DNA of 64,000 bases from Leucosporidium creatinivorum (taxonomy: Eukaryota; Basidiomycota; Microbotryomycetes; Leucosporidiales; Leucosporidiaceae). The translations under genes and the position numbers were made by a program. The notes below the pieces were generated by a model. The model was given only the letters and a program-made list of their open reading frames with translations, was not told where the DNA came from and made no database searches. The stretch is taken from the NCBI GenBank assembly GCA_001600635.1, contig BCKL01000020.1, positions 434,001 through 498,000 on the forward strand, given 5' to 3'. How positions within the stretch are numbered: position 1 is the stretch's first letter; each line of letters begins with the position of its first letter. Below are positions 1-64,000 of this stretch, one piece after another.

Positions 1-1045
1 CCAACTCATCAATCTCGGCCTTCGTCGCGCGTCCCGCATAAACGAGCTGACCGCTCGCCGTCCCATTCTTACTGAATCCATGGAAGGTGGGCGGGCCTTG
101 ACCGGATGTAGGGTCCTCGGGGATGATGTCCTCGGCGAGTTTGGCGATGAATGAGGGCTCCGAGACGCCGGGAGGAGTGAGCGTGAGGGAGTGGGAGATG
201 GGGTAGTTGAGCAGCTGGAGGCGGGGAGGGGTCAGCGAGAGATGGAGTTGGAGGAGAGAGAAGGACGTTACAGGATAGTAGGTATCGACCCAGACTCTCG
301 GCTCACCTTTCCTCTCCCTATGATGCCTATGCCCATGCTTCTCCCCTCGACCGAGCGCCCTCCTCACCGCCCTCGTAGCCTTTCTCCAAGCTCCCTTCGC
401 TCCCTTTCCACACCTTCCACTCTTCCCCTCCAGCGCCTCACTCGACTCCCTCGACCCCGACTCATAGACATGCCCCTCCTCCCCACTCTCCTCCACGCCG
501 AGCAGTTCCTCCCACTGGCTCTTCACGCGCAACGCCGAGAGACGGTCAGCCTCGGTGCCGGCAATGTGAGTCGTTTTGGTAAAACTGCATGGCGCTGCCC
601 CGGTCAGCTTGGGAGGCAGCGAGTGGAGATGGGAGGAGCGGGGCGAAACGCACGAGTGGGAAGCCGAGCGGGCGCTCTCCCTGCTCGGGATGGTGAGGAA
701 GAGTTCCTCTGCCTGCTTCTGATTCAGCGTGTGCTTGCCCTTGCCCTTGCTGCCATGGTAGTGGTGGCAGCCGCTGAGCCCAATCTGTCCTCCCAGCGAG
801 CGAAGGTAGCCATGGACCGCTTCTTGCTGTCCATGCTCGTGGTGGGGCTTTACCGCATCCGAATACGAGCCAATCGAGGGACCGTACTGCGATACGAGTC
901 CGAAGATAGCGAGGGAGATGAGGAGGGGAGTCGCGAGGCGGCGTTTGAGAGATGGGGCGGGGTTGCTGGTGCTGCTGGGGACGGGGAGAGGTAGTGAGAG
1001 CTGCTCCTCCTTGCTATTGTGGTGCAGAGGCTTCGAGTCTGCCAT
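1..1045 (-). CDS. Glutamate carboxypeptidase II-like M28B peptidase, N-terminal part (runs off window)
   Basis: Read on the minus strand from ATG at 1045. The product opens with a short polar cytosolic tail, then a single hydrophobic segment (LATPLLISLAIFGLVSQYG, about residues 37-55), as expected for a type II membrane protein. A long charged, His/Gly-rich lumenal stretch follows, then the family-like segment PRVWVDTYYP. An intron (215-271, GTAACG donor, CTGACC branch) joins DTYYP to LLNYPISHSLTL. The last visible part, FHGFSKNGTASGQLVYAGRA, matches the start of the PA domain of glutamate carboxypeptidase II / transferrin-receptor / Vps70-like proteins. The zinc peptidase domain must lie beyond base 1, so activity cannot be judged. 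The family hydrolyses peptides at membranes or acts as a receptor-like protein. Upstream (1046-1369) is its promoter. Confidence 0.72.
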   Translation of the reverse strand, partial: MADSKPLHHNSKEEQLSLPLPVPSSTSNPAPSLKRRLATPLLISLAIFGLVSQYGPSIGSYSDAVKPHHEHGQQEAVHGYLRSLGGQIGLSGCHHYHGSKGKGKHTLNQKQAEELFLTIPSRESARSASHSCVSPRSSHLHSLPPKLTGAAPCSFTKTTHIAGTEADRLSALRVKSQWEELLGVEESGEEGHVYESGSRESSEALEGKSGRCGKGAKGAWRKATRAVRRALGRGEKHGHRHHRERKGEPRVWVDTYYPVTSFSLLQLHLSLTPPRLQLLNYPISHSLTLTPPGVSEPSFIAKLAEDIIPEDPTSGQGPPTFHGFSKNGTASGQLVYAGRATKAEIDEL

Positions 1046-1369
1046 GCCGAGCGACGGCGAAGTGCTGGACGGAGGGAAAGAGGGAAGCACGCGGTCCGAG
1101 AGAGCATGTCATCTGCGAGAGAAGCACGAGATCCGGTGCAAGATGGTACAAGACCATCGTAGTAGCTGCACAGTCTAAGACTGGATGCTGCTGTCTCGAC
1201 CATGGACTGTTCAAATCACGGGCCCCTCTCCCTTCGGCGCCGAGCATGCTTCGCCAAATCAGTCCCCCAGTTGAGCTGTTCGCGACTCGCTCGCGCTCCC
1301 CCAACCTCACCGCATAAACGTTCGAAGCACTCGCTTCGTTTCAAGCTGAAAGCACACATCAAACCCTAG
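1046..1369. other. Intergenic, promoter side of the M28B gene
   Basis: 324 bp between the ATG of the M28B gene and the stop codon of RTT109, both on the minus strand. I see no convincing coding sequence. It should hold the M28B promoter and the RTT109 3' UTR. Confidence 0.6.
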
Positions 1370-3120
1370 TTAGGCCGTCTTGGGCTTCTTCTTCCTCGGC
1401 ACCATCTTATTGATCGCCGGCTGCTGCTGCCCATCAGCGGGCCTCTTCTCCCCCGCCTGCTCCCTACCGGCGGGGAGCGGATTATCGACCCTAACCACCG
1501 CCCTCACCTCCCCCTCATACAGCTCCTTACTTCTCCTCCTGCTTTCCTCGTGCTCGGCGTCCTTCTTCCCCTCCGCAGTAGCCGAGTGGGCGAGTTCGAC
1601 CTCCCCCTCAGCCCTACTAGCTCTCTCGACATCTTCCTCCCACTTCCTCGCCATCCCCTCGGCCTTGACCAAGTTCTTGAGCGAATAGTCGACGTTGTGG
1701 AATTGGGACCACAGGCGGGTGAAGAGTTCGTGTCGAAGGGAGAGGGGGTATTTCTTTGGTGTTGGTGTTGAGGAGAAAGTGGAGTGCTTGGGTGCTGCTG
1801 GTGCAGCGGCGTCGCTGTCGGTGGGGGAGGGCTCGGCGGAGATGGTGGGTCCGGCGGAGGGGAGAGGCGCAGGGAGGTCCGGCTCCAAGCCCACGGTGAA
1901 GAACCCCACAAGTACACCCGAGCAGCACTCCTGTCTCCACTGCATCATCTCCCACCACCCCTCCATACCCCCCTCCGTCTCCCTCATCCTCGTCGCCTCC
2001 TTCGCCCTCTGCATCTCCACCTCTTCGGCCCTCGCTCCCCCATTCGCACCGGTACTAAACGCCGCACTCTTCAAACTCAACGTCAAATCATCGTAGTCGT
2101 GTTCGTTGCCCGAGGAGGCGACCGAGGAAGAGGTGAGAGAGGTGATGAATCGTGATTTTGGGTCGTCGGGGAAGGAGGGGATGTGGTCTGTTATTGGGGT
2201 AGCGCTGGGAGGGAGAGTAGCGGGGTGGAGGAGAGAGGGGAGGAGAGAGTTGGGGTGGGAGTAGACCCATTTGAGGGGGGGAGGGAGCGCCGAGGTGCTG
2301 CTGGTGAGGGGGACGTAGGGGAGGGATTCCAGGTAAGAGAGGCCGGGGATAAGGTAGAAGAGGTGAGGGTGGGGTTTTGTCGTCGTCGCTCCTTCCGCTT
2401 CCTTGCTCGGCGCCGCTTCGTACTCCAAACTCGCCCTCTCCAGACACCCCTTCCACCACCTGATCAACCCTTTATCATCCAGCACCTTCTTCTCGCTATT
2501 CTCAATACTCCCAGGGAAGAGGTATTGCGGTTGGCTCTTTGCGAAGATTTGGATGCGGAGGCGACGAGTCGAGTGAGGGGGGTGGAGGAGGTGGAAAGCG
2601 AGGAAGGAGGCGACCAGGGAGCGTGTGGGATTTGGACCGGGGGAGGAGGGCGCTAGGCCCGAGGTGTCGACTTTGGAGATGTAGAGTAGGGAGGAAGAGG
2701 TGGAAGGGATGGTATAGATTGAAGCTTCGAGGCCGACGATAGGGAGCAAGGCGCGTCGCGTCGACTCGGGGCGAGGTTCGGTCGAGCTGAGGGTGCTGGT
2801 ACTGGCTTCGGGTACATCTCCTTCTGTTGCAGCTCGTTCCTGCGCCTGGACGACGAGGGGCACCTCCCTCTCCTCACTCAAGACGACGAGCACTTCCTCC
2901 TGCCAGACTTTGGCCGTTTTGCGGTTGGTAGCGTAAGGGAATAAGGCGTAGGAGCGACGAGGTTGAGAGCGAATGACTTGGATGGAATAGGTGTGCTGCC
3001 CCGGTAAGGAAGCGAGCGAGCTAGAGAGATAGCTCAGCAGCGAGGGAGTCGCGTCGAGTGCTGTAGAGAGGAGAGGGTTAGTGAGGTGCATGAATGAGAG
3101 TCAAAGAGCAGCTCACCCAT
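1370..3120 (-). CDS. RTT109: Histone acetyltransferase Rtt109 (H3K56)
   Basis: Two exons: a 4-nt first coding exon (3117-3120, ATGG), an intron 3061-3116 (GTGAGC...CTACAG), then one long exon ending at 1370. The product, about 564 aa, begins MALDATPSLLSYLSSSLASL. Family hallmarks seen: GQHTYSIQVIRSQPRRS near the N-terminus, KVDTSGL, a TRSLVASFLAFHL helix, FPGSIENSEKKVLDD followed by LIRWW, IPSFPDDPKSRFI, and WWEMMQWRQECCSGVLVGFF. Rtt109 acetylates newly made histone H3 on K56 (and H3K9) with Vps75 or Asf1, in replication-coupled nucleosome assembly. The acidic/Ala-rich insertion between the DPKSRF and WWEMM parts is longer than in yeast. The tail MVPRKKKPKTA is basic and nuclear-localisation-like. 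BZZ1 diverges from it across about 190 bp. Confidence 0.9.
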
Positions 3121-3312
3121 TTCTGATAAGCTACAGAGCAGTCCCAAACGAGTCGAGATGAAAGCGAGCGATCTGAACGGGGCAAGAGAGGCGAGATGGG
3201 ACTTGGCCGCGAAGTCGAGCGATCGAGCGCGAGCGGGAGCAGAAGGGTTCAAGTTGGCTTTCGACTATAACTTGCTGCTCGTTTCTTCTCAATCGGACTC
3301 GACCGCTGTAGG

Positions 3313-5954
3313 ATGAGCACGCTAAGCTATGGAGCAAGGTGAGCGATCTCACTACACTACAGCCCGACTGCCCAGCGGCGCCCAGCCAGCGCCTCCAGCT
3401 GGCAACCGCGCTCAGCTCTCCCATCTCAGCCTCCTGCCTTCCTGCCATCCTACAGCAGCAGCAGCTCAGCTAACCTTGTCTCCTCCTCTTCTGTAGCCTG
3501 CCCGACTCTGAAACTCTAGTCAACAGCAACACGGAATCCCTCATCTCCCTCCTCCCCACCTACTCGACCTTCCTCTCCCACCGCGCCGCCCTTTCTCGCG
3601 ACTACTCTCGCAAACTCTCAGAAGCAACAGGAAAAGCTCGGCAGCAAGCCAACAAGGAAGCGGGCGAGCGCTTCGGCAGGGATTCCACCTTGGAACAGGC
3701 CTATGCCACCGTGTTGGAACAGACCGACTTGGACGCGAGGGAGCATGCAAGTCTGGCGGATCAGATTGAGAGTTTGGTCGCTATGCCGTTGATGCATGCG
3801 GGAGTGAGGTTGGAAGGGATTAGGAAGAAGGTGAGTTGTCGTGTCTATCCGGCGAAGGATGACGATGGCGGGCTCGGCGACGATCAGTCTGGAGAAGCTC
3901 GTTGAGCTGAGCTTACCACCTCGCAACTGCTCAACAGCACCACTCATTCGCTGGCAAGCTCCTAGCAGAGCGAGACCGAGCCTACTCGGACCGCGACAAG
4001 TCTCGGGGTCGCTACTTCGAGGCCTGCGAGGCTCTCGAGTCGGCTCGGCAGAAGAAAGCACAAGCCAAGGACGACCGACAAAGTATGTTCCTCCTCCTCC
4101 TCCTCCTCCTCCTCTCTCTCCCATCTCCCGCGCTCCCTCTCCTCTCGCTGACTCTCCACCGACTACTCCAAAGCCGAGAAAGCCACCCGCGCCTACCAAC
4201 TCGCCATGGAGGACATGCTCATCGCAAAGAACCAATTCCTACTCGACACCCGCACCGCAAACATCTCAAAGTCCCGTCTCTACACCTCGGACCTCCCCTC
4301 CCTCCACGACGACTATCAAATCCTCTCGGCCTCGACCGTTCACCAACTCGTTCATCTCCTCCACACCCTCTGCGGGGTACAGAGAGAGAGTCTAGGCAGG
4401 TTGCAGGCGAGTGTGGATGTTGCCGAGCAAGCGGTACAGACGATTGATGTCGAGAGGGATCAGGAGGGGTTCGTGACGAGGTGGAGTGCAGAGAAGTTGG
4501 GAGGGTGGGAGGTGCCGCCCGATTTGGGGTTCGAGGAGTGCTCCGTGTGGCATGACACGGTGAGTCGTTGTTCTGGCCGAGTAGGGCTCGGAGGGAGGCG
4601 CGTTTTCTCGGCTTGCTTGGCTCGGCGCTGAACTCTTTCCTCCTTCACACTTCCTCCTCTCCCTTCGCCTCTCTTCTCCCCGCTCCTCTCTTGGCGACGT
4701 AGGACGAAATGTCCATCACACCCCCTTCCATCGTCTACCTCCAAAACGTCAAGCTCAAAGCCCTTGCTCGGATCGGCGAGATCGTTCCCGCTATCGAGAC
4801 CAAACGGCGCGAGATTGGGGGCTTGCGCAACTTGAGGGACGCGTACGAGAAGGATCGGACGTTGGGCGATGCGGGTGCTGTTTTGGAGGTGAGTTCTGAG
4901 CCACGGGAGCGAGGGAGGAGGAAAGCTAACGTAGGTTGGCCGAGCAGAACCTCTTCGATTCGACGCGGGAGACGACCCTACTGGAGATCAGTCAAACGGA
5001 GCTGCAAGCGCAAGTAGAGCGCATCGACGCTGCGCTGGGTGGTGTGTCTCTCCCTTCCTTTTTTTTCCCGCTCCCGCTGACCCCCCCTCGAACCCTCGCT
5101 CGCAGACGACGCCGCCACAACCCTCCAACTCCACGCCTTCAAATCCTCCTCGTTCGTCACGCCCGCCCCATGCGCCGTTTGCTCCTCCTCCGTTTGGGGA
5201 AAGGGCTTGAGCTGCAAGGCTTGTGGTCTGCCCATTCATGCAAAGTGCGAGTTGAAGGTCCCTGCTGGGTGTACGGGGAAGCAGGGGGAGGGAGTGAGTA
5301 GGAATGGGTCGTCGAAGAGGCACACGCATACTGCTAGCTTAGGAGGAGGAGGCGAGTCGACCCTCGGACAAGGAGCCACTCCCACGCCATCGGCGAGCTC
5401 TATGCCTCCTCCTCGGCGCGCAGTCCCTCCCCCTACCAGCTCCTCCTCCACCGCCGCGCCAGAACAACCAACAGCAACGACTCTCTACGCCTACACCGCC
5501 GCTACCGCCTTCGAGCTCACCGTTCCCGAAGCCGAGGTCGTCAGCGTCGTCGAGCCTGAGGACGAATCGGGATGGACAAAAGTCCGCACGAGTGATGGCA
5601 GGGTGGGCCTGGTGCCGGGGAGTTATTTGCAGTTGGGTGGGGCTGTGTCGGGTGTAGGGGTCGCGCAGGGGCAAGGAGGGGAAAGAGTGGGAGGGCAGCA
5701 AGGTGAGTTCGGTTCGGGCGCTACTCGTCGCTTTCGCTCAGCCGAAAGCTGATCTCTCCCCTCCGACCCGACGACAATGACGAACAGTGATGGCCCTCTA
5801 CGACTACGACGCCCAAAGCGCCGACGAGCTGAGTGTGCGCGAGGGGGAGTACGTCGTCCTCACGGCTTTGGGGCTCGAGGCGGGAGATGGATGGGCCGAG
5901 GCGATGAAGGAGGGAAGGACGGGCTTGTTGCCGAGTTCGTATCTGCAGGTGTAG
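3313..5954 (+). CDS. BZZ1: Bzz1-type F-BAR / C1 / SH3-SH3 actin regulator
   Basis: Eight exons: 3313-3338, 3497-3830, 3938-4082, 4174-4559, 4703-4888, 4948-5041, 5106-5702 and 5788-5954, giving 644 aa. The start MSTLSYGASLPD fits the YGxxLPD opening of Bzz1 orthologues. Order of domains: FCH/F-BAR coiled-coil (about residues 10-300), then a phorbol-ester-type C1 zinc finger with HAFKSSSFVTPAPCAVC and CKACGLPIHAKCELKVPAGC, then SH3-1 (TTLYAYTAATAFELTV, ending VPGSYLQL), then SH3-2 (VMALYDYDAQSADELSV, ending LLPSSYLQV at the C-terminus). Bzz1 binds curved membrane at endocytic sites and recruits WASP/type I myosin to drive Arp2/3 actin assembly. The linker before SH3-1 is Pro/Ser-rich and disordered. 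No domain is missing. Confidence 0.93.
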
Positions 5955-6097
5955 AAAGACAGTAGTAGTGTTATCAAGCAGTAGTTTTGCCAGTCGAGCA
6001 GTGTTTGTCCCGCCTTCTGGACGCGAGAGCCGAGCGACAGCTTCGCCGGGCCCAGACGCCTACCGCGAACGAAACGCAAGATTACAACCGCCCCCAT

Positions 6098-7639
6098 CTA
6101 CTCCTCATCCACCACCTCGACCTGCCTCGGCTCATACCCCATACTAGCCCTATGCGGCTGCTGCAACGGCTGCGGCGCATACCCTCTCGCACTCTCATAA
6201 CTATCCCTACTAGGCAGCTCCCTCCCCTTCCCAGGCGGGGGGCTCACAATCTGCATGACCGTCGCTCCCTGGGCAAACGAATCGGCGGGTGCGAATCCTG
6301 TATAATCGACTTGCTCCTCCTCTTCGACTGGGACGACTTCGACGCCTTCAGAGGCATCGTACGCCCCCGAGCTGAGCGTGTAGGCCGCTTCCTCGTACCC
6401 GTCGCCGCCTGTGCTGTCGCGCAGTTGTTCCCGAGGTCGTGTCGCGCGCGGGTAATGGTCCTCCTCTCCCTCCTCTTCCTCCTCCTCGTCGTCCTGATGC
6501 CGATGCGAATGACCATATCCCTCATGCCCGTCCGTTCGGAGATCCTCCTCGTACTCGTGCTGATGCGGGTGCTGCTGTTGGTGCACCTGCGCAATTTCCT
6601 CCTCATCCTCCTCCTCTGGCGGCCTCGAAGCTCGGTCCTGCGGTTTCGGGATCCGATGAAGTAGGCCATATCCGACTCCACAGCCGAGCAGCCCTTCTCC
6701 TCCCCACGAGCGATTGGGCACGAGAATCGCTTCTCGCGTGACGTCGTAGTCGGCGTTGTAGACGAAGAGGCGGAGTGGTTTGTCGACGTGCTGTTTCGAG
6801 GGAGAGCCGAGCGGGGTCAGAGCGGTTCGGCGAGTGAGCAGAGCAGAGAGAGATGACCGCACAGCTTCTACGACGTCGTAGAAGTCGCCTTCGCCGCGGA
6901 GGATTCCTCCTGCGTAGCCGACGATCCAGTCGCCGAAGGGGACGAGGCCTGTAGGATCGGATTGAAGAGGGTCAGCGCCAGCCTCGCCGAGTCGACGACC
7001 TCGTGACGAACCAGCACTCTGCGCGGGACTACCCTCCAGGATCTCGAGTACATGCCAGACCTGTAATATCAACGTCGAGTCAGCTACTGCAAGCGCTCAA
7101 AGCGAGCGAGGATCACGCACCTGCTCCAACGCGTGTTGAGGGTTGCAGAGGCGCAATGAAAGGCCGATCAGAGATGGCTGAGCGTCGGACGGCGAAGTGG
7201 AAGCGGACCATGTCCTCGATGGAATCAGAGGCACGTCTTTAGACCAGCAGAACCGAGGGGGTCAGCTTCGAGCTCCCCACTCGCTACAAGGAGCAAACAG
7301 CGAGCTCAGGGCAGCAGCAACTTACCTCGTAGCTCCTTCCGCTTGGTGCTGTAGACCTGCAAGTAGATCTGCCTTCCTTCACTTCGCTCGAGCACGTCGG
7401 TGAGGGTGTCGATGTCCTCTCCCTGCTCAGCCAACCGTGCGTCAGCTCTCCCTGTTCTGCTCCAATTGTAGGACAGCAGCACCTACCAAAGGCTGACCAT
7501 TGACACCGCAGATAAAGTCGAAGAAAGGGTCAATCCCAGCGGAAGCGGCAGGAGAGCGCTCTGCGACGCGCAGGACGTGGAACGCGACGCCAGTCTTGAC
7601 GGCTTGGTCCAGTTGAGGTTGCGATTCGGCTTGCCCCAT
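6098..7639 (-). CDS. GRH1: Golgi reassembly stacking protein (GRASP55/65, Grh1-like)
   Basis: Starts MGQAESQPQLDQ at 7639; Gly2 fits N-myristoylation. Exons join FDFICGVNGQPL to GEDIDTLTDVLERSEGRQ, then VPLIPSRTWSAS, LSLRLCNPQHALEQ and VWHVLEILEGSPA. Two further introns lie inside what looks like one open frame: one restores SAGLVPFGDWIVGYAGG, the other joins DFYDVVEA to HVDKPLRLFVYNADYD. Both PDZ-like halves of the GRASP domain are present; NRSWGGEGLLGCGVGYG and LLHRIP are diagnostic. The C-terminal third is acidic and His/Gln-rich (disordered SPR domain). Family role: Golgi tethering, ER-exit-site function and unconventional secretion. Its product may act near the MON2 and WDR44-like proteins encoded in the same window. 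Confidence 0.93.
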
Positions 7640-7979
7640 GTTGGTGGATTCTCCTCAGAGATGAGCGTGGGCTGAGCAAGACGAAGAAGCGACGAGAATA
7701 AAGTGGGTGAGAGGCAAGGAGCGAGGCGCGCGAAACTCAGTCGAAGAACGGCGAGAAGCAGCACAGAGGTGGGGCGAGTGAAAGTCTGATACATGGTGAC
7801 ATGTTGAGCTCGCTTTCTCCCTTCGCTGCAGTGAAGCAGACTGCTCGGGCTTGTTTTCGGCGCTCAGCTCCTCGCCGAGCTCTCGCTCTCGGCGCTGCCC
7901 AGCTCTCTCTCTCTGTGACTAACGCGCTAAGGTACCGCTCACAGCTTGCACAAAATACTATCAGCTTACTCCCGCCCCC
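7640..7979. other. Intergenic, GRASP promoter
   Basis: 340 bp between the GRASP ATG and the stop codon of the kinase gene, both minus. It carries repeated GCCGAGC/CTCGGCG words and no supported gene. Confidence 0.55.
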
Positions 7980-10900
7980 CTATCCCTCCGTCCCCCTCAG
8001 AATCCTCTCCAACCCCGCATCAACGACCTCCAGCCACGCTCCCAACTCCTCCAACGTCCGCTCCAGTTCCCCGTGCACAATGTCCCTGTTCACCAACTTT
8101 GCGTAATCCAACTCCCTCAACCTCGGTCCTGTAGGCCACGGTTCTGCCTCTACCTCCGCCTCCGGTTCGGGCGAGTCGGGGGGAGATTCATCGGATGCTT
8201 CGAGGAGGGGGAGGGGAAGCGCAGGGGCGGAGAGAGGGGCGGAGGTAGGGAATGGAAAGCCGTTGGAAGAGGAGGAGGAGAACGGGGCCCGATGGTCCGA
8301 GGCTAGGGGGGTGGCTAGCTCGCCGGCGGAGGAGAGGGCGATGAAGGAGGGGTCGGTCCAGTGGAGGGGGTCGGCGGGGGCGGAGGAGGGGTAGATGGAC
8401 GAGGAGAGGCCGTTGGGACGTGATGATGAGGAGGAGGAGGAGGAGGAGGGCGTGTTGGGAAAGTTGTAGGAGAGGACGCCGGAGCCTGTTCGGGAGTGGG
8501 ATTGAGAGTGGGAGGAGGAGGTCGAGGAGGAGAGAGGCTGGGGTGTGGGAGTAGAGGAGGCGGTGGGAGTCGAGTTGGTGCTGATCTGTAGCTGTGTTCC
8601 GAAACAAGCGAGCGGTCAGCGATCGCCCACAAGACGAGCGAGCGAGCGAGAACAGCTCACCTTCAACCCCGCTCTGCCACCTCTCTGCAGTGCCCCTCCC
8701 CCTTGACCACCCACACTACTCGCATCGCTCCCCGTCCTACTCCTACTCTCCACGCCATTCCCCACCGGCGCGTTCCCCAACCTAAACGGCCTATTCCCTC
8801 CCGGCTGTCCCATCCCCCCTCCTCCTCCTCCTCCTCCGTTCGAGCCAAACATACTCGCCGCATCGCTCCCCTGTCTCGCCCTAAACGGTCGATTCAACCC
8901 GCCCCCACCCACTGCTTCCTGCTCCATCGACGCCGACCCCGCGCCCCACCCTCCTTGCCGCCTCGCGCCGCCGAATGGACGTTGGCCCTCGCTCCTCAGA
9001 CTCGGGGGACTGGAAGTCAGTCCCGTCGAATAGCTGCTCCCTGCTGAAGAGCTAGCGTAAAGACTTGCTGGCCCTCCTCCTCCCCCACCTCCGCCGCCAG
9101 AACCGTTGGTAGCTCCCCCAGTTGAGGAGGACGAGATCGAGGTAGTCGCCGAGTGCGTTGGTGTTGGAAGTGGGCTCGGGCTCGGAATGCCCGGACCGAG
9201 CGGAGGGTACTCGGAAGAAGGAGCCGTGTCGGCTCGTCTTCGGTTGAAAGGGCGCGAAGTGGGGGCGTCGAGGGACGAGTTGGCGGTGGTGGACGAAGAG
9301 GGCATGGTTGGGAGCGAAGGGGAGGCGGTGACGGGCACGGAAGTGGGCTGATAAGGCGCGAATGGAGGGGGGCCGAGGTCGATGGACATGGATGAAGAGA
9401 GGGGGAAATGAGAATCGGTCGGCGTCGCTCCTCCTCCTCCTCCGCCGAAAGAGCCCCAAGGGCCCGCCGAGCCTTCTTCGTCGGGCGATTGGGAGCGGGT
9501 GTAGGGCGAGGGAGCTTCGGAGTAGGGCAGTTGATGCAGAGCGGAGAGGACTGGTGGTTGAGGTTGAGGCATCGCGCCTTGCTGTTGAGGTTGACTCCAG
9601 GAGAAGGGATTGGGCCTCAACGTCGCCGGCGTCATCAAATCCTCCGACGAGCCAAAGCTCGCACCACCAAAGCTCGCTCCCCCAAACCCTGCTCCACCAA
9701 AGCTACTCGCCCCTCCATACCCACTCCCACTGGAACTCGCCCCTCCAAACCCCGCACCTGTACTCGCTCCGCCGAACCCTCGTCCCCCTCCTCCCTGGTC
9801 AGCATAGATGTCGTCCAGGTCTTCAAAGGAAGGGATCGAGATGGTCGGTCGGACAGTATCGGTCGTGTTGCCCGTGGGGAGGTGGATGGCGTTGGGAGTG
9901 GTCGAGTGGGCGTAGGGGTTGGATTCTTCGTCAAAGAGGCGCAGGAGGGGGTGGTTGCGAGGGACGAGGGGGGCTGTTCGGATAGGTCGAGGATTAGCGA
10001 AGAGCATAGCGAAGAGAGAGAGAGAGAGTAATAGAGACCCCTTACGCTTGGGTGGCCGGACCTGCGAAATCGCCGCCATCGCATCCAAGCTCCTCGGCGG
10101 TTCATCTCCTCCGAGCCCCTCACCTCCCTCACCCACCCACAGCTCCCCCTCTCCTTCGTCCTCCTCCCCATCACCCTCCGCAAAGTCCCACTGATCCTCC
10201 AAAATATCAAACGTATCCTCCCTGACACTCATCGGGCTATCACCTCCGATGATGGATTGCCGAACTCCCCCAGATTGAATCCACGAGACGTAGCGGACGA
10301 TGAGCTCGCGGAGGAGGACCATGGGCAATTTGGAGGCGGATTTGATCCACTTGTGGCGGGAGAGGTCGTCGGCTGTGGGTCTCTGAGATCGCCAAGAGAG
10401 GTTAGCTATCGCAGCGCCGAGCGAGAGGAGAGGGGGAGAAGGGAAAACGCACAGTGATCGGATCAATCTGCAAACACGCGCTCAAGAACTCCCTCATACT
10501 AGGACTCCAAACGCCCCCTTCCAACTTGGCCGGGGTCGTCCTCGGAATCAAGGCGCAAGCCCTCAGCGGCTCCATGCCAAAGTAGGGTGGGTTGCCCGTC
10601 GCAATCTCATAAGCCGTGACCCCGAGAGACCAGATATCAGCTTTAGTATCATACATCTTGCCGTCGGTGATGACTTCGGGGGCCATCCAGAGGGGAGTGC
10701 CGATGAAGGTGGAACGCTTGTTGTTGGTTTGGAGGTGCGCGGCGACGCCAAAGTCGCAGAGGAGGATCTTGCCGGATTGGGTGAGGAGGATGTTGGCCGC
10801 TGTTGAGTTCGCGGAGGGGTTAGTGAGGGAGAAGAGAAGAAGGAGGGGCGCCGAGCCGAGCTTGGAAACGAACCCTTGACGTCTCGGTGGATGATGGCTT

Positions 10901-11506
10901 GACGGTGGAGAAAGGCGAGGGCTACGAGCACCTCTCGTAAGATGAGGACAATGTACTTCTCCTCTATCGGGCCGCTCTTCATCTGCACAACGCACGCGCC
11001 GCAGCTCAGCTCAGCTCAGACTCCCCACTTCGCTCAACTCGAGACTCACCAACGTCCTGATACTCCCACCACTAGCGAAATCCATGGCGATCCATAGTTC
11101 GTAGCCATGGAGGTAGCACCCGTGGTACAAGGTGATGTTATGGCGATTGGCGTCGCGCATTTCAGAGAGGAGGGCCACCTCCTTCTGGATTTCGGTAATG
11201 TCATCCTCGGGCGTGTCGAGGTCGATGACCTGTTGAAAGAAGGGGTCAGTTACAGCTCTGGCGAAGCAGGGAGTGGGAAAGCGGGACCTTGAGAGCGACG
11301 ACGAGGCCCGTGGCGTTGTGGACTCCCTGTTGGGAGCAGAAGAACGAGGTGAGCTTGTAGTAGAGCAGTGAGAAGCTAAAGAGGGGACACACCTTGTAAA
11401 CACCGCCATAAGCTCCTTTACCTACCAATTCTTTGCGAGTAAAGAGTTGGTCGACGGGGATGTTGCCCAGGTGTCGATGCGAGGCGAGAATCTCGGAACT
11501 CGACAT
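7980..11506 (-). CDS. Ste20/germinal-centre-type Ser/Thr kinase (Nak1/Kic1-like)
   Basis: ATG at 11506 ([15 protein letters not shown]); stop at 7980. The kinase domain is spread over several short exons: Gly loop [16 protein letters not shown] lysine in VVALKV, HRD loop [23 protein letters not shown], and the Ste20 signature [11 protein letters not shown]. Downstream are [16 protein letters not shown] and [18 protein letters not shown]. The long C-terminal region is low-complexity (Pro/Ser/Gly), with [17 protein letters not shown] after the kinase domain and a GFGGAS-type repeat array. A conserved-looking helical tail follows ([19 protein letters not shown]) on a last exon after an intron near 8600-8650. 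Domain order fits the fungal RAM/MOR-pathway kinase Nak1/Kic1, controlling polarity and cell separation; assignment to that subfamily is by resemblance. All catalytic residues are present. Confidence 0.85.
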
Positions 11507-11798
11507 GAGGGAGAGAGGCACTCCTGCTGCTCTAGACACTGGGCGAGACGAGTTGTAGCTGAGTAGATGGGATGCGAGCGGGCACAAGCTAAGAGCTGAA
11601 CGCGTTCGCAATCGCTCCTTGTCCTCTCGCCAAATCTCTCGTCTACCAACTGTTAATTGGACGCCACAGCACTCGAATCAGCTACAGTCAATAGACCGCC
11701 TACCGCCCTAGAGCGCTCCTCCAACATACGACAGCCACCGCTCGGGGCGCTTCATCTCTCATCATCATCGTCTTCTTACTCTCAGCCAGCAGCGGGCC

Positions 11799-14632
11799 AT
11801 GGCTTCAGTACCAGCAGCAGCACAGTCTGCAGCTACAGCGCCCCAAATCATTATCCTCTCCCCTCGCCTCTCACTCTCCCCTTCCCCTGCACCCCCTCCA
11901 ACATCACACCTAACCTCCCTCACCCGTCTAGCCTCCCTCTCAAACTATCTCCTCGCTCGTCGTCGTTCCTCCTCCTCGTCCCCTCCTGGACCTCCTACAG
12001 ATCAACCCGATTGGACTGAGCTCGTCACTTTATCCGACCAGCAGCTTGAAGAGGAGGTACAGCGCCTCATCGTCGAGGAGAGGGCCTTCACCGAGCAGCA
12101 GGAGAGGGAGCAGGAGGAGGAGCGCCGAGTAGCTGCGAGAGTAGCAGAAAGGGACCGTTTAGCCACCGTATCTCGAGTGCTAGGGTTGGACTTCTCGACC
12201 ACGGGAGGCGTTCCCGTGTTAGGAGGGGAAGAAGCCGAAGAGGAAGCAGAGCAGGAGGCTTTGTTCGTCGAGTCGCTTCGAGCGGGCGAGGGTGCGAGGG
12301 CGAGGAGATTGAGTAGGAGGGTGAGGAGGGAGAGGGAGGAAGAGGAAGAGGAAGAGGGGGAGGGGGAGGGGGAGAGCTTTACGGCCTTCCAGCAGTTCTT
12401 GAGCGAGGAGATGGATCGGCAGGGAATGCTTTATGGCGATGGGGAGGAGAGGGTGAGGGGCGGAGAAGGCGATGAGTATGAGGAAGAGGATGAAGATCCT
12501 TGGAGCGCGTTGAATGAGGAGTCGGAGGAAGACAACGGACCAGCGAGGAATTGGGAAGGCCGACCGCTGTGGAGGGTGAGTGCTCTCTCTCTTTCGTGCT
12601 CTTCCTCCTCCGTCGACGCTCACAAGTACCAATTCGAATCGCACAGAACAACCCCATCTCCATCCCTCGCCTCACCCCCAGCTCTTTCGACTCGCACCCC
12701 CCATCGCGCGCCGCGCCGAACTCCAACTCCACACTCAACCTTCTCTTTCCTAGCACCACCTCCTCCATCCCCTCTCCCTCTCCCGCCAACCTCCCCATCG
12801 GTAGCAGACCACCAAACTACTACCACATCCTGCACCGGAGCTACTCCCTCCGCAACAACTACGCCATTCAGCACCCTCTCCTCCCAGCCTCGGAAATCCC
12901 TCCCGCTGCGCACTTTTTCGCAGAAGCGCAAGCGCTACTAGAGGCCGCCACCCGCAACGACGCGGGCGACCTCAACTCTCAGCTCGAGCGATTGCCACCT
13001 CTCAACCCCGCGCCTCGGCGTCAGCTCCCTCGTCGCTCGACGACGGCAAGGAGGACGAGAGAAGAGACTACGACGCTCATGGGACGGACGTTGAGGATGA
13101 AGAAGGGGGTTTGGGCTCTTTACTGCGGTGGTAGCGGAAGCGCGGGGCTGGGTTCGAGAGGAGAAGCAGCTGGAGAGCTCGAGCAGGAGCAGGAGGAGCT
13201 GCCGAGCGGCTTTCACTGGTCCCGCTCGGGCTCGGGCTCGGACTCGGAGGAGGGGGAGGGGGAGGGGTGCGGCGCCCTAGTCTGCGCACGAGGGCTCAAG
13301 GAGGGCCAGAAACGGGTTTTCGTGCATCCGACTGACGAGGGCGAGGGCGAGGGCGTGGGCGAGGGCGTGGCGAGGGAGGAGCAAGCCATCTCGACGGATT
13401 TACCGCTCTCTTCTACCAGAGTGGGGGCGTTGGATCCCGAGGGGAGGAGGATTGTGTTGATGGGAAAGAAATGCAAGGGGTGTGAGATCCTGCAAGTGGG
13501 CTGTCGGGCTTGGTTCGTCTTCTCGCTTTCCCCGTCTCTCTTTTTCTCTCGGCTTCGCGCTCCGCTGAGGCTGACGCTCTCGATGCCCTCCCTTGCACAG
13601 CGGCAACCCCCTCGCCTACCTTCTCCTCCATCCCTGCCTTTCCTGCCCCTCGCAACACCCCCCCAGCGTAGGCGGAGGAGCGATGATGGATGGGCTGTTG
13701 TGGCATTTCCGGGCTGGGGGGGTGAGGGCTAGGGTGAGGAGAGTGGGGAAAGAGGTGGGCGAGTGGTGGGATGAGGAGGGGGAGGAGAGCGAGTCGGAGG
13801 AGGAGAAGGAGGTGGAGGAGAGGGAGGAGGGAGAGAGGATCGAGCCGAGGGAACCGAAGAGAGGGGAGGGGATGAAGTGGAGGGATCTGCCGACGGCACA
13901 GGTGGGTCTTCTACTTCTCTTTTCTCTTTCTCTTTCTCTTTCTCCTTCAATGGGAAACGAAGCGAGCAGACTCGAGCTGACCTTTCGTCGGTTTAACAGG
14001 CCGAGTTTGAAGCCTCCCTCATCGGCGAACCCTCGGACTGGACTCGCTCCACTCACAACGAGCAGGAGGAATGGTGGATCACCAACGGAGTAGCCAAGCA
14101 TTGCCCTGCTCCCCGACCGCCGACGCAGGAAACCGAGAGGTGAATCTCTCTCTCCCTCCCGCTTCATCTGTCTCGGGCGCCGAGCCGTTCGCTGACCCTT
14201 CTGTCGTCTTGACTGAACAGCTCGATCCGCCCTCCCCCTTCGACCTCTACGTCCCAAACCCTCGTTCGCACTCCCTTCGACATCGCCCTCGAATCGGACA
14301 TCAACTCCCTACGCGGCGCTCCTCCCGCTCCCCCGCAGCCGCACGTCACAGCACCTCCAACTCGAGGCGCTTCTTTGTCCCGTCGACCTGCTATCCGGAT
14401 CTCGCCGAGTAGGCGGAGGGCGCGCGATATCAATGACGAAGGAGAAGATGAGGGCGAGGGCAGAAGAGTGAGGAGGAGGATTGAGGAGACGGGGTTGAGG
14501 GACACGGTCCCTGAGGGAGAGGGAGAGCGGGGAGTGGGGTATGGGAGTGCATTTGTTGGGAGGAGCGTGGCGGAGGGAAGGAGGAGGATGGAGGTGAGGC
14601 GGGAGGGGACGTCTATAAGGGCGGGAAGGTAG
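11799..14632 (+). CDS. Uncharacterised protein with clustered-cysteine CGNPL motif and acidic regions
   Basis: Five exons (11799-12575, 12647-13512, 13601-13901, 14000-14139, 14221-14632) give 831 aa; the ATG sits in a good context (gccATGg). The N-terminal half has a predicted coiled/acidic region (LEEEVQRLIVEERAFTEQQE, then Glu-rich runs). The C-terminal half has a compact cysteine motif, KKCKGCEILQVGCRACGNPL, followed by AYLLLHPCLSC: C-x2-C-x6-C-x2-C plus a further C-x2-C, which could bind zinc. After that come an acidic stretch, WRDLPTAQAEFEASL, and EEWWITNGVAKHCP. The tail is Arg-rich (SPSRRRARDIN). The intron that splits the cysteine motif (13513-13600) uses a GTTCGT donor. I do not recognise a named family and assign no function. 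It diverges from the kinase gene. Confidence 0.75.
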
Positions 14633-14826
14633 ACGGCTGTAGTGAAGTGCACGGAAGCAGGTCGTACACGTAGTGTCAAGGCAGCACAGACAGACAGCGT
14701 GGTACAGCGAATGTCATCGCTGCAGCTTCATCTCGGCGAATCGGTTCGCTCTCGGGCAGCTGGCCCATCAGCTGGCGAACACGCGAGACGTTCGAGTCGA
14801 CGCTTTAAAGCTACATCGCAGATCGA

Positions 14827-15820
14827 CTACTGTACGCTACAGCCCCAACCTCCCCCAGCAGGCTTCTCCTCCTCTGCGACACTCTCCGTCTCGTTCGAGG
14901 TCTCGGCGACGGATGACCTCGGCTCCTCCTTCGCCTTGCAAGAGCCCTTATGCGCCTTCCACGCCTTGCGTTGACATTCTGCTGAGCAGTAGAACGCCTC
15001 CTTGCAACGTGAGCATTGTAGTAGCTTGGCTGATGGGACTGGTGGCGAGGGGAGTCAGCGAGCGCAACGCCGAGCACCGAGATGAGCGGAAACGAACCTT
15101 GAGTCCGGCAGGCGTGGCATTCGTCCTTCGCTGGTGGGGAAGTAGGCGGCAGTTCTTGTACCTTGCTCTGCTATAAACGTCGAGCGGTCAGCGCGATCCC
15201 TCCCTCCACAAGACCGAGCCAACAGCTCACCTTCGGCGCATGCCCCCTCCTCAGCTCCTCAATCCTCATCTTCAGCTGTCCCTCCCAATCCTTCTCCACA
15301 AACCCCTCATTCCACCCTTCCGGTTCCTGCCACCCCATCCCTCCCCAACATCCCGTCTCCCCTCCTCCAAGCTCCGCCGGCAATCTCACGACGGCAAAGA
15401 AGGCCATCGTGACCTGCTCTCCCTTCTTGACGACTCTCTTGGCGCCCTCGATAGCTCCCAGGGCGGAAGAGACGTTGATACCTGGTGTTGTGCTTTGAAC
15501 GGTAGAGAGGAAGGGTTGCAGCGCGGCGAAAGGTTGCAGAACGGCAAGGCGGTAGGTGAAGGAGGTGAAGGGGTCGAAGGAGGGAGAAGCGGAGAGGGAG
15601 AGCTCAAAGTAGAGGACGAGGGCGTGGGTCCGGCTCTTTGGTGGTGAGGACCAGGCTTCCAACGAGGTGACAAGAGCGGGGAGGAGGATAGAGACGAAGG
15701 AGGGGGAGAAGATGAGTTGGCGCAGCGAGGTCGAGACGCGTTGGTGGGTCTATGCAGCAGTGGGGGGTTTGTGTGAGCTGTAAAAGAGGTTTGGGCCGGC
15801 GCTAGACGACTCACGGTCAT
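14827..15820 (-). CDS. MYND-type zinc finger protein
   Basis: A first coding exon of only six bases (ATGACC, 15815-15820) is joined to an exon reading THQRVSTSLRQLIFSPSF. A second acceptor in that intron is possible, so the N-terminus is uncertain. The middle has FELSLSASPSFDPFTSFTYR and a hydrophobic core. The two 3' exons encode a C-terminal MYND finger: ECHACRTQ, then LLQCSRCKEAFYCSAECQ and RKAWKAHKGSCK, with the C-x2-C...C-x2-C...C-x3-C...H-x3-C spacing intact. It ends SVQ at 14827. MYND fingers mediate protein-protein contacts; without a SET or other catalytic domain the role is unknown. It diverges from the gene at 16038. Confidence 0.8.
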
Positions 15821-16037
15821 GGTACAGCGAGCACGGGGCGTTGAAGAACTGGAGAGCCGAGCGTGAGCTGCGTGCGAGCTGTGAGCTGTACGGGAAGGCA
15901 AGAGAGAGCACGTACATATTTCAGACGTGCTCCTTTCACTTAGAAACGGCTGTAGCAGAGCAGAGACAAGCTCAAGCAGGTTCGCCGGCTCGCTTTCGTC
16001 TTTCGCTGTTCGCCCCCTCTCGCCGTGTTTCTGCACC

Positions 16038-16873
16038 ATGTCGAGCATCGACGATACCTTGGCCAAGCGACTAGCAGCTCTTCGCTCTTCTGCCACTAAG
16101 ACTACACCACCTTCGTAAGTCCCGTGCCGCTCAGCTTACCCCGCGTGACTGACGCACCACTCTCTGAGCAGCAACGACGACTCGGCTACAGCTCGTCTGG
16201 CAGCTCTAGAGCCGCGAACGGATCAAGAAATAGCTCGTGCTGTACCGATAGAGACAAAGAATGTCGACGACGAGGTACAGCCGCTCTCTCGCTCCCGCTC
16301 TCCTTCGCTCGCTCATCTTTCTGCGCACTGCAGGTCGCCCGCTACCTCTCTCTCGCCTCCACCTCTACACCCTCCACCCTCCCTTCACCACCGCCCTCCG
16401 CCGACCGTCGCCTGAACAAAGCCCTCTCATCCCTCGAAGCTGCCGCTCCGGCCTTCGCCTCGCCCATCGAAGTGTCCTTCGCCGGGCCTCCGCCCCCTGG
16501 CGCAAGAGCTCTCCGAACGGACGATGAGGACGAAGCCTTGATCCGACGGCTGCAGGATGAGCTGAGCGTTGAGGAGTCGGTTCGGCGCCGAGGAGGAGGA
16601 GGGGAGGAAGGCGGAATTGACGGGCTGGAGGAGAGGTTGAGGAGGGTTAGGGAGTTTAGGAGTGTTGATGGGAGTGGGAGCAGAGAAGTAAAGGATGAGG
16701 AAGAGAAGGCGGATCTGGGAGAAGCGCCTGGAGCTGTCGGAGTGGACGAGTTTGAGAAGGCGAGAGCTCGGCGGAGGAAGGGGAAGGGTTCGGATGAGGA
16801 CAGTGACAGTGAGAGCGAGGAGAGCGAGGAGAGTAAGGATAGTGAAGAGGAGGAGAGTGAGCAGGAGGATTAG
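16038..16873 (+). CDS. Small acidic protein with RLAAL motifs, uncharacterised
   Basis: Three exons (16038-16114, 16172-16274, 16334-16873) give 239 aa. The first exon encodes MSSIDDTLAKRLAALRSS and the second repeats the motif as ATARLAALEPRTDQEIARAV. The middle contains ADRRLNKALSSLE and ALIRRLQDELSVEE. The C-terminal third is dominated by Glu/Asp/Ser (DSESEESEESKDSEEEESE), so likely disordered and phosphorylated. Paired RLAAL segments plus a short LxxRLQDEL helix recall MIM-type segments of the ANCHR/ZFYVE19 abscission-checkpoint proteins, but no FYVE finger is present and the resemblance is from memory; I assign no function. Confidence 0.72.
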
Positions 16874-17064
16874 ATCATGTAGCACTGCAGTGCAAGTATG
16901 TTCGTGTTCTCGGCGTTCGCTCGGCACTCGCTCGCGCTGCCAGAGAAGGGAGATGAGAGACGACCCTACTCGAGAATTAGCATACACATCTACAAACTAG
17001 AGCCACACAAATTGGTACCAACATCGCTAACCCCCTCCCTCCCCTTCAACCCTGACCTCGGCGT

Positions 17065-20000
17065 TCAATTCTGACTCGCCCGACTCATCCTCTTCGCCTT
17101 CCTACTCGACACCGCCTCGATCGGAGGATTACTGTTCCGGAAGATGGAAATCACGCCCGTCTCGTCTGTATCACAACAACGCAGGGTCAGCCTCTTCTCC
17201 TCGCGCTTGGCGGCACCGAAAGAACTCACCATCCGCCACCACAATTATAGCATCCTCGCCCCTCTCCGCCGTCCTCCCCGTCCCCTCGCCCATCGTATTA
17301 ACCGACACCAACTGATTCACGCCGGTCAAGTTGGTCTCGACGTTGAATAGGCTCGCTCCGGAGAGAGTCGCCTGAAGGGGTTGCAAGTGAAAGTGTGAAT
17401 CGCCGAAAACGGGGTCTGCTGAGTCGGCGAGGATGGAGCGCGTGGAGGTGGGAGCGAAGGAGGCGCAGGTGATGATGTTGGCGGACACTGTGGTTGGGAG
17501 AGCGAAGGCGTCAGCGAAGTGCGAGACGTGAGGGAGAGGGGAAGAAGGAGACGGACTGGAGAAGGACTCGTAGCCTGTTCCGTCCTTGTTCTTGCGGAGA
17601 GGATGCCAGTGACCGTCGTCTTTGGGTGCCATGCCCGAATCCCAGACTGGTTGAGTGAGGAGGGGAAGCGAGAGTCAGCTTCGGCTTCGGAGATGAGGAG
17701 AGAAAGGCTAGACGACTCACTGTAGACACAACGATCCTCGCTACCCGAGATGATATACCTCCCATCGTCGCTGAAGCTTGCTCGGATTTGGGATCTGTAG
17801 CGTGGGCAAAGGTCGTCAGCTTCTTCCCTCCTAGTCGCCCTCCAAACCGCCAAACTCACGAAGTATTCTCATGCCCCGCATACTTGTTCTCCACGTTTTT
17901 ATCCGAGACGTGATACAACCTCATCCTCGAGTCATTGCTCGTGACCAACAACCTCTCGCCTCCGCTCGAAGGAAGGGGAAAGGGAACGAGGGAAGTGACC
18001 TTGCGGCCCTTCGAGTTCTTGCCTCGGGTAGATTTGGCGGCGAATTGGGCGTGGTAGCGGAAGGTTTCGACTTCGAAGAACATCTGCGATGGTGAAGAAT
18101 GGATGGGAGATGAGGAGGTCGGTGTTCAGCTCGAGGAGTCTCGGCGGCGCTCTCGGGGCGCGGAGGAGGCAATTCGATGGAAGAGAGACGCACGCAGATG
18201 CCGACGAAGCTCCCAGCGATAGCGAGCTTGCCGTCCCGAGTGAAGGCAACCGAGGTGATGAGCTCGGGAAGCTCGGTCCAAATCTGTGCGGGGAGAATGA
18301 AGGTCAGCTTGCAGCCTCAAGCACTCGATGGGAGATGGACGAAGAGCGTACATGAACGCGCTTCTCGGGGATCTGCGAGGAGAGGCGAGGTCAGCGACGG
18401 CCGCCGAGCGGGAGGACGAAGAGCGGCGACTCACGTTCCAAAGCCTGAGCTTGCAGTCGAGCGACCCAGAGAGGAAGAAGCGGTCGTCTTTGGGGTGGAA
18501 GGCGATAGAGGTGACGAAGTCGAGGTGCTGTACTCGGCGTAGAGAGTCAGCGCCGAGCAGCGAAAGCGAAGGACGAGCGACTCACCTGGAAGGCGCACAA
18601 GCACTCGGAGCGCGAGACGTGCCACAGTCTGACCGTCTTGTCCATCGACGACGAAAGGAGAAAGTTGTTCTGTGCGACCGAGGTGAGAAGGTCAGCTCGT
18701 CGTCGGTGGCAAGCTCGCCGAAGTCGACTCACCTTGCTCCAACTCAGATCCAAGACGTCGGCCTCATGCCCTTTGAACTCGTGCAGCGGTTTACTGCCGA
18801 AGACCGGCATGATCGACACGGGAACTTTCTCCCTCGCATCTGCTGCCCCTACAGAGCCGGCCTTCTTCCTAGAAGGAGTTGAGGTGGGAGGTGCGGAAGC
18901 GGTCGTCGAGACGGGCGAGATGGGATGAGTCGGAAGGGGAGAGGTGGCGGTGGGAGGAGATGAGGAGGGAGTAGCAGAAGCGGAGGGCGAGGCTGAGTCG
19001 AAGGTCGAAGAGGGTGGTGGTGAGGAGTCGGGGTTCTGGGTAGCTTGACGAGCGGCGGGAGTGGAGAGGACCTCCCAGACTGAAGACGAGCAAGGGTCAG
19101 CACTTCACTCGTCTCGGTCGGAGAGCAGAATCGCCTACTCACCTCGCACCACGCCATCCTTGCCTCCCACAGCGAGATACCTCCCATCGTCCGAGAACTT
19201 GATGCTCCAAACCGCGTTCTTCTTCCTCCCCTTCCCGCCCACCCCCTTCGCTCCAACATCAGCGTCGGCTGCCGAATACTGACTCCCGTTATCGGGAGCG
19301 ATGAACGACTCGGTATCGCCATGAGTGGTGGAAGAGCCAGGAGTGGGCGGCGCGTTTTGGTCGAGACCTGAGGAAGCGGAGGCGTGTGTAGGGATGCCGG
19401 CGGTTGGAGGAGGGATGAAGAGCTCTTGAGCAAGAAAGAGCTTGTTGAAGTCCTTGGTCGCCTTGTTCTTGGTCTTGACCTGTTGGCGTTGGGGAGGAGG
19501 GGAAGGTCGGTAAGCGCTTGTTGGAATGAGAGTCGAGCGGGTAAAAAGTCGGCGAGGAAGGCAGAGGGAGCACACACCTTGGCGAACCGAACCTGCTCCT
19601 TCTTCTCCTTGTCCTTGATCGTCGAGCTGCGCTCGATGGTAGGGCTCGTCGGCGGCTCCGCCATCCCTCCCGGCGCCCTGCTTGTCGTTGGACTCGTGGG
19701 CTCGACCTCGCCCGCCCTCATTGGAATGCTACTGCTCTTCTTACCTCCCAGCCGAGAGAAGAAGGACCGCTTGCGAACCGTCTCGCCCGCTACTACTCCC
19801 GCCGATTTGACCGTGTCGCTTCCAGCGCCGAGGTTGGAGGAAGAGTCGGCCGGGGAACGATCCTTCTGCCCGAACTCGCCGAGGGAGGCGATGGAGACTC
19901 GACGACTCTGCTTGGCGGTGCCGTTGGTGCCGTTGGACGCCTGCCTCGAGTGGCCCCTCGCCGTCCCATCGTCGACCTCTCCCTCCTTCACCAATCCCAA

Positions 20001-20774
20001 TCCCACTCCACTCCTCGGCGTTCTACTCCCACTCCCTCCGTCTCCCATTCGACTCCAGCTCTCCCTCCTCCTCAATACGCCAGGCCTCCCGTCCGCTACT
20101 CCGTCTCGGAGCACCCTCTCGCGCTCCTCCCTCTCCCTGACGACCCTCATCGCCTCACCCTCACTCTCTCGCCTCGCAATAGCCTGAAGGGTGAGCGGGT
20201 TGATGCTTGCATCTTTGGAAGCCGCGACGAAGGCCGCCGAGGAGGGCGTGCGAGAGAGAGATGGAAAGCCGGGCTTGGAGGGGGTGCCGTGGGTGGGTGA
20301 TGCTGGAGCTGGCGAGTCGGAGTAGAGAACTCCGTTCGAGGCGGCTGTGGTGGGAGCAGAGCGAAGCGATGGGGAGGGCGAGCGTCGGCGAAGGATGGAG
20401 GGGAAGGGGACCGAGGAGGGGGAAGGAGGGCGCCGGAATGGTGCGGAGAGAGTGAAGAGGGGAGCAGTAGTGGAGCGAGTTGGTGGTCGACCGTAGTTCG
20501 GTGCAGCAGAAGCGGCGCGAGGTGGTTGTTGTTGCGGTTGGGGCGACGATTCGGAGGCGAGATTCGGCGACCAGGTTTGTGAACGAGGGAAGTATGAAGA
20601 AGGGGATGCCGAGCGAGTACGTTTGCGGGCAGCAGTGATGGATGGTGGTGGTGTAGGAGGGAGCAAAGCCGTGAGATAGTCGATGATGGGATCGTTGCGG
20701 TGCGCGGTGCGCAGGAATTGAGGGGAGGGGGGACGAAGAGGAGCAAAGTGGTGAGCTTGCTGTAACGAATGCAT
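17065..20774 (-). CDS. WD40 repeat protein, WDR44/Dgr2-like
   Basis: ATG at 20774 (MHSLQQAHHFAPLRPP); stop at 17065. A long Ser/Pro-rich N-terminal half carries RRVSIASLGEFGQK and VRKRSFFSRLGGKKSSS, then VRFAKVKTKNKATKDFNKLF leading into LAQELFIPP, the segment that precedes the propeller in WDR44-type proteins. WD repeats are split over many short exons: AVWSIKFSDDGRYLAVGG, HEFKGHEADVLDLSWSK, NNFLLSSSMDKTVRLWHV, FVTSIAFHPKDDRFFLSG with SLDCKLRLWN, then a long repeat-linking exon with LLVTSNDSRMRLYHV and QIRASFSDDGRYIISGSED. It ends ETGVISIFRNSNPPIEAV plus a basic tail. WDR44 binds Rab11 on recycling endosomes; yeast Dgr2/Laf1 are related. The frame stays open upstream of 20774 to about 20950 without an ATG, so an upstream exon could add residues. 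Confidence 0.85.
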
Positions 20775-21582
20775 AGGGTTGCTGGTCGGCGGCGCTGTAC
20801 TGGATGCTCGACTGAGTTGGCGACCGCGTCTTCTCCCATCGCCGTCATCTGCTTGAGCCCAGGGAGACGGGTAGCCCCCTCCTCGGAGGGGAGCAGAGGG
20901 AGCGCGCTGCAGCGTAACAGTCGCCAGCGTTGCGAGTTACGGACGATGTAGTCGGGAAAATGAAGGCAGCCTAAACGCCAGCTCGGCTCCCCAACTCGAC
21001 TCCCGCCTCATCTCGAAACCCCGTCCGCCTCGCTCCTGTAACCCCGCTCGCACCTCCTGAGAAGGGTCGGCTGGAAGGGAAGTTTCTGTAGGACAGTGGG
21101 GGTATGCGCCGAGAGTCGCTCATCGAGGTACACGACGACTCCCGCTCCCTGCAGCACAGCAAGCGGAGGAGGCGCCGAAGTCGAAGGCCGAGCTCTCTGG
21201 CACGCTGCTCGACGAGCAAGCTGAGTCCCTTCTCGAGCAGTCAGTCGATGGCGACGGTCCAAATCCTACACAGCAACTCCTCACTCCACCGCAGACTGGG
21301 TCTGCAGCAATGCGAACGAGATGACAGCGACGTCGACACGGAGCCAGCCGAGCAGCGCCCGAGGTCGACCAGAATCTCATCCATGTATATAGGTAGGAGT
21401 CATCAGTATATCTGCTGCTAGGGCGATTGTACATCGACTCTCATCCCGCCAGTAGCGAGACTAGGAGTCGATGAGAGCCGCCAGAGCAGATCGCCGAACG
21501 GCACACGCCTTCAATGCTCAGAGCGCGACGAGCCTCGATGCTCCGGACTGGGGACTGGCCGTATTAAAGCGCCAGGTCATCC
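20775..21582. other. Intergenic region with overlapping antisense short frames
   Basis: Between the WD40 gene and the next minus-strand hypothetical gene. On the minus strand, a frame ending at 21008 (containing GAGVVVYLDERLSAHTPTVL) joins in phase to an upstream frame across a good-looking 65-nt intron (GTGAGG donor, CTGACT branch, CTCAG acceptor, about 21220-21285). On the plus strand, another frame at about 21150-21330 (QQAEEAPKSKAELSGTLLDE) overlaps it. Neither has a clear start and I recognise neither, so I do not call a gene. Confidence 0.35.
21432..21473. repeat. Short inverted repeat
   Basis: CATCGACTC at 21432-21440 pairs perfectly with GAGTCGATG at 21465-21473 across a 24-nt loop. 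An alternative pairing of CTCTCATC with GATGAGAG overlaps it. It lies in the intergenic region just 3' of the hypothetical gene below. It could be chance or part of an RNA 3' end. Confidence 0.3.
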
Positions 21583-22288
21583 TTATATCTCCTCGTCTAC
21601 CCCTCTAACGCTGCCCAGCACCAGTCCAACCCCAAACGTCCGTCGCAGCCGACGCCGAGCTGTTCATCAAGCCATCCCTCATGCGCCATCACCGTCAGGA
21701 AAGCGACTCACCATCTTCAATGTCCAGTTCGCCCTCTCCCTCTTTGCCAAAGCCTCCATCTCCTACTCCTCCCGGCCCTCCAGGACCTCCATTCGGTCCA
21801 GCGGATTCAGAGGAGGAATGCACGAGGTGAATTGTCGGAGCGTTGGTCGTGGGTAAGCGGGGGATGAAGGAGGATAGGGTGAGATTTTGGAGCGAGGATG
21901 GGAGTGAGACGGTTGGGAGTGACATAGTCGGGATGAAGGAGGAGAAGGAGAAGGGGGTGTCGTCTCTAGCCGATTTGCCCTCCTTGCCAGGTGCTGAGGC
22001 TGGCGAGGAGGCGTGTGTAGGTGCAGCTGCTTCCTCCTGCTGCCCCTGCTCCCTGCCGCCCTCTCCTTCCGCCGGCCGAACCTCCCGCCCAAGCGCAGGC
22101 AAGCCCTCCGGAGCGTCGCCCTGTATCGGACTACTCGGGCTGACGAGGATGCTGGGTACCGAGCTCGAGCCAGTACCGGCCCTGCTCCGAGTCTTTCGTT
22201 CGAGGTCGATGGTCTGAACGAGAGAAGGCGGGAGCGGACGGCTTGGAGTGGGAGGTGCGTCTCGTCCAGGTGGTGAAGTGGTCGACAT
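21583..22288 (-). CDS. Hypothetical protein, disordered
   Basis: ATG at 22288 (MSTTSPPGRDAPPTPSRPLP). The first exon runs to about 21704 and encodes a Pro/Ser/Gly/Glu-rich chain with a more ordered core, FSFSSFIPTMSLPTVSLPSS and LTLSSFIPRLP. It ends GELDIEDG before a GTGAGTCG donor. Joining to the acceptor TGATGAACAG gives a short tail, ARRRLRRTFGVGLVLGSVRG, and a stop at 21583. The tail exon is a guess; without splicing the frame closes at 21695. No family is recognised. Its upstream region (22335-22750) has a diverged second copy at 26905-27290. Confidence 0.4.
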
Positions 22289-22334
22289 GGCTGCTAGGGT
22301 GGCGAGTACTGCTGGGAAGATAGAGCTATCAGCT

Positions 22335-22750
22335 AAGAGCTCGTGCTGGAAGAGCCCTGCAAAAAGCGTACCGAGCTAGAGATGGGAAGGCAGCGAGCTG
22401 CTTCGAGTCGATCTTGGGGAACGCACGCGAGAGCTAAGCTGTAGTCGAGCAGCAGAGCGGTGCAGTCGTTCTTCTGTTGAGACTGCTCTGCGCTGGAGTC
22501 GAGAAACGAGCGATCCCGAGTCGTACGCGAGTCGAGCGTGAAAGGCGAGGTGATGGGCGGAGCACAGAGGGAAGGAGGGCGTGAAACGGCTAAGTCCAAG
22601 TTCGGCGAGGGGGAAGAGGGAGGATGAGGCAGAGTTCACTGGCCCATAGAAGAGGACGAGTGAAGATTCGAGTGTGTTTCTCAAGAAGAGTAAAAAGCGA
22701 GTGAAGCCCACTCGTAATGCTGACCTTTCGCCGAAAGTCGGCGCCGAGCT
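22335..22750. repeat. Direct duplicated segment, copy A (upstream of hypothetical gene)
   Basis: Colinear identical blocks shared with copy B (26905-27290): 22438-22458 with 26974-26994, 22508-22530 with 27046-27068, 22544-22564 with 27082-27102, 22711-22720 with 27246-27255, and 22729-22749 with 27270-27290. Spacing between blocks is nearly the same in both copies (70/36/167/18 against 72/36/164/24). Sequence between blocks has diverged. The last block contains CGCCGAAAGTCGGCG, a small inverted repeat. Confidence 0.8.
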
Positions 22751-22759
22751 GGGAAGGCC

Positions 22760-25700
22760 GAGCTGCTTTTGTTCAAAGCAGTGACTCGAGGAGTGATAGC
22801 TGTGAGGGCTGAGGCTTACTCTGGTCAATTGCCCGTCCTCTCGAGTCGCTTGGAGAAGCAGCAGTCTGCCAGGGAGCAGTGAAGCCGGTGCTCGGCGAAG
22901 ACCTTTCGCAGCTTTCTCGATTCCGTCGGTCTATCAGTGTGCCTGTTTTGTGACATGACAGGGACATTGCTGATCTACTCTCCCATCCTGCTCGGACTCG
23001 CGCCGGCCCCTACTTGTCTCGCGCCGAGCCCAGCCGGAATCGTTCGGCGCTTCCTGTGAGACGTGAGCTGTCGGAGGACGTTTCATGAGGTAGACCGCCT
23101 CCAATGAGGGATGGCTTTAACCTCATCCATCAACGGCAAACCTCACTCCCTAGGTCACAGCAAGCCAGAGATCGCCGAGGTCGGAGGACGAGGTGTCCCT
23201 TGCGCCGCTCAGCTGTCAAGCCGCAACCTTTCTGGAGAAGGGGTTGTGAAGCAGGTTTCTCACTCTGACTCGCCTGCTCTTCAGTCCACCACAGACCTAG
23301 TCTGCAGCAGCGAGAAGAGACACGAAGCCAAGCCGAGAAGCCGTCCATCCCAACGCCGAGGTCCAGCAGAGCTGACCTCAGCCACTGAAACAGCTGTGTC
23401 GCGCAGAGACTACCAATGTGGCTTCCCTGCCACCGCCTACTCAGCGAGCCGCAATCTGCCTTGAGAGGGACCACAACTGACGACAGCGAGCGCCGAGGCC
23501 GGAGCACAACGCCGAGATGCGCATCTGCTGGTCAAAAGCAGCCAGAGAACGGCTAGAGGTGAGCGGTGACACTTGAATGAGCAGAAAGCGTGCCGAGAGA
23601 GGCAATATCAGCCCATTTCATCTCGCAGCGGTGCGAAGCGAAGGAGGGCCGAAGCCGAACTCAAGCTGCCTTCCGGATATCTCTGCTATAGGCTCTCTAC
23701 AGAGAGCTGGAGGCTGTGGGAACGGCGTCGAGGGAGCTCGAGGTCGAAGATTTGTACCGCTTGAGTATCCCTCCGAGGACGAGCAGCCGCGCGATACTAT
23801 CTTGACTGAACCTCCTCGATTCATGAGCATCGCGGGCCTCCGACCGCCTGGGAACGGTCGGCGAGCAGGCGAAGATCATCGCCTTCAATCGTGAACACAC
23901 GGCGCTCGATGCAGAGCGCAAGGCGCGTGCGAAACGGCGTCGAGCACGCCTGCCCGGCTCTGCTGCGTTGACACCACCCTCCCCCTCTAAGGCAGTGGCA
24001 ACTTTCTCGAGCGTCAGATACACCCACTGCTCACTTCATCATCCGAAGCAGGCAGTCGGCGAAAGCATGCTCGAGCCGAGTCCCGCTCCACACCCAGCCC
24101 CGCTTTACAGGGCCAGCTCCATCGCCTGTGAGTCGGCAGAGGTGGATTCTTCTACAAGAGACACGATATCAGAGGGCTCCACGCCCCTCGTGAGAGCGTA
24201 GCGACCATCGAGAGCCCCAGACGAGCGAGCTCAGCCTCGCACTTCTCGCGCCGAGCAGCGAAGGTGATGTGCTGGCAAGGTAGCACAGCTAGGGAGATGA
24301 CGCATCCACACTTCCAAAGCAGTCGGGTCACTCTCCGGGCTGAGAACGAGTCAAAGCGGGAGAACCGCGAGCGAGCGATTAAGCTCGGGAGTCGGCTTGC
24401 GACCAGCTACGAAAGCGGCAAGATCCGAAGGAAGAGGCAAGCCAACGAGCCTAAACACAGCGAGCTCCTTACCCTGTATGCGAGAGTAAGTCGCCCGCAA
24501 TCGCCGTTGCCACGTTGCCTCCCTTTTTGGGCCCGCCGAGTCGTCGCCGAGCACAGCAAAGGAGTCCAGGGGAGCCGAGAGCAAGCGCGTCAAGCGCCGA
24601 GATCATCGCGCCCTTGCTCTGCCATCCAAGAGCAAGGCCTCGGCGAAAACGAGGTCCGACGGCGTTTCCTATCCTGCAGCCCAGAAGACCTCTGCTCAGT
24701 CAACGAGACCAGGCAAGGTGTGCAGAGCTCTATGAGAAGTTCGGGAGCCAAGTGCTCCCCCTCCGGGCCAGAGGACGAGCAGCCAGCGAGCAGCTTCTCC
24801 GAGCTCTGTTCCACGCCGAAGCTGCGCTCTTCCTCTCCCTCTGCATCATCTGAAGAGCAGAGAAGCTTTGAGTTACTCCTACCCTGTTGACTCGGCAAGT
24901 GCAAATCCTTGCAATGAGGACCCACACTCGACGAGACGAGCTCGAGTGCTCGGCCTTTCTGCTGCGGATCCTTGCCAACTCGTGAAGACGCAGTCCCGAC
25001 GAAGACCTGCAGAGTGCTAAGAACAGCTTCTATCATTGACTAGCTGACCCTCAGCTGGGGACAAGCAGTCGACGAAGAGCGCTCGGCGAACCTCCGCCTT
25101 CAGCTGCGGGGGTGGTCTGCCTTGCCGACAGCAGTGCAGCAGACCTGCCAGAGGGGACAAGAACAGGAACGCTGACTCCCTTCCCTCAGACTTGAGAGAG
25201 CGAGCAGCCAGCAAGCGCTCCTTTGATCCCCCTGCCTCCCAGCTCCTAAGTCCGAGCGGCCGACCGAGCCTTCCGCGTTAGACGTGCTCTGCTAGCTAAA
25301 GGGAGGAGACGGTGGGTGCAGCCAAGTTTACCTCGATTTCAGTGTTCTCACCCTGCGTCGGAGCGAGTCGCCAGCGAAAGGCCTTGACGAGCGCCCTCCC
25401 ATTGCTCCCCTCGATCCGTGTTCAGTTCTTTCAGACGTCCGCTGCCGAATCTGCAGAACCAGCCAGCGGTAGTGGGGGTGCAGAACAGCAGCTTGCACAA
25501 GCCGACCACACTCCCTCCAGTGGGAGAGCGTGCATAAAGCGAAGCGAGCCAAACGAGCCCTTCTGCGCCGTTTCGCCGCAGTTGTCGGTCAGCTAAGGTA
25601 GGGCGAAGTCCGAGCAAGTTAGCACCAGCCCTATGCACTCTCATAAGTGCAGGAGGGATCGGCGAAGCGCCCGAGACCGACTCCCGCCTTTCCTCTACTA

Positions 25701-26550
25701 CTCGACAGCCCTTGCCCTTCCTCGGCTCGCGAGTGCTAGAAGCTTACACCAGGCGCGAGGATCAGCAGATAGCGTCCACGACTTGGCGAGTGGCGAGCGC
25801 TATATTCTGCTACGCGGCTCAATGCGAGCTTCTGCCCCTCTGTCAAACCGCTGTCGGTCCATCCTCGAGCGAACGCCGAGCCGAGCTGGGCAGGGCCATC
25901 GAGGTCTCAAACAGGCTCATGACCCCGCTGCACACGCAGCGCAGTCTAGAGCGCACATGGGACTCGGTTCCCTGCTTCCTCCGCTCCCAAGTCGTCGAAA
26001 CGAGCCAGTCCAAAGCCCCCGAAGAGAGCGATATGCACTACGGTCCGCGCCCCAAGCCTCGCAATACGCACTGCGAAGGCCAAGCCGCACCGGAGACGCA
26101 AGCTACCCTCTCATCCTCCTCTGCTTCCTGCAAACCAGCTCCAGCACAGCCCGCGAGCTCGAGCGACGCCGACCGAGCCGAGCAGAGGCCTTCAACTCAA
26201 GGTTAGCGCCCACAGTCTGGCCACGCCTGTAGCGAGACCGCGAGCGCAAGAGAGAGTCGCCAACTATCCCTGCTCTGCTCTGCTTCCTCCCATACTCTGC
26301 TCCTTGCACCGAGCGCCGAGCTGAGGAAACCGCGCCGAACGCAAGCAGTACCGAAGGCCTGTCTACCCCGTAGCATGACCCCCGTCGCACGAGAGGTTCA
26401 AGCCGTCCTACTCTGCTCTAGCCCCTCCGCTCTCCCTACCTGCAAGCTCAGCTCAGCCCAGAACCCTCCTCGCCCATCCCCGCCGGAGCAGCCTATCCCA
26501 CGCCCTCCGAGCGCCTCGCTCCCCCCTCCTAGCTCAGCGAAGCGAGCGAC
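22760..26550. other. Gene-poor stretch, no supported gene
   Basis: About 3.8 kb with only short frames on either strand (longest about 209 codons, without recognisable domains). There is little sign of the pyrimidine-rich introns and CTGAC branch sites that mark genes elsewhere in the window. Words such as GCCGAG and GACGAGCAGC recur. I see no terminal repeats, target-site duplications, transposase or reverse-transcriptase motifs. It could be decayed sequence or non-coding RNA; nothing in the sequence decides. Confidence 0.5.
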
Positions 26551-26890
26551 TCACCATCTCTCTCCTCTCCCCTCTCCCCTCTCTCCTCTCCCTCCACCGC
26601 CCCCCCTTCTCAGGTTACTCGGCGCCGACCCCCACAGCTCCTCCTCACCGCGACCTCGGCGTCGAGCTCTCCGTGCGTTAGTCCTGGGTCGGTAGGCGGT
26701 TTGAGGCGGGGAGTGAAGGATAGTCGAGATGGGTGTGGAAGGGAGGTTGAGAGCGAGGCTGGAGGACGACGAGTTGGGCCGGGAGTGGGAGGAGGGCCGG
26801 GGGGAGGGTGTGTCTCGCACTGCTGCTGTGGAGAGCCGAGATAGCTGTGGTGGTGAGGAGGTAGCGGAGCACTGCAGGGGAGATGTAGCA
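26551..26890 (-). pseudogene. Possible decayed copy of the 5' end of the 22288 gene
   Basis: Directly downstream (on minus) of duplicated segment B there is a Pro/Ser-rich frame resembling in composition and position the start of the gene at 22288. Both have GAGACRCACCYYCCC-like sequence in the same relative place. The frame here begins without an ATG and closes after about 90 codons. Decay of a duplicated gene end is my inference from the paired upstream segments; similarity of the coding part itself is weak. Confidence 0.25.
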
Positions 26891-26904
26891 CGCTAAGCTA
26901 CCGC

Positions 26905-27290
26905 TGAGAGAGCCCTGCGAACGAGCTCACCGAGGAAAGGCGGCGACGAGTCGAACTTTGGACGCACGCTGGAGCTGTAGTCGAGCAGCAGAGCTGCTGC
27001 TGTAGCCTTTGCCCTGCTACAAGTGAGCTGTACCGAGTCAAGAAAGAGCGATCCCGAGTCGTACGCGATTCGGGCGTGATAGGCGAGGTGATGGGCGGAG
27101 CAGAGAGGCGAGGGAGAGCGTGAATGGCTAAGTCGGCAAGGGGAGGAAGCGGGAGGAAGGACAAGGGGGAGATGGCCAGCTAGTGCAGAGCACAGACCGA
27201 GCAGACGTTAAGCTTCTGACGGCGCACAGGCCGTCTTCCTCCTCTCTCGTAATGCAAGACCCGACCTCTCGCCGAAAGTCGGCGCCGAGC
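26905..27290. repeat. Direct duplicated segment, copy B
   Basis: Second copy of the segment at 22335-22750, in the same orientation about 4.54 kb away, recognised from five colinear blocks of exact identity (10-23 bp) at matched spacing. Copy B lies between the decayed frame at 26551-26890 and the NDUFS5 3' side. Confidence 0.8.
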
Positions 27291-27483
27291 GAGCTGGGAG
27301 GGGTCGAGCGCGGACGACGGATCAAGGCGAGGGGGGTGTAGTCGGATGGGTGAGAAAGAGAGCAGAGTACAGTCTACTCTACTCCCTGTAACCCTCAGCC
27401 GCAGCGCAACGCAGGTCCATCCAGCGCCTCTGCCCTCAAGCCAGCTCGGCGCTAGATCTCCCCGGCTTCGGCGCGCGCAGCGT

Positions 27484-27512
27484 TACCCTCTCCTCTCCTC
27501 TCCTCTCCTCTC
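27484..27512. repeat. TCTCC microsatellite
   Basis: A short tandem run of the 5-mer TCTCC/CTCTC lies between duplicated segment B and the 3' end of the NDUFS5 gene. Confidence 0.7.
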
Positions 27513-27569
27513 CAATCCGAGCGTTAATCCGTCTTTACATCCTCGTCTAACCCTAACCAACCCCCACAC

Positions 27570-28357
27570 TCATGCCGACTCCTTACTACTCGACAACAAG
27601 CCCAACCCCATAATGCCACTCTCGACGGCCACCTCTGCCTCCTTGCGTTTTGCTTCGAGCTCGTGCGCCGTCTTAGTGAGGTATTGCGTTTTGATCGTTA
27701 GGGCTCGGGTGACCTGTTGCGGTTGTAACGATAGACGGCGGAGGTTGGGCGGGCGGGCGGACGGCGAGTTGAGCGGAGAGCGAGAGAGATGGCGGCGGAA
27801 GGAAGGAAGGACGAAGGCGGTATGTTGGGAATCAGATGGTGCAGGAGCGGGGTGTTAGGATGTATAGGAGAGTGGGACGGAGAGGGGGGGTCAGCTCGAA
27901 TGAATGCGGAGAGAGTCGACGCAAGGGCAAGCAAGGGCAAGGCCAATCAACAGCTGGCCCCATCCATCCAGCGCTGTAGCCCAGCAGAGGTTTGATACGT
28001 CAAGGAAGCAAGAAGCGTACCTCCTTGGTGTGATGCAAGCACTCGAGGTAATCCTCCTTGGGCAAGGTGCACTGCGAGGGCGTATCGGCGTTGGCGTAGC
28101 ATTTCTGAAAGTCTGTTGGTCGTGTAGGCGAGTTGTAAGACAGTAGAGTAGGATGAGAGGGGCAGAAGAAGGCGCAAGATCAGTAAGGGCGAGAGGAGAC
28201 GCTGTAGGAGAGCAGGAGCAAGTACTGACCTTGCCAGTAAGGGAAGCAGCGTGAGCGTCCTCCAGTGTAGCCGAATCCTGACTGTTGTAGGAGCAGAGTA
28301 GGGCGTTAGTAGTGCGCTTCATATATCTGCAGGGCTACAGAGTCCGCTTACAGCCAT
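27570..28357 (-). CDS. NADH:ubiquinone oxidoreductase 15 kDa subunit (NDUFS5-like)
   Basis: Four coding exons: 28352-28357 (ATGGCT), 28230-28281, 28021-28112 and 27570-27713, total 97 aa. The spliced product starts MASGFGYTGGRSRCFPYWQ, then DFQKCYANADTPSQC and TLPKEDYLECLHHTKE, then VTRALTIKTQYLTKTAHELE. The twin Cys-x9-Cys pairs (RCFPYWQDFQKC and QCTLPKEDYLEC) are the hallmark of this accessory subunit of respiratory complex I, imported into the intermembrane space and oxidised by Mia40. The third intron (27714-28020) is long (307 nt) for this genome, the rest are 60-120 nt. The presence of the subunit shows the organism keeps complex I. Confidence 0.9.
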
Positions 28358-28565
28358 GTTTGAAGCGAGGTTTTAAGTGTGTTAAAGGGGAAGAGGGCAA
28401 GCCTGTGTTGTCCCTCTGCTTCAATCCATCACCTCGTCTGTCGCAGCTCTCGTCTCCTCGTCTCCGCCTTCGCATCAACTTCTGTAGCACATCACCTTCT
28501 CGGCCTTCTCGCTCGCTCGCCCTCTCTCCCAGCCGACTCGAACGACACCCGACTGTCAAGCAGGG

Positions 28566-29932
28566 ATGGTCCGTTCCGTGCTCGCGCCTCTCTTGGCCCT
28601 CGCTCTGTGCTGTACTACTTCATTGGTAGCATCTCAACGCACAACTTACTTGGACGATCAGTACGCTTCTCCCTCCCCCTTCTCTTTCTCTCATCTCTTC
28701 TCCCAGCCAAGCCCGCCGCGCTCGCTCGAACCACCCTCTCTAACCCTTTCCTCTCATCCAACAGAGGCTACACCGTCGTCGCCTCGGTCCAAACAGATGC
28801 CGAAGGAGATCCCACCGATACGACCACTTTGATTCACATCACCACGGGCGTGGCACAAGCCGATGCGACTACCACAGCAGCGACGACGGCAGCTACTACT
28901 ACTGCCAACCAAGCCGTGGTGGCACAGCCGCCCCAGACGACTTGTACTACTGCTGGATGTCCCGTCGATCCTAGTGAGTTTCTGGAGACTTGGGGGTGGC
29001 AGCTGGGGCGGAGAGGAAGCGCTCGCGCGCGCGCGCAGCGAGGTTGGATGAATGAGCAGAGGGGAGTGAGCAGCAAAGGGGATGAGCTGCATACCTCGAG
29101 GATGGTATGTTCTCAGACGGATGAACGCTGTTTCGAGCTTGCTGCAGAGCTTGAGTATGCTGGACCAAGCCGAGCCACCGAGCTTCGGAGCTTCCGACGC
29201 GTCCTCTCCCTCCCTCAGCCCCCTTCTGCGCTGTGGAGAGCTACAAGACCCCGCTCGCTGACATACCCTTTCTCTCTTCCATTCACCTCGAATAGCGACT
29301 TACACTCAAGCCACTACCATCGGGTACGGTCTCGCCGGGTTCTCTGACTCGGCTCGGCTCGGCTCGGCCTCCCCTCGGCGCTAACCCTCGCTTTCCCTCT
29401 CTTTCTCCCTCGCTCTCCTCTCTTCTCCGCCTCCCTCGCTCGCCCTCCCCTTTCCCTCGCTCGCCCTCCCTCCCGTTTTCGCTCCCTCCTCTCGCCTCGC
29501 TCTTCCTCCCCTCGCCCCTCCTCACTCGGTCCGTCTCCCCGTTTTCCTCCCTCCCTCATTCACAGCGGCGCCGTCTCCTCCGTCATAGTAACCTGGACCG
29601 CCACCACGCCCACCACGCCCATCCCTACGTGGACCAGCTCGGGCAAGGTGCTCAGTGCTGCTCAATGTGGGTTTCTCTCGTCTCTTCTCTTCTCTTCTGC
29701 CGAGGCGCAGGGCTGAGGGTGGGGTGGAGAAACAAGGTCTCAAGCTGAGAACTGGCGCTCGCTCAACACAGACATGACCACCACTGTCACCGCCTCGGGC
29801 CTCAGTCGCATCTCGGCTAGCTCGGCCGCTTCACCTTTGCTCACCCCCCTTCCGCTCGGGTTGGAGAGGTGGATGGGAGTGGGGTTGGCGGTGTTGGTCG
29901 CCGGGTTGGGCGGGGCAGTGGTCGTTTTGTAG
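28566..29932 (+). CDS. Secreted Thr/Ser-rich surface protein, probably GPI-anchored
   Basis: Five exons (28566-28660, 28765-28973, 29296-29323, 29566-29666, 29772-29932) give 197 aa. Signal peptide MVRSVLAPLLALALCCTTSL with likely cleavage after VAS. The mature chain is rich in Thr/Ala (QADATTTAATTAATTTANQA), with one CTTAGC pair, then VIVTWTATTPTTPIPTWTSS. The C-terminus is hydrophobic after a small-residue stretch (SSAASPLLTP, then VGLAVLVAGLGGAVVVL), as expected of a GPI signal or a single C-terminal membrane segment. Exon 3 is a 28-nt microexon. No enzyme domain. It is probably a cell-wall or plasma-membrane mannoprotein; no family is recognised. Confidence 0.75.
29349..29371. repeat. GGCTC tandem run in an intron
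   Basis: Several perfect GGCTC units follow the donor of the third intron of the secreted-protein gene. An intron of the same gene also holds a GC alternating run near 29025-29037. Confidence 0.7.
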
Positions 29933-30212
29933 ACGCGTGAGGGAGGAGAGGGAAGGGGGAGGGGAAGGAGGAGGGAGGGGAACGGACACTGGAGGGCTGG
30001 CTTTTCTCATACTACACGACTACTACTTCGGACGACGACTCGCTTGTTTGTGCATCTAATATACCCTCATATCACACTACTCTTCTCGCTGTCTCTTCGT
30101 TTGCGAGAGGCGAGCTCGGCGAACGAAACGGAACGGAGAGTCTTTTTGATCTTTGAAACAACCTACTGTAACACGACACCAGCAACCGGAGAGAAAAAGC
30201 GCAGATACCCTA

Positions 30213-32746
30213 CTACTTGGTCTTGTACTTGAGCACCACGCTCTTCTCCTCGGTCCAGCGCTTGAGCGAGTCGAGTCTGTGCGCGTGCGATCGGGTTCGG
30301 CGAGGGTTCGGCGAGGATTCGGGTCAGCTTCTTTCGCGCTCTGTTCTGCCTGCCTTTCTTGCCAAAGTGGAGAGAAACTCACCCGCCCTCTCGACCGATG
30401 CCAGAGGACTTGTAGCCTGTGGTCGAGTCGAGCGAGGTGGGAGGGAGCAGTAAGCAGGAGCGCAGGCCGAGCGCCGAGAAGAGAGAGAGAGAGCGGGGGA
30501 GAAGCAACGTACCGCCGAAGGGGATCTCATTAGCTCCAGCAGGGGAGGAGGTGTTGATGGCTACTGTTCCGGCCTAGGTTTGTTTCCCCTCCCGTGTCAG
30601 CGTGCGTTGCGAGGGCAAGGAGAAAAAAGGCAGGAGAGAGCGTCGGAACTCGAGACGGACCTGCAAAGCCTTGGAGACTCGCATCGCGCGGTCAATGTCT
30701 TGCGTGAAGAGGGCGGCGTCTGTTACCATCATCTCAATGTCAGTGGCTAGAGCTTGGAGAAAGGAGCAGGAGGATAGAGGCTTACAGAGCCCGACTGCGC
30801 GACAAGAGGGGGAAAGGTCAGCTCGGCGCTCAACTCGGCGGAGCGCAAGGAGGAGAAGGAGAGAGCTCACACTCGGAATCGTTCGCCTTGCGAATAACGT
30901 CATCCTCGTCCGTGAACTGGTGGATGACTCTGCAGCTCACAGCATCAGCGGGGGTCGGACAATAAGGAAGGCGAGCGGCTCGGCGAAACTTACACGACCG
31001 GGCCAAACACCTCATTCTTGTTCAAGTCACTGTGCTCCGCCACGTCGGTGAAGATAGTAGGCTGGATGAAGTAGCCCTTCCTCCCCCACACAAGCCCATA
31101 TCAGCGTTCATCCTTCCTCCGGCAAAACAAGCGAAAGGGAAACTCACCTCGGTCCCGACCCTCTCGCCCCCCTCGACGACCTTCCCGCCCTCCTTCTTTC
31201 CCCTCTCGATAAAGCCCAGAACGGCTTTTCCTTGTACATCGTCCGCTTGAGGGCCCATCGAAGTCGAGTGGTCCAGCGGGTCGCCGTGCTTGTAGCTGGA
31301 GAAGGCGGTCTTGAACTTCTCGAGGAAGGAGGCGTAGATGGAGGAGTGGACGTAGAGGCGCGAGTTGGCTGTCGGTAGGAAGGGGAGAGCCAGACGAGAG
31401 GTGTGGGAAGAGGAGAGGTTAGCGAGAGGCCGAAGGATTTGGAAGTTCGGGGCTCGGCGGAGGGAGAGCAGGAGGGGCCGGAAGGTACAGACGAGACAGG
31501 GAGCACAGACATACCCATGCAGATCTGTCCCGAGTTCCATGAGATCGAAAACGAGGCCGCGGGCACAGCAATGTCGAGGTCGGCGTCCTCGAAAATGATG
31601 CTGCCAGTGCGAGCGCCGAGAGTCAGCCTTCACGAGCGAGAGCAGGCGTAGGGCGATGTGGAACAGAAGAGAGCGTACGTAGGACTCTTGCCTCCCAACT
31701 CGAGAGCCACAGCCTTGAGGTTACTCTTCGCCGCCGCTTGGGCGACTGCTCGGCGAAGTCGGTCAGCTGTCTGCCCTTCTTCCTTCGCGCCTCTTGTTCG
31801 CTCTGATGTCAGCAAGCACAGAGACGAAGACTCACTCAACCTTCCAGTTCTAGTAGACCCGGTGAACGAGATCTTGCGAATCTCCATATGCTCAGCAAGG
31901 AAACGGCCCGTGTCGCCTCGGCCGGAGATGACTTGAATGATGCCCGAGGGGAAGCCCGCTTCGGTGGTGAGGGAGGCGAGGTGGAGGGCTCCCAGCGGCG
32001 ACTTCTCGCTTGACTTGACGATGATGGCGTTGCCGGCTGCGACGGAGGGGCCGACTTTGGAAACCCACCTGCTCGGCTTGGCTGTCAGCTCTCGCCTTCC
32101 GGCGCCCGTCAGACCTCGACTCACATGATAGTAGGTACATTGAAAGGCAGCACAGCCGCCGTCACTCCATAAGGCTCATGCCAGACCATATTAAGCGTTC
32201 CATCGCCCGAGAGGGAGGACGATTGCCCCACGAGTGATTGAGCGAGCGAGGCGTCCCAGCGGAGCTTGGAAGCTGAGACGGGGATGTCGAGAGCTAGCTG
32301 ACCGGAGACGGGGCGGCCCATGGAGATGGCGTCGAGCTGTGAAAGGGGGAGAGAGTAGGGTGAGTGAGCTGCTCGGCGAGAGCCCGGCGGTGGGAGCTGA
32401 GAGACTGTTGAAGCTTCGCGAAAGGCTTGCTACGATACAGCGCCTCCTCAGATGATCAATCAAGAGGATCACATGGACTCACCTCGCCAATCTTCGCCCC
32501 ATCCCTCTCGACCAACTGAGCGAGCTTCTCCAACTTTGCCGCTCGCTCTGCACCACTCAACGCAGCCCAGGCAGGTTGAGCGGCCTTGGCAGCGTCGACG
32601 GCACGGTTAATATCCTCAAGACCGGCCTCGTGTACGTCGGCGACGTGCTTGCCCGTCGAGGGATTGGCGAGAGGAAAGGTTGAGGGCGTGTGGGGCTCGA
32701 CGAAGGCGCCAGCAATGAAGAGACGGGATTCAATGGCGGGGGACAT
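30213..32746 (-). CDS. Aldehyde dehydrogenase (NAD(P)+), ALDH superfamily, paralogue 1
   Basis: ATG at 32746 ([18 protein letters not shown]); stop at 30213 after SVVLKYKTK. Exons assemble a full [24 protein letters not shown], cofactor-binding [20 protein letters not shown], nucleotide-loop [11 protein letters not shown], glutamate box [10 protein letters not shown], catalytic cysteine in [10 protein letters not shown], then [22 protein letters not shown], and C-terminal [14 protein letters not shown]. The start carries no obvious targeting peptide, so a cytosolic location is likely. It oxidises an aldehyde to the acid; the substrate cannot be read from sequence. It is related to the gene at 54599-56944 but uses different exon borders around the active site. 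Convergent with the secreted-protein gene. Confidence 0.92.
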
Positions 32747-33167
32747 GTTGAGTGTTGCTGGTTGTTGCGAGTAGGAGAGGAAGCAGCAGAAGCAGAAGAG
32801 AGGAGGGGAGAACAGAAGCTCCACTCTCTTGAACTTGCCCCCGCTGAGAATCGGTGGAGGCTGGTCTGGGCCGAGAAATCCGGGTGATGAGTTCAGGCTA
32901 GCTTTTTTTGTCAGCTTGCTGGGGGAAATCCTGTCATACAGACGGCAAGAGAACGAGCTGTTGATCATTATTAGTCAGGAGCGGGTAGCGATGTCGTGGT
33001 CCTGTTCACTCGAGCAAGCTTGGACTTCCGCGCCGAGCACGACCCGGAGCGCCGAGCAGACAGCTCGGCGCTGCTTCGCGTGCACTACCATCGCAGGCGC
33101 AGTATAGTACAAGTGCACTGCATTGGTCGTCAGCCTATCTATAGGTCTACATCTGGCACCGACACAA
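32747..33167. other. Intergenic, ALDH-1 promoter
   Basis: 421 bp between the ALDH ATG and the stop of the epimerase-like gene. It has a T-rich patch near 32901 and several GCGCCGAGC words (33030-33075). No gene seen. Confidence 0.55.
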
Positions 33168-34541
33168 TCAGAACTCCTCGTCATAAATCGTCTCAACCTC
33201 TCTGTCAATGCTAGCGAGGAAGCCAGCGTGGTCGTAACGAGGCTTCCACCCGGTCAAACGAGAGCGATCTCCTAGAGCTTGCGAGTTGGTACCGGCAAAG
33301 CTGGCCTGTTCAAGTCGAAGAGGGTCAGCGAAAGAGCTCGGCGATGCGCGGGCCGCTGAGTGCGGGCGTGGGAGTAGTAGGGAGCGAATCAGACTGCCAG
33401 TATGAAGGGCTCACATTCGTGCCGAAGTATTTCAACATCTCGTTAGGCTTGAAAGTCGAGGGCTCGGCCGTGTCGGCAATTTTGCGCTTGAAGAGAGCGT
33501 CGCCGACGGCCTTGGCAGCCTCGAAGCCGTAGTATCTGCAAGCGAGGGATGTCAACGGGGGTTTCATGAGACACGGGAGCGAGCTCCAGCAACTCACTTT
33601 CCGTTCTCAACAATGTAGAAGCCTTCACGTCCTTGACCGACGTCCGTGCCCTCAAGCGCGCTCTCGAAGATGCGCTGGTACAGGTCGGTGAGATCGTCGG
33701 TATGGACAAGACCCCCTGTGGAAGTTGTCGAAGAGGTCAGTGGATTCATATAGAGCCCTCAGTCGCACACGCGAGCTCACAGGTATTCTTGTACTCGCCG
33801 ACGAGTCCCGCTCGCTTCCTCTTGATGGACCCGCGTATGAGCGCTGGCATCTGACTCGAGTGCTTATTGAAGACAGTCCCTACGCCTTCGAGGGAAGAGA
33901 TGCCAAAGATGGTAGAGGGCAGGATGATGTAGGAGCGGGCGTAGCCCTTCTCGGCGGCCTCGACAATCTTGACGTGTACCTTGCGCTGAGGGTGTGCCGT
34001 GCCCAGAGCTTCGATACCGGCAACGTCGAGGTCGTTGCAGATCTTGTCGTCGGGCTTGGGGGCAGCTCCGCCCGAGTCGACGGCGAAGACTCCCGTTCCG
34101 CTCTGCGATGAGCGCCGAGTCAGCATTCCAGCTCGAACAAGCTCGGTCAAATCAGCTCACTGTGTGCACGAAAACTCCGACCTTTCCACTCGTCTTGTAT
34201 CGTTGTTCGAAACCCTCGAGAATAGCGACGGCCGAGGGGAGATGAGAATTGGAGGCGCAGGCGAAGACGGCGTGGGAGCTGTCGGGGAGGGGTACGTCAG
34301 CACAGGCGTACCAAGAAAGTGCTGAGCATCCTACTCACCAAGCTGCTCGCTCCCGGATGAGTTCGGTCGAGTCCAAGTCGCCGATTACGACCTCAACGCC
34401 TCGAGCACGAAGGGCGGCGGATCGTGAGTCGTCCTGGCGTACCAGAGCTGTAAGTTGATAGCCTAGGTCGATCAAACGAGAAGCAACTGGCCCTCCGACG
34501 TATCCATTGGCGCCGAGGAAGAAGACTCGAGTGCCGACCAT
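33168..34541 (-). CDS. NAD(P)-binding Rossmann-fold protein, epimerase/dehydratase-like
   Basis: ATG at 34541 gives MVGTRVFFLGANGYVGGPVA: a beta strand and GxxGxxG dinucleotide-binding loop at the extreme N-terminus. Then come LTALVRQDDSRSAALRARG and VEVVIGDLDSTE (second half of a Rossmann fold). Later exons give HAVFACASNSHLPSAVAILE, VGVFVHTSGTGVFAVDSGG, KVHVKIVEAAEKGYARSYII, LPSTIFGISS and IREL-like segments, then TDDLTDLYQRIFESALE. It ends REVETIYDEEF at 33168. The usual SDR YxxxK is not clear (RSYIILPSTIFG at that place), so this looks like the atypical NmrA/epimerase class, with stress-responsive yeast relatives. Substrate unknown. A poly-G tract begins 14 bp upstream of the ATG. Confidence 0.8.
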
Positions 34542-34959
34542 CGCGCGCTGAAAGCGGGGGGGGGGGGGGGGGGTGGGGGGGGGGGGGGGGCGGGGGGGGG
34601 GGGGGGGGTGCGCTGAGGTGGAAGCTGGGATTGCGGTCGAGTTCGAAGTTCACGAGTCGTGCTTGATGTTCATCTCCTGCTTCCCAGTGCTTGCTCGTTG
34701 ACTGAGGGTCGCGTCAAGAGAAGCGGGAGGAGAGGAGGAAGCGCGCGCAGGCCGAAAGGAGCGATACAGTGGTCCTGAGGGGAAGCTGGGCAGGTTGCTC
34801 TTGTCGGAGAGTATGTCGAGATGTACCTGATCAATTCGAGTACGATGAGGCAGGAAGTGAACCCGTGACCGACGGTTTAACTTGGACTATCCTGCCGCCG
34901 AAGTTCGGGTCGCTTCTTGACTCCCGTCCACATCGTTCGTTTCTGCACCACTCGATAAG
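34542..34959. promoter_or_regulatory. Divergent promoter between epimerase-like gene and GABA-T
   Basis: 418 bp shared upstream region of two divergent genes. It contains the G-run array at 34556-34608. No coding sequence is supported. Confidence 0.6.
34556..34608 (+). repeat. Poly-G tract (three near-continuous G runs)
   Basis: Runs of 18, 16 and 17 guanines separated by single T (34574) and C (34591). On the transcript of the flanking minus-strand gene it would read as poly-C, placed in its 5' UTR or core promoter. The run lengths should be treated with caution because homopolymers are error-prone. Confidence 0.85.
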
Positions 34960-37088
34960 ATGCTCTCGGCTGCTCGTCTTCAAGCTCGCAAGCGCCTCGC
35001 TGCACGCTCATACGCTACCTCTGCATCGCTCTTCCCCGGACAGCCCGCTCGACCCTCCGTCAAGACTTCCACTGTCCCTGGTCCTGCTGGGTGAGCTCCG
35101 AAGCCTACAGAGGGTTCAGTACTGTCGCTGACACGCTCCTGTGCTCCAGCATCGCTGCCTCCGAGCGCATCGGCAAGTTTCAGGATCCGAGGGCGCACGC
35201 TTTGGTGGTGGACTACGCCGCTTCCAAGGGCAACTTCATCGTCGACGCGGATGGTAACGAGCTGCTAGACGTCTTTGCTCAGATCGGTACGCTCTCTCAC
35301 TGCTTCGACGAGCTCTGCCAGCTCCACCAAGCTGACCGGCGGCTCCGCTATCGCTCTCCAGCTTCCATCGCCGTGGGCTACAACAACCCCGACATGCTCA
35401 AGTTGGCCAAGACGGTGAGTAGTATGCTGGTGTATTGCCCGGAACACCCTGCTGACCCTCAAACGCCCTACAGGACGCCTTCGCTACCGCCGCGATGGCT
35501 CGCCCCGCGCTCGGCTCCTTCCCTGGCACCGACTGGGCTGAAATCATCGAGACCGGTCTCCTCAAGGTCAAGCCTCCAGGACTCGACCAGCTCTGCACCA
35601 TGCAGTGCGGTTCATCCGCCAACGAAGTGAGCCGTCGGCCGATCTTGACCTCGGCGCTGCCGTCCGCTAAACCCCCGTCTCATCTCCTGTCCTGTAGGGC
35701 GCCATGAAGGCTGCATTCCTCGCTTACTCGAACCGCCGTCGTGGTGGCGCCGACTTTACGGCCGAGGAGCTTGAGTCTACCATGGACAACGCCGCTCCTG
35801 GGACGCCGGCGCTCTCTGTCCTTTCGCTCAAGGGTGGATTCCACGGTCGCATGCTCGGTTCGCTTTCGACTACTCGCTCTAAGGCTATCCACAAGGTGCG
35901 CTTTCTTACTGATCCTCCCGAAGAACGTCAGCTGATCTTCTCTCGGCGATAGATCGACGTTCCCGCGTTTGACTGGCCCGCTGCTCCCTTCCCCGAGCTC
36001 AAGTACCCTCTCGACAAATTTGCTGCTGAGAACAAGGCTACCGAGGAGGCTAGTCTCAAGGCCGTCGAGGATACTATCGTCGCATGGAAGAACAAAGCGC
36101 CGGTCGCTGCTCTCATCGTCGAGCCGATTCAGTCTGGTGAGTGCTGACGAGTCGGAGTGGGATGAAGGAAGGCTGACACCTGATGTATCGTGACTCTCGA
36201 AGAGGGTGGAGACCGTCACGCCTCGCCTGAGTTCTTCCGCAAGCTGCAGCAGGTCCTCAAGAAGCACGACGTCTTCTTCATCGTCGACGAGGTGCAGACT
36301 GGCTACGGTGAGCAATTGGCGCTCGTAAAATTTCTTCCTTGATTCGGTAGCTGACCCTCTGACTTCCTACAGGCTCCACCGGAACTTTCTGGGCGCACGA
36401 GAAGTGGAACCTGCCCGAGCCCGCCGACTTTGTCACCTTCTCCAAGAAGGCTCAGGCTTCCGGGTTCTACCACAAGATTAATACTCGTCCCAAGGCGGCT
36501 TACCAACAGTACAACACCTGGCTCGTTCGTTCTTTTCCCCTCAGCCTCCTCGAACGTCACTCGCTGACCTCGGCCCTCCATCGCTCCAACAGGGAGACCC
36601 AATCCGTGCTCTCCAAGCTCGGGAGATGATCCGCATCATCGAGGAGAAGGACCTCGTTGCCCACACTCAGCGCGTCGGAGGCTACGTCTACGAGTCACTC
36701 GAGGCGCTGCAGAAGGAGAAGGTCGCCGAGAAGCTGCTCATCAACCTTCGTGGAAAGGGAGAGGGGACTTACATCGCTTTTGATCTCCCTACGACGGCTC
36801 AGCGTGATGCGTATGTTCTTGCTGCCGTTCTTACTCGCTCGGTCGTCGCTGACCTCGCTCCTTCCTCGCTCGTCGCAGCTTCGTCAAGGCCATGAAGCTC
36901 GAAGGAATAAACGTCGGAGGATGCGGCAACCAGTCCGTTCGCCTGAGGCCGATGCTGTAAGCTACAGTCCTCCCGCTTTTTTCCCGTGCTGCTCGCTGAC
37001 CCTCTCCGCGCCCTCCCACAGCATCTTCGAGCAGGTCCACGCAGAGTTCTTCCTGGCGGCTACGAAGAAGGTGCTCGGTTCCATGTAG
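34960..37088 (+). CDS. UGA1: 4-aminobutyrate aminotransferase (GABA transaminase)
   Basis: ATG at 34960 gives [20 protein letters not shown], an Arg/Ala/Ser-rich presequence typical of mitochondrial import. About a dozen exons build a class III PLP aminotransferase: [98 protein letters not shown], and the PLP-lysine region [16 protein letters not shown]. Near the C-terminus, [14 protein letters not shown] is followed by a last exon ending KKVLGSM. The enzyme moves the amino group of GABA to 2-oxoglutarate, giving succinate semialdehyde and glutamate; an aldehyde dehydrogenase would oxidise the former to succinate. Two ALDH genes lie in this window but neither is shown to be succinate-semialdehyde specific. 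No break seen. Confidence 0.95.
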
Positions 37089-37255
37089 TCGGGTCTCCTC
37101 GCAGTAAAATTGTACTCAGTAGTTCAGTGAGCACTCGAGATGCCTCTCAAGCGAGCTTGCGAGCAGTTTCTCGAGCGCCGACTGCTCTCACTGGCCGGGT
37201 AATGGAGGGAATGAAAGGCAAGGAGGGTGTACAACAGGTCTGTACTTTCACCGCG

Positions 37256-38043
37256 CTAGATACTGAGCCTTGCGATGAGCTCCTCCCAGCCCTGCACCTC
37301 GGCTACCCCGCGCGCCTCCTCGCCGAGCACCTCCCTTCCCGCCTCACCCCCATTCACCACCATCACACCCTTCACAAAAGTCCTCGTATCCCTGATCAAC
37401 CTCGCCAGCGGCAACGGCTCAAATTCAAGATCCCTCGACGACCCCTGCCCATCCCCTGCCTCGGCCGAAGACTCGCTCGGGAGCTCCCCATTGGCTAAGA
37501 CGACTGTCCCAGTTAGGGTACGGACGACGTGGATCGCTCCTTCTGCTGTTTGATGAGGGATAATTCGGAGGGGTTCAAAGGAGGGTGCGAGGGAGGCGTA
37601 GGAGGGGGGAGGGGAGAGGGGAGCGCCCGAGGGGGAGGGGAGGACGAGGTGCAGGGTGAAGTGGGTGGAGAGGAGGGCGATTATGGAGGCTGGTGGGAAC
37701 TGGATCATGAGTGAGAAGATGTCAGCTGCACCCTAGCGGCATGAGAGAGCCAGAAGGAGCGAACCGAGGAGACGACGAGAGTTAGGGAGGTCTTGGGTCC
37801 GGTTCGAGGCTTTGTCTTTGTTGTAGGCGGTTGGAAAGATGCCTGGGATGATGCTGAGCTGTTGTCAGATGCCTGCAGGTGAGAGCATCAGCTCGCGCAA
37901 GTAGCCGGAGGATGGAAGCGGCGGCAACTCACTGCAGGCTCGCTGAGAGCGTAGTAAGCCCAAGTCAGAGCACCTGCTACTAACGTCGCTACTCCTACTC
38001 CTGCCACAATGTTGGATACCGGCGTACGTCGTTGAGGGGCCAT
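37256..38043 (-). CDS. Pex22-like peroxisomal membrane protein (tentative)
   Basis: Three exons from ATG at 38043: the first encodes MAPQRRTPVSNIVAGVGVAT plus a hydrophobic anchor ending YYALSEPA, the second SDNSSASSQASF then KTSLTLVVSS, the third FPPASIIALLSTHFTLHLVL to the stop at 37256. Architecture is one N-terminal membrane anchor, a short Ser/Thr/Lys linker, and a small alpha/beta domain (strand LTLVVSS, helix FPPASIIALLS, strand LHLVLPS, RIIPHQTAEGAIHVVRTL, VKGVMVVNG). This size and layout fit Pex22, the peroxisomal anchor and co-activator of the ubiquitin-conjugating enzyme Pex4, but the identification rests on architecture and remembered weak motif similarity. It diverges from SDE2 with only 119 bp between start codons. 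Confidence 0.5.
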
Positions 38044-38162
38044 TCCACGAGATCAAGCAGATGGGTCAAGGAGAGAGAGAAGCGGAGCTCTCTTGACTTC
38101 TTACGTCTCCCTCGTCGCTTCGCAATCGACTACAGAAAGAGTTCACCTCTTAATCAGCAGAG

Positions 38163-39145
38163 ATGCAATCCATCCTCATCGACACCTTCTCCCCCTTCCC
38201 TTCTCTCTCGCTCTCCCTTCCCGCCTCGACTCCCGTCTCCTCCCTCTCTTACATCCTCTCGCCCCTTTGCCCGCCTTCGCTCCAATCCCTCTCAACCTAC
38301 GCCAACGCTCCCGTCTCCTCCACCTCTTCTGCACCTCTCTCGTCGCTCAGCGGCAGCCATGTCGCGCCACTTCATCTGCGCCTCGCCGTCAAGCTCGTAG
38401 GCGGCAAGGGAGGATTCGCTTCCCAGCTCAGGGCCCAGGGAGGTCGTATGTCCAGTAACAAGGCCACCAACAATGACTCGTGCAGGGATTTGAACGGCCG
38501 CAGGCTTAGCACCATCAAGGAAGCGACCAAGTGCGTTGTGTGTCTCGGCTCTCGCTGGCTCTGTAGTGAGCTGTTGGATGTGCTAGCTTGCTCACCTGCT
38601 TGGACCCTACAGACTAGCGGCCTACATCCAAGCCGCGCCCGACCGCGCCGCTGCAGAGGCCACCAAGGCCCAAGCCAAGCTCGACGCTTTGAACCTCGAG
38701 ATTGCGCGACTGGACGGCGCTACAAGCAGCAAACGCAGGTTGGACGACAACGAGTTTGTCGAGGAGAGTAGGGAGATTGTCGAGGGTGTCAAGGACGCGG
38801 TTAGGGAAGGTGAGTTCGGCCAGCGTGACTCAGGCGAGCGAGCGTCGAGTTGATGCTGACCTTCTTTGATCATCTACAGCCATGCTCAAGAAGCGCAAAA
38901 AGAACAAGGAGAAGGCCGCCGCTGCCGCTACTACCGCCCCCGAGACCGCTGAACCCGCTCCCGTCGCTTCCTCCTCCAAGGCCGCCGAGGTCGAGCTACC
39001 CGCTGTTGTCGAGGAGGAGAAGGAGAACGCCGAGCTGGATGCTGAGGTTGAAGCCGAGGCGGAGCCAGAGCCAGAGCCAGAGGTGGAGGAGACGACTAAG
39101 AAGCCTGCCGCTAAGGGCAAGGGTAAGGGTCGGGCTAAGAAGTGA
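38163..39145 (+). CDS. SDE2: Sde2 splicing/genome-maintenance protein with ubiquitin-like N-terminus
   Basis: Three exons (38163-38530, 38613-38809, 38880-39145) give 276 aa. The N-terminal ubiquitin-fold domain ends in [22 protein letters not shown] followed directly by KGGF, the processing site at which Sde2 is cut by deubiquitinases to free a protein starting with Lys. [20 protein letters not shown] and [14 protein letters not shown] follow, the conserved Sde2 core. The C-terminal half is Ala/Glu-rich with a Lys-rich start (KKRKKNKEK) and a basic end ([10 protein letters not shown]). In fission yeast, Sde2 is activated by this cleavage, joins the spliceosome and helps excise selected introns; it also acts in heterochromatin and replication stress. 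Divergent from the Pex22-like gene. Confidence 0.92.
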
Positions 39146-39319
39146 GCTGGAGGAGCTTGCAGAACCCGCGTACGATACGCTGTAAACTATCATCTGTTGT
39201 GTACGTTTCGCTCTGCTGGACGCGGTGCCGTTCTCCATGGCGACACTGATGAGCTGAGCAGGAGAACCGAGAAGGCGAGCGTAAGTCGCATCGAGCGAGG
39301 ATGATGATGGACAACATGA

Positions 39320-42171
39320 TTACTTCCTCCGTAGCTTCACGTTGAGTACCTGATACCCTCCCAACATCAGACTATCTACTTCATCCCTCGACTCGACCGG
39401 CCGCATCAGCGCCGCTTCCTCTCCTCCCCTCGCTATCAGCGCCTCTAACGCGCTCCCCGTCGAGTTCGATACCAACACCAACGGCACCAGCGCCTTATAC
39501 TCCTCCTCTCCCTCCGCCGACGGCACAAATCCCGCCTCGTCGCTCGTATTGATGACCACGACCGCTTTGGCTCCACCGAGGGCGGCGAGGTTGGCTTTCT
39601 TGGCGAAGCTACACTTCCCTCGATGCAGCACGAGGATTTTGCCCTGAACGTCCGCTTCCAGTGGGTCCGCTGTATGATGAGGCTCGCAGCCGAAGGGAAA
39701 GGTGGCTTGGACGAGAGGGAGGGCGGGTTCGGCGAAAGCGAATGAGCCGCGCGGAGGGGAGGTGGAGGCTACGGAGGGTCCGAAGCTGCTCATGTAGGCG
39801 GGGAGGTGGAGTTGGGAGTCGCCGAGCTGGACGTCGAGTTGGACCCTCTCGACTCGTTTGGAGGGGATGGCGGCGAGGACGGCGGGGTCGTGGATGTGGA
39901 CGTGCGAGCCGGCGGCGACTCGGTAAGGTCCTACGCGCGAGACGAAGAAGCCGTTACCGCCTGCTTGAGCTCGGGTCAAGGCGAACCGTAGCCTGGGAGC
40001 GGGAGAAAATGGGAAAGTCAGCGAGGATCAGCGACTGTCGGCCACGAAAGAGTCACAAGCAGCGAGACACAAGGGCAAGCGTACCCTGCAATAACGCCAA
40101 CAATAACCGATCCGTCATTCCCTTGTCGAGCTTGTTCCGGCCTTGGAGCAGCGACTTCAGAGTCCGTTGAAGTGGCGAAGAGAAGCTCGATGCCATACTC
40201 CTGTACGACTATAGCGTCAGTCAGCTTGCGCCGCGGGTGAGAGAGGAAACACAAAGCGCACCTCAGACTGCCCCACTTCGCACCATCCATTCTCACTCCA
40301 GCGGCCCTCCTCGATCTCCTTCGCCTCGTCCGAGATCTCGTATCCTGCGAGGTAGCGGGCGTATTCGAAGTCGACACGGCGCCCGACTGATTGCGAGAGG
40401 AAGTGCTGATGCTTGTCGGTGGCCTCGGGGTGCCAGGCTGGGCAGGTTGGCGCCTCGGCGGGCATCGAGCGCTTGCGTCGACCGAGGACGGGGCGAGTGT
40501 CGACCTCGAGCATGTGTCCCTCGGTGGTGAAGACGGTAGGTCCATCGTCCTTGTTGAATGGGTTGTCCTCGTCGAAGATGAGGAAGAGGTACTTGAGCGT
40601 CTCGGCGGTGACGAAGCTCGGCTGCTTGTCCTCGAGGATGCCTGAGCCGAGGTCGAGGACGGCGGCGAGCCCGCACTCAACGCGAGAGCGGTTGTTGATG
40701 TCGTGTAGCACTTGCTCGGCGAACTCGAGGTAGAAGTCGTCCTTTGTGGCTTGATGGAGGTAGAGAGTCGACTCGATGAGCTCGGGGCGCAGAGGGTAGC
40801 CTGCGCGAGCGATCGTCAGCTTGGGCGACAAAGCGAACGAAGGAGGAGGCGCACCCAAGTGGACAGCTTGACGCTGGTTGATGTCAAACATCTCGGGAAG
40901 GCCTCCGTATCGGCGCCACTGGAAGGCGTAGACGGCGTGGGCCTTGATGGCATTTTCCAGGTCGCCCATGAGCGTCTGCACGCCGGGGAAGAAGGCCGAG
41001 AGCGAGTCGACGATGACGGAAGCGAGCTGTCCGGTGTGCATGTTGGCGCCGCGGTACCAGAAACCATCAGGACTTCGGACGTAACGGAGGATGGAGGTGT
41101 ACATGTCGTCCCATACGCGATACCACTCATCTTCTCCGAGCATGATGTGAGCCTTGGCCGCATACCTGTAGACACAAAGGCAGCGTTAGACCAGGGTTTG
41201 AGCGCCGAAGGAGAACTCACTCGAAAATGGAGTCGATCCCTGCTCCAGTGGAGCTCGATCCATGCATCCAAGTACCTGTTGCCGCATTGATCGTGTTTCC
41301 AACGAGTCCGATGGCGGACTTGCGATTCCAGATGCCATAGAACGCTCGCCGAGCTACCTCCTCGAACTTCGGGTCGCCCGTCAACCGCGAGAGAGTCGCC
41401 ATCTCGAGAAGTAGCGATCCAGCGCCGGCTGAACATGTTTCTAGCGACTCGCCCTTGAGGACGCCGCGCTGCAGGTGGACCCGAGCGTAGGGAATGCCGG
41501 TCGGAGTGTTGTAGGCGGGGAGGAGGCGTCGACCGAGATCGTGTGCGAGGGAGAGCAGCTCGCCGTTGTACCACGGTAGGGCGTAGCCACGCTTGAGATT
41601 GCTGGCGAGGAGGTGACCCGAGAGCTGCAGAGCGGTACATCAGCGCCGAGATCGACGAACAAGCGAATGGCGGCGACGTACGAGTCCTCCAAGAGCGCGA
41701 ATGGTGACCTCGAACGTTTGTATCCGAACAGGCTGGTCGAACGATACATGCTGGATGGTCTCACGAACCGCTTGCTCGAATCCTGCCTTGTCGCCGAGGA
41801 TCTAAGGGGGGAGCGAGCGTCAATATCGGTAAGCTCAGCGACCTGCTGGTGGTGGTTCGGAGGGAGAAAGCACTCACCGGAAAGGCATCGAGCGAGTCTA
41901 TCAGAGTGATGGAAAAGTCTCCCATGACATCGTTGACGGCGCCATTGTCCGGGTGCGCATGGTCGTGGCCTTGTCCACTGCACGACAACGGAAGAACCTC
42001 GTCCTTTGGGAAAGCTACTCGCCTGTACTGGCCGTACGCATGCAGCCAGGTGTCGCGGGCGAGCTCGCGCAGCTCGAGCTTGCGCGAGGAGCTATAGAAG
42101 GCTGATGCGGGCGTTGCGTCGAGGAGGGCGAGAACAGAGAGCACGGTCGCCAGCGGTAGCCTCCAGAGCAT
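39320..42171 (-). CDS. EDEM-like ER mannosidase-family protein (GH47) with PA domain
   Basis: I chose ATG 42171 because it starts a good signal peptide, MLWRLPLATVLSVLALLDAT followed by PASA; the frame is open further upstream. The GH47 domain follows: ELARDTWLHAYGQY, LPLSCSGQGHDHAHPDNGAV, GDFSITLIDSLDAF, RGYALPWYNGELLSLAHDLG, SAGAGSLLLEMATLSRLTGD, GSSSTGAGIDSIFEYAAKAH, FPGVQTLMGDLENAIKAHAV, YPLRPELIESTLYLHQATKD, and TEGHMLEV. The C-terminal exon encodes a protease-associated (PA) domain, AYMSSFGPSVAS to VVVINTSDEAGFVPSAEG. This order matches EDEM3/Mnl-type proteins, which trim mannose from misfolded glycoproteins for ER-associated degradation. No C-terminal HDEL is present; it ends NVKLRRK. 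Catalytic acidic residues look intact where visible. Confidence 0.9.
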
Positions 42172-42494
42172 CGGAGCAGTCTCCAGCTGCGTCCTGCGCC
42201 TGCTTGTGGTCTGTCCGAGGTCGAAGTAGTGAGAGACGAGGTGAGCGTGGGAAGGGAAGCGGCGAGTGGCTCGTGTGCGAGAGGTTGGGCCCTTGCGAAG
42301 CTTCATCATTCATGATGGCGGGCGCCCAAGCGACTTGCTTCAGAGAGTTTGAGCCCGCTAGAGCTGCTTTAAACTCGGTCTGCCCGCTCTCACCTTCGCC
42401 GAGCCCGACTCCGACTTCAGAGCGGGAAACGAAACGACGAATGCTGTACATCGCAACCCACATCGACCTAAAACTGATAAAGATCTATATCAAG
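42172..42494. other. Intergenic, EDEM-like gene promoter
   Basis: 323 bp between the chosen EDEM start and the stop codon of the ferric-reductase gene, both minus. If the upstream in-frame start at about 42309 were used, half of this would be coding. No other gene seen. Confidence 0.5.
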
Positions 42495-45002
42495 CTACCA
42501 AGCAAATTCCTCCGTATGAAGCTCAACCTCCTCAGCGCCATCGCCACCGAGCCCCTTCGCGATCAAGAGCTGCCGAGCAGCGACAGCTCTCCTGACGTCC
42601 AGGGTAAAGTCTGTAGGTCCACACGATCCGATACCCACCGTCGAGCCGGGCGTGACCGTGGCGAGCTTGTGCGAGATGAGGGCTTGTAGGTCGGGTCGGC
42701 CGTGGTGGATCGTCCAAGTCGCCGAGGAGCGTTTGCTGTGAAAAGAAGATGGTCAGCGAGTCTAGGAGACGCGAAAGACGCTCCATAGCTTACATGGATG
42801 AAGTCGAGGTGCCAGGCGAGCAGCAGTTGTGCTTCTCGACGTCGCCTTCGGTCTTGTTCGTCTTGAGGGCCGGGCGGGCGACTCCGCCCTCGCCGCCGCC
42901 CGTCACGTAGAGGTTGAGCTCGAGCGTCCCAGGAAGAACGAGAGTAGAGATGTTGTCAAAGTGTTCTTGGAACCACGACAGGGCATCTGCATCATCAAGT
43001 TTCGTCAGCGCTGCTCGGCGATCAAAAGCGCCGAGCCCTCAAAACTCACCTTCATGCCTCACAGCCCAATGCACCTCGATCTTCTTTGTCTCAGTCCCCT
43101 CCTCCGCCCTCCTAATCTTCTCGCACAAGTCCTCAGCCAAAGCGGTAGCAAAGCTAGCTCCCGCACCTCCGGCGAAGAGAAGGACCGTATCGTAGATCCC
43201 GAGGTCGGCGTTGCCCGTGAGACCGCCGTAGGGGCCGTCAAGGAGTACCGGGGTCGTAGCACTGTAGGGAGAAGGTTACCCGCTGCTCAAAAGACGTAAG
43301 AGACTCGAAGACTCACTTCCTAGCGGCGAGAGAGCGCAGCCGAGGAGCGAGCGCCGAGCCGGTATAAGGTCGAAGGAGGATGTGCATCGTGCGCTCTGGT
43401 GCTTGGGCATTAGGATGGAGGAAAGGAGCGTTGGCGATGGTGTAAGGGTGCGATTCGAATGGCGCGGCCTTGACGAAGTTGACGAAGAAGTGTTGGCCGG
43501 CCTTCCAGCGATGGCCTTCGGGGCACTGGATGGTGATGCGAAGGGCGTCGTCCGCGAGGATTTCGATGGAGGCTTGAGGAATCTGGCGACCGTTGCGGAC
43601 GAGGAGGAGGCCGAAGCGCATGACTACGCTGGTGCCGTACAGCGCGGCTGTGGCCCAGAGGTACTCCCAGGAGAAGAGGAGGTTGTTGCAGTGAATGTAG
43701 AAGAACGCCGAGAATAACACCGCCGAGATGATGTGCAAAATCTTGAAGATTTCGTAGGAGCGGTTGCGGATGGGCGTCGCCGAGCCCCAGCAGAGCCAGA
43801 TGAGGGGAACGAGGGCGGCGACTCCACTCCAATAGTACTGCGGCTTCGGGTCAGCTTTCATCGTCTTACAGCAACTTCCTCAGCCACTCACGACCTTGTG
43901 CGAAACGTGCCACGAGTAGTAGAGCTGCCCGTAACCATGGGGGTTGAGACCGTCGGCGTTGGTGCGAATCTCTCGGCCCGCCATGATGAAGGGGAAGGTG
44001 TGAAGGAGGGAGAGGATGACTGTTGAGGAGAGGGAGGGGGTCAGTCATGGGTCTCAGGGAGACGAAGGGGTCGCGAAGCTGCTGGCGCCCTGAGAGCTCG
44101 GCGAAGGCAGGCCACTCACGGAAAAGATGTGAAAGCCACTGATGGAAGACCTGCACTCTCTCAAGGGCGTCAGCTCAGCAATCAGACCTCATCAAGCCCG
44201 TCCCACCCACCTGCAGCTTCTCATGCGAGTATCCCGTGGCGAAAGTGACGAGGTTCCATTTCGCTCCGAACGCGAGGATAAAGGGGAAGATGCCGAGGGC
44301 GAAGAGTCCCGTCCGCATGGCGAGAGGAGGGGAGCCGACGTTCCATCGTGAGCGGTAGTAGGGCTGTTGGGCGAGGGACCAGACTAAGAGGAAGAGGGAG
44401 GGCGAGGGACGGAAAAATCAGCTCGGTTCTGAGGAGACTGCGCTCGTCGACGAGAGGTGCCTGCACCCTTCAACAGAGCTGCAGGGAGGGACTGAGACTT
44501 ACTCCCGATGAAGAGCCAAAACGCGGCGATGAGGCAAATGACCCCAACAGTAGGGAAGTGGATGAAGCCGATGGGGCGAGGTTGGAGGGTCGCGATGTAG
44601 CGGATGGCCGCCGTCTTCCTGCGCTGAAATTTGCTCTTGACTACTCGAGCTCCGATGCTGTTAGATTCGTGGATGATCTCAGGTCAGCCTCTACTCGGGA
44701 GAGCAAGGGGAAGACAGGGGGACAGCCCACCGAGTGCTTCGGAAAGCGCTCCACAGGTTGACAAGGCCGAAGAGGATCACTCCACCGCCGAGGAAGTAAA
44801 CCGAGTACCTTGCATCTGTATTGATTCAAAGCGGGAGGTCAGCCACCGCTCTCTCGCCGTCCGCTCGCCGCCAAGTTCTCCCGGCGCCCAGCTCACACTT
44901 GGGCGTGTCCTCGTAAGGATCAATCAGCATCTCCGCCATCTCGGCAGGGGTGTAGGTCGAGTGATCATGTCTTGGCAGAAGCCGCGGGGAGCGAGACGAC
45001 AT
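42495..45002 (-). CDS. Ferric-reductase-like transmembrane flavocytochrome (FRE family)
   Basis: ATG at 45002 (MSSRSPRLLPRHDHSTYTPA); ends GAEEVELHTEEFAW, a Phe/Trp-ending tail typical of the family. Exons encode an N-terminal membrane segment (YSVYFLGGGVILFGLVNLWS), then IGFIHFPTVGVICLIAAFWL, FALGIFPFILAFGAKWNLVT, the haem-binding region with VFHQWLSHLF, LLHTFPFIMAG, YYWSGVAALVPLIWLCWGSA and FKILHIISAVLFSAFFYIHC (paired His). FAD box HPYTIANAPFLHP and NAD(P) segments LLFAGGAGASFATALAEDLC and TLVLPGTLELNLYVTGG follow, and the final GIGSCGPTDFTLDVRRA. Enzymes of this class pass electrons from NADPH through FAD and two haems to extracellular Fe3+ or Cu2+. No iron-transport partner gene lies nearby. 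Confidence 0.9.
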
Positions 45003-46022
45003 CGCTGGGAAGTCGGAGGACGGTGGTGGATGGTAGGAAGGCAAGGGGCGAGCTGTCTCGAAGCGTTTTCCTTCCTTGCCCAGACGACGGCGGCTGCAGT
45101 CGGGTGCGGTCGGGGTGGCGGGTAGGGTGAGACGTGTCTATGCAGTATCCGCGAGGGGTGTAGGGGAGTATACCCAAGTGCTGGAATCGCATGGAAGGAG
45201 GATCACCGAGTCGAGCGCCGAGGTCGAACGTCGTGCAAGCCGAAAGCGAAGCAGTGAGATGCAAGGTACGGGAAGTTATTTCTGTAGCTGATGTGTACCG
45301 CCTGTGCCAGCCAGCAGGCTGGAAAGTGGTCGTAAGAGGCGACGGAAGGGGAAGAAGGGAGCCAGCGCCTTCGACCTTCTCCTCAAACTCGCTTTGGGAG
45401 GAAGTTTGAGAGGATGCGCGCTTTTCTTGGGTGCGGAGAATGTGCTGTAGCCATATGAGCTCCCCCTGCTGCTCGTAGACCAGCAGAGACCCCAAATTTG
45501 AGCCCGGCGAGGCGAGAGATGAGGATGCCCTTCTTGAGCCGGCTGGGCGAGGGCTGCGCCTGGAGCGGGGGAGGCCGACCGCTGTGCAGGAGCGAGGTTT
45601 CTGCTAGGGAGCTGCTGTAGCTTTGTAGACGTGAAAAGTAGGGGAAAGTGTCGAGGAGGAGAAGACCGAGTCGAGGCGATTAGGGAGATGTAGTCGATCA
45701 GTCATCTTGAATGGCAGGAGGGTTGACAATGGCTCTGTGGGTGAGCTGTAGCTTTTCTACGTTGTCTGAGGAGTCATAGGAAGGCGAACGATGTCGAACG
45801 AGACAGCGGGCAGAAGAAAAGGCGCGAGAGCTTCGTGGGGCGAGGTCGAGGTCGTCCGAAGCCGAGCAGCGCGAGTTGGGCTGGCTTCGAGCTGACGAGC
45901 TACAGCCTTCAAACTTTGCCTCCGCTTTCCGTAATACTCTCCATCTCTCTGGGCTCTCACCTCGCTCTCACCAACCTCATATCAAGTCAATCCGCTCATT
46001 CCATCGCCGAACCCCCTCGCTC
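45003..46022. other. Intergenic about 1 kb, no supported gene
   Basis: Between the ferric reductase start and the SARAF-like stop. Short minus-strand frames near 45757-45960 lack splice context and known motifs. CTGTAGC-type words occur at 45288, 45611, 45731 and 45899. It probably holds the reductase promoter and a 3' UTR. Confidence 0.55.
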
Positions 46023-47156
46023 TCAGCGATTCCTCGTCCCCCCAAACCCGGTACTCTGCCTCATTCCCCCACCACTTCCGCTCGCGCCGTCCCCACCACT
46101 CCCCCTCGCCCTCCCCATGCCCCATCCGTCATCCCAGCCCGCCTGCCTCTGCCTGAATCTCTCCTCCTGCGCGTTCGCATACCCTCCCCTGTTCCTCAAC
46201 CCCTGTGCTGCTTGTGTACCCAACGCACCGGCTAGAGCACCGGTCCAAAACCCTGGTCGCCAGCCCGCTGCTTGCTCGGGGGGCTTGGAGCTGTAAGGAG
46301 GTGGAGGACCGCCGCCGAAACCGGGGCCTCCCCCGCCGCCGCCGCCCCAGCCCCCACCAGAGGGGCCGGAGCGGAAGAAGTTTGATATGGAGCGGCGTCG
46401 GGGAAGGAGGAAGCGGACGAGGATGGAGTAGAGAGTGTAGAGGGTGAGGAAGAGGATAGCGAGGGAGATGAGGGCTGTGAGGGGCAGGGGGAGTTAGTTG
46501 GAAGCTCGCTGATGAGGCGGTGAAGAGGGAGGAAGAGGAGAGACGCACGATGAGGCGCTTTGGTGGAAGAAGAGGAGAAGCGTGGGAGGTAGGAAGAGGT
46601 TGGACCGCCGTCCTCCAGCGCTGATGAGGTGTGGACGAGGTTATAGGTCAGGCCGCAGGAGCCTGGTGCAGAGGTCAAAGGTCAGCGATGGCTCTATAGC
46701 GAGAAAGGGGAGACGACGCACCCTTGAGGATATAAGGGTCGTCCGAGCTGTCTGCAAATCGAAAGCAGCGCCGAGGTCAGCTCCGAGTTCTTCCAACGCC
46801 TTTCGCCCCTCCTCTAGCCAGCACCAAACTCACCCCATCCCTCACATCCCACCTCCACCGCACCGAACCTAATCCCCTTGGGCAGCTCAGCCGTACAGCT
46901 CCATTCCAACCCCCCTGCTCCATCCTCGCCGACTGCCGTACACTGGACGACATCCGGCTCGTAGATCCTACAGGCCTTTCCTTGACATTGTAGTTGAGGA
47001 ACTGGCGATGTACGACGTGCAGTCGTTCGACGCCCAGAGTGAAGGGTGAGAGCGTTGAGGTTGGACACTGTGAAAGTGGGAGAGGGAGGGTCAGTGGCGT
47101 GCAGGTGGAGGGGAGAGAAGGTGTAGCTCACTAGGGATGCGTTGAGAGCGGGTCAT
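46023..47156 (-). CDS. SARAF-like store-operated calcium entry regulator
   Basis: Modelled from ATG 47156 (MTRSQRIP) joined to MSNLNALTLHSGRRTTARRT. The chain then reads SPVPQLQCQGKACRIYEPDV and VQCTAVGEDGAGGLEWSCTA, ELPKGIRFGAVEVGCEGW, DSSDDPYILKGSCGLTYNL. This is the Cys-rich lumenal domain of SARAF/TMEM66 with its conserved order of cysteines. A membrane helix follows, ALISLAILFLTLYTLYSILV, then a Gly/Pro-rich cytosolic tail ending GFGGTRNR, like the FGGT-Arg end of animal SARAF. SARAF sits in the ER membrane and slows calcium entry when stores are full. The model lacks a signal peptide, but the frame is open upstream and encodes SLLLGLILNSTAS just before the ATG, so a missed 5' exon with the true start is likely. 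Confidence 0.88.
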
Positions 47157-47603
47157 GCTGGCTGTTGAGTTGAGAATCAAGCCAAGAAGCAGTGAACGGC
47201 AAGAGGGAGAGAAGCGAGCTGCGAAGGCGGATTCAAGCTCAAGCGAGCAGCCGCGAAAGGCAGTGGTTGACGTGTCGTGAAAGATTAGATTGACGTGGCA
47301 AGGTAGAGCAGCAGTAAGACAAAGCTACAGAGAGCATAGGACCCGTACGAGAGCCGAGGAGGATAACGAGGTACAAGTCGAAGGGAAAGCCTAGCCTCCT
47401 TGAGCTTGCTTCGCCCCTTGCTCCTTGCCCTCTCACTTGTCGCCTCCTCAACTCGACTTGTCGCTGTAGCAAATCAGATCGAGGCTTCTCCTGTCCAACA
47501 CATCTACCCGCTTCTCTGCCGCCCTCCCGCTCATCTCGAAGCAGAGGCGACGAACAACGCGTCTCTCCTTCACCTCTCGGCGCTCGAGCTGCTCCTGCTC
47601 GCC
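47157..47603. promoter_or_regulatory. Divergent promoter of SARAF-like gene and MON2
   Basis: 447 bp between divergent starts. An open minus-strand frame enters the SARAF-like gene from here, so part may be a missed coding exon. A CGCTGTAGC word is at 47463. Confidence 0.5.
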
Positions 47604-50600
47604 ATGTCGACTCAGCAGCTGGCCCTCCTTCAAGCCGATTACCAAGCATTAGCAAAGGAGGCAGGCAGGCGAGAATCAAGCGTCAGAGAGGTAACTTGAC
47701 TACACCACCCTCTTCCGCCCCACTTGGGCTCAGCTCCTCAACCAGCTCACCTCGTGTCCGTCCCTCTCCAACAGGCTGCAGAGAAGGCCCACCAACTGCT
47801 CAAGTCTTCACGAGATCAGGCTCTAGCAGACCTACGCGCTGGTACGTCCTTGCAGCTCTGTCAGCCGGATTCAAAGCTCGACGTGGACTCACTCGGCTTG
47901 TACGCGCAGATCCACCACCATCAACACAACCTCTGTACCAACCCATCTTCCTCGCATCAGCCACACGTAATGTCAAGGTCATCGCTCTCGCCGTCTCAGC
48001 CCTGCAACGCCTCATCGCCAGCGGAGCAGTCCCCAAGGCGCGTCCCTTCTTTCCTCATGTTGAAGCTCTCGAGCTGACATATCGGCGCATACTACAGGGC
48101 CTCGTCAAGCAGATTCTCGATACGCTGGAACAGGTCATCCCCCAAGGCGTCGAGATCCAGCTCAAGATTCTCCAGACGCTCGTTAGTCTACTCACGACGA
48201 CCCTCACCGGCGCGGCGGATAGGAAGGGAGAGCGTCTAGTGCAGGGCGAGGAGCTAGGACAGGTGCGCTCTGGTCGTCCACTCTTACCCACCCCTGCTGA
48301 GCTGACACCTCCCCTTCCCACAGGCCCTCGAGCTCTCCCACCGCCTCTCAACGAGCAAGATCCCCGTCGTCGCTTCCACCGCCTCTGCGACTCTGCGCCA
48401 ACTCTTCATGTTCGTCTTCGAGCGCGTCAGCGAGGAAGACGCTCTCGTCCTCGCCGCCCAATCCGTCGAGGACCCGGCCCTCCTCGCCGCGCTCCCAAAA
48501 GCAAGCTTCACCCTCGACGTCCCGCCGCTGGAGCATGATGCCGCTGCACCGGTGATTCCTGTCGAGGAGGGCAAGGAGGAGGAAGATAACAAGGCCAAGA
48601 GTATTGCGCTGAGACCGGCGGCGAGGGATGCGTATCTCTTGCTGGAGGATCTGTGTCTGCTGATCTCTGGCTCGGCGGAGGGGGGACCGGATGGAGAGCC
48701 GTCGTTCTTGAGGTGGGGGAGTTTGAGTAGGACGTTTGGGTTGGAGTTGGTGGAGAGTATTGTTAGCGGGTTTGGACCTGTAGTCAGGACGGTGAGTCGT
48801 CGGCTTCCGCTCCCTCGTTTCTTCGCCGAGAAGGCTCACCCGTTTCACCCTACAGCATCCCGAGCTCCTCCTCGTCCTCCGAGCACACCTCTGCCCTCTC
48901 CTCATCCGCTTCCTCTCCTCCCCACCACACCCCACCTCCTCCTCCTCCTCCAACAGCAGCACCACCTTCTCCTTCCCCCTCACCCTCCGCCTCACCCGCG
49001 TCGTCTTCCTCCTCCTCAAGCAATTCTCCGACCTCCTCGCCCTCGAAGCCGAAGTCTTTCTCACCATGTTCGTCCGCGTCGTCGGTCCAGGCGATAAAGG
49101 CGAAGGAGAAGGTGGCCATCCTTCTGGACCGGGAGCGGGCCATTCTCCCCTCTGGATGCGGGTCCTCGCGCTCGAGATCTTTCGAGGACTGTGCGGCGAC
49201 TTTCAACTCATGATGGCCTTTTACCAACGATACGATGCGACCAAGGTCAAGAATGGAGGAGGATCGAGCGTCTTCAGCGATTTGATGACCGCCTTCAATC
49301 GGCTCGCGACCGAGAAACCTCAGGCGCTCGGCTCCGGGGCCGCCGTCGTTTACGGTAGCTCGCAGGCACCGATACTGGGGCATCAGTCGCATACCAACAG
49401 CTCGTCGGTGAGCTTGGGGGGAGCGGCGGGAATGCTGGACAGTGCGATGGAGACGGGAGTGTGGCTCGCGGGAGCAGCGGGGAGCGTCGTCGGGAGTAGT
49501 GTAGGAGCCGTCGCAGGAGCCGTACCGCCAGGACTCAGCGCCACGACCTCGACGCTCAAGCTCCAGTGTATCGACCAGCTCGACAAGGCCGACGCACCGC
49601 CAATACCCGAGACGTACATCTTCCTCCTCGCCCTCCAATGTCTCTCCTCCCTCTCCGACGGCTTTGCCACCTACACACTCTCCACCTACTCCGCCATCAT
49701 CGCCAATCGACCTCGAGGACCCGGCGAGGCAGCTTCCAGAGCACCCTCCGCGCTCGACTGGACGACCCTCGACCCCAAAGCAGACTCCAAAGTCGCCTCC
49801 CTCATCACCGTGAAGGATATGGCCGAAACCTCGTGGCCCGCCTTCCTCGCTTCCTTCTCCTTCTTCATCGCCACCAATTTGGACGACGACCTCTTCGCCG
49901 ACGTAGTCTCTGCTCTGCAGAACTTCACCTCCGTCTGCGGCGTCCTCGGCCTCGGAACACCAAGAGAAGCCTTCCTCACCTCCCTGTGCAAGTTCGCCAT
50001 GCCCCCAGCTGTCGTTTCCCACATCGCTTCCACCTCGGCCAACCAATCGGCTCATCACGACAACACGGCAGCAGGGCAGCTCAAGACGGCCACTTCATCG
50101 GTCATCTCGGCGGGAGTCGAATCTCTCGGCCTCGGCGGCGCGACTCCCAACCCCGTCGGCCTCTCGTCGCGCAATTTCGCCTGCCTCAAAGCCCTCCTCA
50201 GCGTAGCCCACTACCTCGCCGGCAGCCTCGATGCTACATGGTTCGCCGTCTTTGAGACGTTGCAGAATGCCGAGTTTGTCGTCAGGACCAACGCTTCGAG
50301 GGCGGGGAGGAAACGCTCGGCTGCAGGCGGCGGAGGAGGAGGAGGAGGAGGATCGCCCGCCGTTCCCGCTACTCCTCCACGAGGAGGAGGAGGATCAGGA
50401 CCAACGCCCATGTCGCCTTCGACGAGCGGATCAGGCTCGCACGCCCCAACCAAGATTCCCATCCTCCCGACCGAAGCGGACGAGCAAGCCATCCAACAAA
50501 GCATCGCCAAGCTCTTCGAGGTCTCGCGCTCTTTGGACGACGAGGCGTTCAAGTGGTTCGTCGGTGCCTTGTGTAGGCTCAATGGAGAGATGATTGGGAT

Positions 50601-53600
50601 TCCGATGACGGAGGATGGAGCGGTCGCGGAGGTGGGGAGCTCGGCAGCCTCGTTACCTAGTCCGGGGGAGGCGCCGCAGAACACGGCGTCGTCGAGTGAG
50701 GCGAGGTCGAGGAGGAGGACCAGTGGAATTACGACGATCAGGTCGCAGGTGAGTTTGAGCTTTCCGTCGAGGGGAAGCGCGGAGAGCTGACTCGGTGGAC
50801 TTGAACAGCGACTCGGCGAGAAGTCCTTTGGCATCTCCAAGCTCGGCGTCGTCTCGCTCCTCAACGTTCATCGCCTCATCTACCGCGAGCCTCGCATGGG
50901 GTGGGACGTCGTCACGTCCCACCTCCTACTCGTCCAGCACTACGTCGTCGCCCCTCCTTCTATCCGCCTCCAAGCCGCCGAGGTGCTGGACCAAATCCTC
51001 GTCGTCGCGCCCAAGAACATCTCCACAGGCGGAACCGACCTCCAACAGCGCGTGCAGACGCAGGTCCTCGCCGCCCTCGCCGAGCAGGCGGAGCCGAGTC
51101 TTCGTCCTCAGTCGTCGACGGATATCGAGATCAGGCGCATGGCTCTGGAAAGCCTCTTCAAGATCCTCGAGAGTAACGGGCACTCGTTCATTTCGGGATG
51201 GGAGCGCATCTTCCATGTCCTCCGCACCGCCTGCCCCTCGCCACTCCTCTACCACTCTCTCACCGCTCCCGCTTCTCCCCTTCCCGACGGTGCTCCCACT
51301 CCCAACAACGCGCCCTTCCCCTCCCAATCCCTTGACACCATCACCGAGGACGACTCCCCCGCGCTCGAAAGGCCGGCATCGAGCTACTTTGGAGGAGCCC
51401 CGACCGAGAGCAAGGTCGCAAGGACGCCGGTGCTAGTGAGGACGAGCTTTCCCTCGCTGCAGCTCATTTGTAGCGATTTCCTTGGAGGTCTTACGGTTGA
51501 GGAGTTGAGGGATTGCATTAGCACGCTCGCCGAGTTTGGAAAGCAGGCCGACGACGTTAATGTCGCTTTGACGGTGAGCTTTCGCGGCTTCTCATGTGGA
51601 TCGACTAGGCTGACTCTGCATCTACTACAGGCCGGAGGACTCCTCTGGAGCGTCTCGGACCACCTGCAAGCGAAGCGCAAGGACGGCGAGAACGACGTTG
51701 CCCACGGCGACCTCTGGATGTTCCTCCTTCACCAGCTCCTCGGTCTCTGCCAAGACAGCCGTCAAGAGGTTCGCGACGGCGCCATCACCACCATCTTCCG
51801 CTCCATCTCCCTCTACGGCTCCACCCTCGCCACGGCGACCTGGGACGCTACGCTCTGGGAGGTCGTCTTCCCCCTCGTCGAGGCCATCTCGAGCTCAATC
51901 CAGGCTCGCAATCGGCTCGTCGCTGAGCGAACAGAGGAAGGAGGCCCACCAGCGCCTGGAGAAGAGCTCGTCACCCAGCCAAACGGCTCGCCCATTCGCC
52001 TCACCGACAAGCAATGGGACGACTCGAAGACGCTCGCGCTCAGGTCGACAGGCAACGTCTTCTTCGAGTACCTGCCCATCATCGTCAAGACGGGTCGCTA
52101 CGAGGAGACCTGGGCCGCCTTCATCGGCCATCTCAAGCGCAGCTTCATCGAGGATCGACCACAAGCCGCTACCGCCGCCATGCAGTCGCTGGAGAAGGTC
52201 CTCTCGGTCTCGCTCGATGGAGGAGAAGCATCGCGTATCGCTTCGTCGTGGGAGGTCGCATGGGCAGCCTGGGACGAAATTGGCTACTCGATCGCCTCGC
52301 TCTCGCACTCGGCCTCGCCAAGCCAAGGAGGAGCCGACCCTCGCAAGACGTTCACCCAGATCAACCTCGAAGCCTACATCCGCTGCATCCTCCCCATCTA
52401 CACCCCTCCCTACATCGCCTTCGACCTCACTCGCATCCACCGCCTTCTAGCCATCCTCAAGGCCGTCCTCACCTTTTCTCGCTCCCCTGACTACCGCCCC
52501 GACGTCGACTCGCTCACTCCCCTTCAAGTCGCCGTCCTCGAAGTCATCGCCGTCATCAACCTCGAAGTGCCCGGCGCGGCGTCGGCGGTGCTCTCTGATC
52601 TCGCCGAGTACCTCACTCTCGCTTTCGTCGCTGCTTTCGACTCGGAGAGCGATGGAGGACCTTCGAGGTCGCAGAGGGTTAGCTATATTGCGTTGAGCAA
52701 GGAGACGATGCCGCACGTGCTGTACCTCTTCCAGAAGTACAAGGACGACGCTTCCATCTACGAGCAGGGAGCGGTCGAGAGGATGTTGGCGGTGAGTCGG
52801 CTCGTCATGCCGGTCAGTACAGTGCTGACTACTCATCTTCGAACAGGCCTACGCCATCCCCATCAAACTAAAGCACGACTGTCCCGCGCCAGCCAAATAT
52901 AGCTCGGCCGAGCTGCTCTGGAAGACGGCGACGGTCAACTTTCTCAAGGCCGTCAAGGATTGCGTAGCTAGCCTCCAGGTTATAGGATCAAGTGAGAACA
53001 TTCGTCGACTTTGTCTCGTAGCCCTCGCTGACCCTCAATTCGAGTAGACCTTCCCGAGGCGAGCTACGAAGGCATCTGGCGCCAGATCGTCGAGGGCTTC
53101 AAGGGCGGTCTACTGGCCGATACGTGAGCATTCCCGTTCTTCTTTTTGATCTCCACTCGCTGATCTCACCTGCCTGCAGAGATCACGTCGTCGAGCAGAC
53201 CTTCGAGGAACGGCACCAGGAGGAGAACTTTGATCTCGCTCTGCTGGGTGCGCTCGCCATCTTCAGTCGCCTTCGAGCCTCAGCTGACTCCGTGTTTTTG
53301 CAGCATCACTCGAGCAAGATGTCCTCCCCTTCATCGGCGCCCCCCTCGTGCCCGACGACCTCATCCGCCGCCTCGGCAAATACCTTCAAACGGCGAGTCG
53401 CCTCTACGAGCTCGACCTGCCCGATTCGGGCGCCGTCACGCCTTCTACTCAATCCAAGGACGATCGACGAGCGTCGTCTGCGGGATCTGGAGTCGTGAGC
53501 AGCTTCTCCGCCTCGACTGCCAAAGAGACGAGATTCGACTCAGACTTCGATCGCCAGGCCAAGGGACACGACATGTATGGTACTACAGCCGAGGTCATCG

Positions 53601-54387
53601 AGGTTGGAAGGGAACGCTTCGCCTACTGGTGCTTCGACCTGCTCTTCTTGCTGTGCTCGGACTCGAAGGAGGGTGAGTCGGTGCTGAGCTTCGGCGATGA
53701 CGAACGAGAGCTGACTCGCCTGCTTCGCAAGACCCAGGACACGAGACGGAACGGAGACGAATCGCCTCACTCTGCCTACCCTCGCTGCTGAATCGCTGCA
53801 CTGCCGTCATCCGAACCTACGTCGCCGATGCTCCTCTGCGAGGCAAGATGCCCTTCCCTCGGTGCGCTCCCTTGCTCTCGTCTCCTCGCTTGAAGTCCCG
53901 CTGATCGCATCTCATCTACAGTGTCCGTCAAGAGGAGCTCATCTTCGTCCTACAAAAGCTGCACGGCTGTCGCTTGCGTGAGGGCACACTGTGGGCGAGC
54001 ACTCAAGCCGACCCTTCCTCGGCCGCCGCCTCCTCGGCGCTCGACACCTCGCTCCCCCTCGCTCAACTCGTTCGCTCGGCGCTCCTCCGCTCGCCCCGCG
54101 CCCACCTCTACGAGCTCCACCACCAATTCACGTCCCTCCTCTGCCTCTCAACCACTTCTCCTTCCATCACCTCGGCCTACATCCCGTACCGCCGCATTGT
54201 CGGCAGCGACGAGGACGACTCCGTTGCGTTTGAAGGCCTACCGGAAGGCTTCGAGATCAAGCAAATCGGCAGAGCGGGAGAAATGGAGATGGGCGAAGGC
54301 GATGTTGTGCAGCTCGCGCTGGCCTGTTTGAAGCTGGTCGGCGAGGAAATCGGTTGTGGCGGGCTTGAGGATGTTGACAGTGTGTAG
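47604..54387 (+). CDS. MON2: Mon2 endosome/Golgi trafficking scaffold (Sec7/BIG-related)
   Basis: The longest gene here, from MSTQQLALLQADYQALAKEA to GCGGLEDVDSV at 54387, about 1,700 aa over more than a dozen exons. N-terminal DCB region: AAEKAHQLLKSSRDQALADL, QPLYQPIFLASATRNVKVIA, VEIQLKILQTLVSLLTTTLT, VVASTASATLRQLFMFVFER. HUS region: PLWMRVLALEIFRGLCGDFQ, LMMAFYQRYDA. The large central exon carries HEAT-like helices (LNVHRLIYREPRMGWDVVTS, LLLVQHYVVAPPSIRLQAAE) and the C-terminus has VRQEELIFVLQKLHGCRLRE. No catalytic Sec7 domain is present, as in Mon2 generally. Mon2 works with Dop1 and the flippase Neo1 on endosome-to-Golgi transport. An in-frame GC-AG intron at 48038-48097 should be removed. 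Confidence 0.92.
48038..48097 (+). other. GC-AG intron without in-frame stop in MON2
   Basis: The exon ends CCCAAG and the intron starts GCGCGT; it contains GAGCTGACAT as branch site and ends ATACTACAG. It is 60 nt, a multiple of three, and has no stop, so an ORF-based model would translate it. Removing it joins AVPK to GLVKQILDTL, giving the same spacing as I recall for animal MON2 at this place. Confidence 0.75.
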
Positions 54388-54598
54388 ATTTAGAGTTCTT
54401 CGTGCGATGTTCAGATCTTGTGCAGCTGTGCTTTTCCGTGCACTGGCGAGAGTTCGGCGATGCGAAGAAGGGGCTCGGCTCGCAGAGGGGAGGGGGCGGT
54501 CGCCCTCGCAGATGAGAAGAAGTAAAGAGAGGCTATTGCAGAAAGGGAGACAGTATCACTACAAGCAAGATATCCAACCTCGACCTCAGCTTCACCCC

Positions 54599-56944
54599 TC
54601 AGCACTCGTGCTTCTCGTCAAACTTGATGAGGATGGTCTTCTCCTCGGTCCAGCGCTTGACGGCCTCGATGCTGCAGAGTGTAGTCTAGTCAGCTCAGCT
54701 CTCTTCTCCCCTCAGTCATATGGTAGTCCCGCGCGAGACCGAGAGACCAGGAGCACTCACCCGACCTCCCTTTCCACGCCCGACTGCTTCCACCCTCCGA
54801 AAGCGAGCTCATGCGCAACAGCAGGAGCAGCCGTGTTGACAGTGACGGTGCCGGCCTCGAGAGCCTTGGAAACGCGGAAAGCGCGGTCGACGTTACGAGT
54901 GAAGACGGAGGCGTAGAGGCCGTCTGTGCGTGACGAGACAAGAGGATCAGCTCGGCGATGGAGAAAGACGGCTGAGAAGACGAACACTCGGTATCGTTGG
55001 CGCGCTTGATCGCTTCGTGCTCGTCTTGGAAGGTGTGGATCACGCTGTGGACGCGTGTGAAGGAGGTCAGCTGGAGGAGGGAGAGAGCAGGCTTGGCGAC
55101 CGCTCGACTCACACGACGGGGCCAAAGACCTCCTCGACGTTGATCTTCGAGTGCTCGGGGACGTTGACAAAGATGGTCGGCTCGATGTAGTAGCCCTTCA
55201 AGCAGGAGCATCAGGTCAGCGAGGAAGCGAGGCAGCGCCGAGCGCGAAACAGCTCGCCTTGCCCTCAACCCTCACACCTCCCATCTCGAGCTTGCTCTCC
55301 TTCTTGCCAATCTCAATGTACTCGAGAACCTTCTTGCCCTGGATCTCGTCGGCTTGAGGTCTGTGGCGCGCGAGGAAGGAGTCAGCTCCACACTTTCATC
55401 TCGGCTCCGACCTTCAAGGTCAACTCACCCCGAAGTCGTCGACTTGTCGAGAGGGTCTCCGTGCTGATAGGTCCCAAAGACCTTCTTGAACTCTTTGATG
55501 AAGTCGTGCGAGATGGACTCGTGGACGTAGATGCGCGAACCGGCCTGTGGAGGGGGGGAAGGCGAGAGGTCAGCTTGCTCAGCGGGGAGTGTGAGGTCGA
55601 ACAACGACGAACGATGCAAGCTTGTCCGCTGTCTGTAAGGCGAGACGTGAGCACGTCGAAGGGAGAGAGAGCTCGACCACAGGACGCACTGAACTGGATC
55701 GACTGCGAGCAGGCGGGAACAGCCTCGCGCAAGTCGGCGTCGGCGAAGACGAGCCTGCGAGGAAGAGGGGTTAGCTGAACATCCAAGAGAGAGGGCCGAG
55801 ATAGTAGCTCACGTAGGACTCTTGCCACCGAGCTCGAGAGAGACGTTCTTGAGGTTCGAAGCGGCAGCAGCTTGAGCGACTGAGGGAGGGAGCGGGAGTC
55901 AGCGCCGAGCCGAGCTGGGCAAGGGGCATGTGGACTCACCGAGACGACCAGTGCGGACCGAGCCAGTGAATGAGATCTTGCGGATCTGCATGTGCTCGGC
56001 GAGAAGTTTGCCAGTCGCGCCGCCTCCGCTAAGGATCTGGATCACGCCGGGAGGGAAGCCAGCCTCGGCGATGAGATGGCCGACGAAGGCGGCCTGCGGT
56101 AGGCGCGAAGGGTCAGCTGTGGGGGTTAGCGACGTCGACCCTCAACTCACACTAAGAGGCGACTTCTCGGACGACTTGATGATGATCGTGTTGCCAGCAG
56201 CGACGGCGGCGAGCTTGAACACGAGCCTGCAGGGGATGTAGGTGAGTAGGGAGCCTCCGATAACAGGTGAAGATGACTCGCATAGTGATGGGAACGTTCC
56301 AGGGGAGGATCGCACTGCGCAGAAGAGAGGTCAGCTTCATCGCCGAGAGGCAAGTCGAACCGCTCGGCGTCAACGACTCACGCTGCAGGAGAAGGAAGAG
56401 TCAGCGCTTCTCCCTCCTGTAGGTGAATAGAAATACTCACCGCACACTCCAAAGGGCTGACGAACGCTCATGCCGACCTGCCCAGGCGTCAAGAGGGAGC
56501 TCTCGCCGAGGACCGACTGAGCGAGCGCGGCGTCGAAGCGAAGCCGTCCCGAGTCGATGGGGCTCATGTGCTTGCCGATACTGACAGGCTTGCCCATGGA
56601 GACGGCATCGAGCTGTACGCTAGCTGTCAGCTTACCCTCTACAGCCCACGCCGATTCTCGGTGCGAGCCGAGCTCACCTCGTTAATCTTGGTCGCCTCGC
56701 GGTCGAGCAAGTCGGCGAGACGGTTGAGGTGAGCTGCACGCTGGTGGACGGGCATAGCAGCCCAAGCAGGCTGAGCCTTCTGCGCACACTCGACAGCGCG
56801 GTCGACGTCCTCCTTCGAAGCGATGGCGATGTCTGCGAGGTGCTGCTCAGTCGCAGGGTTGCAGAGGCGGAACGTCTCCTCCTTGCTGCCCGAGCAGTGC
56901 TGATTGTTGATAAACAGGCGGATTTCGTAGCTGTGAGGGTGCAT
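54599..56944 (-). CDS. Aldehyde dehydrogenase, paralogue 2, with catalytic-cysteine microexon
   Basis: ATG at 56944 (MHPHSYEIRLFINNQHCSGS); ends ILIKFDEKHEC at 54599. Full ALDH fold across many exons: [83 protein letters not shown] (catalytic Cys), KGYYIEPTIFVNVPEHS, EEVFGPVV, and FGGWKQSGVEREVG. The residues NSGQACI are supplied by a 20-nt exon at 55613-55632, flanked by a 57-nt and a 68-nt intron. The paralogue at 30213 encodes the same motif in a normal exon. No targeting peptide is obvious; cytosolic location likely. Substrate unknown. Convergent with MON2. Confidence 0.92.
55613..55632 (-). other. 20-nt microexon carrying the ALDH active-site cysteine
   Basis: Bounded upstream by the acceptor CTTACAG (intron 55633-55689) and downstream by a GTTCGT donor (intron 55545-55612, CTGACC branch, CCACAG acceptor). 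With one base from the previous exon it encodes Asn-Ser-Gly-Gln-Ala-Cys-Ile; the Cys codon is at 55616-55618. Confidence 0.85.
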
Positions 56945-57523
56945 CTTTGAGCTGTAGGCGAAGTGAAGTCGAGACGAGGCGAAGTGGAGGAAGGCAAGAG
57001 GTGCTCGACCTGGTTCGCCGCGCTTGACCGAGCTCGTGAAATCGGCCCCCGGCCTTACGATGAGGTGGTGCAGGGTACATGCAATTGCTTTTCGAGGCTC
57101 CAGGGAGCCAGCACACTGTTCCAGCAGCTCTCAGCCCACTCTGCTGCATCTCAGTCGTTTGCGCTGAGCCAGCCGGGGGCGCCCCTCGCGCCGAGATACT
57201 TCGAGGTCCCTTCGAGCTGTGCGTGATGTGCTTGGCTAAGCACAGCGACGCAGAGCCACGAAGGAACATGTACCAGTGCCCAGTAGGTCCACCAGTCCCT
57301 TCGAAACTCGCCGAATGCTCGTATCCAGCTCTCCTCTCATCGCCGAGATGCTTTCGCAGCGTGCGCCTCGCGAGCAGTACCAAAACGTACGATCGTCACA
57401 GAATGTGATGCATCTAAGCTTCCTCGCTCTGCAATTCCCAACTCCTAGCGTGCGCCGCGTCCTGCGAAGAGAAACGGTCAGCGGAAGCGACCAGCAGTTT
57501 CAAGGCGAGGTCGGCTCACCCTC
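56945..57523. other. Intergenic, ALDH-2 promoter
   Basis: 579 bp between the ALDH-2 start and the stop of the F-box-like gene. No gene recognised. It should contain the ALDH-2 promoter. Confidence 0.55.
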
Positions 57524-58816
57524 TCAGTCCCACGTTTCGAAGACATCTGCAACATCTGAATCACCATGCTGCAGTGTGACCGTCACTCCCCTGGCTCGGA
57601 AGGCGGCTACTGGGCCAGCAATCTCAGCCTCGGAGACGGAGTCGGGCCGTTGAGTCACGACGAGTTGTCGTAGAGGCAGGTTGGCGGTGCTGAGTGGGAG
57701 GGAGTTGGCAAGGGGTTCCAACATTGGTACAGTTGGCGTGTCGTAAACGCTGAGCTCCATCCAGCAGAGGGTAGGCGGAAGTTTGCTGAGCACCGTTGCC
57801 TCGAAGACCAGCGCCGGCGGGATGCGAAGCCTCTCGAGACGAGCGAACCGAGGCAGGAGATTGTTGAACCAACCCTGACCGGTTTCCTCCACATCTCCAG
57901 AGAAGAAGAGCACAATGCTGAGGTGGCGAAGGGAGGTGGTCGTGGCTGAGAGGGTTGCGAGCCCCTCCTCAGGCGGAATGGGTCCACCGAAGCAGACGGA
58001 GAGCTGTTGAAGGGTTGCTCCGACAGCTTTGATGAGTGGCAGGCAGGGACTCGCGTGTCCGGAGTCGATGTGCAGGGTGGTGAGGGGCGCCGGAGAGGAG
58101 GGAAGGGAGGGGAGGGGAGATGCCCACGACCGAGGATCTCGGAGCTCGAGTCGACGGAGCGACTTGGAGTGCCCCAGAAGGTGGAACGCAGTGTTGAGAG
58201 TGGTGGTTCCTCCCCAGGTCTCGAGATGTTGTAGGCTGGTCACAACGAGCTCCAGACCGGGCCGAACCGTTTCGTCGACCGAGTGGCTGAAGAAGGTCCG
58301 CACGTTGGGGCAGGCGAAGAGGACGGCGGGGAACAGTGTAGAGACGATGAGGCGCTTGTCTTCCTCCACGGGCCCATCAACTGCCGCCTCATACGTGGGG
58401 TCGAAAGTGAGGAGACGGGTCTGGCGAGCGAGATCTGGCCTGATCGCCGCCGTGCGAAGGAAGAGGGTGGTATCGTGGAGAAGTCTGAGGCGGATGCTTT
58501 TCCAGAGCGTGTGTTGAGCTGGGAGCCTCCAGGCGCGCGAGACGAGCGAGCACCATCTCAGCGCCGCTGAACCCGAGAAGACGACCCAGCAGGCAATCTG
58601 GGCCTCGATATCGTCGACTGGATCGGCCAGCTTCTTGAAGATACGGAGGAGGACGTCGTAAGGAAGGTTGGGTGAGGGTATGGTACTTGTGAAGACGGGG
58701 GCGAAGGGCAGCGAGGGCGAGGGCGAGTGGGGCTCGGGCGGCGAGGGTAGGCGTTGCGTGCGAAGGTCTGCACGAACCACAGAGATTAGCTTTAATAACA
58801 CGCGAGCAGTCGGCAT
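57524..58816 (-). CDS. F-box-like protein with leucine-rich C-terminal region
   Basis: A single exon of 430 aa from ATG 58816 (MPTARVLLKLISVVRADLRT) to FETWD at 57524. An alternative model removes a short intron (GTGAGG donor, acceptor GTGCAG before CTTCGC), which would change the first 17 residues, but its upstream exon then has no ATG. Residues about 50-115 resemble an F-box: LPYDVLLRIFKKLADPVDD, then ALRWCSLVSRAWRLPAQHTL and WKSIRLR. Downstream are irregular Leu-rich segments (LQHLETWGGTTTLNTAFHLL, KSLRRLELRD, LRHLSIVLFF, RFARLERLRIPP). Such proteins usually recruit targets to SCF ubiquitin ligases; target unknown. Fungal F-box/LRR families are large and fast-evolving, so no orthologue is claimed. 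Confidence 0.75.
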   Translation of the reverse strand: MPTARVLLKLISVVRADLRTQRLPSPPEPHSPSPSLPFAPVFTSTIPSPNLPYDVLLRIFKKLADPVDDIEAQIACWVVFSGSAALRWCSLVSRAWRLPAQHTLWKSIRLRLLHDTTLFLRTAAIRPDLARQTRLLTFDPTYEAAVDGPVEEDKRLIVSTLFPAVLFACPNVRTFFSHSVDETVRPGLELVVTSLQHLETWGGTTTLNTAFHLLGHSKSLRRLELRDPRSWASPLPSLPSSPAPLTTLHIDSGHASPCLPLIKAVGATLQQLSVCFGGPIPPEEGLATLSATTTSLRHLSIVLFFSGDVEETGQGWFNNLLPRFARLERLRIPPALVFEATVLSKLPPTLCWMELSVYDTPTVPMLEPLANSLPLSTANLPLRQLVVTQRPDSVSEAEIAGPVAAFRARGVTVTLQHGDSDVADVFETWD

Positions 58817-59667
58817 CGACCTCACCTCTTCTAGCAGCCTAGCAGGGCTCAGCAGAAAGCAACGATACCGGAGTTCGAGGCGAGGTGTGCGGGGCTCAAG
58901 CTGTAGAACAACGAGTCAGCGGAGCCTTGAGGGGAGAGACAGCAGCGAGCTTACATAGGGTTGCATCACAGTTCGCCGAACGCTGGCAGTTTCCCGAGTC
59001 GAAGAGCAGTAGAGCAAGATATAGTGGAAGGGAGAGAGTGGACCGCTTCCCGCAGGCCTCTTGTCACCCGCCTGTAAGCGTCTGTAGCTACACAGATGCA
59101 GGAGGCCGGCAGCTTTGCATGTTGGTGTACTGTAGGTTTACTTCAATCGCTCAGCCGTTGCCTCTATAGCGCTTGGGCTGAAGCGAGAACAGCGCCGAGC
59201 GCCGAGCTATGTACCTCAGCAAGGGAGTCAGATCTCGGTCGTGTGCAGCCAGAGTAGAAAACAGAGCTCTCGGTCTCAGCTGTAGCGAAGTAGGAAGTGT
59301 ATCTAAGACGAGACCCCTTTTCCGTCTCGAATTCGCTCGAGGGCCAAGTCGGCTGGCGCGAGTGGCGGCTCTCCCTCTTTCTCCTGTCTCAATCGCGTTA
59401 GTCTACATCTCACCGTACGGAACTACACACCATCCCACGACACCGCCATGCTCTACCAGGGGACAACCGCCGCTTGAACGAAGGCGGGAGGGCGGCAGCT
59501 TGAAGAGTTTGCTGGAAGTCGCCTGAGCGGGCGGTAGAGGGGCAGGGAGGATGCAGGACAGCAGTCGGGAGAGCGCAGGAAGGAGAGGGAAATGCTGCCG
59601 CAATTTTTGAGTAGGTTGGAGGGCTACAGCTGACACACGCCGCTCTCCCTTTCCCCCCTCCGACAGC
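58817..59667. promoter_or_regulatory. Divergent intergenic region upstream of the eS6 gene
   Basis: 851 bp between the F-box-like start (minus) and the ribosomal protein start (plus). It holds a near-palindromic TGTAGCTACA at about 59084-59093, a CAGCTGTAGCG word near 59278, tandem GCGCCGAGC words near 59192, and a pyrimidine tract directly before the eS6 ATG (59643-59660), the kind of context seen at ribosomal protein gene starts. No coding region supported. Confidence 0.5.
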
Positions 59668-60960
59668 ATGAAGCTTAACTTCGCCAACCCAGCCACTGGG
59701 CAGCAGAAGTCCGTTGAGATCGACGATGAGCGCAGGACGTACGTCTAGGCTGCTCCTATGCACCTCCCAGCAGGGTGAACCGCTGACCGTTTGCCGTTAC
59801 AGCCGCATCTTCTACGAGAAGCGCATGGCTCAGGAGGTCGCCGTCGACTCGCTCGGCGATGAGTTCAAGGGCTACGTCGTGAGGATCACTGGTGGAAACG
59901 ACGTGCGTGCTATTCCTTCGGATCCGGATGAAGTGCTGTCCGTCAGGAGGGAGCAGCGCTAACGCAATCTTCTCTATCACCATCCCCTCCTCCGACGCTC
60001 GATCCACCTCGCTATGCTGCCCATCACGCTCTTTCCAACTCTGCGACTATTCTCGTCCATTCCGCACGCCTCCCCGCCCTTCGACCGCTCTCCCGCCGCC
60101 TCCGCACATTCCCTCGACCCGACTCTCGATTGGCCGTCAACAGAAGCAAGGATTCCCCCTCAAGCAGGGAGTCCTCGTTCCCCACCGTGTCAAGCTCCTT
60201 CTCGCCAAGGGACACTCCTGCTACCGCCCCCGCAAGGATGGAGAGCGCAAGCGCAAGTCCGTCCGTGGATGCATTGTCGGAGCCGACGTCCGCGCCCTTT
60301 CCCTTGTCGTCGTCAAGCAGGGAGAGGCCGACATCCCCGGTCTTACCGACACCGTCCTCCCCAAGCGCCTCGGACCCAAGGTGCGTTGGGAGGAGCTTGC
60401 GGAGTAGCGCTAGGGCGGCGCCGAGTTGGAACCGCGGGAGCTGATGTCGGCCTCCTTCTTCCTCGTCCACAGCGTGCCACCAAGATCCGTCGCTTCTTTA
60501 ACCTCGAGAAGACCGATGATGTCCGCAAGTTCGTCATCCGTCGCGAGGTTACCTCGAAGACCGAGGGAGCTAAGCCCTACACCAAGGCGTACGTTCGATC
60601 GCTCGCTTCGCGCCCCAGCTCCGGCTAACCTTGCCATCCATCTACAGCCCCAAGATCCAGCGCCTTGTCACCCCCGAGCGTCTTCAGCGCCGCCGTCACC
60701 TCCGCTCGCTCAAGCGCCGAAAGACCGAGCAGCAGAAGGTCCAGGTTGCCGAGTACAAGTGAGTGGGAGCGCGTCAGCTACCGCGCTGAATATTACTAAC
60801 CTTTTGCCCATCTATAGGACCGTCCTCGCCAAGCGCCTTTCCGAGAAGAAGGCTTCGCAGTCGGCTGCCAAGGCCAAGAAGAAGTGAGCCCGCTCGCTCT
60901 ACCCCCTCTCATTTACACCGCCTGACCTCTCTTCTCCCTCGCAGCGCTGGCCGCAACTAA
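59668..60960 (+). CDS. RPS6: 40S ribosomal protein eS6
   Basis: Starts [20 protein letters not shown] at 59668. Exons continue with [20 protein letters not shown] and [13 protein letters not shown], then [20 protein letters not shown] and [80 protein letters not shown] and [15 protein letters not shown]. It ends in a Lys/Ser tail plus a last exon reading AGRN and TAA at 60960. Length about 240 aa is normal. eS6 is part of the small ribosomal subunit body, and its C-terminal serines are TOR/S6-kinase targets in many eukaryotes; here the end is altered to KKNAGRN and the usual RRxSS motif is not evident. The second intron (59903 to about 60140) is the longest of the gene. Confidence 0.96.
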
Positions 60961-61394
60961 ACGTTTCGACTTGCCGTGGATTCTTTGCTTTGTGTTGGGT
61001 TGTGATGGGTCGAGGGAGAGGGGAGGTCGCTGGGCAGTTGCGACTAGGCGGGACAGGGAGGAATGAAGGCCTTGTCCGATCTCAAAACTCTTTCAGACAT
61101 GTTATGCTTACGTCTCCCCACGTCGGCTAGAGATGAGAAGCGAAGAGAGCACCGAGGCCAGCACGAGAGGAAGGCTGGGAGGCCTCGGCAATGGTGCTGA
61201 GAGGCTGCCCACACGTTACAAGGCACCCTGCGCATTCCCCTTAGAGATTCAAAACCCAACTCAAGCCTGGGAGAAGCAGGCGGCTCTCGAGTCGAGCCGA
61301 GACGAAACGAGCTCGAGATCTGGCGAGTCGAGCCGTCGAAGCTCGCTCGCTTCTCTCGCTTTTCCCACATCGTCGTCTCGGCTCTCAGGCTCGT
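60961..61394. other. Intergenic between eS6 and the 61395 gene
   Basis: 434 bp, tandem orientation. Holds the eS6 3' UTR (T-rich near 60980-61000) and the promoter of the next gene. Nothing else seen. Confidence 0.55.
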
Positions 61395-63777
61395 ATGGCG
61401 CCAGTCCGTCGTTCTCCAGCAAGAAGCAGCGCCTCTTTACGCCCTTCGTACGCCCGTCCTGCCCCTCCCCCTCCTACTCCCGCCGGCGACGTCGAGCACC
61501 TCTCGCCTCGTACCCTCGTCAAGCTCGAACGGCTCTTCCTCTCCACTCTTCCCAAAGGCTTCCTTCGAGATGTGACTCCTCAGCAGCGGACTGCTCTCAT
61601 GAGCGACTGCAGCGACCTCGACGCGCCGTTGCTGAGGAAGTGGTGGATTCAGAGGTGAGTCGAGTGCTGCTGGCGGGCTCGCGAGCGCGTAGAAGGGAAG
61701 TGGAGAGCTGACAGATGACTATCACGCGTCCAGACAATGGGAGGAGAGGAAGAAGCCTCGCGACTCGCCTTCGCAGGAGACAGACGACGAGGAGCAGCAG
61801 GGCGACTCGCAGGCAAGCGTGACGAGCAACAGCAGGCAGAGCCTCACTCTGCTGCTCTCCCCTGTCAAGCAGCCACAGGCCGACCGCTTCTCGCACTACG
61901 AGCACAGCCGCCTCTACCAGCCCTCGCCGCCTCACTCGCCTTCCATCTCGCACGCCGCCATCGCCGAGTCGCCTACCGCCGAATCGTTCCAGTCCCCCGA
62001 GTCTCCTCCTCGTCCCCCCCGAAGTCGCCTCACCGTACGCATGTTCACTCAGCCTCAGCACAACCCTCCTCAGACCCCTCCTCAGCAATCTCGCTTCGGT
62101 GGACCAGGGCGTGGAGACGACCCCTTCGCTTCGCCTCGGCCGAGGGTCAGTAGGTCGGGTGGGAAGGACATGTCGCTGCTGGGAGTAGGTGGGAGTCAAT
62201 CAGCAACTTCGGTTGCTCCTGGGAGGGTGGAGAGGAGTGAGGAGTCGTTGATGCTGGAGAAGATAGAACGCTCCATCAACGCGCTCATCAACGGAGGCCA
62301 GGCGGGCTCAGGCGATACCAGGGCGGAGGAGCAGGCATTCACCACCGATGATGTCTATCAGATCTCGCGCATGGGAGTCAATGAGCAAGATGGTGAGCTC
62401 CTCTATCATCTCGTCTATCCGCGCCGAGCAGCGCCGAGCCCTCGCCCTTGTTACATCTTAGCTGACCTTGCCTCGTGCTTCTTCGCACAAAATAGACCCC
62501 ATCATCTTCTTCTGCTGCCAAAGGCTCACCATCGGCAACTGGGTACGCGTCCTCGACCTGCGCAACCCCGAGCTCATGTTCTACTTTTCGCCTCGGTCGT
62601 CGTGCTTCCAGGCGTGGACCTCCTACGATGAGGTGAGTAGACGTCCAAGAAGCCTTGACGTAGCAGTCTGCCGTTGATGGACGAGACGAGGCTAGCGGGG
62701 GACCATGCTGCAGCTTCACGGATGCTCGGGAGTCGGCGGAGACTGACTCCCCTCGCTTCCATTCCACAGCGCTTCTACCGCATCTCGCTTCCCATCTCGG
62801 CCATCACCAACATCAAGATCTATCACGACTCCGCTCAGGACGAAGCCTGCCTCCTCTTCACTCGCTCCATCTACGCTTCGCCGTCCATCTCTTTCTCGAC
62901 TTCCACCCCGATGACTCTCAAGTGGGAATCGACCCCGCACGACTTCACCGTCCAGAACCAAGCCACTCGCTGCGATACCTGGTGTGTCTCAGTCAAGAGC
63001 GCCGGCGCCGCCATCAGTGCCATTCGTCGTGTCGCCGCGAGCGAGTTCGAGAAGGCGGGACATAAGGAGGAAGCGGGGCTCGCCTTCCTGCGCAAGGTGT
63101 GGTGGGGACCGTGGGATAGCAAGACGACGACGATCAACGATCTGATCGTCTCGCTCGACCTTCAGCTCACAGCAGAACCTGCCAACGCGCTCAGGTCGGC
63201 ACTGCAGGGAGGAGCGCCGGTCGCTTCGTCGAGCTACGACGAGGAGGCGCCGACAACCCTCGAGTTCCAGCACCCTCGCATCCCCGACGAGCGCCTCTGG
63301 TGCAGCACCTTCCTTCACCCCTCGCAAAAGCAGGACCTCAACTCGCCCTTCCCTCGTCCCGCCGCGGCCTTCTTCGGCGCCGAAGCCGACAAGCTCGACC
63401 TCCGCTGCCCGTGGCTCACCGACGATCTCGAGCGTCGCCTCCTCACTCCCTGGCCCAACCCTACGTTCCCTGCTCCCGCTATCGCCGACGATGAGCAGAG
63501 CACGCTCGCCAAATCCTACTCTCCCTCGCCCGAGAAGCCCGCCTACCGCCCTTCTCTCGAGCTCAACACGTCGCAGCCCGCCAAAAGGACGGCGCCTTCC
63601 TCTTCACCCCCTCATGTTCCCTTCTCGGTCAGCACCCCCATCCCCGGCGTCCTCGACGACGAGTTCTTTAGCTCGGCGGGCGAGAGGAAGGAGCCGATCG
63701 ACTGGAGCGACGCGGAGGCGATGGGACAAAAGTACCCGCTCGACTGGCTTCTGCAGGGCTACACCCATTTCGCTTGA
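61395..63777 (+). CDS. Large uncharacterised protein
   Basis: Four exons (61395-61654, 61734-62392, 62496-62632, 62770-63777) give 687 aa. N-terminus MAPVRRSPARSSASLRPSYA, then a small ordered patch, LSPRTLVKLERLFLSTLPKG and VTPQQRTALMSDCSDLDAPL with LLRKWWIQRQWEE. A long Gln/Pro/Ser-rich disordered stretch follows. The second half looks folded: DPIIFFCCQRLTIGNWVRVL, DLRNPELMFYFSPRSSCFQA, RFYRISLPISAITNIKIYHD, ACLLFTRSIYASPSISFSTS, TLKWESTPHDFTVQNQATRC and DTWCVSVKSAGAAISAIRRV, a beta-rich domain. The C-terminus ends DWLLQGYTHFA. No catalytic motif or known domain is recognised. The N-terminal WWIQRQWEER patch next to a poly-Gln region gives it a regulator-like look, but that is only an impression. 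Confidence 0.75.
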
Positions 63778-64000
63778 GCTTGCTTTCCACTTTCACTCCC
63801 ACCCGCTTGCTTTCTCCCCTTCATCTCACCTGCCTTCGCGACGACCGTCTCCCTCATCCTCCTCACTCGCTCATCACCATCTCTGCTCGTCTTATGAAGT
63901 ACCCCAACCACCCTCCTCGTTCGCTTATCTGTCTATCCCCTTCGTGCTCCTGTTGCTGTAACGTCTACTCTGCTTTCCTATCCTCTTCGCGAGCGAACCC
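63778..64000. other. 3' flank to window end
   Basis: Pyrimidine-rich 3' UTR-like sequence after the last stop codon. No further gene start is visible. Confidence 0.5.

Follow-up and report, generated by a model that had tools for sequence, protein, structure and literature searches.

Can a fungal aldehyde dehydrogenase (ALDH) carry its catalytic cysteine on an exon of only 20 nucleotides, and is so short an exon a switch or an ordinary product of splicing? The question is raised by a gene on the minus strand (54599..56944) of the window, by which we mean the whole 64,000-nt stretch of Leucosporidium creatinivorum DNA under analysis (C20:434001-498000), for which an earlier note had proposed a 20-nt microexon at the active site. 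Our results indicate that the microexon is probably genuine and included constitutively, in a functional ALDH gene of an intron-dense and microexon-rich genome where splicing would proceed by intron definition. An exon of 20 nt is ordinary for this fungus and, by itself, is a gene-annotation matter; that automated gene finders may overlook it, as the earlier note expected, is plausible. The same gene contains an exon of a single nucleotide, which is of a rarely reported kind and matters more.

The gene runs from an ATG at 56944 to a stop codon ending at 54599, and its 15 exons encode 483 amino acids. The Pfam Aldedh profile (PF00171) covers the whole domain in the spliced protein (residues 21-473, E 2.4e-150), and the best solved relative is human ALDH1A3 (E 4.6e-118). 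Assignment to a subfamily is less precise: none of the best 25 of the 45 NCBIfam families matched reached its cut-off, the top one among the matches listed being betaine-aldehyde dehydrogenase (419 bits vs a cut-off of 593). The protein contains all three of what we take to be the ALDH catalytic motifs, namely the Cys in GQxC, the Glu in ELGGK and the Asn in PWN, the last of these within the AILPWNVPIT segment carried by the 33-nt exon 4 (56282..56314). In addition to the 1-nt exon at 56382, two GC-AG introns were absent from the earlier note: intron 4 (56227..56281, 55 nt) and intron 11 (55196..55257, 62 nt), each of them GC-AG in a duplicate of the gene as well.

Exon 9 (55613..55632, minus strand) encodes the end of an Asn codon followed by SGQACI, so that the frame reads IQF-NSGQACI-AGSRIYVHE, and Cys284 (ALDH alignment numbering) sits at the position of the ALDH nucleophile. 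With its 20 nt it falls within the limit of 25 nt by which we define a microexon, and the introns on either side of it have usable splice sites: intron 8 (55633..55689, 57 nt, GTGCGT..CAG) and intron 9 (55545..55612, 68 nt, GTTCGT..CAG, with a branch-point-like CTGAC). For the interval from 55741 to 55524 we enumerated chains with no more than two GT/GC..AG introns and scored them against human ALDH1A3. The chain with the 20-nt exon ranked top among 381 in-frame chains (score 80); the second-best (74) also uses a microexon, of 16 nt with donor GTCCTG, and retains GQACI. No chain with fewer than two introns exceeded 50, and the one with that score is without the Cys motif. Spliced alignment, with introns 2, 3, 8 and 9 withheld from the training of its splice-site model, returned the identical 15 exons. 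Forbidding intron 8 changed the alignment score by -21.2, the 16-nt exon being chosen instead, and forbidding intron 9 changed it by -35.4. Shuffling the 145 nt between exons 8 and 10 with dinucleotides kept never reproduced the observed joint score (0/300), in a test that is mildly circular since its splice-site model rests on 103 ALDH training introns including this gene's. The exon proposed earlier was thus recovered exact to the base in three ways, by the gene model, the enumeration and the spliced alignment, and it supplies the NSGQACI stretch that had been ascribed to it, catalytic-position Cys included.

A close comparison is offered by an inverted duplicate on the opposite strand of the same contig (C20:516644-518976), about 26 kb away, which has the same 15 exons. 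Exons of the two copies are identical at 1402 of 1452 bases without a gap (50 differ); the introns match at 755 of 881 bases, to which 16 gap columns are added. The 20-nt exon itself is unchanged (20/20), intron 9 is identical at 48 of 64 bases with 5 gap columns, and intron 8 at 49 of 57. Two stretches (about 55295-54894, some 400 nt, and about 56812-56547, some 265 nt) are identical through introns as well, which may be read as gene conversion between the copies.

Intron 8 gives rise to the alternative that survives best, namely that it is often or always retained, so that exons 8 and 9 and the 57 nt between them form one exon of a 502-aa protein. Its length is a multiple of three and it is stop-free in frame in both copies, so that retention would add 19 residues before the active site and keep GQACI; moreover, intron retention is described as the main type of alternative splicing in fungi (PMC3925392). 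We nevertheless regard this reading as unlikely. The intron has usable splice sites at both ends and diverges between the copies as introns do (8 of 57 bases, vs 50 of 1452 in exons), and no insert occurs at its position in human ALDH1A3 or in ten aligned ALDH paralogues.

To place the 20-nt exon in context, we surveyed 11 ALDH genes of this genome, the duplicate being left out. Among their 107 internal exons, 13 are no longer than 25 nt, although two of these 13 (1 nt on C2 and 25 nt on C28) are doubtful. Introns have a median length of 65 nt, and 98 of 118 carry a CTRAY branch-point-like site in their last 55 nt. The 1-nt candidate on C2 is implausible, with intron scores of 4.1 and 0.2 vs a median of 17.2, and the 25-nt candidate on C28 borders a GC..GAG intron; a 1-nt first exon in the ALDH gene on C8 proved to be an end effect of local alignment. 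The earlier note was right that the paralogous ALDH gene at 30213..32746 (minus strand; 279 of 478 aligned residues identical) lacks the exon: it has no intron at either microexon site and reads WNSGQICM/A at the active site. The conclusion drawn there, that the structure is lineage- or copy-specific, is wrong as to the copy, since the duplicate has the same exon and two further ALDH genes have microexons elsewhere in the same motif, one on C4 with a 17-nt exon (F/YNSGQD/CC) and one on C28 with exons of 5 and 26 nt. When the 11 genes are aligned, residues 278-287 around Cys284 hold nine distinct intron sites, more than any other segment of ten residues. With intron sites placed uniformly, such a maximum arose in about 2% of 5000 draws (P about 0.02), a moderately significant result only; the scan test ignores the kinship of the genes and was prompted by the cluster itself. 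A scan of genome contigs for relatives yielded one bacterial relative only, which offers no comparison of intron positions. A phenylalanine ammonia-lyase fragment of the genome matches 1t6j/1y2m, the Rhodotorula toruloides enzyme, at E 1.6e-56, vs 3.3e-27 for the next match, a plant enzyme; this would fit a fungus, probably a basidiomycete of the Pucciniomycotina.

Microexons extend beyond the ALDH family. We scanned the genome (27.7 Mb, 63 contigs) for a strict motif consisting of GCTGAC, 8-22 nt, CAG, an exon of 1-25 nt and GTGAGT, the reversed pattern serving as control. The motif occurs at 162 places, vs 32 for the control, and among the matches listed a pyrimidine-rich tract without AG accompanies 67 of 100 (out of the 162). 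Further small exons were examined one by one. A gene on C5 for an E2 ubiquitin-conjugating enzyme (Pfam UQ_con, E 2.6e-33; 2ayv, E 2e-37) has a 4-nt exon, TGCC (C5 1076965-1076962, minus strand), flanked by introns of 63 nt and 57 nt. Its TGC encodes the Cys of GICLDIL, which we take to be the catalytic position. Other candidates include a 4-nt exon in a receiver-domain gene on C6, with a Pfam match below cut-off, and 8-nt exons in a hydrolase-like gene on C4 and a lipase-like gene on C9, with Pfam matches below cut-off or none. Candidate exons of 3 nt (C12) and 6 nt (C1) were unconfirmed on closer check. Ab initio gene prediction over the window, with this ALDH gene as training set, made 61 of 262 internal exons 25 nt or shorter and gave some of them no length at all. 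It was set aside as over-predicting tiny exons, and all microexon counts reported here are independent of it. A stricter run predicted no gene with a microexon in six loci of 701 nt, a length too short for a whole gene.

These surveys bear on the proposal, made in the earlier note, that inclusion of the 20-nt exon acts as an on/off switch, regulated skipping turning the enzyme off. The consequence of skipping had been correctly foreseen: in silico, it shifts the frame and leaves a 332-aa product without GQACI. Precedents also exist, with a regulated microexon published for Trichoderma Xlr2 (PMC11121469), exon skipping documented in a fungus (PMC6616335) and alternative splicing reported for 6.4% of genes on average in 23 fungi (PMC3925392). 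The switch itself is unsupported, however, and we hold it to be distinctly improbable: the splice sites of introns 8 and 9 score in the middle range and are not marginal (33rd and 48th percentile, respectively, among the 118 ALDH introns, under a model trained with them included); microexons are common in this genome, by both the ALDH and the motif counts; and exon skipping is described as comparatively low in fungi (PMC6142364). Constitutive use of exon 9 would fit these observations better. Some mis-splicing is possible, given that the donors of introns 8 and 9 (GTGCGT and GTTCGT) are non-modal and intron 8 is without a CTRAY site.

A more unusual feature of the gene is exon 3, which consists of a single C at 56382 on the minus strand. 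Exon 2 ends ..GGAGTGTGCG and exon 4 begins TGCGATCCTC..; between them lie two complete introns, intron 2 (56383..56440, 58 nt) and intron 3 (56315..56381, 67 nt), separated by this one base. Both introns have the form GTGAGT..GCTGAC..CAG and rank at the 84th and 71st percentile, respectively, of the 118 ALDH introns, in a scoring model whose training included them. The C is the middle base of an Ala codon and is required for the frame; it yields GVC-A-AILPWN, matching GVC-G-AITPWN of human ALDH1A3. Homologues agree with this length, the paralogue at 30213, which has no intron here, and the human ALDH1A3 protein each showing one residue at the position of the 1-nt exon. The chain with the 1-nt exon scores best (57) among 102 in-frame chains, and the exon is kept in the duplicate from the same genome, again as a C.

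Could the same stretch be spliced without a 1-nt exon? The best one-intron chain joins exon 2 to exon 4 in frame through a single intron of 122 nt (56436-56315, donor GTATTT), inserting one residue to give GVCGD-AILPWN, with a protein score of 52 vs 57. The protein score alone is no proof here, as 9 of 300 shuffles attained that of the 1-nt chain. When splice sites were scored jointly with the protein, none of the 300 did so. Further, forbidding introns 2 and 3 in the spliced aligner changed the score by -26.3, the price of a poor donor, of a length far from the median of 65 nt and of an extra residue in a conserved loop. The 122-nt intron would also leave two complete, well-scoring introns to chance, at a point where the paralogue at 30213 reads through in one exon. 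On these grounds we consider it very unlikely, and the 1-nt exon remains our preferred reading. Still less credit can be given to a spliceosomal twin intron (stwintron) in its place. Nested or abutting introns that are excised successively are known in fungi (PMC7138796), but the GTGAGT donor of intron 3 is intact and unsplit, and an outer intron with its donor at 56445, shortly before intron 2, would give PFGV-AILPWN, two residues short, the chain with the same product scoring 36 vs 57. Finally, that the odd structure of the gene reflects damage to a decaying copy is scarcely credible, given a dN of 0.010 and a dS of 0.126 between the copies (1449 bases; dN/dS about 0.08), no indels or stops in the compared exons and a full Pfam match; both copies look functional.

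The 1-nt exon of the ALDH gene is not isolated. When the motif is restricted to exactly one exon base, it has five matches genome-wide and none in the reversed control, and four of the five, in three unrelated genes, are upheld by frame and homology. Two of these are the ALDH gene and its duplicate. The third lies in a sugar transporter gene on C36 (Pfam Sugar_tr, E 4.5e-59, in a partial model spanning profile positions 173-452 of 452), where the motif at 187318 delimits a 1-nt exon (C) at 187342. This base completes the Asn codon AA/C in QYIFNFLIVEITPIG, where the alignment with XylE has no gap and XylE likewise has Asn. An alternative with a 19-nt exon scored 24.2 vs 27.8 on splice sites, but it would add six residues, including two Arg, at a point without an insert in XylE. 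The fourth match lies in a weakly GDSL-like gene on C1, so named from a sub-threshold match, with the motif at 1103377 and a 1-nt exon (T) at 1103403. Here C/T/G completes a Leu codon in ITN-L-RVNQ, and a paralogue on C10 reads FTN-A-RIHQ in one open frame; the chain with the 1-nt exon scored 29.1, vs 13.7 for the best chain without it. The stricter gene finder also places the 1-nt exon in the transporter and GDSL-like genes, as partial models. For the second intron of the latter it takes an earlier acceptor than the chain we prefer (29.1 vs 28.2), with the 1-nt exon present in both. By eye, the fifth match (C30:147873) is a chance occurrence of the motif in coding sequence: the exon that contains it stays open and is followed, in frame, by an ordinary exon.

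The strict motif captures a minor part of such cases. A GTGAGT donor is found in 39 of 116 introns and the acceptor side of the motif in 52 of 116, so that it would detect about 15% of intron pairs. Rough extrapolation leads to about 20 genes with a 1-nt exon, a figure based on three genes, and to a genome-wide total near 860 for exons of 1-25 nt, on the assumptions that the two sides are independent and that ALDH introns are typical. We favour, with some reserve, the broader view that exons of one to five nucleotides are in routine use in this fungus, that single-nucleotide exons recur in unrelated genes and that catalytic residues, the E2 cysteine among them, are carried on tiny exons.

How would such exons be spliced? 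Most likely, introns of about 65 nt are each recognised whole, across their own length, and recognition of this kind leaves exon length nearly free. Where two introns come to lie close together in one conserved coding stretch, presumably by intron insertion, the coding sequence between them would become a microexon. This may have happened twice in the ALDH gene, once for the 20 nt with the nucleophile and once for the single nucleotide upstream. Simultaneous binding of two splice sites separated by a single nucleotide is hardly feasible, hence introns 2 and 3 should leave one after the other. If exons of one to five nucleotides are indeed routine, this fungus would offer a natural test bed for minimum exon size under an intron-definition spliceosome. 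Fungal introns are described as generally small, and the excision of fungal twin introns as requiring that the splice sites closest to each other pair across the intron (PMC7138796).

Among the closest known systems is the single-nucleotide exon of Fusarium CYP621A, presented in 2026 as the first example from a fungal gene (PMC12940212). In the open-access literature on the one-nucleotide exon this was, judging by title and listing, the only paper on a fungal nuclear gene, and among the matches listed from the open-access literature we found no report of several single-nucleotide exons in one fungal genome. As described there, the two systems share one nucleotide between short fungal introns, the middle codon base, a conserved motif, phase matching and an intronless homologue as length marker. 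The Fusarium exon belongs to an ascomycete P450 and has the support of reads and of 20 orthologous genes (PMC12940212), whereas the 1-nt exons predicted here lie in three unrelated genes of one genome. In plants, exons of one nucleotide have been published in APC11 (PMC4674806) and VPS55 (PMC8831610). There too the exon is reported to be needed for the protein, and the VPS55 donor is GTRAGT, but the plant cases have RT-PCR and RNA-seq support (PMC4674806, PMC8831610). Xlr2 of Trichoderma virens likewise provides a fungal microexon without which a functional part is lost; in contrast to the constitutive use that we propose for ALDH exon 9, its inclusion is reported to depend on glucose (PMC11121469). 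Microexons are also known from the P450 genes of Phanerochaete chrysosporium, a basidiomycete, which are described as having small introns and exons of 2-10 codons over many genes (PMC1184071). The shortest microexon given in that account is 6 bp; in the present genome they go down to one nucleotide.
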